From contig CALUWK010000017.1 of NCBI GenBank assembly GCA_944324475.1, positions 1 through 36,004 of the forward strand: a stretch of DNA of 36,004 nt, read 5' to 3'. Positions within the stretch are counted from its first letter, which is position 1. The number at the start of each line of letters is the position of its first letter. The DNA comes from Candidatus Gastranaerophilales bacterium. GTDB lineage: Bacteria; Cyanobacteriota; Vampirovibrionia; Gastranaerophilales; Gastranaerophilaceae. Of this stretch, positions 1 through 36,004 are shown in pieces. The notes beneath the pieces were generated by a model. It was not told the origin of the DNA. It did not search any database and saw only the letters and a program-made list of their open reading frames with translations. Made by a program: the position numbers and the translations under genes.

Positions 1-876
1 AGAACTAGAACCTGCAGAAGACCATTTTCCTGCAGCGCAATATTTACAACTTGATTTACCTGTTTCATTTTGATATTCGCCAGCAGAACAGTCTTTACAA
101 CCTGTTTGTCCTATTTGATTTTGATAAGTTCCTGTTGAACAATTATTACAACTTGACTTACCCACTTTATTTTGATAAGTTCCTGTTGGACACTGGGTAT
201 AATTACTAGCTCCTTCTGTATCAACATAAGAACCTTTTGGAGCATCTTTACAACTTGTTTTACCTGTTTGATTTTGATATTCGCCTTTTGAACAATTTAT
301 ACAACTATCTTTTCCTGTTTGATTTTGATAAGTTCCTGTCGGACAATTTATACAACTATCTTTTCCTGTTTGATTTTGATAAGTTCCTGTCGGACAATTT
401 TTACAACTTGTCTTACCAGTCTCATTTTGATATTGACCCGTCGGACATGCTATACATTCTGTTGTACCATCAGAATAATATCCTTTTTGACATAATTCAC
501 ATTTACCATTACTTGTTAAACCATATCCTGCTTCACATCTTGTACAATCTTTAGCATTACATCTTATACATTTTTCGTGTCTATCTGTGCAAGGTTCACA
601 AAAACATGTCCCTATATTTTCATATTCATTTTCTTGACATTCTTTAGCACAAATTAAACATTTATTTGCATAACACAAACTGCAATCATCCGAAAACTTT
701 TTACAATCAGGTTTTACCATTGATGATGATACAACTGTGCTATTACTTTTCATTTTTTTAGTAATCACAGGAGCAAAAGCTCCTGTAATACAACTTATTG
801 TGATTAAACTAATCATCAGTTCGATTAGGCTAAAAGCTCCAAAAATTACAGAAAATTTAATTATTTTAATCTTCAT
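1..876 (-). CDS. Pilin-like surface protein with Cys-rich ephrin-receptor-like repeats (3' end beyond window)
   Basis: The frame is open from ATG at 876 to the left edge (292 codons visible), so the C-terminus is missing. The N-terminus reads MKIKIIKFSVIFGAFSLIEL, a class III (type IV pilin) signal: FSLIE has Glu at +5 and cleavage is expected after Ala, followed by a hydrophobic helix to about residue 36. Residues 57-140 hold many Cys pairs in a furin/VSP-like spacing (for example CIRC, CTRC, GYGLTSNGKCELC). From residue 144 there are eight 17-residue units of the type CPTGTYQNQTGKDSCIN, resembling the GCC2/GCC3 ephrin-receptor-like family (Pfam PF07699). One unit (243-193) has lost both Cys. 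The protein is probably exported and surface-exposed, built on a pilin-type anchor. The ribosome binding site is weak. Family assignment is from motif memory; the ligand or role is unknown. Confidence 0.8.
   Translation of the reverse strand, partial: MKIKIIKFSVIFGAFSLIELMISLITISCITGAFAPVITKKMKSNSTVVSSSMVKPDCKKFSDDCSLCYANKCLICAKECQENEYENIGTCFCEPCTDRHEKCIRCNAKDCTRCEAGYGLTSNGKCELCQKGYYSDGTTECIACPTGQYQNETGKTSCKNCPTGTYQNQTGKDSCINCPTGTYQNQTGKDSCINCSKGEYQNQTGKTSCKDAPKGSYVDTEGASNYTQCPTGTYQNKVGKSSCNNCSTGTYQNQIGQTGCKDCSAGEYQNETGKSSCKYCAAGKWSSAGSSS
40..447 (-). repeat. Eight in-frame 51-bp coding repeats
   Basis: Eight consecutive 51-bp units encode 17-residue Cys-rich repeats. On the minus strand the units start at 447, 396, 345, 294, 243, 192, 141 and 90, and a ninth begins at 39. 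The units starting at 396 and 345 encode the same peptide and are nearly identical in DNA. The period is a multiple of three, so gain or loss of units keeps the frame. Confidence 0.9.
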
Positions 877-960
877 TTATTTAATCCAAAAAAAGAGCAC
901 AAATAAAGACAATAATTGCCATTTTTCATGCTAATATAATATAGTCAGAATAAATTTAAT

Positions 961-1023
961 ATTACCAACTTAACACTTATCATTATACACATTTTGGTAA
1001 AAAAGTCAACACATATTGGTAAT
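961..1023. promoter_or_regulatory. Repeated TTGGTAA motif, candidate XRE operator
   Basis: The motif occurs as ATTACCAA (961-968, inverted), TTGGTAA (994-1000) and ATTGGTAAT (1015-1023). The middle copy lies in the spacer of the minus-strand pilin promoter, the left one near its start point, and the right one just upstream of the divergent XRE gene. This layout would suit a shared operator bound by the adjacent regulator. That is inference; only the repeats are seen. Confidence 0.4.
982..1009 (-). promoter_or_regulatory. Sigma-70-like promoter for the pilin-like gene
   Basis: On the minus strand TTGACT (1009-1004), a 16-nt spacer and TATAAT (987-982) form a near-consensus promoter. Transcription would start near 975, giving a leader of about 100 nt before the ATG at 876. 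Confidence 0.7.
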
Positions 1024-1055
1024 TTTAACAAAAATTCATATATGCGGAGTATACT

Positions 1056-1364
1056 ATGTACGGTAAAAAACTTCAAGAAATAAGAAAGAAACTTAATTTA
1101 TCACAAGAAGAATTTGCCACACAAACAAATATCACATATCGTGCATATACCAGTTATGAAAGAGGGGACAGAAAACCGTCTTTTGAATTTTTAGAAAAAC
1201 TTGTTATAAAATTTCATGTAAATCTAAATTGGCTTATCGCAAACACAGGCGAGCCCTTTGGAGAAGTTAACAATAAAGACAAAAATCTTAAAAAAGAAAT
1301 TTTATTTGAAGTTAAACAAATGTTAATAAAAGAAGGTATAGTAAAAAATTTTACTCAACCGTAA
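1056..1364 (+). CDS. XRE/Cro-family transcriptional regulator
   Basis: This 102-residue protein has an N-terminal HTH_3 domain (about residues 4-65) with the typical pattern LSQEEFATQTNI, followed by SYERGDRKPS and LNWLIANTGEPF. The C-terminal tail is short, charged and probably helical. It is expected to bind DNA as a dimer. The ATG at 1056 is preceded by GGAG at about 1046. It diverges from the pilin-like gene, so it may control that gene and itself through the TTGGTAA repeats. Its last 14 bp overlap the 3' end of the convergent glmS gene. The family is clear; the target is inferred. Confidence 0.85.
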   Translation: MYGKKLQEIRKKLNLSQEEFATQTNITYRAYTSYERGDRKPSFEFLEKLVIKFHVNLNWLIANTGEPFGEVNNKDKNLKKEILFEVKQMLIKEGIVKNFTQP

Positions 1365-3201
1365 CTGATTTAGCCAAATTTCTAGGTTGATCAACATCTT
1401 TTCCCAAATATTCAGCTATATAATAAGCTAAAAGTTGCAGCACAACTATATTAACTGCAGGACTTATTAAATCACTTCCTGATGGTACAGTTATTATATC
1501 GTCAAACAAATTAACATCTTTATCTGCGATATAATTTGTTACTGCAATTAATTTAGCTTGCCTTGCTCTTGCCTCCTCGCAATTCGAAAGAACCTTATCA
1601 TAAACAATGCCTGTATTTAAAATTGCAAGAACGGGCATATTTTCATCCAACATTGCTATTGGCCCATGTTTTAATTCTCCCGCACCATATCCCGTAGCAT
1701 TAATATAGCTTATTTCTTTTAATTTTAATGCTCCTTCGAGCGCAGAAGGATAATTTATACCTCTTGCAATAAATATAAAATCCTTATAACTTGCATATTT
1801 TTTTGCTACTTTTTGTACATTTAAAGCATTTTCGAGCAAAGCTTCAATTTTGCTAGGAAGTTCTATTAATTCTTGTTTTAAAACTTTAACTTCATCTGTA
1901 ACTGAGCTTATACCAAACTTTTGCTCCATTAAATATATTGAAAGCAAATATAAACTTATTAACTGCGCCATATAAGACTTTGTAGCAGCTACAGAAACTT
2001 CAATTCCAGCATTAACAGGCAATAAACTGTCTGCCAAACGTGCCATTGTTGAATCAGCCCTATTGGTAATTATTACTATATGAGATTTTTTTTCTTTTAC
2101 CTGTTTTATAGCCGTTATTGTATCTGCTGTTTCTCCTGATTGTGAAATACCTATAACAAGGGTATTTTCATCAGCTATTGTTTCTCTGTATATATATTCA
2201 CTTGATGGTTCAACATCAACTGGAATTTTAGCAAATTTTTCAATAATATATTTACCAACCATTCCTGCATGAAGGCTTGTTCCACAAGCAATAATCTGTA
2301 CTCTTGCAATTTTATTTATTTCAGAAGGCGTTAATTTAAATTCCTCTAACTTTATTTCATTATTAATACCTAAAAGCTTACCTGACAATACATTTCTTAC
2401 AACATCACTTTGTTCATGAATTTCTTTCAACATAAAATGCTTATATCCCATCTTGGATATTGCAACAGCTTCAAAAGGCAAATATTCAACTTTATTTACA
2501 ATTAATTTATCATTTTTATCAAATATTTGAATACTATCCTTTTCCACAACTCCTACTTCATCATCTGATAAATATATTGCCTTTTTAGTATATTCAATTA
2601 TTGCAGGGATATCAGAAGCTATAAAATTTTCACCTTCCCCAAGACCAATAACCAAGGGAGCATTTCTTTTTGCTACCACAATTTTATCTGGCTCTAATTT
2701 ATGGATTGCACAAAATGCAAATGCACCTTTTATTAATTTAACTGCAGATTGCATTGCCTCTAAAAGATTTTTTGTTCTGCCATATTCCCTTGCAATTAAA
2801 TGAGCTGCAACTTCAGTATCTGTTTGAGATTGAAATATACAACCTTCTTTTTGTAAAATCTCTTTTAATTCTTGATAATTTTCAATTATGCCATTGTGCA
2901 CCAGAGTCAAATTTTTACAATTACATGTATGAGGATGAGCATTTATAGTTGTGGGAAGCCCATGAGTTGCCCATCTTATGTGCCCTATGCCAATATGAGA
3001 AATATCGCATATATCTTTTTTTGTTTTCAAAACTTCAATTAAATTAACCAATTTTCCTTGAGCTTTATATATATCAACAATATTTTCATGCATTAAAGCA
3101 ACACCGGATGAATCATATCCACGATACTCAAGATGTGAAAGCCCTGAAATTAAAACTTCACTAGCTTTTCTATTGCCTATATATCCGATTATTCCGCACA
3201 T
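1351..3201 (-). CDS. glmS: Glutamine--fructose-6-phosphate aminotransferase (isomerizing)
   Basis: GlmS makes glucosamine-6-phosphate from fructose-6-phosphate and glutamine, the first step to UDP-GlcNAc for peptidoglycan and LPS. The 616 residues match the family length. The start MCGIIGYIG exposes Cys2, the glutaminase nucleophile. The glutaminase domain spans about 1-220 (HIRWATHG, HNGIIENY). Two SIS sugar-isomerase domains follow, at about 300-430 (ACGTSLHAG, SQSGETADT) and 470-600. The C-terminus DQPRNLAKSVTVE is the typical GlmS ending. TTGGAG upstream of the ATG is the ribosome binding site. It is divergent from mtaB. No glmS ribozyme fits in the roughly 56-nt leader. Confidence 0.98.
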   Translation of the reverse strand: MCGIIGYIGNRKASEVLISGLSHLEYRGYDSSGVALMHENIVDIYKAQGKLVNLIEVLKTKKDICDISHIGIGHIRWATHGLPTTINAHPHTCNCKNLTLVHNGIIENYQELKEILQKEGCIFQSQTDTEVAAHLIAREYGRTKNLLEAMQSAVKLIKGAFAFCAIHKLEPDKIVVAKRNAPLVIGLGEGENFIASDIPAIIEYTKKAIYLSDDEVGVVEKDSIQIFDKNDKLIVNKVEYLPFEAVAISKMGYKHFMLKEIHEQSDVVRNVLSGKLLGINNEIKLEEFKLTPSEINKIARVQIIACGTSLHAGMVGKYIIEKFAKIPVDVEPSSEYIYRETIADENTLVIGISQSGETADTITAIKQVKEKKSHIVIITNRADSTMARLADSLLPVNAGIEVSVAATKSYMAQLISLYLLSIYLMEQKFGISSVTDEVKVLKQELIELPSKIEALLENALNVQKVAKKYASYKDFIFIARGINYPSALEGALKLKEISYINATGYGAGELKHGPIAMLDENMPVLAILNTGIVYDKVLSNCEEARARQAKLIAVTNYIADKDVNLFDDIITVPSGSDLISPAVNIVVLQLLAYYIAEYLGKDVDQPRNLAKSVTVE

Positions 3202-3263
3202 ATTTACTCCAATTTGTTCTATTTCGTTATTTTAATACATAGAATTTTTTGTTGCAAATTAAG

Positions 3264-3292
3264 ATTATATAAAGTACACCAAGTCTTTTCAA
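3264..3292 (-). promoter_or_regulatory. Promoter of glmS
   Basis: TTGAAA (3292-3287), a 17-nt spacer and TATAAT (3269-3264) on the minus strand give a strong sigma-70-like promoter with a leader of about 56 nt. Confidence 0.75.
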
Positions 3293-3304
3293 TAACAATA
3301 ATTA

Positions 3305-3333
3305 TTGAGTCAAAAAAACTCGTATGTTAAAAT
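3305..3333 (+). promoter_or_regulatory. Promoter of mtaB with the -10 box 6 nt from the start codon
   Basis: TTGAGT (3305-3310), a 17-nt spacer and TAAAAT (3328-3333) are followed by only six bases before the ATG at 3340. Transcription would start at or next to the ATG, implying a leaderless mRNA. No Shine-Dalgarno sequence precedes the gene. Confidence 0.6.
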
Positions 3334-3339
3334 CTCTTT

Positions 3340-4608
3340 ATGAAAACATTTTACATAAAATCTCTTGGATGCAAACAAAATCAACTTGAAGGACAAATTA
3401 TTCAAAATGAACTCGAAAAACTCGGCTTTAAAGCATCAAAACTAGAAAAAGCCGACATTTATATTTTAAATTCTTGTACAGTAACCTCTCACAGCGATTC
3501 ACAAGCTAAATATTTACTTAATTATGCAAAAAGAAAAAATCCAAATATAAAAACCATTCTTGCAGGTTGCATTGCTCAAACATACAAACAACATAAAAAT
3601 TTTAATTTTTCAGATATTGACTTAATATTGGGAAATGAAGAAAAAATAGATATTGAAAAATATATAAACAAACTATTTGAAAATGAAAACACATTTTTTG
3701 TTGAAAATATTTTTAAACAAAAAAAATTCAAAAATAAATACTTAATTAATCCAAAATCTACAAGAGTAAGCGTTAAAATTCAAGATGGCTGCAATAATCG
3801 GTGTTCATACTGTATAATTCCTTATGCAAGAGGTAATTCACGTTCTAATTCTATTGAAAATATACTTTTTCAAATTAATTTAATTATTCAAAAAGGCATA
3901 AAAGAAATAGTTTTAACAGGAATTCACATAGGTCAGTGGGGAAATGAATATAATAAAACACTATTAGATTTATTAAAAGAAATTGAAAAAACCGAAATTT
4001 GTCGCTACCGCCTTGGTTCATTATATATCGATGAAATAAATGACAATATGATTAATTTTTTAAAAAAATCCAAAAAATTTTGTCCACACTTTCATCTTTC
4101 TTTACAATCTTTGTCAAATTCAACTTTAAAACGCATGAATAGGCGCTATAATGCTCATGAAGCAATGATTTTAATTGAAAAACTGCATAAAAATTTTGAT
4201 TTGCCTTATCTTGGATGTGATATTATAGTTGGTTTTCCTGATGAAACAAACGAAGAATTCCAAGAAACATATAATAATTTAAAAAAAGCAAAATTATCTT
4301 CAATTCATTGTTTTCCATACTCCAAAAGAGAAAACACTCCTGCTTACTTTATGAAAAATCAAATTCAAAATAATATTAAAACAGAAAGGACAAAATTAAT
4401 CCTAGAATTGTCAGAAAAATTGCACAAAGAATTTTTAAACAAAAACAAAAATAAAAAAGCAGAAATTTTAATTGAAAAAAAATCACCTAAAACGGGTTTA
4501 TATAGCGCTGTCACAAGAAATTATATAAAAATTTATATAAAAGATAATCTAAATAATTTACAACACACTATAAAAAATGTTAATTTAAATGAATTTGAGT
4601 TAATGTAA
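3340..4608 (+). CDS. mtaB: tRNA threonylcarbamoyladenosine methylthiotransferase, MtaB type
   Basis: This is a radical-SAM methylthiotransferase of 422 residues. The N-terminal UPF0004 domain carries Cys11, Cys46 and Cys77 (SLGCKQNQLEG, NSCTVT, AGCIAQ) for the auxiliary 4Fe-4S cluster. The radical-SAM motif DGCNNRCSYCIIPYARG gives Cys151, Cys155 and Cys158. LTGIHIGQWG, VGFPDET and the HCFPYSKRENTPA segment favour MtaB (2-methylthio on t6A37 of ANN-reading tRNAs) over MiaB or RimO. A basic C-terminal TRAM-like tail follows. It is monocistronic by position, divergent from glmS and apparently leaderless. MiaB is the main alternative. Confidence 0.87.
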   Translation: MKTFYIKSLGCKQNQLEGQIIQNELEKLGFKASKLEKADIYILNSCTVTSHSDSQAKYLLNYAKRKNPNIKTILAGCIAQTYKQHKNFNFSDIDLILGNEEKIDIEKYINKLFENENTFFVENIFKQKKFKNKYLINPKSTRVSVKIQDGCNNRCSYCIIPYARGNSRSNSIENILFQINLIIQKGIKEIVLTGIHIGQWGNEYNKTLLDLLKEIEKTEICRYRLGSLYIDEINDNMINFLKKSKKFCPHFHLSLQSLSNSTLKRMNRRYNAHEAMILIEKLHKNFDLPYLGCDIIVGFPDETNEEFQETYNNLKKAKLSSIHCFPYSKRENTPAYFMKNQIQNNIKTERTKLILELSEKLHKEFLNKNKNKKAEILIEKKSPKTGLYSAVTRNYIKIYIKDNLNNLQHTIKNVNLNEFELM

Positions 4609-4691
4609 ACAAATGTAACAAAAATATATATTTTTGATATATTCAATCACTTTTTGTTTTTATTAATATATAAATAAAAAGGTAAAACATT

Positions 4692-4898
4692 ATGGATAGC
4701 CGTACTAGCTCAATTTTAATTAATTTAGATTTAAATTTAAACTCAGGTATAATCGCAGACCAATACAGCTTATCAAAAGCAAAAATTGAAAAAACCTCAA
4801 AAGGCGATAAACAAAAAGTTTATAAGAATCTAAAACAAACTTTAAAAGAATGCTATTTAACAGGTTCTTTAAAGTATGGTAACAATTTTGTGATGTAA
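4692..4898 (+). CDS. Small protein of unknown function
   Basis: This is a 68-residue ORF starting MDSRTSSILINLDLNLNSG, with a Lys-rich middle (about residues 29-50) that looks helical. No signal peptide, membrane segment or known domain is visible. AAAAAGGT lies upstream of the ATG as a ribosome binding site. It ends one base before the convergent YvyF-like gene. The ribosome binding site and tight packing support it being real; its function is unknown. Confidence 0.6.
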   Translation: MDSRTSSILINLDLNLNSGIIADQYSLSKAKIEKTSKGDKQKVYKNLKQTLKECYLTGSLKYGNNFVM

Positions 4899-4899
4899 A

Positions 4900-5382
4900 T
4901 TACAAATCATAATTTTGAATAAAACCATATCTTGTATCATTATCTGCGGTATTTATACCACCCCTTAAGCGCCTATTTATATTTCGGGCTTCTTCTTCGT
5001 ATTTTCTTATATTTATGCCTTTTTTTTCAAGTTCTGTTACTTTTGGAGAAAACCGCATTAAACATTTCTTACAAGTAAAGCCTGTTTTTTCATCATCCTC
5101 AAGCTCCACACCACAAAATCTACATTTTATAAGAATCTTAGGTAAAACAGTAAACAACCTTCCTCTTGAAATTAAATCCTCAAGATCATTTTTTGAAACA
5201 CTACATGCCTGAATAATATCCTCAAGAGGCACTTTATCCTTTCCTGTTGAAATAACAAAATTTCTAATAGAGTCAATTAACTCCAACTCTTTTTTAAAAC
5301 ATTCTTCACAAACGTCTCTGCCTGAATTCTTAAAAAACAGCGTTCCGCACTTTTTACAATTTATTAATCCATCTCTTGCCAT
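4900..5382 (-). CDS. YvyF-like flagellar-associated zinc-ribbon protein
   Basis: The 160-residue protein has a first zinc ribbon with Cys9, Cys12, Cys25 and Cys28, a helix-turn-helix-like middle (DIIQACSVSKNDLEDLISRG), RGRLFTVLP, and a second ribbon with Cys87, Cys90, Cys104 and Cys107. A charged C-terminal tail follows. This order matches the flagellar operon protein family known from Bacillus YvyF (TIGR03826), where it sits with flagellar genes. A flagellar operon lies 4 kb away here, in keeping with that. Its biochemical role is not established. The start codon follows a -10 box by 7 nt with no ribosome binding site. Resemblance was judged by eye. Confidence 0.65.
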   Translation of the reverse strand: MARDGLINCKKCGTLFFKNSGRDVCEECFKKELELIDSIRNFVISTGKDKVPLEDIIQACSVSKNDLEDLISRGRLFTVLPKILIKCRFCGVELEDDEKTGFTCKKCLMRFSPKVTELEKKGINIRKYEEEARNINRRLRGGINTADNDTRYGFIQNYDL

Positions 5383-5389
5383 ATAATTA

Positions 5390-5417
5390 ATTTTAGCAAT
5401 TTTAAATAAAAAATCAA
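5390..5417 (-). promoter_or_regulatory. Promoter of the YvyF-like gene, candidate leaderless start
   Basis: On the minus strand TTGATT (5417-5412), a 16-nt spacer and TAAAAT (5395-5390) are followed by seven bases and the ATG at 5382. No Shine-Dalgarno sequence is present. Confidence 0.6.
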
Positions 5418-5444
5418 ATAAAAATACTGTTTTAAATAAAATAC

Positions 5445-5473
5445 TTGTATAAATTATAATTTTTATATAAAAT
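5445..5473 (+). promoter_or_regulatory. Possible promoter for the 5577 gene
   Basis: TTGTAT (5445-5450), a 17-nt spacer and TAAAAT (5468-5473) fit a promoter that leaves a leader of roughly 95 nt. The region is very AT-rich, so chance matches are possible. Confidence 0.35.
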
Positions 5474-5576
5474 AATGTTATTAAATATCTAATAGTGAGA
5501 GTGTATTTGAAATATTGCCTATTAAGTTAATTTCATTAAGTGATGGGAATAATAAAATAATAGAAAGATTATTTTA

Positions 5577-6326
5577 ATGTATACGAACAAGTGTATTAAA
5601 TGTGGTAAAGAATTCGAAACTAAAAACCCCAAGAGGGTTATTTGTCCTGACTGTTTATATCCAGAAAGGCTAACAGAATCATCTGCTCCTACAGACGAAA
5701 ATGGTGTAGTGCAAGATTATTCAAGAGGCTACAGTGCAGGTTCGGGAAATCCAGAAGGGTATGCAAGAAAGTACAACAATCGCCCTCAAAATAATCAAAA
5801 CTACAATAAACCAAAAAACAATTCTTTTCAAAGACGTGATAACAATTTCAGACGTCCTCAAAAACCGAATCAAAAAAATAACTTTAGACGTCCTCAAAAA
5901 CCAAACAAGCAAAGACCTTTATTAATAAATAAAGAGCAACTCGCACAAATTGAAGAAATGTACAAAAAAATGTTACCCCTTCCAAATCCAGATGCACATG
6001 AAGTTATTGCTCAAGCTATAGATTTAGAACCTAAAAAAGTCTTTTTTGGAATTAATTTAATCAGACAAAAAATGATGTTACCGAAAGTTCAATTCCCAAA
6101 AAGAAAACTTGCAATTACTCCAGACCAAATGATGGCAATTAAAAATCTTTATGAGCCATTGTTGCCTTTACCTCCAATCGGATGCCATAAAATTCTTGCA
6201 GCACAATTAAAAATGGATGAATGGAGAGTTCACGTCGGAATAGGACTTGTTAGGAAACAACTGGGACTTGACAGATGGAACCAAGACAGGGAAGATTGTC
6301 CCGAAGAATTCAAGAAAAAAGCTTAA
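5577..6326 (+). CDS. Zinc-ribbon protein with basic Asn/Arg/Gln-rich linker and a duplicated C-terminal domain
   Basis: The 249-residue protein has three parts. Residues 1-30 are a zinc ribbon (Cys6, Cys9, Cys23, Cys26). Residues 50-114 are a low-complexity linker rich in Asn, Arg, Gln and Pro, containing NNFRRPQKPNQK twice in tandem. Residues 115-169 and 178-233 are two copies of the same domain of about 55 residues, aligned through QIEEMYKKMLPLPNPDAHEV / AIKNLYEPLLPLPPIGCHKI and then GINLIRQKMMLP / GIGLVRKQLGLD. The repeated domain looks like a small helical fold of HTH type. The basic, disordered linker recalls RNA-binding proteins. I do not recognise the family. A nucleic-acid-binding role is inferred. 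Confidence 0.75.
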   Translation: MYTNKCIKCGKEFETKNPKRVICPDCLYPERLTESSAPTDENGVVQDYSRGYSAGSGNPEGYARKYNNRPQNNQNYNKPKNNSFQRRDNNFRRPQKPNQKNNFRRPQKPNKQRPLLINKEQLAQIEEMYKKMLPLPNPDAHEVIAQAIDLEPKKVFFGINLIRQKMMLPKVQFPKRKLAITPDQMMAIKNLYEPLLPLPPIGCHKILAAQLKMDEWRVHVGIGLVRKQLGLDRWNQDREDCPEEFKKKA

Positions 6327-6418
6327 TAATATTACAATTTGTAACAAAATTTAATTTTTCTCTAATTTTTTGTTAGAAAATGTCGATACCTTTAATAACG
6401 AGAAAGGTGTGCATATTA

Positions 6419-6727
6419 ATGAAAAATGAAAAATTAACATTGGAGGAAAGTAGATTAGCCAATATTTTAAGAGATGAAATCCTCAAAAATTCAGAAAATT
6501 TGGTCAAAGTACCCGAAAAAAAATCAGATTTATCAAAATTTGAATTAATTTCAGAAAATAAACAACCGTACATATCTCCCATTTTTTCGATGAATGAAGA
6601 AGAAATTTTAAACTTTGTGGAAGAATTTGAGGTTTCTGAATTGGCAACATTATCTGTCGCCGAATTAAACAGAATTGGTGAAGTTTTAGGTGTGGATCCT
6701 AAAATTTTGGTCGAAGGAGAGGATTGA
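6419..6727 (+). CDS. Small acidic protein of unknown function
   Basis: The start at 6419 is chosen because GAGAAAGGTG precedes it; an in-frame ATG at 6380 lacks a ribosome binding site. The 102-residue product is rich in Glu and Lys. It has a helical N-terminus (KLTLEESRLANILRDEIL) and a C-terminal helix pair (ATLSVAELNRIGEVLGVDPK) that resembles a helix-hairpin or HTH-like element. No signal peptide or membrane segment is seen. It lies in the same direction as the 5577 gene with a gap of about 90 bp. Function unknown. Confidence 0.65.
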   Translation: MKNEKLTLEESRLANILRDEILKNSENLVKVPEKKSDLSKFELISENKQPYISPIFSMNEEEILNFVEEFEVSELATLSVAELNRIGEVLGVDPKILVEGED

Positions 6728-6735
6728 TTGGATTA

Positions 6736-7110
6736 TTAAGCTAATTCAATTAATTCAATCGAATTACCATCGGGGTCAAGCAAGAAAGCAATTCTTGTCT
6801 TGACCTCTTTCATATAAAAAGGCTCTACTTCCCATTTATAACCTAGTTTTTTCATTTTTTCATCTATTTCATCAAGATTTTCACATAAAAATGCAAAATG
6901 CCCGAAAGCATCGCCTACTGTATATTTTTCAGGAATTTTATCATTAATTGTAAGTTCTATCTCAAATCCTGTTTTTTCATCTATTAAATATTGCAAAAAA
7001 CAATCCTCTAAACGAATTCTTCTACCTTTTTTAAAACCTAAAAGTTCACAATAAAATTTAACTGACTTTTCTTCATCTTTAACCCTTATCATTGAGTGTA
7101 AAAATTGCAT
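6736..7110 (-). CDS. Glyoxalase I-like VOC-family protein
   Basis: This 124-residue single-unit vicinal-oxygen-chelate protein aligns by eye with E. coli GloA, which converts the methylglyoxal-glutathione adduct to lactoylglutathione. The four metal ligands are in place: His5 (FLHSMIRV), Glu52 (IELT), His71 (AFGHFAF) and Glu119 (GNSIELIEL). LDPDG before the last ligand is also typical. The ribosome binding site is AAGGAG, and the gene sits 9 bp after gmhA as the last gene of a four-gene operon. The thiol cofactor in this organism is unknown, so the substrate is unproven. Confidence 0.75.
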   Translation of the reverse strand: MQFLHSMIRVKDEEKSVKFYCELLGFKKGRRIRLEDCFLQYLIDEKTGFEIELTINDKIPEKYTVGDAFGHFAFLCENLDEIDEKMKKLGYKWEVEPFYMKEVKTRIAFLLDPDGNSIELIELA

Positions 7111-7119
7111 AATATCTCC

Positions 7120-7659
7120 TTAAAAATTATTTTCTACATTTTTACAAATAATATGTCCTATTACAATATGCATTTCTTGTATTTGTTCAGTTTTATAGTT
7201 TGGTACATTAATTTCGCAATTTACATTTAAATTTGTCTTATCTTTTCCTGTTAACAAAATAACCTTCATTTTTTGTTTTTTTGCCTGTTTGATGGCTTCT
7301 ATAACATTTTTACTTTTAGCACTTGTTGAAATAGCAAAAAGTACATCATTTTTTTTCCCTAATCCTTCAATTTGTCTTTTAAAAACATAATCAAAAGAAA
7401 AATCATTTGCAATAGCTGTTATAACAGAATTATTAGCACACAATGAAATTGCAGGCAAAGATTCTCTATCCTTTTTAAACCTTGAAATAAATTCACAAGC
7501 CAAATGATTGCTATCGCTTGCAGAACCGCCATTCCCACAAAAAAGAATTTTATTATTATTCTTAAACGCTTCAATCAAAATTAAAGAAGCCTGCTTTATA
7601 CTTTCAATTTCATTTTTTAAAAGCTTTAAATTTTCAATTCTCTCTTCAATTTCTTTCAT
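7120..7659 (-). CDS. gmhA: Sedoheptulose-7-phosphate isomerase (phosphoheptose isomerase)
   Basis: GmhA makes D-glycero-D-manno-heptose 7-phosphate, the first step of heptose synthesis for LPS core or other glycans. The start at 7659 (MKEIEERIEN) follows AAGGTG; an open frame extends upstream to 7752 but lies inside the preceding gene. The 179-residue SIS-fold protein has CGNGGSASDSNHLACEF with His52 and Glu56, and IQEMHIVIGH with Gln161 and His169, matching the zinc/active-site set of E. coli GmhA (His61, Glu65, Gln172, His180). It overlaps the methyltransferase stop by 14 bp. DiaA-like proteins lack this set, which argues for GmhA. Confidence 0.85.
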   Translation of the reverse strand: MKEIEERIENLKLLKNEIESIKQASLILIEAFKNNNKILFCGNGGSASDSNHLACEFISRFKKDRESLPAISLCANNSVITAIANDFSFDYVFKRQIEGLGKKNDVLFAISTSAKSKNVIEAIKQAKKQKMKVILLTGKDKTNLNVNCEINVPNYKTEQIQEMHIVIGHIICKNVENNF

Positions 7660-9016
7660 TTCGTTCACCTTTTTTAAATAAAATAACTGTTTCAATATGA
7701 TAAGTATAAGGAAAAAGATCAACCCCTTGAATAAATTCAGGTTCAAATTCAAAATTTCTTATTATCTCCATGTCCCTTTTAAGAGTAATCGGATTGCAAG
7801 ATACATAAATAATATTTTTTGAAATTTTTACTATATCCTCAAGACTTTCTTTGTCACAACCACTTCTTGGCGGATCTAAAATTGTATAATCAAAAATTTT
7901 ATTCTCATTCCTAAAAATTTTAAATTGTTTTTTAGCATCATTACTAAATATTTCATAATTTTTTATACAATTTAATTCATAATTTTCCTTTGCCATTTGA
8001 GTAGCATTTTGATTTTCTTCAACAAGAACTATTTTTTTAGCTTTATTACCCGCAAATATTCCAATAGCACCAACCCCACCATATGCATCCAAGATAGTTG
8101 AATTTTCTTTTATATTTTCCTTTACAACATTAAACAATTCAAAAGCAGAATAAGGATTAACCTGAAAAAAACTAACTGCGCCAATTTTAAAAATTTTATC
8201 TCCCAATTTCTGCAAAATAAAATCTTCGCCTAAAATTTTAATCGTTTTTTCTCCTAAAATACTATTAGTATTTTTTTCATTGAAATTAACGAAAAACCCC
8301 TTTATATTTTTAAATTCTTCAGATATTTTTCTAGCAAAATCTAATACATCATTTTTATATAATTTAAATTTTTTTTCGTTAATATTCAAAACAAAAGTTA
8401 AAATAATTGAATTATCAGATGAACTTATTCTGGCTATAACATTTTTTAAAAGTCCATTTTGTTTTTTTTCATCATAACAATCAAATATATTATTATTTCG
8501 AATAAAATCAGCTATTTTATTCATTATTTGAGGGTGCATACAACAAAATTTTATATTTGTAATTTCATGAGAATTTTCTTTAAAATAACCAATTAACACC
8601 CTTTTTGAATTTTTAGTCTGCCTTACAGGAAATTGAACCTTATGTCTATATTCCTTTGTTTTAGAACTTTTTATTATAGGTAAAATTATACCTTTTTCAT
8701 TTTTAAAAATATCTTTTAAAATTTCTTCCTTTAATTTAATTGAATAATTATAATCACAAATTTGCATCTGACAACTACCACAGGCATTATACAAAGCGCA
8801 AAATGGCTTAATTCTTTTATCTGAAGGTTCTACTATCTCAACAATTTGACCTCTTGCGAAATGCTTATTTATGGAAATAATTTTAATTTTAATTTTCTCA
8901 TCAGGAAGACTATTTTTAACAAAAATTACAAACTTTTTCTCCCCAAAACGACATAAACCCTCGCCAGTCGGAGTTATTTTTTCTATGTCGACTATAATTT
9001 CATCATTTATTTTCAA
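7646..9016 (-). CDS. 23S rRNA (uracil-5-)-methyltransferase, RlmD/RlmCD type
   Basis: This SAM-dependent m5U methyltransferase of 456 residues starts at TTG 9016, directly at the TRAM domain (ITPTGEGLCRFG). Cys73, Cys79 and Cys82 (FCALYNACGSCQ) plus Cys158 or Cys159 fit the 4Fe-4S site of RumA-family enzymes. The SAM motif is ILDAYGGVGAIGIFA, with Gly where many relatives have Cys (YCGVG). TILDPPRSGCDKE and YVSCNPITLKRDM give the catalytic Asp-Pro-Pro-Arg and nucleophilic Cys motifs. The stop of the upstream gene overlaps the start (TTGA), suggesting translational coupling. Which uridine (747, 1939 or both) is modified cannot be told. Confidence 0.87.
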   Translation of the reverse strand: MKINDEIIVDIEKITPTGEGLCRFGEKKFVIFVKNSLPDEKIKIKIISINKHFARGQIVEIVEPSDKRIKPFCALYNACGSCQMQICDYNYSIKLKEEILKDIFKNEKGIILPIIKSSKTKEYRHKVQFPVRQTKNSKRVLIGYFKENSHEITNIKFCCMHPQIMNKIADFIRNNNIFDCYDEKKQNGLLKNVIARISSSDNSIILTFVLNINEKKFKLYKNDVLDFARKISEEFKNIKGFFVNFNEKNTNSILGEKTIKILGEDFILQKLGDKIFKIGAVSFFQVNPYSAFELFNVVKENIKENSTILDAYGGVGAIGIFAGNKAKKIVLVEENQNATQMAKENYELNCIKNYEIFSNDAKKQFKIFRNENKIFDYTILDPPRSGCDKESLEDIVKISKNIIYVSCNPITLKRDMEIIRNFEFEPEFIQGVDLFPYTYHIETVILFKKGERNERN

Positions 9017-9336
9017 TACTTAAAATACCTATCAAAATCTACATCATCAAAAGAACATAAAAGTTGATAAATTTCATCTTCTTCATTTAACCTTTGATAA
9101 TTATATTCATCAAAACGCCAATATTTTGGATTTAAACCTGAACATCTTATAATATCATGATCATATAAAAGTTTAAGCTTTTTTTTAACAATACTAATAT
9201 CAATTCCTACCCTTTTAGCTAATTCAACAGCAGTTATTCCCTCAGGATTTGAATACTTTTCAGGGGTTAAGAACATAAGCTCTAACCCTACTTGTTTTAA
9301 ATCTTTATCTTCGTTTTCATAATCGTATTCAAACAT
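9013..9336 (-). CDS. Small winged-helix-like protein
   Basis: The 107-residue acidic protein contains a recognisable helix-turn-helix: ITAVELAKRVGIDISIVKKK followed by LKLLYDHDIIRC and a YWRFDEYNY wing. It could be a small regulator or a structural winged-helix domain. It starts the operon leading to the rRNA methyltransferase, gmhA and the glyoxalase-like gene, and overlaps the methyltransferase start. Only 37 bp separate its ATG from the divergent ATG at 9374, and TATTAT lies 6 nt before its start, so a leaderless mRNA is likely. Specific role unknown. Confidence 0.65.
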   Translation of the reverse strand: MFEYDYENEDKDLKQVGLELMFLTPEKYSNPEGITAVELAKRVGIDISIVKKKLKLLYDHDIIRCSGLNPKYWRFDEYNYQRLNEEDEIYQLLCSFDDVDFDRYFKY

Positions 9337-9373
9337 GCTTTAATAATACCTTAAATTATGCTAATATTTAAGT
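9337..9373. promoter_or_regulatory. Compact divergent promoter region with two near-start -10 boxes
   Basis: The 37 bp between the ATGs at 9336 (minus) and 9374 (plus) hold TATTAT 6 nt before the minus start and TAATAT (9362-9367) 6 nt before the plus start. Neither gene has a ribosome binding site. The -35 elements are weak and would overlap the opposite gene. Confidence 0.5.
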
Positions 9374-9652
9374 ATGAAAAAAATCATTTTGTATGTATTT
9401 TTCTTATTTTTCACTGTAGTACCTTCTTTTGCCATTAATTTTGGTTCATATAGGAGCGAAACAGATTATGGTTTAATAGACGGCTTTAAATGGAATTTCT
9501 TTAATCGAGAAAAAGGACAACCTCTTGTTCAAATAAAATCAGAAACAAAAGAAGAACAAGAAAGAATTGAAAAAGAAAAAAATAAACCAAAAGAAGAACA
9601 AGATGACGTGCAATTATACAGATTTATGACTGATGATATTGTTGTATATTAA
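9374..9652 (+). CDS. Small secreted protein of unknown function
   Basis: The 92-residue product has a clear Sec signal peptide (MKKIILYVFFLFFTVVPSFA, cleavage after SFA). The mature part starts INFGSYRSETDYGLIDGFKW, then has a Lys/Glu-rich helical stretch (about residues 56-77) and ends RFMTDDIVVY. No known domain is visible. It lies immediately upstream of the flagellar operon on the same strand but has its own promoter, and the fliF promoter lies after it. A periplasmic role is inferred from the signal alone. Confidence 0.7.
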   Translation: MKKIILYVFFLFFTVVPSFAINFGSYRSETDYGLIDGFKWNFFNREKGQPLVQIKSETKEEQERIEKEKNKPKEEQDDVQLYRFMTDDIVVY

Positions 9653-9678
9653 ATTTTAATTACAAACTCTTAACATTA

Positions 9679-9728
9679 TTGAAATTACATTTAAGTAATA
9701 TATTATATTATTGGGGAGTATTCTACTC
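9679..9728 (+). promoter_or_regulatory. Promoter of the fliFGHI operon with a 5' stem-loop
   Basis: TTGAAA (9679-9684), a 16-nt spacer and TATTAT (9701-9706) form a sigma-70-like promoter. The predicted start near 9713 is followed at once by GAGTA-TTC-TACTC (9716-9728), a perfect 5-bp stem with a 3-nt loop at the 5' end of the mRNA. No sigma-28 or sigma-54 flagellar promoter is evident. Confidence 0.6.
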
Positions 9729-9757
9729 GGATATTGAATTAGTAATGGATAAAATCT

Positions 9758-11524
9758 GTGAATGAACATGTTAAATTATTAATCGAAGATATTAAGAGAC
9801 TTTGGTTAAAGCTAGATATAAATCAAAAATTTTCAATCGCCGCACTTTTAGTTGCCATGTTTGTTGTGGGCATATTTTTTATAGTAAAAGCAACAGAACC
9901 AAATTGGACAGTTTTGTATTCTGATTTAAGCAAAGAAGATGTTGCAGCTATAACAGAAAGTTTCAAAAAAAGTGGTCATGCATACAAACTTTCAGAAGAT
10001 AAAACAGCAATTTTAGTAAGAAATCAAGACAAAGAAGATTTAAGATTTTTTGTTGCAGAAAACGATTTAATTCGTGATACAACTGGCGGATTTGAACTTT
10101 TAGATGATTTACAGCTAGGATCTACTGATTTTAAAAATAAACTTACTAAACAAAGAATTTTTCAAGGTGAACTAACACGCTCAATAGAAAAAATAAATGG
10201 GGTTTCAAAAGCAAGAGTACAATTAGCAGAACCTGAACGTTCAATTTTTTCTGATGAGGATGAAGAACCATCAGCAAGTGTTGTTTTAATATTAGAACCC
10301 AATGTAAAATTAAAACCAAGCCAAATTCTTGCAATTAAAAATCTCGTTGCATATTCAGTTCCAAGATTAACAAACGACAGAGTGTTTTTAACAGACCAAT
10401 TTGGAAATGTATTGTCTGAAGATGTTTCTAAAAATTCTTCTGATATGCAAAGCTACAGAACTAATTTTGAAAAAGAAGCCGCTAAAAAAATTAAAGATAC
10501 TCTTGAAACAATAATGGGAAAAGATAATGTCTCCGTTCAAGTTTCTACTGTTATGGATTTCAATCAAACAAGAGCAACAATAGAAAGCTACACTCCAAAC
10601 AAAGATAGCGATTCAGGAATTGTTATCTCCCGTCAAGGCGAAAAAGAAATATATTCAAATCCAAAAGATTTACCAAGCAACCAAAAACAAAAAGAAATTA
10701 ATAACAATCCTAACCAAACACAAGCTCAAATAAACGCACAAAATCAAATGGATAATATTAACGCAGCACAAAACGAAAATCAGACACTTAACCAAGCACA
10801 AGGAGCATCTGCCGCACAAGATGTTAGCGAATTACCTCTAAATCAAACTCCTGCAAAAACTACTAACTATGAAAATGAAAATTACGGATCAAATTCAGAT
10901 GATGTACGAAAATTAAGTTACGAAAAAGAAAAATCGGCAACAACTTACGCTGTAACAAAAGAAATTAAACAAGTAGTATATGCTCCAGGGTCTGTTGTCC
11001 GTATGAGCGTTGCAGTTGCAGTTAATAAAATTTTAACAGATGATGAAAAAGAAGAAATAAAAGCCCTCGTTGCCGCTGCTGCCGGCATGGATTATTCAAG
11101 AGGTGATGTTGTTAGCGTTTCAAGTCTTAAATTCACAGGAATTGACAACTCCGAAGAACTTGAGCGCGATAAACAAAAACAACAAGAATTTATAATGGAA
11201 ATTTTAACATTTATATTCAAAAATGTTTCTCCAGTTTTCATTATTTTAGTTTTAGGACTAATGGCACTTCATAATTTTGGAAATATATTTAAGGCTCCAA
11301 AACCAAAAGAAGAAGAAATAGAAGAAGAAGAACCTGAAGACATTTTACCTTCATTCGACCCTTATCTTGCCTTGCAACAAAATCAAACAAACAATGAAGA
11401 TTTTTATCAACAGGAAATACAATATACTTCAGCAATAGACAAAAAGAAAAGTGAAATTATTAATTCTATTCTCGGAAATCCTGAGGAAGCAGCCAGAATT
11501 TTAACTTCATACATAAAAGAATAA
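9758..11524 (+). CDS. fliF: Flagellar MS-ring protein FliF
   Basis: FliF forms the inner-membrane MS ring that anchors the flagellar rotor and export gate. The 588 residues fit the family. There is a TM helix at about 25-44, the YscJ/FliF ring-building region (about 48-240, including NWTVLYSDLSKEDVAAI), an Asn/Gln-rich disordered segment around 300-350, a second conserved region to about 455, a TM helix at about 486-506, and an acidic cytoplasmic tail ending GNPEEAARILTSYIKE that should bind FliG. The start is GTG at 9758, because a stop lies just upstream in frame and a weak TGGA precedes it. It is the first gene of fliFGHI; fliE, flgB and flgC are not next to it. Confidence 0.95.
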   Translation: MNEHVKLLIEDIKRLWLKLDINQKFSIAALLVAMFVVGIFFIVKATEPNWTVLYSDLSKEDVAAITESFKKSGHAYKLSEDKTAILVRNQDKEDLRFFVAENDLIRDTTGGFELLDDLQLGSTDFKNKLTKQRIFQGELTRSIEKINGVSKARVQLAEPERSIFSDEDEEPSASVVLILEPNVKLKPSQILAIKNLVAYSVPRLTNDRVFLTDQFGNVLSEDVSKNSSDMQSYRTNFEKEAAKKIKDTLETIMGKDNVSVQVSTVMDFNQTRATIESYTPNKDSDSGIVISRQGEKEIYSNPKDLPSNQKQKEINNNPNQTQAQINAQNQMDNINAAQNENQTLNQAQGASAAQDVSELPLNQTPAKTTNYENENYGSNSDDVRKLSYEKEKSATTYAVTKEIKQVVYAPGSVVRMSVAVAVNKILTDDEKEEIKALVAAAAGMDYSRGDVVSVSSLKFTGIDNSEELERDKQKQQEFIMEILTFIFKNVSPVFIILVLGLMALHNFGNIFKAPKPKEEEIEEEEPEDILPSFDPYLALQQNQTNNEDFYQQEIQYTSAIDKKKSEIINSILGNPEEAARILTSYIKE

Positions 11525-11536
11525 GAAAGAAAACAA

Positions 11537-12559
11537 ATGGCAAACATTCGTATAGAAAATATGACACCTACACAAAAAGTTGCAGCTCTTTTAATTACAC
11601 TGGGGCCAACTGCAGCATCCGAAATTATGAAAAATATAGAAGACGATAATGCACTAGAACAAATTACGATTGAAATAGCCGGAATTTCAAAGTTGCCACA
11701 AGAAGTTATTGAAGCAGTAGTAGACGAATTTCACACAGTTTTTCAAGCTTCCTCTATGTTAGCCGCAGGAGGTATGAGCTATGCTCGTGAATTATTAGAA
11801 AAAGCTTACGGAGCAGCAGAAGCGAATAACATATTAAACAGACTTGTAACGATTTTAAATTCAAATCCTTTTCAATTTTTTAATGAAGCAGACCCTGTTC
11901 AGTTGGCAACTTCTTTTCAAAATGAAAACCCGCAGCTAATTGCCCTCATTTTAGCCTATCTAAAACCTGAACAATCAGCAAGAGTACTTAATTGCCTTGC
12001 TCCTAATATTCAACACAAAGTTGCTTTAAAAATTGCACAAATGGAAACCACCAATCCTGAAGTTATATCTGAAGTTGAAAAAATTGTAGAATCCAGATTT
12101 TCAAATGTTGTGGCATCAGACTTTTCTAAAGCAGGCGGCACAAAAACACTTGCAAGCATCTTGAACAGTACAGACAGAGCCACAGAAAAAAATGTTATAG
12201 AAATGATGGAATTAGAAACTCCGGAACTGGCGGAAGATGTCAGAAGTTTAATGTTTGTATTTGAAGATATTATTCAACTTGATGATTCATCTATTCAAAG
12301 AGTTTTAAGAGAAGTTGATTCAAGAGACTTAGCTACATCATTAAAAGGCGCTAAAGAGGAAGTTAAAAACAAAATTTTGAAAAATATGTCAGAACGCGCT
12401 CAAGGTGTACTTTTGGAAGATATAGAATACATGGGCCCTGTAAGAACCAAAGAAGTTCAAAAAGCTCAATCAAAAGTTGTTGGAATTATCAAAGCTCTTG
12501 AAGCAGTTGGAGAAGTTACAATTTATCGCGGAAGTCAAGAGGATGAATTAATTGAGTAA
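11537..12559 (+). CDS. fliG: Flagellar motor switch protein FliG
   Basis: FliG couples the MS ring to torque generation and switching. The 340 residues match the family. The N-terminal domain (KVAALLITLGPTAASEIMKN) binds FliF. The middle domain carries a variant of the EHPQ motif (NENPQLIALILAYL at about residues 132-145). The C-terminal torque helix has the charged residues expected to face the stator (VLREVDSRDLATSLKGA). It starts 12 bp after fliF with a weak AAGAAAG ribosome binding site and overlaps fliH by 8 bp. Confidence 0.96.
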   Translation: MANIRIENMTPTQKVAALLITLGPTAASEIMKNIEDDNALEQITIEIAGISKLPQEVIEAVVDEFHTVFQASSMLAAGGMSYARELLEKAYGAAEANNILNRLVTILNSNPFQFFNEADPVQLATSFQNENPQLIALILAYLKPEQSARVLNCLAPNIQHKVALKIAQMETTNPEVISEVEKIVESRFSNVVASDFSKAGGTKTLASILNSTDRATEKNVIEMMELETPELAEDVRSLMFVFEDIIQLDDSSIQRVLREVDSRDLATSLKGAKEEVKNKILKNMSERAQGVLLEDIEYMGPVRTKEVQKAQSKVVGIIKALEAVGEVTIYRGSQEDELIE

Positions 12560-13526
12560 ATTAAAACCTGATAATATTAATTTTGATGGCGATTTTGTTA
12601 TTGTTAAAACAGATAAAATTGCTACGTCTGACAAAGAATTTGAAATTAATAATATAGAAGAAAATATTTTAGAAAAAGAACATACAGAAGCAAAAAATAA
12701 AGCCGATTTAATAATACAAAATGCAAATAAAGATGCACAAGAAATAATTAAAAATGCTAAAATTCAAGCCGAAAAAATACTAGCGGAAAGCAAAGAGAAA
12801 GCAAAAATTGAAAGCGAAAACATTATTTCAAATGCAAATAAAGATGCGCAAGAAATTTTAGATTCTGCAACCAATAAAGCTAAAAACCTCGAACAGCAAA
12901 CAAAAAAAGAGTCAGAAAAACTTATTGAATCTTCAAAAGAAGAAATTGAAAAAGCAAAAATAGACGCAACCAATGAAGGATACAAAGATGGCTATCAAGA
13001 TGCAAACCAAAAAATTCAAGAAGAATTAGAAGAAAAAATTGAAAACTTAGAAACTTTTTGCAACAATCAATATGAAATAAGAAATAAAGTCTTAAAATCA
13101 GCTTCAAAAGACATTTTAGATATTATAATCAATATTTCAAGAAAAATTTTACACAAAGAAATTGATGCCAATATTTTAGACAAAATAATAAAATCAACAA
13201 TATTACTTTTTGAAAAAAAGGAAAATATAAATATAATTTTAAGCGAAAAATATGCTAAATTATTGTTTGAAATACAAAAAAAATCATTAACCAAAGATAT
13301 AGAATTTGAATTTGAAAATTTCAAACAATATGAAGGCTTTAATATAATTTATAATCCAAAATTTGATGAAGATACAATAATAATAGATAATCTAAAAGAA
13401 CGTTTTGATGCCTCAATTAACTCTCAAATGGACACAATAATAAGAGATATAATGGAGAATACAAAAAACGGACAAATTGAAATTTCTACAGAATATATTG
13501 AAGAAAAATCAAAAAATGAACTTTAA
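12552..13526 (+). CDS. fliH: FliH-like flagellar export ATPase regulator
   Basis: FliH is the peripheral stalk/negative regulator of the FliI ATPase. The 324-residue protein is longer than many FliH proteins because of a long Ala/Lys/Glu coiled coil (about residues 45-180). Its C-terminal region (about 185-310) resembles the FliH/V-ATPase E-subunit fold (SASKDILDIIINISRKILHK). A 37-residue internal duplication is visible around NANKDAQEI. The start is TTG at 12552, inside the end of fliG and preceded by GAGGA. Its position between fliG and fliI supports the assignment; sequence identity alone is weak, as is usual for FliH. Confidence 0.8.
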   Translation: MSKLKPDNINFDGDFVIVKTDKIATSDKEFEINNIEENILEKEHTEAKNKADLIIQNANKDAQEIIKNAKIQAEKILAESKEKAKIESENIISNANKDAQEILDSATNKAKNLEQQTKKESEKLIESSKEEIEKAKIDATNEGYKDGYQDANQKIQEELEEKIENLETFCNNQYEIRNKVLKSASKDILDIIINISRKILHKEIDANILDKIIKSTILLFEKKENINIILSEKYAKLLFEIQKKSLTKDIEFEFENFKQYEGFNIIYNPKFDEDTIIIDNLKERFDASINSQMDTIIRDIMENTKNGQIEISTEYIEEKSKNEL

Positions 13527-14823
13527 AGATTTAAATCAAATAATAAATAATTCAAATACTATCGCAAAAATCGGAAAAATTGTTGAAATAATTGGTTTAA
13601 CAATTGTTGCAGACGGACCAGTGTCTTCAATAGGAGATTTATGCCATATAATTGATGAAAATACTTCCGAAAAAATTTTTGCTGAAGTTGTAGGTTTTAA
13701 AGAAGATAGAGTACTTTTAATGCCTCTTGGCAGCATGGAAGGACTTTGCGCCGGAGCTAAAGTTATTAATACCGGAACCCACATGAAAGTGAAAGTCTCC
13801 GAAACACTCCTCGGAAGAGTATTAGACGGACTTGGAAATCCCATAGATGGCAAAGGTGAAATTGTAGCTGATGAATATTACCCTACAAACGCAAAAATTA
13901 TTAATCCGCTTGAAAGAAAACCTATTGATGAACCTTTATCATTAGGTTTAAGAGCAATAGACGGACTTAATACTATAGGAAAAGGTCAACGAGTCGGAAT
14001 TTTTGCCGGCTCAGGAGTTGGCAAATCCACAACCTTAGCAATGATTGCAAAAAATACAGAAGCTGATATAAATGTTATTGCCCTAATCGGTGAGCGGGGC
14101 AGAGAAGTTAGAGAATTTATTGAAAATACTATGACAGAAAGCGGAATGAAGCGTTCAATTGTTGTTTGTGCGACGTCGGAACAGCCCGCTTTGGTTAAAA
14201 TAAAAGCAAGTTTTGTAGCATGTGCAATAGCTGAATATTTTAGAGATAAAGGCAAAAATGTTCTTTTTATGCTTGATAGTGTTACAAGAATTGCACTTGC
14301 GCAAAGAGAGGTCGGACTAGCCGTCGGCGAACCTCCCGCAACAAGAGGATACACCCCTTCCGTATTTGCATTATTACCCAAATTTTTAGAAAGAGCAGGT
14401 GCTAATAAATTTGGTACTATTACAGGACTTTATACTGTTCTTGTTGAAGGTGATGATATGAATGAACCTGTAGCCGATGCTTCAAGAAGTATATTGGACG
14501 GTCATATTGTACTATCACGTGCTTTAGCCCATAAAAACCATTATCCTGCGATTGATGTTTTAGCAAGCATTTCTCGTGTTATGAACAATATCGTAACACC
14601 TGAACACAGACAAGCAGCAGGCAAAATAAGAAATTTAATGGCAAGTTATGCAAAAAACGAAGATTTAATTAACATAGGTGCTTACGCCAAAGGTTCTGAT
14701 GCATCAGTTGATAAAGCAATTTCTTTAATTGATAAAATTAACGCTTTTTTAATTCAAGATATAAACGACAAAACTGATTTTGAAATCACAAAAAACGAAC
14801 TTATCAACCTTGCAAAAATGTAA
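13516..14823 (+). CDS. fliI: Flagellum-specific ATPase FliI
   Basis: FliI is the cytoplasmic ATPase that delivers substrates to the flagellar type III export gate. The 435 residues match the family. There is an N-terminal beta-barrel domain, Walker A GSGVGKST at about 165-172, LIGERGREVREF, Walker B FMLDSVTR, and QREVGLAVGEPPATRGY typical of FliI/YscN. The ATG at 13516 overlaps the end of fliH; a TTG at 13477 in the same frame is less likely because it would lie deep within fliH. No fliJ follows directly; two WYL regulators do. Confidence 0.95.
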   Translation: MNFKDLNQIINNSNTIAKIGKIVEIIGLTIVADGPVSSIGDLCHIIDENTSEKIFAEVVGFKEDRVLLMPLGSMEGLCAGAKVINTGTHMKVKVSETLLGRVLDGLGNPIDGKGEIVADEYYPTNAKIINPLERKPIDEPLSLGLRAIDGLNTIGKGQRVGIFAGSGVGKSTTLAMIAKNTEADINVIALIGERGREVREFIENTMTESGMKRSIVVCATSEQPALVKIKASFVACAIAEYFRDKGKNVLFMLDSVTRIALAQREVGLAVGEPPATRGYTPSVFALLPKFLERAGANKFGTITGLYTVLVEGDDMNEPVADASRSILDGHIVLSRALAHKNHYPAIDVLASISRVMNNIVTPEHRQAAGKIRNLMASYAKNEDLINIGAYAKGSDASVDKAISLIDKINAFLIQDINDKTDFEITKNELINLAKM

Positions 14824-14870
14824 TATTAAAATATTTAGTTTTCCTATATAATTTTATTCAAGAGGAAAAT

Positions 14871-15776
14871 ATGCAAACTTCATGCACATATAGAATTTTA
14901 TTTTTATTAAAATTATTATCTGAAAAAGATTACACAAAAAAAGAACTTTTAGCCGAGTTTAAAAAAAATGATATTAAAATTTCTAATTCTTCTATAAACT
15001 CGTATATTAACAAATTGAAATTAAACGATATAAATATAAATATTTCAAAAAAGAAAAATGAAAATGTTTACCACTTTAAAAGAAAACCAACACAATTTGA
15101 ATTAACAGAAGCCGAAATTGCCATAATTCATGATATTAAAAAACTTCTTTTTGCTCAAAAAAATTACAACAAAATAAGAAAGGTTGTTCGTTTATTTTGC
15201 AAAATTATTTTTGCAGCAAAAGGTGATGAACTTAAAAGTGATTTGCTTAATTTTGACTATTATTCAAGTTTAAATTGGCTTTTAGTCAGAACTCTTGAAA
15301 ACCATTGTAAAAATAAAGATATTATCTTAATTGACTATATTTTACCCGAAGGAAAAAATAAAAAAATTAAAATTCATGCTGATGATTTGAGAATAGGAGA
15401 TTGGTCAAACAGATTATATCTTTGGGGTTCTATAGATAATTCAAAATATCTTTCTTATATACCTGTCGATAAAATTTTTATGATAGAAAAAATTATTCAA
15501 AAAAATGTTCCTTTTGAAGTATCAAAAGACATTTTAACATATCATATCTCAAAAAATTTATATGAAGAAATAAGTTTAGATAAAAAAGAAAAGCTTATTT
15601 CACTAGATAAAAAAATTGCAATAATCGAACGTCCGCTTGAAGATAATTTCTTTATTATTCAAAGACTTATGTCCTTTTGTCCTGATTTATACTACATTTC
15701 AGATGAAAAAATTAAAAATAAAGTAAAAGAAAAATTGGAAATCCTAAAAGCTTCTTATGAAAAAGAATATGAATAG
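14871..15776 (+). CDS. WYL-domain transcriptional regulator (first of a pair)
   Basis: The 301-residue protein has an N-terminal winged-helix region (about 8-68: YTKKELLAEF and SNSSINSYINKLKL) and a central WYL-like domain at about 145-210. The latter includes IILIDYILPEGKNKKIKIHA, DLRIGDWSNRLYLWGS and YIPVDKI, the pattern of WYL regulators that sense ligands or nucleic acid. A C-terminal extension follows. GAGGAAAAT precedes the ATG, and a TATAAT at 14847-14852 may give it a separate promoter from fliI. It overlaps the next WYL gene by 20 bp. The signal it senses is unknown. Confidence 0.75.
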   Translation: MQTSCTYRILFLLKLLSEKDYTKKELLAEFKKNDIKISNSSINSYINKLKLNDININISKKKNENVYHFKRKPTQFELTEAEIAIIHDIKKLLFAQKNYNKIRKVVRLFCKIIFAAKGDELKSDLLNFDYYSSLNWLLVRTLENHCKNKDIILIDYILPEGKNKKIKIHADDLRIGDWSNRLYLWGSIDNSKYLSYIPVDKIFMIEKIIQKNVPFEVSKDILTYHISKNLYEEISLDKKEKLISLDKKIAIIERPLEDNFFIIQRLMSFCPDLYYISDEKIKNKVKEKLEILKASYEKEYE

Positions 15777-16620
15777 CGAAAATAATACAATAAAAATGTT
15801 GAATCTTTTGATGAATAATTTTTTGTCTAAAGAAGATATTTGCAAACTACTAAATATTAAATTACCAACATTTTATAAATACTTAAAAATCATAAAAGAT
15901 GCCGGTTTTGAAATAGAAAAAAATAATCTTAATTATTCAGCTTCAAAATTTTCCGAAAGTATAAATTATACTTCTCTTGAAACAAGTATTTTTTCTTATT
16001 TGCTTTTTTTATCTGATTCTATGCTTCCAAGTAAAAAAAATAAAATTTTTTATGACGCAATTATGAAAATGCTTTATGTTTCAACAAAAGATGCATACAG
16101 TGAAACAATTAAAAAATTTGAAACATTAAAAAAAAGAGCAAGTGACAATATTTTTAAAGAAAAAATTGAATTGTTACAAAGATATAAAGATGCAAAATAT
16201 TCTCTAAAAATTACACTTCGCTCAGGGAGAGAATATATTTTAACTCCACTGGACTTTTTTTGGCAAAATGAAAAAGTATATTTTTATTTTTTAAACAACG
16301 AAGTTAAAAGAAAAAAAATGATTTCTCTCGAAAAAATAGTAAAAATTATACCAGAAGATAAAATAGAATATATACCGGAAGCAAAAGAAACAATTTTTGA
16401 ACTATATGGAAGACTCGCTAAAATATATGTCTTAAAAGAAAATGAAAGAATAATAGACAATTTTTCAGACAGATTAATTATAGCAAATAGCAATTCTGAT
16501 AAAGACATCTTGTTTAGAAGACTATTACGTTACGATGAACTTTGTAAAATTTTATTTCCTAAAGAAGATGTTGAAAAATTTAAAAAACTAATCAAAAAAT
16601 CTCTTGATAATATAAAATAA
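15757..16620 (+). CDS. WYL-domain transcriptional regulator (second of a pair)
   Basis: The 287-residue protein has an N-terminal HTH (about 10-55: NNFLSKEDICKLLNIKLPT, FYKYLKIIKDAGFEIEK) and a WYL-like domain at about 150-215 (LKITLRSGREYILTPLDFFW, VYFYFLNNE, MISLEKI). It starts inside the preceding WYL gene, at ATG 15757 or possibly 15769, so the two are translationally coupled and probably act as a heteromeric pair, as known for PafB/PafC in actinobacteria. Whether they regulate the adjacent flagellar operon is untested. Confidence 0.72.
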   Translation: MKKNMNSENNTIKMLNLLMNNFLSKEDICKLLNIKLPTFYKYLKIIKDAGFEIEKNNLNYSASKFSESINYTSLETSIFSYLLFLSDSMLPSKKNKIFYDAIMKMLYVSTKDAYSETIKKFETLKKRASDNIFKEKIELLQRYKDAKYSLKITLRSGREYILTPLDFFWQNEKVYFYFLNNEVKRKKMISLEKIVKIIPEDKIEYIPEAKETIFELYGRLAKIYVLKENERIIDNFSDRLIIANSNSDKDILFRRLLRYDELCKILFPKEDVEKFKKLIKKSLDNIK

Positions 16621-16647
16621 TTCAAAGATAATTAAAAAGGTAATAAA

Positions 16648-16917
16648 ATGAGACGACAAACAAAATATTTCTATATCGGTTTATTATGTTTAATATTAGG
16701 GCTCTTATGTGTCACTTTTTTACCTTACATTTTTAAAACATTATTTTCCATATACCTACAGAATTATATTTTCGTACAACTTGAACTTTTTTGTTTTGTT
16801 ACTTGTGCTATATTTTATCTTTTTTCACCAAAATTCTATGCGCAACAGATTTTAAGTTTCTTATCTGGTTTTTTATATTACCTTTTATTTATTAAAGTTC
16901 TTGTGAATTATCTATAA
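16648..16917 (+). CDS. Small integral membrane protein of unknown function
   Basis: The 89-residue product has hydrophobic helices at about 10-34 (GLLCLILGLLCVTFLPYIF), 41-60 and 67-86, so it probably spans the membrane three times. AAAAAGG lies upstream of the ATG. It follows the WYL pair by 27 bp and may be in their operon. Its last 26 bp overlap the 3' end of the convergent outer-membrane efflux gene. No family recognised. Confidence 0.65.
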   Translation: MRRQTKYFYIGLLCLILGLLCVTFLPYIFKTLFSIYLQNYIFVQLELFCFVTCAIFYLFSPKFYAQQILSFLSGFLYYLLFIKVLVNYL

Positions 16918-18454
16918 TTTCAGAACTTTCAGGTTTTAGAGTCTGCCCTATAGCTTTTTCGAGATTTGCTCTTGCGCTATTATATTCATATATTGTTTGA
17001 TAATATGTCAATTTTGCCTGTGATAGTGCAACTTGAGCATCTTTTAATTCTATAGCATCGCCATAACCAACTCTATATCTTCCTGACGTAAGCTCGTAAT
17101 TTTCCTGAGCTTTATCCATTGCAAGTTTAGAAACTGGTATTCTTGCTTTTGTATCTTTTAGTCTTGTATATACACTTTGAATTTCATAATATATATCATT
17201 AACTTGCGCTTTTGTATCATATTGAATCTGCTGGTATGCAGCTTTTGCTTCTTTTATTTGATTTCTAATTAAAACAGGATTTATAGTTGGAAAAGTCAAA
17301 AAACCTCCATAATTATACCAATTTCTATCTGTCCAATTATCAATTCCACCTTTGGAATAACTTGCTTGAAATTCTAAACTAGGTAAAAATGTTTTCCAAG
17401 CCAATTTTACACCTTGTTCAGCTGCATCAACATTCAACATTGCTCCTTTTAAATCCGGACGAGAACTGTTTGCAATTTCTATAGCTTCTTTCATAGTTAT
17501 TGAAACAGGTTCATATCTTAAAGATGTGTCTATTGAATAAGGATCAACAAAAGGAAGTCCCATGGCATTATTTAATTTTGAATATGCAATGTCAACGTTA
17601 TTTTCTGCCGCAATAAGCTGCTGTCTAGCATCTTCCATATTAGTTTGAGCAAAAAGTACATCTACTTTTGTTTTTGTACCAACTTCCCAAAAAGCCATTG
17701 CTTGATGATAAGTTTGAGTAAAACTTTCTAAAGTATCTCTAGCAACTTTTCTTTGATCAAAAGCGTACAAAAGATTATAATAGGCATCTTTTACGGCACA
17801 TACAACTTCATTGACCGTTGTATCTATATCTGTTTTTGCTTTTTCATAAGTTATTTTATCAATAGTATACTGGTTTTGAGTATATCCAAAATCCCAAACT
17901 AATTGTTTTATACTAATTGTACCTAGAGTATATTTGTTAAATGCACTTGCTTTAATATTTCTTATCATACTTAAATCAGGCATATTGTGATTAATAGAAC
18001 TTGACCAATCAAGACTCGGAGTATAACCTGACAAAGTTTCCCATTTTTGATATTTTGCAATTTCGGTCTTTGCATACGCAGATTTAATTTTAGGATTATT
18101 TATAAGTGCTAATTCAAGACAATCAGCTAAATTCAATTCGATAGATTTTGAAATTCCACCCTCAAGCTTAATTTTTTTATCACTTGCTTCGCCAACATTC
18201 ATATATACATCAGTTGGAATTGAATATTTTTCTTTAACTTTATCTGTTACTTGATATTGTTTTTTAGGTTTTTCAGGTTTAACTTTTATTTTTTTCGGTT
18301 TTTTATTCCTCTTAAATATATTCAAACCCTTATCAAGCTCTTGTCTTTCAGTGCTTGAATTAATTTCTTGTTGTGTTGTTAATTCGTCTGCTAGTGCTGT
18401 TGAAATGGCAAAAAGACAAAAGACAATAAATAAAGCTTTAATTTTTTTGCTCAT
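16892..18454 (-). CDS. TolC-family outer membrane efflux protein
   Basis: This is the outer-membrane channel of the tripartite pump. The start at 18454 ([20 protein letters not shown]) is preceded by GAGGGGGAT and gives a good signal peptide; a TTG at 18469 would disrupt this. The 520-residue protein has a Lys-rich linker after the signal, then two OEP repeats with long alpha-helical hairpins (about 120-300 and 320-505; [22 protein letters not shown] at the first). It overlaps the RND gene by 17 bp and is the last gene of the operon. The family is clear; a specific paralogue name is not assigned. Confidence 0.88.
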
Positions 18455-21400
18455 TATTATCCCCCTCAATTTTATTATGCCATTTTTTCTTCGTGTCTTC
18501 TCGTAATTTTTGAATTATTACATAAAAAGCCGGAACAAGAATTGTACCAATAATAGCAGCTGCTGTCATCCCGCCAAAAACAGTAACACCTAAAGATTTT
18601 CTTGACATAGAACCGGGGCCTACGGCTACAACGAGAGGTAAAATTCCAAAAATGAAAGCAAGAACAGTCATCATAACTGCTCTAAATCTTGTTATCGCAG
18701 CTTTTTCAGCTGCTTCAATTATTGAAAGTCCGTTTTCACGTTCAGTTTTTGCAAATTCTATAATTAAAATCGCTTGTTTAGCAGCTAAACCAATCAACAT
18801 AATAAGTCCGATTTGAGCGTATAAATCAAGCGATTGACCCCATAAATATTGGAATAATACTGCTCCAAGCATTGCAATAGGTGCAATTAACATAACTCCG
18901 ATAGGTAACATCCAGCTTTCATACAAAGCTACAAGGAATAAATAAACAAATATTAAAGACATCGCAAGAACTGCAGTCGTTTGACCTGCCGATTCAATTT
19001 CCTGTAAGGATGTTCCTGACCAAGCAAAACCCATATCATTCGGCAAGTTTTCTCTTGAAATTCTTTCCATCTCAGCTATGGCATCCCCTGAAGATTGACC
19101 TTTTGCAGGGTTTCCTTGAATTTGAATTGATTTATACATATCAAATCTTGTTATGTTGTATGGACCGGTTGTGGGTTCTATTCTTACAATCGAAGACAAA
19201 GGAGCAGATGCACCGGATGCTGTTTTAACATATACTTTATCAATGGAGTCTATTGTAGATCGATATGGTTCTTCAGCTTGCATCATAACCCTAAACACAC
19301 GACCATATAAATTAAAGTCATTAACATAATATGTTCCGAATTGACTTGATAAAGCCGTATAAACGTCATTAATGTCTATACCTTGAGATAAGATTTTTTC
19401 ATAATCAATATTAATTATTAATTGTGGAGTTTGCGAGTTATATTGCGTGAAAACACTTGTTAATTTAGGACTTTGATTAGCTTTTTGAATTATCTTTTTA
19501 GCTTCCTCATGAAGCTCTTGAGGGGTTCTGTTACCTTTATCCAAAAGTTGATATTCAAATCCACCAAACATACTTAAACCTGTAATCGGTGGGGGAACAA
19601 ACGAAAATATACTAACATTTGGATATTTTTTAGCCAAAGCATTAGCATTAGCTAAAATATCATCAAGAGTTTTATGAGATTCAGCTTTTTGTTCTTTTGA
19701 CATAAAAAGATATTTAATTAAATTAGGTTTTAATCTTGTACGCCAATCATCCAAATGGGCAATCATAATTGATGTATTTTGTCCGTTAAATCCGTTCATA
19801 GTTAACACAGAATGAACCCCGGGAGTATTCAATAAATCCTCTGTAAATTTTGTTGCAATTTCATCAGTTTTGGCTAAAGATGCACCGTCTTTTAACTGCA
19901 CATTAGTAAAAATTGCTCCCGAATCTTCTGTTGGTAAAAAACCAGAAGGAATTAATTTGAACATTCCGATTAAAGCAACAACCAATATAACATAAGTTAT
20001 AAGGGTTCTTTTGGGTACTTCTATAAAATATTTGGAGCCTTCCATGTAATTATTTTTTGTTCTTTCAAAGGCTCTATCAAATTTTTTAAGCGAAACATCC
20101 CAAGCATAAGCCAAAAATTCACCCCAAGCCTTTATTTTTTCAAAACCTTTAAGATTACCTTTATTAATCCAATAATCTTTATACAATTCTCTATATTTCT
20201 CATAAAAGCTTCTTTGCGGCATATCTTCTTTACTTCTTAAAAAGATTGCACATAAAGCAGGTGCTAAAGTTAATGCCATAACAGTTGAAATACCAACTGA
20301 AACAGCAATAGTTACAGCAAATTGTTGATACATCTTACCTGTAATACCGGGGATAAAGGCAACCGGAACAAATACTGCCATTAAAACCAAAGAAGTTGCA
20401 ATAACGGCTCCTGAAACTTCTTCCATTGAAATTATTGCCGCTTCTTTCGGTTTCAATCCCCTTTCAATATGTCTTTGTACATTTTCAACGACAACTATGG
20501 CATCATCCACGACTGTACCAACGGCTAAAACGAGTCCAAATAAAGTTAAAGTATTGATTGAAAAACCAAACATAGCAAATGCTGCAAATGTACCTATTAA
20601 TGACACCGGAATTGCACAAAAAGGCACAATACTTGCTCTCCAATCACCAAGAAAAAGATAAACAGTAGCAACAACAATTAAAATAGCAAGAATAATGGCT
20701 TCTATAACTTCATGCAATGAGTCTTTAACCGAATCTGTTGCGTTATAGAAAGTAGAATATTTAATTCCATCAGGAAAATTTTTCGATAATTCTTCCATTT
20801 TTTTATTACACTTTTCTGCTACATCTATAGCATTTGCATAAGATAATTGCGTAACAGACATAACTGCAACGGATTTATTATCAACTTTACCATCTGTAGT
20901 ATAATTTTCACCCGCAAGTTCAACTCTTGCAATATCAGACAACCTGATTGCCTGACCGCCAACATCAGAACGGATTATAATATTTTCAAATTCTTCTTTA
21001 GTTTTCAACCTACCCGGTGTTTTTAAAGTAATAGCCATATCAGTTTTTTTAACTAACGGTTCATTACCTAAAGAACCTGCTGAAACTTGAGCATTTTGAG
21101 CATTTATGGCAGCTGAAACTTCCGCCGATGAAACATTTAAAGCTGCCATTTTTTCACTATCCAACCAAATCCTCATTGAATAGTCTTTTCCGCCAAAAAC
21201 TTGAACTTCTGCAACTCCATATATACGAGCAAGTTCATCTTTTAAATATATAGAAGCATAATTGGATAAAGTAACCAAATCAACTGAATTATCAGGTGAA
21301 TAAATACCATAATATAAAAGTCCGCCGCCGCTTGTATTTTGTTTAACGGTAAGCCCGTATCTTGAAACGTCCGAAGGAAGTCTTGATGTTACAAGTGAAA

Positions 21401-21734
21401 TTTTATTTTGAACGTTAACTACGTTCATATCTGGATCCGAACCTACTTCAAAATATATTTTTAATCTGTATTGTCCGTCTTTCGAGTCAGACGACATATA
21501 TAACATTCTTTCAACACCGTTTACCGCAGATTCAATCGGAGCCGCTACTGTTGATTCAATAACATCAGAACTTGCACCAGTATATGTTGCACTGACCATA
21601 ACCTGTGGTGGTGTAATTGTCGGATATTCTTCAAGAGGTAATGTTTTCATCGCAATAAAACCTATAAGCATTATTACGATAGATATTACAAAAGCAAATC
21701 TGGGTCTTTCTATAAAAAATTTAGATGAAAACAT
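18438..21734 (-). CDS. RND multidrug efflux transporter (HAE1/AcrB type)
   Basis: This inner-membrane proton/drug antiporter has 1098 residues, with 12 TM segments and two periplasmic porter loops. The N-terminus [20 protein letters not shown] is typical. The proton-relay Asp pair is at about 408-409 ([15 protein letters not shown]) and the TM10 Lys at about 985 ([15 protein letters not shown]). It is about 50-60 residues longer than E. coli AcrB. Much of this is a charged, Tyr/Lys-rich insert at about 500-580, between TM6 and TM7, on the cytoplasmic side. It sits 17 bp after the adaptor gene and overlaps the TolC-type gene. Substrates are unknown. Confidence 0.93.
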
Positions 21735-21751
21735 TTATTCCCCTTTATTAA

Positions 21752-22900
21752 TTATTGTTTCTGTATTTCTTTATTTTGTTCTATTTTTACAGGCATTTTA
21801 GGAGTAAGCTTGGTTAAATTTGTTGCAATAAATTTATCTCCTTTATTTAAACCATCTTTTACAATCCAATAATTTTCATATTGTCCTGCATCTTTAAAAT
21901 ATTTTGTTTGAACACTATTTTTGTCATCTGCTACATATACATAACGACCTTTTGAATCTTGTAATACTACTTCTTGAGGAACAACAAGAACATTATTTTT
22001 TTGATTTGAATAAACCTTAACTTTCACAAAATCTCCGGGAATTAAAACATGGTCATTATTTTCAAAAGTTGCTCTAAAATCCATAGTTCCTGTAGAGGTA
22101 GAAATTTGGTTATCCCAAAAATCTTGGATGCCTTTTATCGGATATGTGCTTCCATTTGGTAAAATCACATCAACTTTTATAGGTTTTTCGCCTTTTTTAG
22201 GTATAAAATTTAAATTTCTTAATTCACTAAATTGTTTAGAATCAACACTGTATTTAACATAAATCGGATTAGTTTTAATAACGGTTGCCAAAGTACCCGA
22301 TGAAATTGTTACATAATTTCCTTCTTGAATTTGCAAAGAACCGATTTTACCATCCACCGGAGACTTAATTGAAGTATAACCATAATTTCTTTGTGCTTCT
22401 GCTAACTGTGCACTTGCCGATTTAACAGCAGCACTTGCTGCATCTTTATCTGCTTTTAAACCATCATAAGTAGATTTTGAAATAAAATCTTTTTTAACAA
22501 GCTCTGCACCTCTATCATAATCTCTTGTTGCTTTGTATAACACGGCTTTAGCATTTTCCAAGTCAGCTTTTGCTTTATTTAAATTGTTTAAATATTGAGT
22601 AGGTTCGATAGTAAATAATAGTTGACCCTTTTTTACAAAATCACCTTCCTTAAAATGTTTTTTTTGCAAATACCCGTCTATTCTTGCAACTAAATCAACT
22701 TTGTCCATAGATTGAACTCTACCTGGGATTTCTATTGATTTATAAATTTCTTTTTCTTCAACTTCACCTAACTCAACCGTTGGAACTGAGCTTAATGCAA
22801 GAGCTTTCGCTCTTTGAATTTCACCTATTTTTGTTATACTAAAACGTATTCCAATAAGCACAAGAATAACTGCTGATGTAATAATTAATATTTTTTTCAT
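21752..22900 (-). CDS. RND periplasmic adaptor (HlyD/AcrA-type membrane fusion protein)
   Basis: This adaptor bridges the RND pump and the outer-membrane channel. The 382 residues start with a TM anchor (about 4-22) without a lipobox Cys. The biotinyl-lipoyl half-motifs are VARIDGYLQKKHFKEGDFVK and YGYTSIKSPVDGKIGSLQI, flanking a coiled-coil hairpin at about 105-170. Beta-barrel and membrane-proximal domains follow. AGGGGAGAT is the ribosome binding site. It is the first gene of the adaptor-RND-TolC operon. Confidence 0.9.
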   Translation of the reverse strand: MKKILIITSAVILVLIGIRFSITKIGEIQRAKALALSSVPTVELGEVEEKEIYKSIEIPGRVQSMDKVDLVARIDGYLQKKHFKEGDFVKKGQLLFTIEPTQYLNNLNKAKADLENAKAVLYKATRDYDRGAELVKKDFISKSTYDGLKADKDAASAAVKSASAQLAEAQRNYGYTSIKSPVDGKIGSLQIQEGNYVTISSGTLATVIKTNPIYVKYSVDSKQFSELRNLNFIPKKGEKPIKVDVILPNGSTYPIKGIQDFWDNQISTSTGTMDFRATFENNDHVLIPGDFVKVKVYSNQKNNVLVVPQEVVLQDSKGRYVYVADDKNSVQTKYFKDAGQYENYWIVKDGLNKGDKFIATNLTKLTPKMPVKIEQNKEIQKQ

Positions 22901-22928
22901 TTATAATAAATCTCCCCTATGCTCAATT

Positions 22929-22985
22929 ATTCTATCATAAATCAAATGTTAAGTAAGATAAGAATCGTCTATTTAATGTAGATAG
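22929..22985 (-). promoter_or_regulatory. Promoter and imperfect palindrome upstream of the efflux operon
   Basis: On the minus strand TTACTT (22956-22951), a 16-nt spacer and TAGAAT (22934-22929) with an extended TG form a plausible promoter. Just upstream lies CTATTTA-ATG-TAGATAG (22969-22985), an imperfect palindrome with six of seven arm positions matched, a possible operator. No regulator gene is adjacent. Confidence 0.35.
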
Positions 22986-23129
22986 AATTACAATTTTAGA
23001 ATAACAACAATCATTTTTTTTATCCCCCCAATTAGATAAATACAAAATTATACTATTGTCCAATTTAAAAAAAATAAAAATTGAGATAATAAAAATATCC
23101 TTTTGATACAAAGAAAGGAGGTTTATTAA

Positions 23130-23288
23130 ATGTTTAAAAAATATGTAAATATCCTCATAAAAAAAGTTAATAAATACGATAAAAAAGCAACAAATCCTTT
23201 TTTAAATAAAGATTTTGAATATAATCCCTTTAAATCTGTATATGAACAAACATATATATGGATTGAAAAAAAACCTGATGATATTTAA
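23130..23288 (+). CDS. Small 52-residue protein with a very strong ribosome binding site
   Basis: This short ORF starts ATG at 23130 (MFKKYVNILIKKVNKYDKKA) and ends YIWIEKKPDDI. AAGAAAGGAGG sits at 23111-23121, one of the strongest Shine-Dalgarno sequences in the window, at about 8 nt spacing. The first half is basic and possibly amphipathic; the second half is richer in aromatics (FEYNPFKSVYEQTYIWIE). It ends exactly one base before the convergent secreted-protein gene. No family recognised. The ribosome binding site and exact packing make it likely to be expressed. Confidence 0.6.
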   Translation: MFKKYVNILIKKVNKYDKKATNPFLNKDFEYNPFKSVYEQTYIWIEKKPDDI

Positions 23289-23657
23289 TTATCTTTTAAA
23301 AATAGGGTCATGTTTTGAGTATTTTTTAGTTTTTCCTTTACTATCATTTGAGCTTCCTACACCTTCGATTGTTTGTTTTTCTAACTCCTGTCCGAAATTG
23401 TTTAAGTTAAAATTTTCAATTTCGGGCAGTTTTCCTTCATTTAAAAATATCTGATTAAGTTGTTTTTTAGTTTCTTGAAAAATATATTCTTCTTGACTTT
23501 CATCAACGTTAAATTGCTTAATCGCAGCTCTTATTTCTTCATCAGATGGTATTGAGCTTGAATTTAAGACATTTTTATAATTTGTTTCTTGAGTCTGAGC
23601 AAAACTTATACTACATAATGAAGCAAAAATAAAAAATAAATAAAATATTTTTTTCAT
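23289..23657 (-). CDS. Small secreted protein of unknown function
   Basis: The 122-residue product has a Sec signal peptide (MKKIFYLFFIFASLCSISFA, cleavage after SFA). The mature region is polar, with DEEIRAAIKQFNVDESQEEY and a Lys/Ser-rich C-terminus. AAAGGA precedes the ATG. It is divergent from the FAD oxidase gene with a 46-bp gap. No domain recognised; a periplasmic location is inferred. Confidence 0.68.
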   Translation of the reverse strand: MKKIFYLFFIFASLCSISFAQTQETNYKNVLNSSSIPSDEEIRAAIKQFNVDESQEEYIFQETKKQLNQIFLNEGKLPEIENFNLNNFGQELEKQTIEGVGSSNDSKGKTKKYSKHDPIFKR

Positions 23658-23703
23658 TCTAATTCCTTTAAAACTTTAGATATTTTTATAATAAAATATT
23701 TTT

Positions 23704-25071
23704 ATGACTTTTGTAAATGAATTAAACAAAGTATGTACAAATATTCTTACTAAAAAAGAAGACTTATATGTATACGCTTATGATACCTCACAAAATCCTG
23801 ATAATATAATTATACCTTATGCTGTTGTTTTTCCAAAAAATATGACAGAAGTAAGTAAAATTGTTAAAATTTTGAATAAATATAATATTCCCTTTATTCC
23901 AAGAGCACAAGGTACAAACCATTGTGGTGCAACACGTTTAACTAAAAGGGCAGTTATTATTCATTTTTCCAAAATGGATAAAATTATAAGAATAGACAAA
24001 AAAAATTTAATTGCAAAAGTACAACCTAATGTTGTGATTGGCGACTTGAATAAAGAATTAGATAAATTAAATCTCTTTTTCCCACCAGATCCCTCTAATT
24101 TAGCGGTTTCTACCATTGGTGGTGCAATTTCTCTTTGTGCCGGAGGTCCAAGAACATTTAAATATGGGAATACCAAAGACTATATTATAAATCTTAAAAT
24201 TGTTTTAGCAGATGGAACTATCATTGAAACTTCAAAAGATTTAGCAAAAAATGTTACCGGATATAATATAACGAGTCTTTTTGTTGGGTCTGAAGGTACT
24301 TTGGGATTAATTGTTGAAGCAACACTGAAATTAATTCCAAAGCCAGAAGAAAGGCTTTTAACGCTTGCATATTTTAATTGTCTGGAAGACGCTGCAAAAT
24401 GCGTCAACAATATAATTAATTCAGGTTTTATTCCTTCAACACTGGATTTATTGGACAATAATACAATTAAAACCATTGAACAATTTAATCCTTGCGGACT
24501 TTTAATTGATAAAGAAGCAGCACTTTTAATTGAATTAGATGGTTTTAGACAATGCGTTAAATATGAACAAGAAATATTAAAAGATATTTTAAAAAAATCT
24601 GCCACAGTTGATATTATTCAAGCTAAAAATCAAAATGAAAATGAAGAAATTTGGCGTGCAAGAAGAAGTGCATATTCTGCAGTTACCCAATTAAAACCAA
24701 ATGTTATAACAGAAGATATAGTTGTTCCGAGAGAAAAAATTGTTGAATGTGTTAAAAAAATAAACGAAATTTCAAAAAAATATAATATTACAGTCTGCAT
24801 TATGGGACATGCGGGAGATGGCAATATCCATCCCAATTTTGCACTTGATTTATCAAATAAAATTGAAAAAGAAAATTTTGAAAAATTAAAAGATGAGCTT
24901 TTTTATTATGCAATTTCTGTAGGTGGAACTTTATCGGGCGAACATGGAATAGGTTTATATAAAAAAAAATATTTAAAAAATGCTCTAGATTTAGGAGCTT
25001 TTGAAGTAATGCAAAATATTAAAAAAATGTTTGATAATAAAAATATTATAAATCCGGATAAAATATTTTAA
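23704..25071 (+). CDS. GlcD-type FAD-binding oxidoreductase (glycolate oxidase / D-lactate dehydrogenase family)
   Basis: The 455-residue flavoprotein belongs to the FAD_binding_4 plus FAD-oxidase_C family, which oxidises 2-hydroxyacids such as glycolate or D-lactate. The N-terminal FAD domain shows PFIPRAQGTNHCGATR, FFPPDPSNLAVSTIGG and FVGSEGTLGLI. The C-terminal domain shows VCIMGHAGDGNIHPNF and LSGEHGIG, which hold the conserved His and substrate/metal residues. TAAAAT lies 6 nt before the ATG and no ribosome binding site is seen. The MATE gene starts 2 bp after its stop, so they form an operon. The substrate is not decided by sequence; no GlcE or GlcF partner is adjacent. Confidence 0.85.
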   Translation: MTFVNELNKVCTNILTKKEDLYVYAYDTSQNPDNIIIPYAVVFPKNMTEVSKIVKILNKYNIPFIPRAQGTNHCGATRLTKRAVIIHFSKMDKIIRIDKKNLIAKVQPNVVIGDLNKELDKLNLFFPPDPSNLAVSTIGGAISLCAGGPRTFKYGNTKDYIINLKIVLADGTIIETSKDLAKNVTGYNITSLFVGSEGTLGLIVEATLKLIPKPEERLLTLAYFNCLEDAAKCVNNIINSGFIPSTLDLLDNNTIKTIEQFNPCGLLIDKEAALLIELDGFRQCVKYEQEILKDILKKSATVDIIQAKNQNENEEIWRARRSAYSAVTQLKPNVITEDIVVPREKIVECVKKINEISKKYNITVCIMGHAGDGNIHPNFALDLSNKIEKENFEKLKDELFYYAISVGGTLSGEHGIGLYKKKYLKNALDLGAFEVMQNIKKMFDNKNIINPDKIF

Positions 25072-25073
25072 TT

Positions 25074-26399
25074 ATGACAAAATTTAATGATTATAAAGAA
25101 ATTATATCTAATTTAGTTAAACTTTCCCTACCAATTTTAAGTGGTAATATTTCACAAGTTTTAGTAAATTTAGCAGATACAATTATTGCAGGGCAATATT
25201 CAACCCTTGCTCTTGGAGCAGTATCTGTTGCAAGCGCAATAATAATGACTGCAATAATCGGTGCAATCGGTTTAATTATGAGTATAAGTCCGGTTATATC
25301 AAATTTTAGAGGTGCAAATATAAGAAGTAAAAAATATTTTAAATTAACTCTTTTGTTTTCTGTTATTGTTTCAATTCCATTTTTTATTTTAATTGAATTA
25401 CTAATTTTAAAGCTACCCTCAATAGGGCTTTCTAATGAATTGTTTGAACCTGTTAAAATTTATCTTGAAATATGTTCTTGGACTATTTTTCCAAGTGCTA
25501 TTTTTATAGCCTTAAAAGAATTTTTACAAGCTTATGAAAAAGTTGTCTTTGCAAATAGTTTAATGCTTTTTATGGTTATATTAAATATTATATTGAACAT
25601 AATATTGGCATTTGGATTGAATTTTAATGGAATACAAATTCCTGAAATGGGAGTAAGAGGCCTTGCTTTAGCAACATTGATTTCAAAAACTCTTGTAGCA
25701 ATTTTAATGATTTTATACTGTTTGCCATTATTCAAAACTCCTTTTAAAACATCAAAAAAATATGTTAAAGATTTATTTAAAACAGGCTTTCCAATTTCTC
25801 TTGCTATGTTTTTCGAATTTTTAGGATTTAATTTAACTGCTGTTTTAATAGGCAAATTTTCAGCACTATACGCAGGCGTTCATAATATTATACTTTGTAT
25901 TGCAAATTTTACTTTTATGATTGCATTATCAATTTCTTCAGCTACAAGCATAAAAGTAGGATATTATAACGGTAAAAAAGACAAATTAAATATAAAAAGA
26001 TATACTCTTACAAGCATATTAATGATAGTAGGAGTATGCATAATTACATTTTTTCTGCTTGAAACGTTCCAAAATCAAATTATACATTTATTTTCAAAAG
26101 ACCCTGAAGTTTTATATTGGTGTAAAAAAATTCTTAAAATCGCACTTTACTTCTTATTTTTCGATGGCTTACAATGTGCATGCGTAGGAGTTTTAAAAGG
26201 TTTAAAAGACACAAAAATTATTATGTTTACAATGCTTTTTGCATATCTTATAATTGCTATTCCTTTCGGATCTTATTTTGCATTTCACCATGGCTATGTT
26301 CTTGAAGGATATTGGACAGGACTTGCCTTGGCACTATTTTTTGCAGCAATAATAACAAGCACAAGATTAATATACGATATTAAAAAAATTAAATTTTAA
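25074..26399 (+). CDS. MATE-family efflux transporter
   Basis: This 441-residue inner-membrane protein has about 12 hydrophobic segments in two related halves, typical of MATE cation/drug antiporters. The N-terminus carries the family pattern LSLPILSGNISQVLVNLADT followed by IAGQYSTLALGAVSVAS. The C-terminal half has FFDGLQCACVGVLKGLKDTK, the usual family motif. It begins 2 bp after the FAD oxidase stop. The convergent kor operon follows, separated by a strong terminator. The substrate is unknown. Confidence 0.88.
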   Translation: MTKFNDYKEIISNLVKLSLPILSGNISQVLVNLADTIIAGQYSTLALGAVSVASAIIMTAIIGAIGLIMSISPVISNFRGANIRSKKYFKLTLLFSVIVSIPFFILIELLILKLPSIGLSNELFEPVKIYLEICSWTIFPSAIFIALKEFLQAYEKVVFANSLMLFMVILNIILNIILAFGLNFNGIQIPEMGVRGLALATLISKTLVAILMILYCLPLFKTPFKTSKKYVKDLFKTGFPISLAMFFEFLGFNLTAVLIGKFSALYAGVHNIILCIANFTFMIALSISSATSIKVGYYNGKKDKLNIKRYTLTSILMIVGVCIITFFLLETFQNQIIHLFSKDPEVLYWCKKILKIALYFLFFDGLQCACVGVLKGLKDTKIIMFTMLFAYLIIAIPFGSYFAFHHGYVLEGYWTGLALALFFAAIITSTRLIYDIKKIKF

Positions 26400-26430
26400 T
26401 TTTTAAAAACAAATTTCATATAAACATTAA

Positions 26431-26461
26431 AAATCAGGCCCAATAAAATAGGGCCTGATTT
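26431..26461. terminator. Perfect bidirectional intrinsic terminator
   Basis: An 11-bp perfect inverted repeat (AAATCAGGCCC, 26431-26441, and GGGCCTGATTT, 26451-26461) surrounds a 9-nt loop between two convergent genes. On the minus strand the stem is followed by GATTTTTAAT, a good U-tract for ending the kor operon. On the plus strand the tail is weaker but T-rich, serving the MATE transcript. Confidence 0.85.
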
Positions 26462-26473
26462 ACATTTAAAATC

Positions 26474-26731
26474 TTATTTTTTAACAACTTTTATAGCACT
26501 ATCGGGACAAACCATTGCACAAGTACCACAACCTATGCATAAGGTCGGATCAGGTTCAACACAAGGTGTTTGATATAATCCTACTTCTTTTGACCATTTC
26601 AAACATTGTTTAGGGCATTTTACCATACATAATCCACAACCTTTGCACAATTCGGAAAACATATACCAGTCTGCTTTGCCATTTGCTACATTTTCAACCT
26701 TAAAACCTTTATATTGTTTTTCTGTTGTCAT
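26474..26731 (-). CDS. korD: 2-oxoacid:ferredoxin oxidoreductase, delta (ferredoxin) subunit
   Basis: This 85-residue 8Fe ferredoxin subunit has two cluster motifs, LCKGCGLCMVKCPKQC and LCIGCGTCAMVCPDS, each C-x2-C-x2-C-x3-C-P. It carries electrons from the TPP/Fe-S core of the oxidoreductase to free ferredoxin. It is the last gene of the korA-korB-korC-korD operon, starting 1 bp after korC. In many relatives this subunit is encoded first. VorD-type (branched-chain 2-oxoacid) enzymes look the same at this level. Confidence 0.82.
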   Translation of the reverse strand: MTTEKQYKGFKVENVANGKADWYMFSELCKGCGLCMVKCPKQCLKWSKEVGLYQTPCVEPDPTLCIGCGTCAMVCPDSAIKVVKK

Positions 26732-27292
26732 TTAAACACCAACCTTATCTATCATTTTCATACCCATTTCAAGAGCTTTATAGTTAAGTTCTCTAAGTTC
26801 AGGTTTAGCTGCAAATTTTTTGCCCAGTGCAATTTCCATCGCATTTTTAATATCATCCAATTTTAAAACATTTGTAGCCTTTAATAAAACACCCAAAATC
26901 ATAATATTAAATACACGAGCAGATAACTGCTCATTTGCTATTTTATTTGCTTCAACCGAAATAACTTCCTTACATTTAACGGTCGGCTTTGTTGTGCAAA
27001 CTGACGAATCATACACAACAACCGAATCAGAAGATGTATAAGTCTCACATCTTGCTATTGCTCTATCAGATAAAGCAATTATTATATCACCTTTAGCAAA
27101 ACGGGGTTCTCCAATTTTTTCATCAGCAATTTGACAAAATGCAACAGACACTCCGCCGCGTTGTTCAACACCAAAATTTGGAATATATAGAATTTCTTTT
27201 CCTGCTTCATATCCGGCTTCAACAAGGATTTTTGCAATTGATTGAACGCCTTGTCCGCCTTCACCTGCTAAAACTATTTTTGTTCTTGCCAT
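26732..27292 (-). CDS. korC: 2-oxoacid:ferredoxin oxidoreductase, gamma subunit
   Basis: The 186-residue protein belongs to the pyruvate/ketoisovalerate oxidoreductase catalytic-domain family (POR gamma). It starts ARTKIVLAGEGGQGVQSIAK with the Gly-rich family signature, followed by YIPNFGVEQRGGVSVAF. It forms part of the coenzyme A-dependent oxidative decarboxylation complex. It follows korB by 4 bp and precedes korD by 1 bp. The substrate, 2-oxoglutarate or a branched-chain 2-oxoacid, is not settled. Confidence 0.85.
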   Translation of the reverse strand: MARTKIVLAGEGGQGVQSIAKILVEAGYEAGKEILYIPNFGVEQRGGVSVAFCQIADEKIGEPRFAKGDIIIALSDRAIARCETYTSSDSVVVYDSSVCTTKPTVKCKEVISVEANKIANEQLSARVFNIMILGVLLKATNVLKLDDIKNAMEIALGKKFAAKPELRELNYKALEMGMKMIDKVGV

Positions 27293-27296
27293 ATTA

Positions 27297-28052
27297 TTAC
27301 TCCAATCCTTCTCTTATAAGAAATTCTTTTACTTCGAAACATTCTTCCATAGTTTTCAATCTGCCCCAAGTATCAACATTATTTGTTCTCCAATTCAAAG
27401 GGCAAACAGATAAAACTTCTACAAAAGAATAACCGCCCATAGCTGTATTTTTAAGAGCTTTTTTCATAACGCTTAAAAGTTTTCTTAAATTTGAAACAGA
27501 AGCTCTTGCAACATAAGATTTATTAGGATCAGCAATTGCTGCAACAAGTTCAGCAGCTTTCGCAGGACGTCCAGTAACTTCTGGATCACGCCCGTATGGA
27601 GTTGTTTCAGTTTTTTGTCCGGGCATGGTAGTAGGACTCATTTGTCCGCCTGTCATACCATAATTTGTATTATTAGCAACAATAACTAAAATATTTTCGC
27701 TTCTTGTTGCAGCATTTACAAGGTGTTGAGCACCTATTGCCAAACCGCCGCCATCTCCCATATATGCAATACCCACCGTTCCAGGGTTAGCTCTTGTAAC
27801 ACCATATATAACCGGAGTGGTTCTTCCATGGTGTGTTTGAACGGAATCAAGATTCATATAATTCCATGATAATAATGAACAACCTATATCACAACCAAAA
27901 ACCGTTCTTTCGTTTAATTCAAGTTCGTCTATTGCTTTAGCCAATGTTTTTAAAATCATACCATGACCGCAACCGGGGCAAAACTTACTTGCTCCGGCTT
28001 CAGCGTTTTGAGCTTTAGCTAAATCAGGTTTTACATCTAATGTTGTTATCAT
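27297..28052 (-). CDS. korB: 2-oxoacid:ferredoxin oxidoreductase, beta (TPP-binding) subunit
   Basis: The 251-residue beta subunit binds thiamine diphosphate and the proximal 4Fe-4S cluster. Key motifs are FCPGCGHG (two of the cluster Cys), GCDIGCS, the TPP/Mg motif MGDGGGLAIGAQHLVNA, and VANNTNYGMTGGQMSPTT. Length and motifs fit the short KorB/VorB form of four-subunit enzymes. It lies between korA and korC. Confidence 0.9.
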   Translation of the reverse strand: MITTLDVKPDLAKAQNAEAGASKFCPGCGHGMILKTLAKAIDELELNERTVFGCDIGCSLLSWNYMNLDSVQTHHGRTTPVIYGVTRANPGTVGIAYMGDGGGLAIGAQHLVNAATRSENILVIVANNTNYGMTGGQMSPTTMPGQKTETTPYGRDPEVTGRPAKAAELVAAIADPNKSYVARASVSNLRKLLSVMKKALKNTAMGGYSFVEVLSVCPLNWRTNNVDTWGRLKTMEECFEVKEFLIREGLE

Positions 28053-28072
28053 TTTATTTCCTCATCAATTCT

Positions 28073-29176
28073 TTATACATTTGCCATTTCACAAACCATA
28101 GATTCTACTTTGGCAACAATATCATCACCTGTGACACCAACACCCATTTTAAATAATGTTTGATAAGGTGTTGTGAGTCCATATAATTTCTCCAAACACA
28201 TTTGAGCAAGCTGGCCGTTAGCAGACTCAGTAAACAAAACTTGTTTAGCTCTTTTAACAGCAGCTCTCATAGGATCAACAGGTAACGGCCTTACTGTAAT
28301 CGGTCTAAATAAGCCTGCTTTTATTCCTTTTGCCCTTAATTCATCAATAGCAGTCATCGCGGAACGTGCCACAATACCATGAGCTATTACAAGAACTTCA
28401 GCATCTTCAGCCTTGTATTCAAGATATTCCTCAACTTCTTTACTCATTTTATCATAATCTATTTGATACTGATCTAAATGAGCCATAAGTTCTTCTTCAA
28501 GATTAAATGTATTTCTTAAATGATTTGCCTTTCTGTCAACTCCAATTTTTCCTTCAGCTCTTAAAGCGGCAGGTGTAGGTTCCATTTTAATACCACGAGA
28601 AGCCGGATCATATAATGTAACAGGTTCTCTCATTTTACCTTGGTAACCATCTGCTAACATAAATGTTGGAAAACGATACTTCCAAGCTGTATTAAATGAT
28701 TTAATCATATAATCATATAAATCTTGGTGTCCTGCAGTTGAATATACTATCCTGAAACCTTCTCCATTCCCGCCAAAACAAGTCAAGCGAGTTTCCTGTT
28801 GAGCATAAATTACGGTAGCAGTAGATGGACCGCCTCTTTGCATAACAGCACAGACAAACGGTATTCTCATCATTTCCGCCATTGATTGAGCATCCTGCAT
28901 AATAACATTTCCGGGACCCGCTGTTGCAGTAAAAGCACGCTTACCAGCTAAAATTCCCCCTATAGTAGAAAATCCGGCAGAAATTTCATCTTCCGTTTGC
29001 AAAAATCCCGCTTCTGTTTTAGGAAGTAATTTACACCAAGTGTGCATAATCTCATTTTGCGGTGTAATCGGGTAGCCATACATAAATTCAGCTTCTGCGG
29101 CATTAGCGGCATAGGCTATAACTTCATTACCCGTCAAGAACATTCTGGTGTCTTGAGTGATAAGTTTTTTAACCAT
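28073..29176 (-). CDS. korA: 2-oxoacid:ferredoxin oxidoreductase, alpha subunit
   Basis: The 367-residue alpha subunit (POR_N and transketolase C-like domains) has TGNEVIAYAANAAEAEFMYG, YPITPQNEI and FLQTEDEISAGFSTIGG, followed by TATAGPGNVIMQDAQSMAEM, typical of KorA/VorA. The complex converts a 2-oxoacid and CoA to acyl-CoA and CO2 while reducing ferredoxin, a reaction common in anaerobes. AAGGATTAATT before the ATG is a good ribosome binding site. It opens the four-gene operon in the order A-B-C-D. Confidence 0.88.
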   Translation of the reverse strand: MVKKLITQDTRMFLTGNEVIAYAANAAEAEFMYGYPITPQNEIMHTWCKLLPKTEAGFLQTEDEISAGFSTIGGILAGKRAFTATAGPGNVIMQDAQSMAEMMRIPFVCAVMQRGGPSTATVIYAQQETRLTCFGGNGEGFRIVYSTAGHQDLYDYMIKSFNTAWKYRFPTFMLADGYQGKMREPVTLYDPASRGIKMEPTPAALRAEGKIGVDRKANHLRNTFNLEEELMAHLDQYQIDYDKMSKEVEEYLEYKAEDAEVLVIAHGIVARSAMTAIDELRAKGIKAGLFRPITVRPLPVDPMRAAVKRAKQVLFTESANGQLAQMCLEKLYGLTTPYQTLFKMGVGVTGDDIVAKVESMVCEMANV

Positions 29177-29268
29177 AATTAATCCTTAACCCTTATTTTA
29201 AAACTCTATACAATTTAAAAATACTACAAAATTAAGCTTTTATCAAGAATTTTAATATTTAAGAACAT

Positions 29269-30024
29269 TTATTTTTTAACTACAAAACCAAAAGTAGATG
29301 AATTATTTTGTTTAGATTCAGCAATAATATTCCAATTATGAGCATTAATAAGTTTCTTTGCTATATTTAAATTTAAACTCATTCCAAGTTGATTAAAATC
29401 ACATAAATTCTTTTTATCTTCAAAAAGACTGTTTATTTTTTCTTTTGTCATATATATTGATTTATTTTTAGTGCAAAATGAAATTGAATTTTTACTTTCT
29501 TTAACCATAATTTCAATATCACTCTTTTCAAAACCATAGGAAACAGAACTTGAAAGTATATTAAAAATGATTTTTTGTATCATTTTTCTATCTGCCTTTA
29601 ATTTTATTTCATTCTTTTTATTTGTTTTTACAATGATATTTTGCGATTTTTCCTTGGCAAAATTTTTAATCATATTACAGCAATCTTGGATTTGCTCGAT
29701 TATATCAATATTTTCCAACTTCGGTTTTGGTTGTTCGTTTTCATATTTAGTAAGAAAAATAGCATTTGAAATTATTTCAAATAAAAAATAGTTTGAATTC
29801 AAAATTTCTTCTAAAATATTTTTTTGTTCAATATTTAACCTTCCAAACTTCTCCTTTAAAATTAGCTCAAGACTCTGAATTTGCGCTAAAATAGGAGTCT
29901 TTATATCATGGTTTAAAATGCAGGTAAACTTATTTCTTTCTTTTTGTAATTTTTCATTGTACCTGCTTTTTATTTTTTTAAATTTTTCTTTTATCTTTTT
30001 AATTAGTTTTTTTTTAAAAAACAT
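29269..30024 (-). CDS. Cytoplasmic histidine kinase-like protein with degenerate ATP-binding domain
   Basis: The 251-residue protein lacks TM segments and starts with a Lys-rich coiled coil. The HisKA phosphoacceptor motif is intact (ILNHDIKTPILAQIQ, His39). The ATPase domain is degraded: the N-box reads IIFNILSSSVSYG, with Ser where the Mg-binding Asn should be. The DxGxG (G1) box is replaced by KNKSIYM, and the G2 box is LGMSLNLNIAKKL instead of GxGLGLxI. It may be a phosphotransfer or scaffold partner rather than an active kinase. The response regulator gene lies 12 bp upstream in the same operon, so the two belong together. Confidence 0.75.
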   Translation of the reverse strand: MFFKKKLIKKIKEKFKKIKSRYNEKLQKERNKFTCILNHDIKTPILAQIQSLELILKEKFGRLNIEQKNILEEILNSNYFLFEIISNAIFLTKYENEQPKPKLENIDIIEQIQDCCNMIKNFAKEKSQNIIVKTNKKNEIKLKADRKMIQKIIFNILSSSVSYGFEKSDIEIMVKESKNSISFCTKNKSIYMTKEKINSLFEDKKNLCDFNQLGMSLNLNIAKKLINAHNWNIIAESKQNNSSTFGFVVKK

Positions 30025-30036
30025 TTTTTCCTCGTT

Positions 30037-30699
30037 TTAAAATAAATTTGCTCTAACTGCTTTAACTGCCGCTTGTACTCTATCTTCCACATCAAGCTTA
30101 TTTAAAATATTTCCAACATGCGCTTTTGCTGTATTTGTTGAAACAATAATTTCTTTTGCAATTTGAGAATTAGTCTTACCTTCTATTAAAAGTTTCAAAA
30201 CCTCCAACTCTCTTTCTGTTAAACTATTTTTTAATTTTTTATTTTCATATAAATTTTCCAAATCTTTTATATTTGGAATGGGAATTGAGGAAAATGCCAT
30301 TTTTGCAATTTCTAAATCCATCCAAAATTCCCCTGAAGCAACCATTTTAATAACTTTTTTTAAATTTGGTTCATTATTATTTTTTAAAATATAGCCGCAA
30401 GCTCCACATGCAAGTGATGCTAATATTCTTTCCTCATTTTCATATGATGTAAACATAATCACTTTTGTTTTAGGATACTTTTCTTTAATTATCTTAACTG
30501 CTTCAATTCCATTCATTTCAGGAAGTTCAATATCCATCAAAATAATGTCAGCTTGAACTTTTTTCATTTGTTCAAGACAATCTTCAGCATTTTGAAAATC
30601 TCCTATTACTTTAAAATTTTCATCACTTGCAAAATATTTTTTATGAGCAATTCTGGTTAGTAAATAATCATCTACAACATATATTGTAATTGTCTTCAT
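30037..30699 (-). CDS. NarL/FixJ-family response regulator
   Basis: The receiver domain (residues 1-120 from the 30699 start) has the acidic pair VVDDY, the phosphoacceptor Asp56 (ILMDIELPEMNG), a Thr/Ser switch (MFTSYE) and the conserved Lys (GYILKNN). The C-terminal LuxR-type HTH reads LTERELEVLKLLIEGKTNSQ, then AKAHVGNILNKL. It should bind DNA when phosphorylated. An in-frame ATG at 30711 is possible, but MKTITIYVVDD is the usual receiver start. It lies just upstream of the degenerate kinase gene. Confidence 0.88.
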   Translation of the reverse strand: MKTITIYVVDDYLLTRIAHKKYFASDENFKVIGDFQNAEDCLEQMKKVQADIILMDIELPEMNGIEAVKIIKEKYPKTKVIMFTSYENEERILASLACGACGYILKNNNEPNLKKVIKMVASGEFWMDLEIAKMAFSSIPIPNIKDLENLYENKKLKNSLTERELEVLKLLIEGKTNSQIAKEIIVSTNTAKAHVGNILNKLDVEDRVQAAVKAVRANLF

Positions 30700-30778
30700 A
30701 TCAGCTCTCATTCCTGTTCAGTGTCAAGGCTATGATATTAAACAACTTGCCATTTGTATATTACCCGAGTTGGCTAAT

Positions 30779-32470
30779 TTATTCATATAATATTTTGGAT
30801 TTACTAATTGTTTCTTTAAGTTCTTTAAACATATTCGCCATATAATATAATTTCATTTTTTGCGAGTATAACTCATAAGAATTTGGAAATTTTTTAAGAG
30901 CATTATCCAATATTTTAATTGCCGAATTTATATCTGAAAGTTCAAAATTTATTTCAGCTAAATTCACATAATCTTCTGGTGATACGGGCTTAAATTTTTT
31001 TATTTGTGCAAATTGTACTTTTGATTTCTTTTCGTCACCCTGCAATTTGTATAATACATACAAATTATATTTATATATTAAAGAGTTTTTGTCAAGAATA
31101 TTTTTTTTACTCAAATATTCCTGCGCTTTAACTATATCTTTTAATTTTAAATAATTTTTAATAAAATATCTTTCCATTTCTTGCTTATCGGACAAAGATA
31201 ATGTACCATTAACACTATTCAAACTCTCCAAAGATTCATTATAATTTCTTAAATAATATTGTATTTTAGCCTTTTCAAGATAATATTTTGAATTTTTTTC
31301 TTTTTTTAAAGCATCAATAATATATTCAAAAGCATCGTTAAAATTTGCCTCTTTTGAACATATTTTTGACAATAAAAACTGAATTTCGCTTGACTTTGAA
31401 TTTATCGACGATGCTTTTCTTATCAAATTAATTGCTTTCTTTAATTCTCCAGTTTCAATTAGAGAATATATATAACCAAAATAAGCTTCATATAAAGAAT
31501 CATTTACATTAAGCAATATTTCAAAATATTTTTTTGCATTTTTATAATCTTCATTTTCAAGATAATAATTTCCAAGTTCTAAAAGTACTTCAGAATTGTT
31601 TGGATTTATTTCATAAGCTTTTATAATTGGAGTTAATTCTTTTTCATTATTATTTTCTAAACCATAAATTTTAGACTCCAATAAAAGCATTTTTATATTA
31701 TCATCGCTGTATATTTTTTTGTACTCACTTAATATATTTTTTGCAGAATCAATATCATTCTTTTTTAAATAACAATCAATTAAAAAACTATATATCTCAG
31801 GATTTTTATCTAATTTTAAATAACCTTTTAAATTTTCAATAGTTTTATCGAGTTCACCAGAAAAATAACTATTAAGGGCTAAAATATTGTATAGCTCTTT
31901 TGTTTTATCAGGAATTTGTGTTATTCCAAGTTCTTTTGCAAGATTTGTTTTCAAAAGTTCATTATTAAAAACGATAGCTTGAATCAAATAATCTTTTGCA
32001 TTCTCTTTATTACCTTCAAGGTAAGCTATTTTAGCTTTGATAAATAAAGCACTTGATGATTTTGAATCTATTTTTAACATCATATCAGCATAGAAACTTG
32101 CTTCACTGATATTTCCTGTCTCAAAATACATAGCTGCCATATCAAAATAATCTTCCAGATTTTCATTTTCATTTTTAAAAGTCATTTTTTCAACACTGAC
32201 TTTTGATGATCTTATTTCATAAGATTTTTTAAAATATTTAGTTGCACTTTGTTTATCCGAAAGCTCCAAACAAACCTTTCCCAAATACCAAAATCCATCT
32301 TCATCATTTGGATTATTTAAAGTATAGTGTAATAAAAAATCTTTTGCATTAATAAAATCATTTTTTTTAATAAAATCTTTTGCATCTTGTATATTCCATA
32401 GCAAACTTGCATTAGTATTCAAAGAAAACAAAAAGAAAAAAATTAAAACTATTTTAATATTTTTAATCAT
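30779..32470 (-). CDS. Exported tetratricopeptide-repeat protein
   Basis: The 563-residue protein has a signal peptide (MIKNIKIVLIFFFLFSLNTN, cleavage around NA-S) and then helical TPR units through most of its length, such as DEDGFWYLGKVCLELSDKQS, SEVLLELGNYYLENEDYKNA and PEDYVNLAEINFELSDINSA. It is probably a periplasmic scaffold for protein-protein contacts. Its start overlaps the tmk stop by 4 bp, suggesting translational coupling. The partner is unknown. No lipobox Cys is visible. Confidence 0.82.
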   Translation of the reverse strand: MIKNIKIVLIFFFLFSLNTNASLLWNIQDAKDFIKKNDFINAKDFLLHYTLNNPNDEDGFWYLGKVCLELSDKQSATKYFKKSYEIRSSKVSVEKMTFKNENENLEDYFDMAAMYFETGNISEASFYADMMLKIDSKSSSALFIKAKIAYLEGNKENAKDYLIQAIVFNNELLKTNLAKELGITQIPDKTKELYNILALNSYFSGELDKTIENLKGYLKLDKNPEIYSFLIDCYLKKNDIDSAKNILSEYKKIYSDDNIKMLLLESKIYGLENNNEKELTPIIKAYEINPNNSEVLLELGNYYLENEDYKNAKKYFEILLNVNDSLYEAYFGYIYSLIETGELKKAINLIRKASSINSKSSEIQFLLSKICSKEANFNDAFEYIIDALKKEKNSKYYLEKAKIQYYLRNYNESLESLNSVNGTLSLSDKQEMERYFIKNYLKLKDIVKAQEYLSKKNILDKNSLIYKYNLYVLYKLQGDEKKSKVQFAQIKKFKPVSPEDYVNLAEINFELSDINSAIKILDNALKKFPNSYELYSQKMKLYYMANMFKELKETISKSKILYE

Positions 32471-33087
32471 ATAACTTTACTTATTATTTCTCTTAAATCA
32501 AAAAAAACCTTTTCAATTTCTTGATTAGAATTAATCACTTTAATCCTCTCAGGATTTTCTTTTGCAAGTTCAAGATAACCTTCACGAACTCTTTTATGAA
32601 ATTCAATATTTTCTTTTTCCATTCTATCTTTTATATTTCCCACTCTTTTTTGAGCAATTTTAATATCAACATCAAAAAGAATGGTCAAATCAGGTTTTAT
32701 ACCATTCATAGCAATTTTATTTAATAAATTTATCTGTTCAATGTTGCCTTTTCTTCCATAACCTTGATATGCAACCGTGGAATCAATACATCTATCGCAC
32801 AACACAATACGACCTTCATTAATATTTTTTAAAATAACTTCTTCTACGTGTTGAGCTCTATCTGCAAGATATAAAAACATCTCAGCAGTATCCGATACAA
32901 AACTTTTATTAAATAAGAGTATCTCTCTTAATTTCTTCCCTATATCGCAACCCCCAGGTTCCAATGTAACAATTATTTCATATTTTTTTTCAATTAAATA
33001 ATCTTTTAAAAGCTCAATTTGAGTTGTTTTTCCACAACCATCTATCCCTTCAAAACTTATAAATAAACCTCTTTTTAAACCATACAT
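32467..33087 (-). CDS. tmk: Thymidylate kinase
   Basis: Tmk phosphorylates dTMP to dTDP. The 206 residues match the family. The P-loop is SFEGIDGCGKTTQ (about 11-23). The next motif reads TLEPGGCDIGKKLR where most bacterial enzymes have TREPGGT. The DRx motif is LCDRCIDSTVAYQGYGR, with Cys in place of the usual Tyr or His. LFDVDIKIAQKRV and a short basic lid follow. It heads a two-gene operon with the TPR gene. The assignment is firm; the motif changes are noted as odd. Confidence 0.93.
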   Translation of the reverse strand: MYGLKRGLFISFEGIDGCGKTTQIELLKDYLIEKKYEIIVTLEPGGCDIGKKLREILLFNKSFVSDTAEMFLYLADRAQHVEEVILKNINEGRIVLCDRCIDSTVAYQGYGRKGNIEQINLLNKIAMNGIKPDLTILFDVDIKIAQKRVGNIKDRMEKENIEFHKRVREGYLELAKENPERIKVINSNQEIEKVFFDLREIISKVI

Positions 33088-33150
33088 TTTAAAATTACCA
33101 CTTCATTTACAAAAAATTATATTACATTTTATAAAAAAATTAAAATAAAT

Positions 33151-33179
33151 TTTACCTTTTTTAATTATTATTTTATAAT
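33151..33179 (+). promoter_or_regulatory. Promoter of the coiled-coil HTH / histidine kinase operon
   Basis: TTTACC (33151-33156), a 17-nt spacer and TATAAT (33174-33179) would start transcription near 33186, leaving a leader of about 34 nt that carries AGGGGAG before the GTG start. Confidence 0.5.
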
Positions 33180-33219
33180 AAAAAATAAGAGTATTGGTTG
33201 ACATAAAAGGGGAGATTCC

Positions 33220-33834
33220 GTGCAGGATTCATTATTTAATACAGTTCAAAAGCTTACAACTGAAGAAAAGATTAATGTAGAAGAATTAGAAATAATTTTA
33301 AACAGCGATATTGAAGAAGTCGTAAAATTATGTAAAAAAGCATGTTTAAAACCAAAAACAGATTCAATGGGAAATGCCTACTTTACAAAAAGCGATGTTG
33401 ATACATTGAAAAAAATAAAAGAATTATATTCTAAAACCCAAGAAATTCAAGAAAATACCCAAAAAAACATTAATAACGAAATTGAAATAACAAATCCGAA
33501 TAAAAAAATAAATTTCTTAACAAAAGCCAAAAACAGAATAAAAAACGAAACAAATTTACAAATAGCATCAACACACCCAACTTTTCACATTCAAGCACAA
33601 ATTGAAAAACTTGAAAAAAATTTAATTTCTAAAATAAATGAAATTTTAAGCGAAAAAATGGATGGTTTTGACGAGATTATAGTTGAGCTAATAAGGGCAA
33701 AAACGGAAAACGAAAATTTGCGCCAACAAGTTAACACTCTAAATAAACAAGTTTTTATCTTAAAAAATGAACTTGCTTCTTTTAATCCTTTACCTTTTGG
33801 TTTTTATACAAAAAAAGAAACCGAAGAATTGTAA
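33220..33834 (+). CDS. Putative HTH / coiled-coil protein
   Basis: The 204-residue protein starts at GTG 33220, chosen for the AGGGGAG ribosome binding site. Residues 15-70 (VEELEIILNSDIEEVVKLCK and AYFTKSDVDTLKKIKELY) resemble a MerR-like HTH in spacing. A polar linker follows, then a coiled coil (about 125-190: QIEKLEKNLISKINEIL and LIRAKTENENLRQQVNTL). The tail is FNPLPFGFYTKKETEEL. The histidine kinase gene starts 16 bp later, so the two are co-transcribed. Possible roles are DNA binding or scaffolding near the kinase; no family is recognised with confidence. Confidence 0.68.
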   Translation: MQDSLFNTVQKLTTEEKINVEELEIILNSDIEEVVKLCKKACLKPKTDSMGNAYFTKSDVDTLKKIKELYSKTQEIQENTQKNINNEIEITNPNKKINFLTKAKNRIKNETNLQIASTHPTFHIQAQIEKLEKNLISKINEILSEKMDGFDEIIVELIRAKTENENLRQQVNTLNKQVFILKNELASFNPLPFGFYTKKETEEL

Positions 33835-33849
33835 TTTAATCAGACTTCT

Positions 33850-35562
33850 ATGAGCAACGCTTTAATAAATTTTTATCATAACCTTGAAGAACCAATTATT
33901 ATATATGATAAAAAACAAAATATTTTATATCATAATTTAGCATTTAAAAAAATTTTTGGAGATTTCAACAATTCTGAAGGTTATGATTGCCTTTCAAAAT
34001 TAAGTTATAAATTTGCATACCAATTATGTTTTTTAAAATCTGAAGATTTAAAAACTTATTGCCCACCTATTAGTGCAATTAAAAAAAATGTTAATTTTTC
34101 AACTTTTGCCACATACCAAATAGATGAAAACAAATTTTATCATTTCATGATAAAAGCTTTTAGCGTAAAACGATATAGGGTTGTTTATTTCTACGATATA
34201 ACAGACGAACTTAGAACCGAAAAACTAAAAGAAGAAAATGAACGTCTCAGAATTCAAAATGTTGAATTCGCCTCAACAAATTCTAAAGCTCAAAACCAAG
34301 CCGTAAAAATGGCACTTTTAAATAGAATTTCAGTAAGTATAAAAAACGAATTAGACATTAAAACTTTAATTGAAAAATCTTTAAGAGAATTAAGCATTGT
34401 CTTTGGTGCCAGTAAAAGCTATTTTGCAGAATATAACAAAAATGATTTTATTATTAAATATACATACCCTGAAGTTTATAATCCACAAATAGGCGAAAAA
34501 ATTATATATTCAAAAGCTCTAATTGACGAACTACACAATGGGGAAATTTCTGTTCAGACTTGCATAAAAGAACACGAAGGCGCTTGTATTCCCCTTTTAA
34601 ATTCAACAACAAGAATAATAATGCCCATAATTAAAAATGCTCAACTATATGGAATAGCAGTCATTTTTACACCAAAAAAAGAAATAACAGCACTAGAGCG
34701 CGAACTTTTAACCGGAATTTTAATGGTTATAACTTCGTCTTTAATGCAAGCGAGTTTATTTCACCAAATTTCACAAAAAAAAGAAGAGCTTGAATTAACC
34801 ATAAGAGAACTTAAAGAAACTCAACTTCAACTTATTAATTCCGAAAAAATGGCTTCTTTGGGGCAACTCATTGCTTCTGTTGCACATGAAATAAACACTC
34901 CCTTAGGAGCAATTAATGCTAATAATGAAATGATGGAAAAGCTTTTTAACAACTTTGACATAAGCACCCTCGATATACTAAAAGAGATGAATGTAATTGA
35001 TAAAGAAGCAATTAAAAGAATAACAAATATTGTACAATCTTTAAAACGCTTTGTCAGATTAGATGAAACCGTCCAGCAAGAAGCAAATATTAACCAAGAA
35101 CTTGATTTAACACTTGAATTAATTAGACATAAAACCAAAAAAGGATTTGAAATTATTAAAGAATACGGTGATATCCCCTATGTTAATTGCTATCCAAATA
35201 TGTTAAACCAAGTATTTTTAAATATTTTAATGAATGCCGTCCATTCAATAGAGGAGATGAAAACTAACAATCCTGCTTATTGCGGAAAAATAAAACTTTT
35301 AACAAAAATTAAAAATAATTTTTTAAGCATCAATATATTTGACAACGGCATCGGAATTAAACCATCAAATAAAAAAAAGATTTTTTCTGCGGGCTTTACA
35401 ACAAAAAAAAAGGGACAAGGAACAGGTTTAGGGCTTGCAATTTGTAGAAAAATTATTGAAAAACACAAAGGTAAAATATTTTTTGAAAGCGGAAAATTAA
35501 ACGAGGAACCTGATTTTAATACGGTTTTTACAGTAGAGATACCTCTATTTCAAAAACATTAA
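33850..35562 (+). CDS. PAS-GAF sensor histidine kinase
   Basis: The 570-residue soluble kinase has a PAS-like domain (about 5-120), a short coiled coil, a GAF-like domain (about 155-305), another coiled coil and a kinase core. The phosphoacceptor is His346 (IASVAHEINTPLGAI). The N-box is NQVFLNILMNAVHSI, G1 is FDNGIGI, the F-box FSAGFTTKKKG and G2 GTGLGLAIC, all intact. The core is of the NtrB/HPK4-like type. No TM segments are seen, so it should sense a cytoplasmic signal. It has no adjacent response regulator; the upstream partner is the coiled-coil HTH protein. Confidence 0.88.
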   Translation: MSNALINFYHNLEEPIIIYDKKQNILYHNLAFKKIFGDFNNSEGYDCLSKLSYKFAYQLCFLKSEDLKTYCPPISAIKKNVNFSTFATYQIDENKFYHFMIKAFSVKRYRVVYFYDITDELRTEKLKEENERLRIQNVEFASTNSKAQNQAVKMALLNRISVSIKNELDIKTLIEKSLRELSIVFGASKSYFAEYNKNDFIIKYTYPEVYNPQIGEKIIYSKALIDELHNGEISVQTCIKEHEGACIPLLNSTTRIIMPIIKNAQLYGIAVIFTPKKEITALERELLTGILMVITSSLMQASLFHQISQKKEELELTIRELKETQLQLINSEKMASLGQLIASVAHEINTPLGAINANNEMMEKLFNNFDISTLDILKEMNVIDKEAIKRITNIVQSLKRFVRLDETVQQEANINQELDLTLELIRHKTKKGFEIIKEYGDIPYVNCYPNMLNQVFLNILMNAVHSIEEMKTNNPAYCGKIKLLTKIKNNFLSINIFDNGIGIKPSNKKKIFSAGFTTKKKGQGTGLGLAICRKIIEKHKGKIFFESGKLNEEPDFNTVFTVEIPLFQKH

Positions 35563-35567
35563 AAAAC

Positions 35568-35595
35568 TTGCAAGAAATATTTTATTTGATATGAT
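35568..35595 (+). promoter_or_regulatory. Promoter of the tRNA-like RNA array and tRNA-Arg
   Basis: TTGCAA (35568-35573), a 16-nt spacer and TATGAT (35590-35595) predict a start near 35602, just before the first GCCCTGG at 35606. No comparable promoter is visible between the later units, so the two RNA copies and the tRNA are probably co-transcribed. Confidence 0.6.
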
Positions 35596-35605
35596 TTGAA
35601 TATAG

Positions 35606-35755
35606 GCCCTGGTAGCTCAGCTAAATGCGTGAGCCGGTGCGAAATCGGTGAGGCGATGAGCCTCGACGATGAAGCAGTCGATAGGCGACGTAGGATAATT
35701 GAGGCTGTGAGGCGACTAAGCCGAACAATGCCGAAATACCCACAGGAGCTAACAA
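35606..35755 (+). ncRNA. tRNA-like structured RNA of unknown family, copy 1
   Basis: The unit is about 55% GC by hand count over its first 150 nt, in an AT-rich genome, and encodes no plausible protein. It begins with the same 17 nt as the downstream tRNA-Arg (GCCCTGGTAGCTCAGCT). A D-arm-like stem GCUC/GAGC (35615-35618, 35631-35634) and an acceptor-like stem GCCCUG with CAGG(A)GC (35606-35611, 35743-35749) are possible. Inside are hairpins CGGU-GCGAA-AUCG (35635-35647), GAGGC-GAUGA-GCCUC (35650-35664), GUCG-AUAGG-CGAC (35677-35689) and GGC-GACUAA-GCC (35711-35722). There is no anticodon arm, T arm or CCA. Not matched to any RNA family I know. Confidence 0.6.
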
Positions 35756-35775
35756 ATTGAAAATTAAATAATTAA

Positions 35776-35925
35776 GCCCTGGTAGCTCAGCTAAATGCGT
35801 GAGCCGGTGCGAAATCGGTGAGGCGATGAGCCTCGACGATGAAGCAGTCGATAGGCGACGTAGGATAATTGAGGCTGTGAGGCGACTAAGCCGAACAATG
35901 CCGAAATACCCACAGGAGCTAACAA
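35776..35925 (+). ncRNA. tRNA-like structured RNA of unknown family, copy 2
   Basis: This copy is identical to copy 1 over the full 170-bp unit, including the AT-rich tail up to 35945. The real tRNA-Arg starts at the position where a third copy would begin. Confidence 0.6.
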
Positions 35926-35945
35926 ATTGAAAATTAAATAATTAA

Positions 35946-36004
35946 GCCCTGGTAGCTCAGCTGGATAGAGCAACTGCCTTCTAAGCAGTAGGTCATGCGT
36001 TCGA
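35946..36004 (+). tRNA. tRNA-Arg(UCU), 3' end beyond window
   Basis: The acceptor 5' strand is GCCCTGG, then TA, D arm GCTC-AGCTGGATA-GAGC, anticodon stem ACTGC/GCAGT with loop CTTCTAA (anticodon TCT), variable AGGTC, and T arm start ATGCGTTCGA. All conserved tRNA positions visible, including the D-loop GG and TTCGA, are present. The 3' strand of the T stem and acceptor stem lies past the right edge. Confidence 0.93.

Follow-up and report, generated by a model that had tools for sequence, protein, structure and literature searches.

The window, that is the whole stretch of 36,004 nucleotides analysed here, spans all of contig G000:C17. A frame of 292 amino acids runs on its minus strand from position 876 to position 1 and is free of stops to base 1 in the ORF translation, in agreement with the first-pass annotation, which had described a frame open to the window edge. 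Because the window covers the entire contig, the truncation of the gene is due to the contig edge. A gene for an XRE regulator lies divergent from this prepilin gene at a distance of 179 bases. The features of the region are the following.

1 to 876, minus strand: 5' part (292 aa) of the gene for a putative prepilin-anchored Cys-rich protein, with its 3' end past the contig edge
835 to 876, minus strand: class III leader, residues 1-14, with Ala at −1 (sequence and family census)
772 to 834, minus strand: prepilin hydrophobic helix, residues 15-35, reading FSLIE... from +1 (sequence, Pfam and paralogues)
490 to 705, minus strand: Cys-rich segment, residues 58-129, with CxxC pairs (in Pfam only PF23091 overlaps, at 114-147)
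1 to 480, minus strand: 17-residue GCC2/GCC3 (Ephrin_rec_like) repeats, residues 133-292 (Pfam and TRF)
1 to 77, no strand assigned: 77 bases identical to G000:C46:8072-8148, in a near-identical paralogue (sequence match)
982 to 1009, minus strand: candidate sigma70-like promoter of the prepilin gene, TTGACT-16-TATAAT, 11/12 (site scan; a weak call alone, since the region has 3 such sites and shuffled sequence 2.2)
962 to 1022, no strand assigned: operator-like repeats, TTACCAA at 962-968 and TTGGTAA at 994-1000 and 1016-1022 (repeat search)
1056 to 1364, plus strand: divergent Cro/CI-type (XRE) regulator (HTH_3, E 1.3e-14)

The leader of the window protein is short and basic (14 residues), with Ala at −1, Phe at +1 and Glu at +5 preceding a hydrophobic stretch, so that all the elements of a class III prepilin (basic leader, G or A at −1, F+1, E+5 and helix) were found in the sequence. 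The Pfam model PF07963 (N_methyl) scored the window copy below its cut-off (13.7 bits versus 21.2, E 0.048). The cut-off was passed by six paralogues with the common N-terminus in the same genome (C1:42827, C14, C26, C32, C48 and C52), and several same-genus relatives also exceeded it. In a census of 35 family ORFs, the −1 residue was A in 30, G in 4 and K in 1, with E+5 being present by construction because the ORFs were picked by FSxxE. A prepilin peptidase (Peptidase_A24) was found in the same genome in a 338-aa frame at C21:24429-24761. The class III signal and hydrophobic helix proposed in the first-pass annotation are thus present by sequence in the 5' part of the window gene, and other family members retain the prepilin site.

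Beyond the helix, PF07699 matched the window protein in 5 stretches (E 3.6e-28, 97.5 bits versus a cut-off of 23.1) and PF23091 (TNFR_ELAPOR1, TNFR-like) matched it at E 2.6e-9; both matches are beyond chance. A tandem array of 51 bp (17 codons) in 7.7 copies was resolved by TRF at window positions 38-432. The ephrin-receptor-like 17-residue repeats named by the first-pass annotation were hence recovered together with the GCC2/GCC3-type Pfam match that they imply, whereas its label of a "furin/VSP-like" Cys region gained no support, no such Pfam family being found at E ≤ 1 and PF23091 being the only match there. The closest solved protein was the mastigoneme-like Mst1, which forms filaments (E 9.6e-29 for the whole protein, with the best stretch at residues 141-263), and this similarity helped the idea that the repeats may build a rod. 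Single-sequence structure prediction of the window protein reached a mean pLDDT of 48.9 and a pTM of 0.29 and the model was discarded; with confidence this low, a disulfide ladder was not demonstrated. The earlier interpretation is therefore supported in part: the repeats, the prepilin site and the Peptidase_A24 gene agree with it, the Mst1 similarity favors a rod, and contact of such a protein with host cells or other microbes is what we infer.

The window gene belongs to a large family. Searching its own assembly (G000; 1.72 Mb in 64 contigs, 97.4% complete) with the window protein returned 17 matches in about 13 dispersed places, with C36 and C46 counted once because their ends share 53 identical bases in an overlap. 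Ten contig ends (C1, C17, C26, C27, C31, C33, C36, C40, C46 and C48) lie inside family genes, indicating that the repeats probably broke the assembly and that draft genomes probably understate both the number of copies and their full lengths. Relatives of the window protein occur in 27 of 28 same-genus genomes, with a maximum of 39 matches in one, and the complete ones join a common anchor and Cys stalk to differing heads (Lcl_C, Gly_rich_2 or unnamed), with tails of 450-1088 aa across the family. The Cys repeats were also matched by 4 loci in Alphaproteobacteria or proteobacterium records. Three of these loci (L150, L151 and L153), which would encode secreted proteins, were rejected as prepilin relatives, because their frames start, by eye, with Sec-like leaders and have no prepilin helices, so that they share the repeats only; no frame was obtained for L152, which was left out of the leader reading. 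These results are suggestive of a repeat stalk that has been combined with different anchors in evolution.

Most long paralogues of the own genome terminate in Lcl_C (PF07603, DUF1566) modules. All four long paralogues scanned contained the domain (E 1e-13 to 1e-28), and 27 complete modules were located on 9 frames with 2-4 per frame, the maximum being four in one complete polypeptide. Pfam found no Lcl_C in the visible 292 aa of the window gene, the 3' end of which is off the contig. The near-identical paralogue C36/C46, which is 97% identical to the window protein over residues 39-211, continues (L056, G000:C46 7112-8680) from the repeats through a Ser-Gly repeat linker into a Cys-containing C-terminal domain of ~85 residues without a Pfam match, and thus ends without Lcl_C. 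By analogy with this paralogue, the window gene probably encodes a stalk with a non-Lcl head. It is about as likely as not that the window gene encodes a static Cys-rich stalk outside diversification, the relatives of which happen to have the same anchor and repeats. The end of C36/C46 favors such a reading, as do the genus relatives L122, L123, L127 and L128, which have these repeats and gave no match to Lcl_C at E ≤ 0.01; of these, L123 terminates in Gly_rich_2. Against it stands the 739-aa protein of C1:42800, a single chain in which this N-terminus and PF07699 repeats occur together with two Lcl_C heads.

The Lcl_C heads carry a distinctive pattern of variation. A first list of 21 modules was reduced to 19 after C46_3369 and C12_13834 had been dropped as false, and 12 entered a codon alignment; all 27 own modules were used in the later alignment, pairwise and entropy analyses. 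Over the last ~70 codons of the 12 aligned modules, codon positions 1 and 2 were variable and position 3 was often a fixed pyrimidine. When the 27 modules were aligned with the template repeat (TR) of a diversity-generating retroelement (DGR) in the same-genus genome G017, their first two codon positions had an entropy of 1.42 bits where the TR has A (56 sites), compared with 0.74 for G, 0.79 for C and 0.55 for T (p 1.2e-12). This adenine effect disappeared when the TR was displaced by 1-3 codons in either direction (p > 0.09 in all six shifts), and A sites were no different at third codon positions, where there are only 4 such sites. Of the 318 bases that precede the variable region, modules C1_83716 and C27_15941 share 317; within that region their identity is 75.3% over 219 bases, with 14 of the 54 mismatches falling at third positions. 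The same adenine bias was seen in the modules of G019 (n = 11, p 1.7e-7), which also has no RT match, and in those of G017 (p 1e-4; 15 rows including 2 duplicates, 13 distinct), with a weak bias in G027 (n = 10, p 0.016). Some heads of G017 recur almost unchanged in G027, indicating that not all heads are being rewritten and that static ones exist. By their sequence pattern, the Lcl_C variable regions of the own genome appear to bear adenine-derived DGR variation.

An RT adjoining an Avd-like ORF was found in 7 of the 28 genus genomes (G002, G007, G009, G017, G021, G022 and G026), the Avd matches (E 3.9e-15 and 5.2e-10) being below the NCBIfam cut-off. Candidate TR/VR repeats were present in five of these seven, and none was seen in G021 and G026, where RT and Avd are present. 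Mismatches between TR and VR fell at A of the TR in 24 of 26 cases for G017 (p 1.8e-13), 19 of 20 for G002 (p 7.7e-12) and 6 of 7 for G009 (p 1.3e-3, the repeat being cut by a contig end), with a weak result of 20 of 45 for G007 (p 0.01). The VR of G002 lies inside a 531-aa ORF with a prepilin signal above the Pfam cut-off, and the 450-aa target in G022 joins prepilin and PF07699 to an end that is Lcl-like by eye. Thus, a DGR comprising RT, Avd and an A-specific TR/VR pair is present in the same-genus genomes G017, G002 and G009. An intergenic repeat in G022 (L154) was rejected as a clean TR, with only 1 of 16 mismatches at A. Of the 16 mismatches between the target and this repeat, which neighbours the RT at L154 (G022:C3) 6818-7030, 12 fall where the repeat has T. 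The repeat may therefore have been mutated itself, the genuine TR being located at another place. Two tandem TR-like copies, 87.7% alike over 381 bases, lie beside the DGR RT at L157 (G009:C12) 6825-7639, and the nearer, less Asn-rich copy is perhaps a decayed or alternative template.

Within the own assembly (97.4% complete), no RT was found by HMM or by DGR-RT protein search, and no TR was found, so the cassette is missing from the draft, has been lost, or acts from an unbinned element. Two candidates for a TR were rejected: C40:1-109 proved to be the last part of an Lcl_C gene, closed by a stop codon, and the C33/C27 matches are located in long open frames. A DGR-type RT was likewise not found in 4 of the 7 genus genomes with at least 10 Lcl_C matches (G000, G001, G019 and G027). 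Across the taxonomic family, an RT match was obtained in 24 of 191 genomes at E ≤ 1e-100 and in 37 of 191 at E ≤ 0.001. A phage-borne RT was also considered and rejected, only two distant viral-contig matches (25% and 23% identity) being found. The lack of RT and TR in the own assembly would fit an origin of the variable Lcl_C codons in ordinary positive selection and paralogue recombination, without any DGR, and so would the occurrence of third-position differences, which make up 10,116 of 29,204 pairwise mismatches in the own variable regions. However, the first two codon positions vary chiefly where the TR of another species has A, the module pair that is nearly identical upstream diverges in the variable region, and the genus possesses DGR cassettes with A-specific TR/VR pairs. 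Selection and recombination acting on their own are thus a very improbable source of this variation.

The divergent XRE gene of the window is a recurrent companion of the family. A model seeded with ten neighbours of family genes (8 own and 2 from G022) identified 10 ORFs in the own stretches examined, and all ten were divergent to a family gene and matched HTH_3; two of them (C48 and C36) were blind, the family gene counted for C36 being a 5' fragment. The model had no further match elsewhere in these stretches, which is a rough control only, because most of them had been chosen for their family or pilin genes and the training set consisted of such neighbours. The upstream sequence was examined for 12 family genes of the own genome whose 5' end is known. 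A divergent XRE gene lies beside 10 of them (on contigs C1, C14, C17, C26, C31, C36, C48 and C52) and was absent upstream of C12:10051 and C32, a second C12 gene being left out of this count since its start is unclear. At genus loci, 16 of 25 distinct genes possess such a neighbour (14 of 23 blind, without the L154 model seeds); this count was 17 of 26 rows before L145 and L154:8955 were recognized as one gene, and it omits three genes with less than 600 bp upstream. The own regulators share a mean identity of 29% (maximum 46%), versus 75% for the pilin helices. We infer that each family gene may be under private repression.

Taken together, we consider it fairly probable that the product of the window gene is a large surface protein resembling type IV prepilins and belonging to a family of adhesin stalks, of which some carry DGR-diversified heads and which are perhaps singly regulated. 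A PilD-type prepilin peptidase would cleave the leader, leaving the helix to anchor the protein in the inner membrane or at the pilus tip, with the disulfide-bonded Cys repeats forming a rod or stalk that would hold the C-terminal head outside the cell. Possible binding partners of the head are other microbes, mucus and host glycans. In some family members, DGR retrohoming would keep rewriting the Lcl_C heads, and the own regulator of each copy may choose which stalk is displayed. The multigene family, the DGR-diversified Lcl_C heads on sister proteins and the divergent XRE regulators form a larger picture than the first-pass annotation had in view. A more far-reaching version, in which tens of dispersed, multi-headed, prepilin-anchored, lectin-like proteins in each genome would constitute a surface-receptor repertoire, diversified by a DGR that serves many targets in trans and switched singly by private Cro/CI-type repressors in the manner of variant surface antigens, is in our estimate unlikely.

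Somewhat less likely again is a structural protein without adhesin function, in which the helix would serve only as an inner-membrane anchor or pseudopilin and the rod would be periplasmic. Tails of up to 1088 aa are hard to fit in a pilus shaft, and the search of the pilus machinery covered Peptidase_A24 alone (found), both of which leave room for a periplasmic rod. By contrast, the diversified CLec-type heads of the sister proteins make most sense if exposed, and the C-type lectin-like Lcl_C of Legionella Lcl binds host glycosaminoglycans, according to the available part of PMC11162425. Should the exposed adhesin stalk be the right reading, an uncultured lineage about which little is known, with a genome of 1.7 Mb, would maintain many surface stalks whose heads are hypervariable, some chains bearing four diversified heads and most stalks having their own regulator. 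A eukaryote-like Cys-repeat stalk would here be placed on a bacterial pilin anchor. The lineage would also provide a natural, testable system for asking which purpose DGR diversity serves in free bacteria, be it the recognition of glycans, hosts or partners, and how one cell chooses among many adhesins.

Several known systems share parts of this architecture. Type IV minor pilins and pseudopilin-anchored adhesins have the same class III signal, F+1, E+5 and hydrophobic helix, but the present proteins differ from the minor pilins in their tails of several hundred residues with eukaryote-like Cys repeats and lectin-like heads. We know of no prepilin helix or Lcl_C in Mst1 or in other GCC2/GCC3 proteins. 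These proteins, including Mst1 (PDB 8tx1), resemble the window protein in the type of Cys repeat, and Mst1 differs in being eukaryotic. Type V pilins are exported as lipoproteins, in contrast to the type IV prepilin-like N-terminus found here. In Bacteroides, DGRs target the pilins at the tip of type V pili (Macadangdang et al., as cited in PMC12632263); like the present family, these proteins are pilus-linked, DGR-diversified and from gut bacteria. DUF1566 is given as the commonest DGR target domain in excerpts of PMC6642488 and PMC4159848, of which the latter places it first among the DGR targets of the human microbiome and the former mentions 'putative pilin structures' for DGR-linked proteins. 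With such DGR DUF1566/Lcl_C variable proteins the family has in common the C-terminal variable region, NNY codons, A-specific TR/VR pairs and, in the same-genus cassettes, RT and Avd; it differs from them in having up to four heads per complete polypeptide, a prepilin anchor, a GCC2/GCC3-type stalk, a large dispersed repertoire and divergent XRE regulators. Legionella Lcl likewise has the Lcl_C domain, on a collagen stalk instead of a Cys-rich one, and the available portion of PMC11162425 mentions no DGR. Among the papers listed in our literature search, none joined DGRs with Melainabacteria, and a term search of the accessible text of PMC8144416 and PMC7517822 gave no mention of pilin or Melainabacteria. 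DUF1566 DGR targets and pilin links are known in print, and the combination seen here appears to be new.

Two further observations were made in the own genome. Contig C40 carries ATP synthase genes in the order a, c, b', b, alpha, gamma, without beta, the identities being assigned by eye. Such a gene order looks cyanobacterial and, taken together with flagellar genes and a small AT-rich genome, would point to Gastranaerophilales (Melainabacteria). Further prepilin-like genes are clustered at L064 (G000:C24) 2502-8689; one of them encodes 1007 aa, some have glycine-rich tails, and the cluster is possibly the core minor-pilin operon.

Follow-up and report, generated by a model that had tools for sequence, protein, structure and literature searches.

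Probable non-autonomous dispersed hairpin repeats in tandem within a duplicated tRNA-Arg(UCU) 5' portion in a Gastranaerophilales bacterium

Introduction

Why does a tRNA-Arg(UCU) gene of a Gastranaerophilales bacterium lie behind two near-identical units that each open with the gene's own 5' end? The array is at the end of the window (the whole stretch of 36,004 nucleotides that was analysed), which is also the end of contig G000:C17. A first-pass annotation made from the sequence alone had read the units as a tRNA-derived noncoding RNA, perhaps a tRNA mimic or an element that spreads at tRNA 5' ends. Here, we followed up this reading by computational comparison with relatives.

Results

The array consisted of two direct repeats of 170 nt each at 35603-35772 and 35773-35942, and the first 20 nt of the repeat were present a third time at 35943-35962 (all array coordinates refer to the forward strand). 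The units were present as the first-pass annotation had described them, 99% identical and each opening with the 5'-terminal 17 nt of tRNA-Arg(UCU). The tRNA gene itself started at 35946 (Rfam RF00005, 40.3 bits) and was truncated by the contig end (35946-36004); the reverse strand of contig C50 (G000:C50) shared 77 nt with the window end and completed tRNA-Arg(UCU), which was followed by a terminator-like hairpin and a T run. Both units were placed between the intact tRNA gene and a single promoter-like site, TTGCAA-16-TATGAT at 35568-35595. One such match was expected by chance; the same promoter directly adjoined tRNA-Arg(UCU) in empty sites of relatives (L065, L066).

In the first unit, the copied tRNA 5' end (GCCCTGGTAGCTCAGCT, 35606-35622, a sequence repeat) was followed by a hairpin element at 35623-35749, with a left arm at about 35623-35683 and a right arm at 35684-35749, and then by a boxA-like leader, TTGAAAATTAAATA, at 35757-35770 (motif match). 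A GAGCTA at 35746-35751 was the complement of TAGCTC (35613-35618) in the copied tRNA end. The second unit repeated this order, with the copied tRNA 5' end at 35776-35792, the element at 35793-35919 (the model search placed its right arm at 35854-35920) and a TTGAAAATTAAATA motif match at 35927-35940 preceding the real tRNA. Elsewhere in the window, an open frame with repeated LYNYLFLFDFDKFLSDN-like blocks (237-554) probably represents short DNA repeats.

The core of the element was about 127 bp long, some other copies being longer, with extra arms. A DNA search by BLAST, a check that the first-pass annotation had proposed, found it in 28 of 58 relatives, 27 of which belong to the genus; 27 of the 28 genomes of the genus, this genome counted, thus had copies, dispersed and often in tandem. 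A covariance model of the right arm (R1), searched across 286 genomes of the order, matched 56 of them in 14 of 50 genera at 1-17 copies per genome, with 3 copies in this genome. In a pattern scan of 84,980 species, the named organisms among the matches listed were all Gastranaerophilales, Melainabacteria or Cyanobacteria, the rest being uncultured bacteria. The core had no coding potential, as first stated, and matched no family in Rfam 15 at the gathering score; only the real tRNA scored among these families, so the view that no known RNA family applies also held. The literature searched contained no account of such repeats in Gastranaerophilales. Separately, some copies (L023, L005, L058) bore an extra junction arm (CACACAATCCGTTAGCG...ACGGATTGGAAACACCCTTGGGGTGC), and a second dispersed palindromic repeat of type GTCACCCTGAACTTGTTTCAGGGTC was seen at L006, L012 and L019.

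The unit had a predicted fold of -56.8 kcal/mol, compared to -40.4 ± 4.0 kcal/mol in dinucleotide shuffles (z = -4.1; better than 200 of 200). Among 49 diverse sequences of the right arm, changes on both sides were seen in 8 of 16 pairs, with 77 double changes cf. 27.7 ± 4.7 in shuffles (0 of 500 reached 77) and 2-12 in slid-partner controls; the copies are related, which inflates these counts, and the slid controls lacked the signal. One block, GCGAC/GGAGC with a tandem G.A inside, was swapped as a whole for CCGCC/GGCGG or CCGGC/GCCGG. The left arm also covaried (G-C 62, A-T 31, G-T 4, discordant A-C 4; Fisher p = 2e-17). Compensatory changes were therefore carried by helices of both arms, and the covariation in homologues for which the first-pass annotation had asked was strong. 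Distal stems varied freely, and entire arms were exchanged between copies. Overall, both arms of the core are conserved and covary, and the repeat is multicopy and patchily distributed. Its conserved noncanonical motifs count against a purely selfish element, as they suggest selection for something more than spread.

Copies distant from tRNA genes carried no tRNA start. Between co-directional genes the element favoured the upstream gene's sense strand, with 31 of 41 copies sense and 10 antisense (p = 0.0015, an optimistic value, as orthologous copies are not independent), and it often started directly after a stop codon. In RNase P RNA, eight species (G005, G006, G007, G008, G012, G013, G017 and G026; loci L322, L324, L325, L326, L335, L336, L337 and L338) had the element, or an arm variant, in place of the P12 tip, which was empty in most other species. 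A match to RNase P RNA was absent in three genomes, and the RNase P RNA of several species had odd additional sequence near P3. The element also lay directly ahead of the start of Mu-type transposase genes (L086, L122, L146, L158, L192 and L272), with its AGGAG end at ribosome-binding distance from the ATG; the type was assigned in L192, where the gene for the transposase's ATPase partner came next (Pfam Mu-transpos_C and TniB, PHROG transposase). On a phage contig (L195) it separated the tail-tube gene from the tail-assembly chaperone gene. At about 3900-4150 of L147 it was enclosed by a pair of AAGATAATATTTGTAATAA copies plus a terminator-like hairpin, an architecture shared with the tRNA locus. 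Eight copies overlapped long ORFs, mostly on the opposite strand or at the ORF start. The element thus occupies peripheral or untranslated positions: the P12 tip, tRNA leaders and sites just past stop codons. This patchy spread over varied sites is as expected of a mobile repeat.

At tRNA-Arg(UCU), the promoter was joined to the tRNA in the empty sites of G001 and G004 (L065 and L066) and in others, and other relatives carried this element or other hairpin inserts behind the same 17 nt. The tRNA-Arg(ACG) site was empty in this genome (L003). A TA after GGAGC, which lengthens the end of the element, occurred in 3 of 7 script-found copies located at tRNA genes vs 1 of 108 elsewhere (Fisher p = 0.0006). 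The inserted unit carried the boxA-like leader and the empty sites of the nearest relatives lacked it, so that plain target duplication is insufficient as an explanation. The boxA-like sequence TTGAAAATTNAATA was found just upstream of tRNA genes with longer leaders, and with up to one mismatch it had 130 matches in this genome vs 63 for the reversed pattern; we term it only boxA-like because the 10 loci searched held no rRNA.

Taken together, the array probably consists of a structured, dispersed and non-autonomous repeat, present twice in tandem and set in a duplicated 5' portion of tRNA-Arg(UCU). The first-pass annotation was right about a structured, RNA-like and uncatalogued element that spreads and occurs at the 5' ends of tRNAs. 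The element would spread as a mobile element and would be tolerated by the host since its RNA would fold as a closed domain. The tRNA promoter may drive transcription of the array as a ~345-nt leader, which RNase P would cut off at the genuine 5' end of the tRNA. Duplication of the 17 nt would leave both the sequence downstream of the promoter and the real tRNA intact, and the element end, when lengthened to GAGCUA, could close on the copied UAGCUC.

Units that open with a tRNA's own 5' end were not confined to this gene. About ten tRNA genes of the lineage were preceded by such units: those for Arg(UCU), Arg(ACG), His, Pro (two genes), Phe, Lys, Asn and Leu and, at the end of contig C39 of this genome, a Met-type tRNA start (L294). 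The upstream units there comprised the tRNA's own 5' end and a hairpin. A second kind of unit held a segment complementary to part of positions 5-34 of its own tRNA; the 3' part was antisense to the downstream D-arm in L129, L103, L159, L242, L076, L278 and L294, and as many as four such units stood in tandem at tRNA-Phe. This complementarity exceeded that of shuffles in 11 of 13 units (p of 0.023 or less), and the own tRNA was the best complement for 9 of 11 units when tested against 20 tRNA 5' halves. By eye, the Met and Leu units shared a core (ACTCTGCCGA ... GCGGTT) and differed in their antisense parts, which look as if they had come from the target. No counterpart of self-complementary tRNA-leader units was found in the literature searched.

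These observations raise the possibility that the units are functional pre-tRNA leaders that act as a switch on how the tRNA behind them folds or is processed at its 5' end. Such a switch would be built from the hairpin, the duplicated start of the tRNA and, where sister units have one, the D-arm-antisense segment, with hairpin elements as its recruited raw material. The range of tRNAs preceded by their own 5' ends, the preference of the antisense segments for their own tRNA and the recurrence of boxA-like leaders ahead of units and tRNAs are all consistent with such a switch. However, the window's own units had no antisense match to their tRNA above shuffles (p = 0.62), several species of the same genus lacked a leader unit at tRNA-Arg(UCU), and a genome from a different genus within the family had no leader unit among 31 tRNAs. 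We therefore consider a switch possible rather than probable for this locus. It is likewise unlikely, if conceivable, that the lineage has an undescribed leader system in which tandem pseudo-tRNA units control how the tRNA after them folds or has its 5' end processed; each unit would then comprise the tRNA's own 5' end, an exchangeable insert, often a D-arm antisense and a boxA-like motif, and the dispersed element would be one exchangeable part. Any function of self-copy leader units is one that we infer, and is offered as putative.

How a gene-less repeat reached these sites was examined through its flanks and candidate enzymes. Flanking direct repeats were long at tRNA genes and in L147. 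At most other copies target duplication was not beyond chance, and a uniform target-site duplication was rejected outside tRNA loci. With long duplications restricted to some sites, a single insertion mechanism cannot cover all of them. A RAYT/Y1 transposase partner was rejected, with PF01797 in just 1 of 27 genomes. So was a reverse transcriptase partner: reverse transcriptases were present in 12 of the 27 genomes and were not linked to the element, many copy-bearing genomes having none (G018 has numerous copies without any). One stand-alone RVT_1 reverse transcriptase was seen at 1189-2394 of L263, with similar ones in the 12 genomes, and is perhaps of the diversity-generating retroelement type. 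Phage origin was also set aside: an annotated phage collection gave no match and IMG/VR matches lay on 5 contigs only, and phages therefore look like carriers.

The units might alternatively be site-specific cassettes that integrate via the copied tRNA 5' end as their attachment core and, like integrative elements, accumulate in tandem. In L056 and L058, different tandem inserts indeed lay between copies of the same leader and tRNA 5' end, and each unit supplies its own leader copy. Yet the units encoded no recombinase, integrase or other gene, the repeat end ranged from tRNA position 11 to 20, and the same element occupied many sites without such a core, which makes site-specific cassettes improbable.

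The initial proposal of a noncoding RNA derived from a tRNA, or of a tRNA mimic, is very improbable. An exact tRNA 5' end does open each unit, and the D-arm-like and acceptor-like stems of the first-pass annotation can fold. However, at most sites, away from tRNA loci, the core has no tRNA sequence, which speaks against a tRNA-derived origin. The 3' strand of the acceptor-like stem, CAGGAGC, is the element's own and covaries with GCGAC inside the element, within its own helix; at tRNA-Arg(ACG) the acceptor-like pairing is lost, since CAGGAGC has no pairing partner in GCGCTTG, the leading tRNA strand there. The start of the element has several interchangeable variants (GCGTGAGCC, GCGTAAGCC and GCGAAGCC), and the D-arm-like GAGC is one of these. 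Both stems are best explained as incidental to conserved strands that belong to the element, and the tRNA-like start of the unit is probably duplicated target DNA, not a new tRNA mimic.

An assembly artefact, which the first-pass annotation had considered and which the contig end at the array and the similar ends of C38 and C39 might suggest, can be dismissed with near certainty: comparable arrays of two or three units lay within contigs of independent assemblies (L056, L058, L078 and L103), and tandem arrays as such are therefore not artefactual. How many copies this genome has exactly is uncertain, as the array coincides with a contig end.

Discussion

Compared by description, the behaviour of the element most resembles that of YPAL in Yersinia, RPE in Rickettsia and mitochondrial hairpin elements. 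YPAL (RU-2) are palindromic Yersinia sequences of about 168 bp with target duplications of 3-26 bp, which insert next to dyad symmetries and are expressed together with upstream genes (PMC2229807). Both they and the element are not A+T-rich, are intergenic and have internal inverted repeats; a target beside dyad symmetries and putative expression with upstream genes are further parallels, and target duplications of variable size may be another. The GC-rich two-armed fold with a core of about 127 bp is a feature of this type. In contrast to YPAL, whose hosts belong to another phylum, the element has conserved noncanonical motifs in two arms, exchanges whole arms, forms tandem arrays and inserts in RNase P RNA and tRNA starts, and its duplications, long at tRNA genes, are lacking at most other sites.

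RPE (Rickettsia palindromic elements) are 105-146 bp long (PMC2229807). Like the element, they are short hairpin-forming repeats that also occur inside RNase P RNA (in Rickettsia, tmRNA too), and the insertion into P12 in eight species is the corresponding stable RNA feature here. RPE are noted for inserting in frame into proteins, which was not seen as a rule for the element.

Fungal mitochondria contain double-hairpin elements, and sponge mitochondria have their own repetitive hairpin-forming elements. The sponge repeats are termed RHE (PMC2800124). Mitochondrial hairpin repeats resemble the element in their intergenic scatter and in being divergent and patchy among relatives, but they reside in organelle DNA and have no conserved core of this kind. 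In cyanobacteria, STRR sequences occur in P12 of RNase P RNA. As repeats at P12 in a related lineage they may be comparable, although they are short tandem repeats and the element is two-armed and structured. REP/BIME sequences with RAYT are also dispersed, mosaic, hairpin-forming and intergenic; here, by contrast, the Y1 transposase was absent in 26 of 27 genomes, and the element is longer and strand-biased. Integrative elements at tRNA genes encode an integrase, unlike these gene-less units.

The dispersed element adds an uncatalogued and well-supported family of structured repeats to a poorly studied gut order. Because no obvious mobilising enzyme accompanies it, it offers a clear test of how gene-less hairpin repeats spread. 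Its insertions lie in two RNAs of the tRNA-maturation path, namely pre-tRNA leaders and RNase P RNA, and the self-complementary tRNA-leader units could reveal a new control of a single tRNA.
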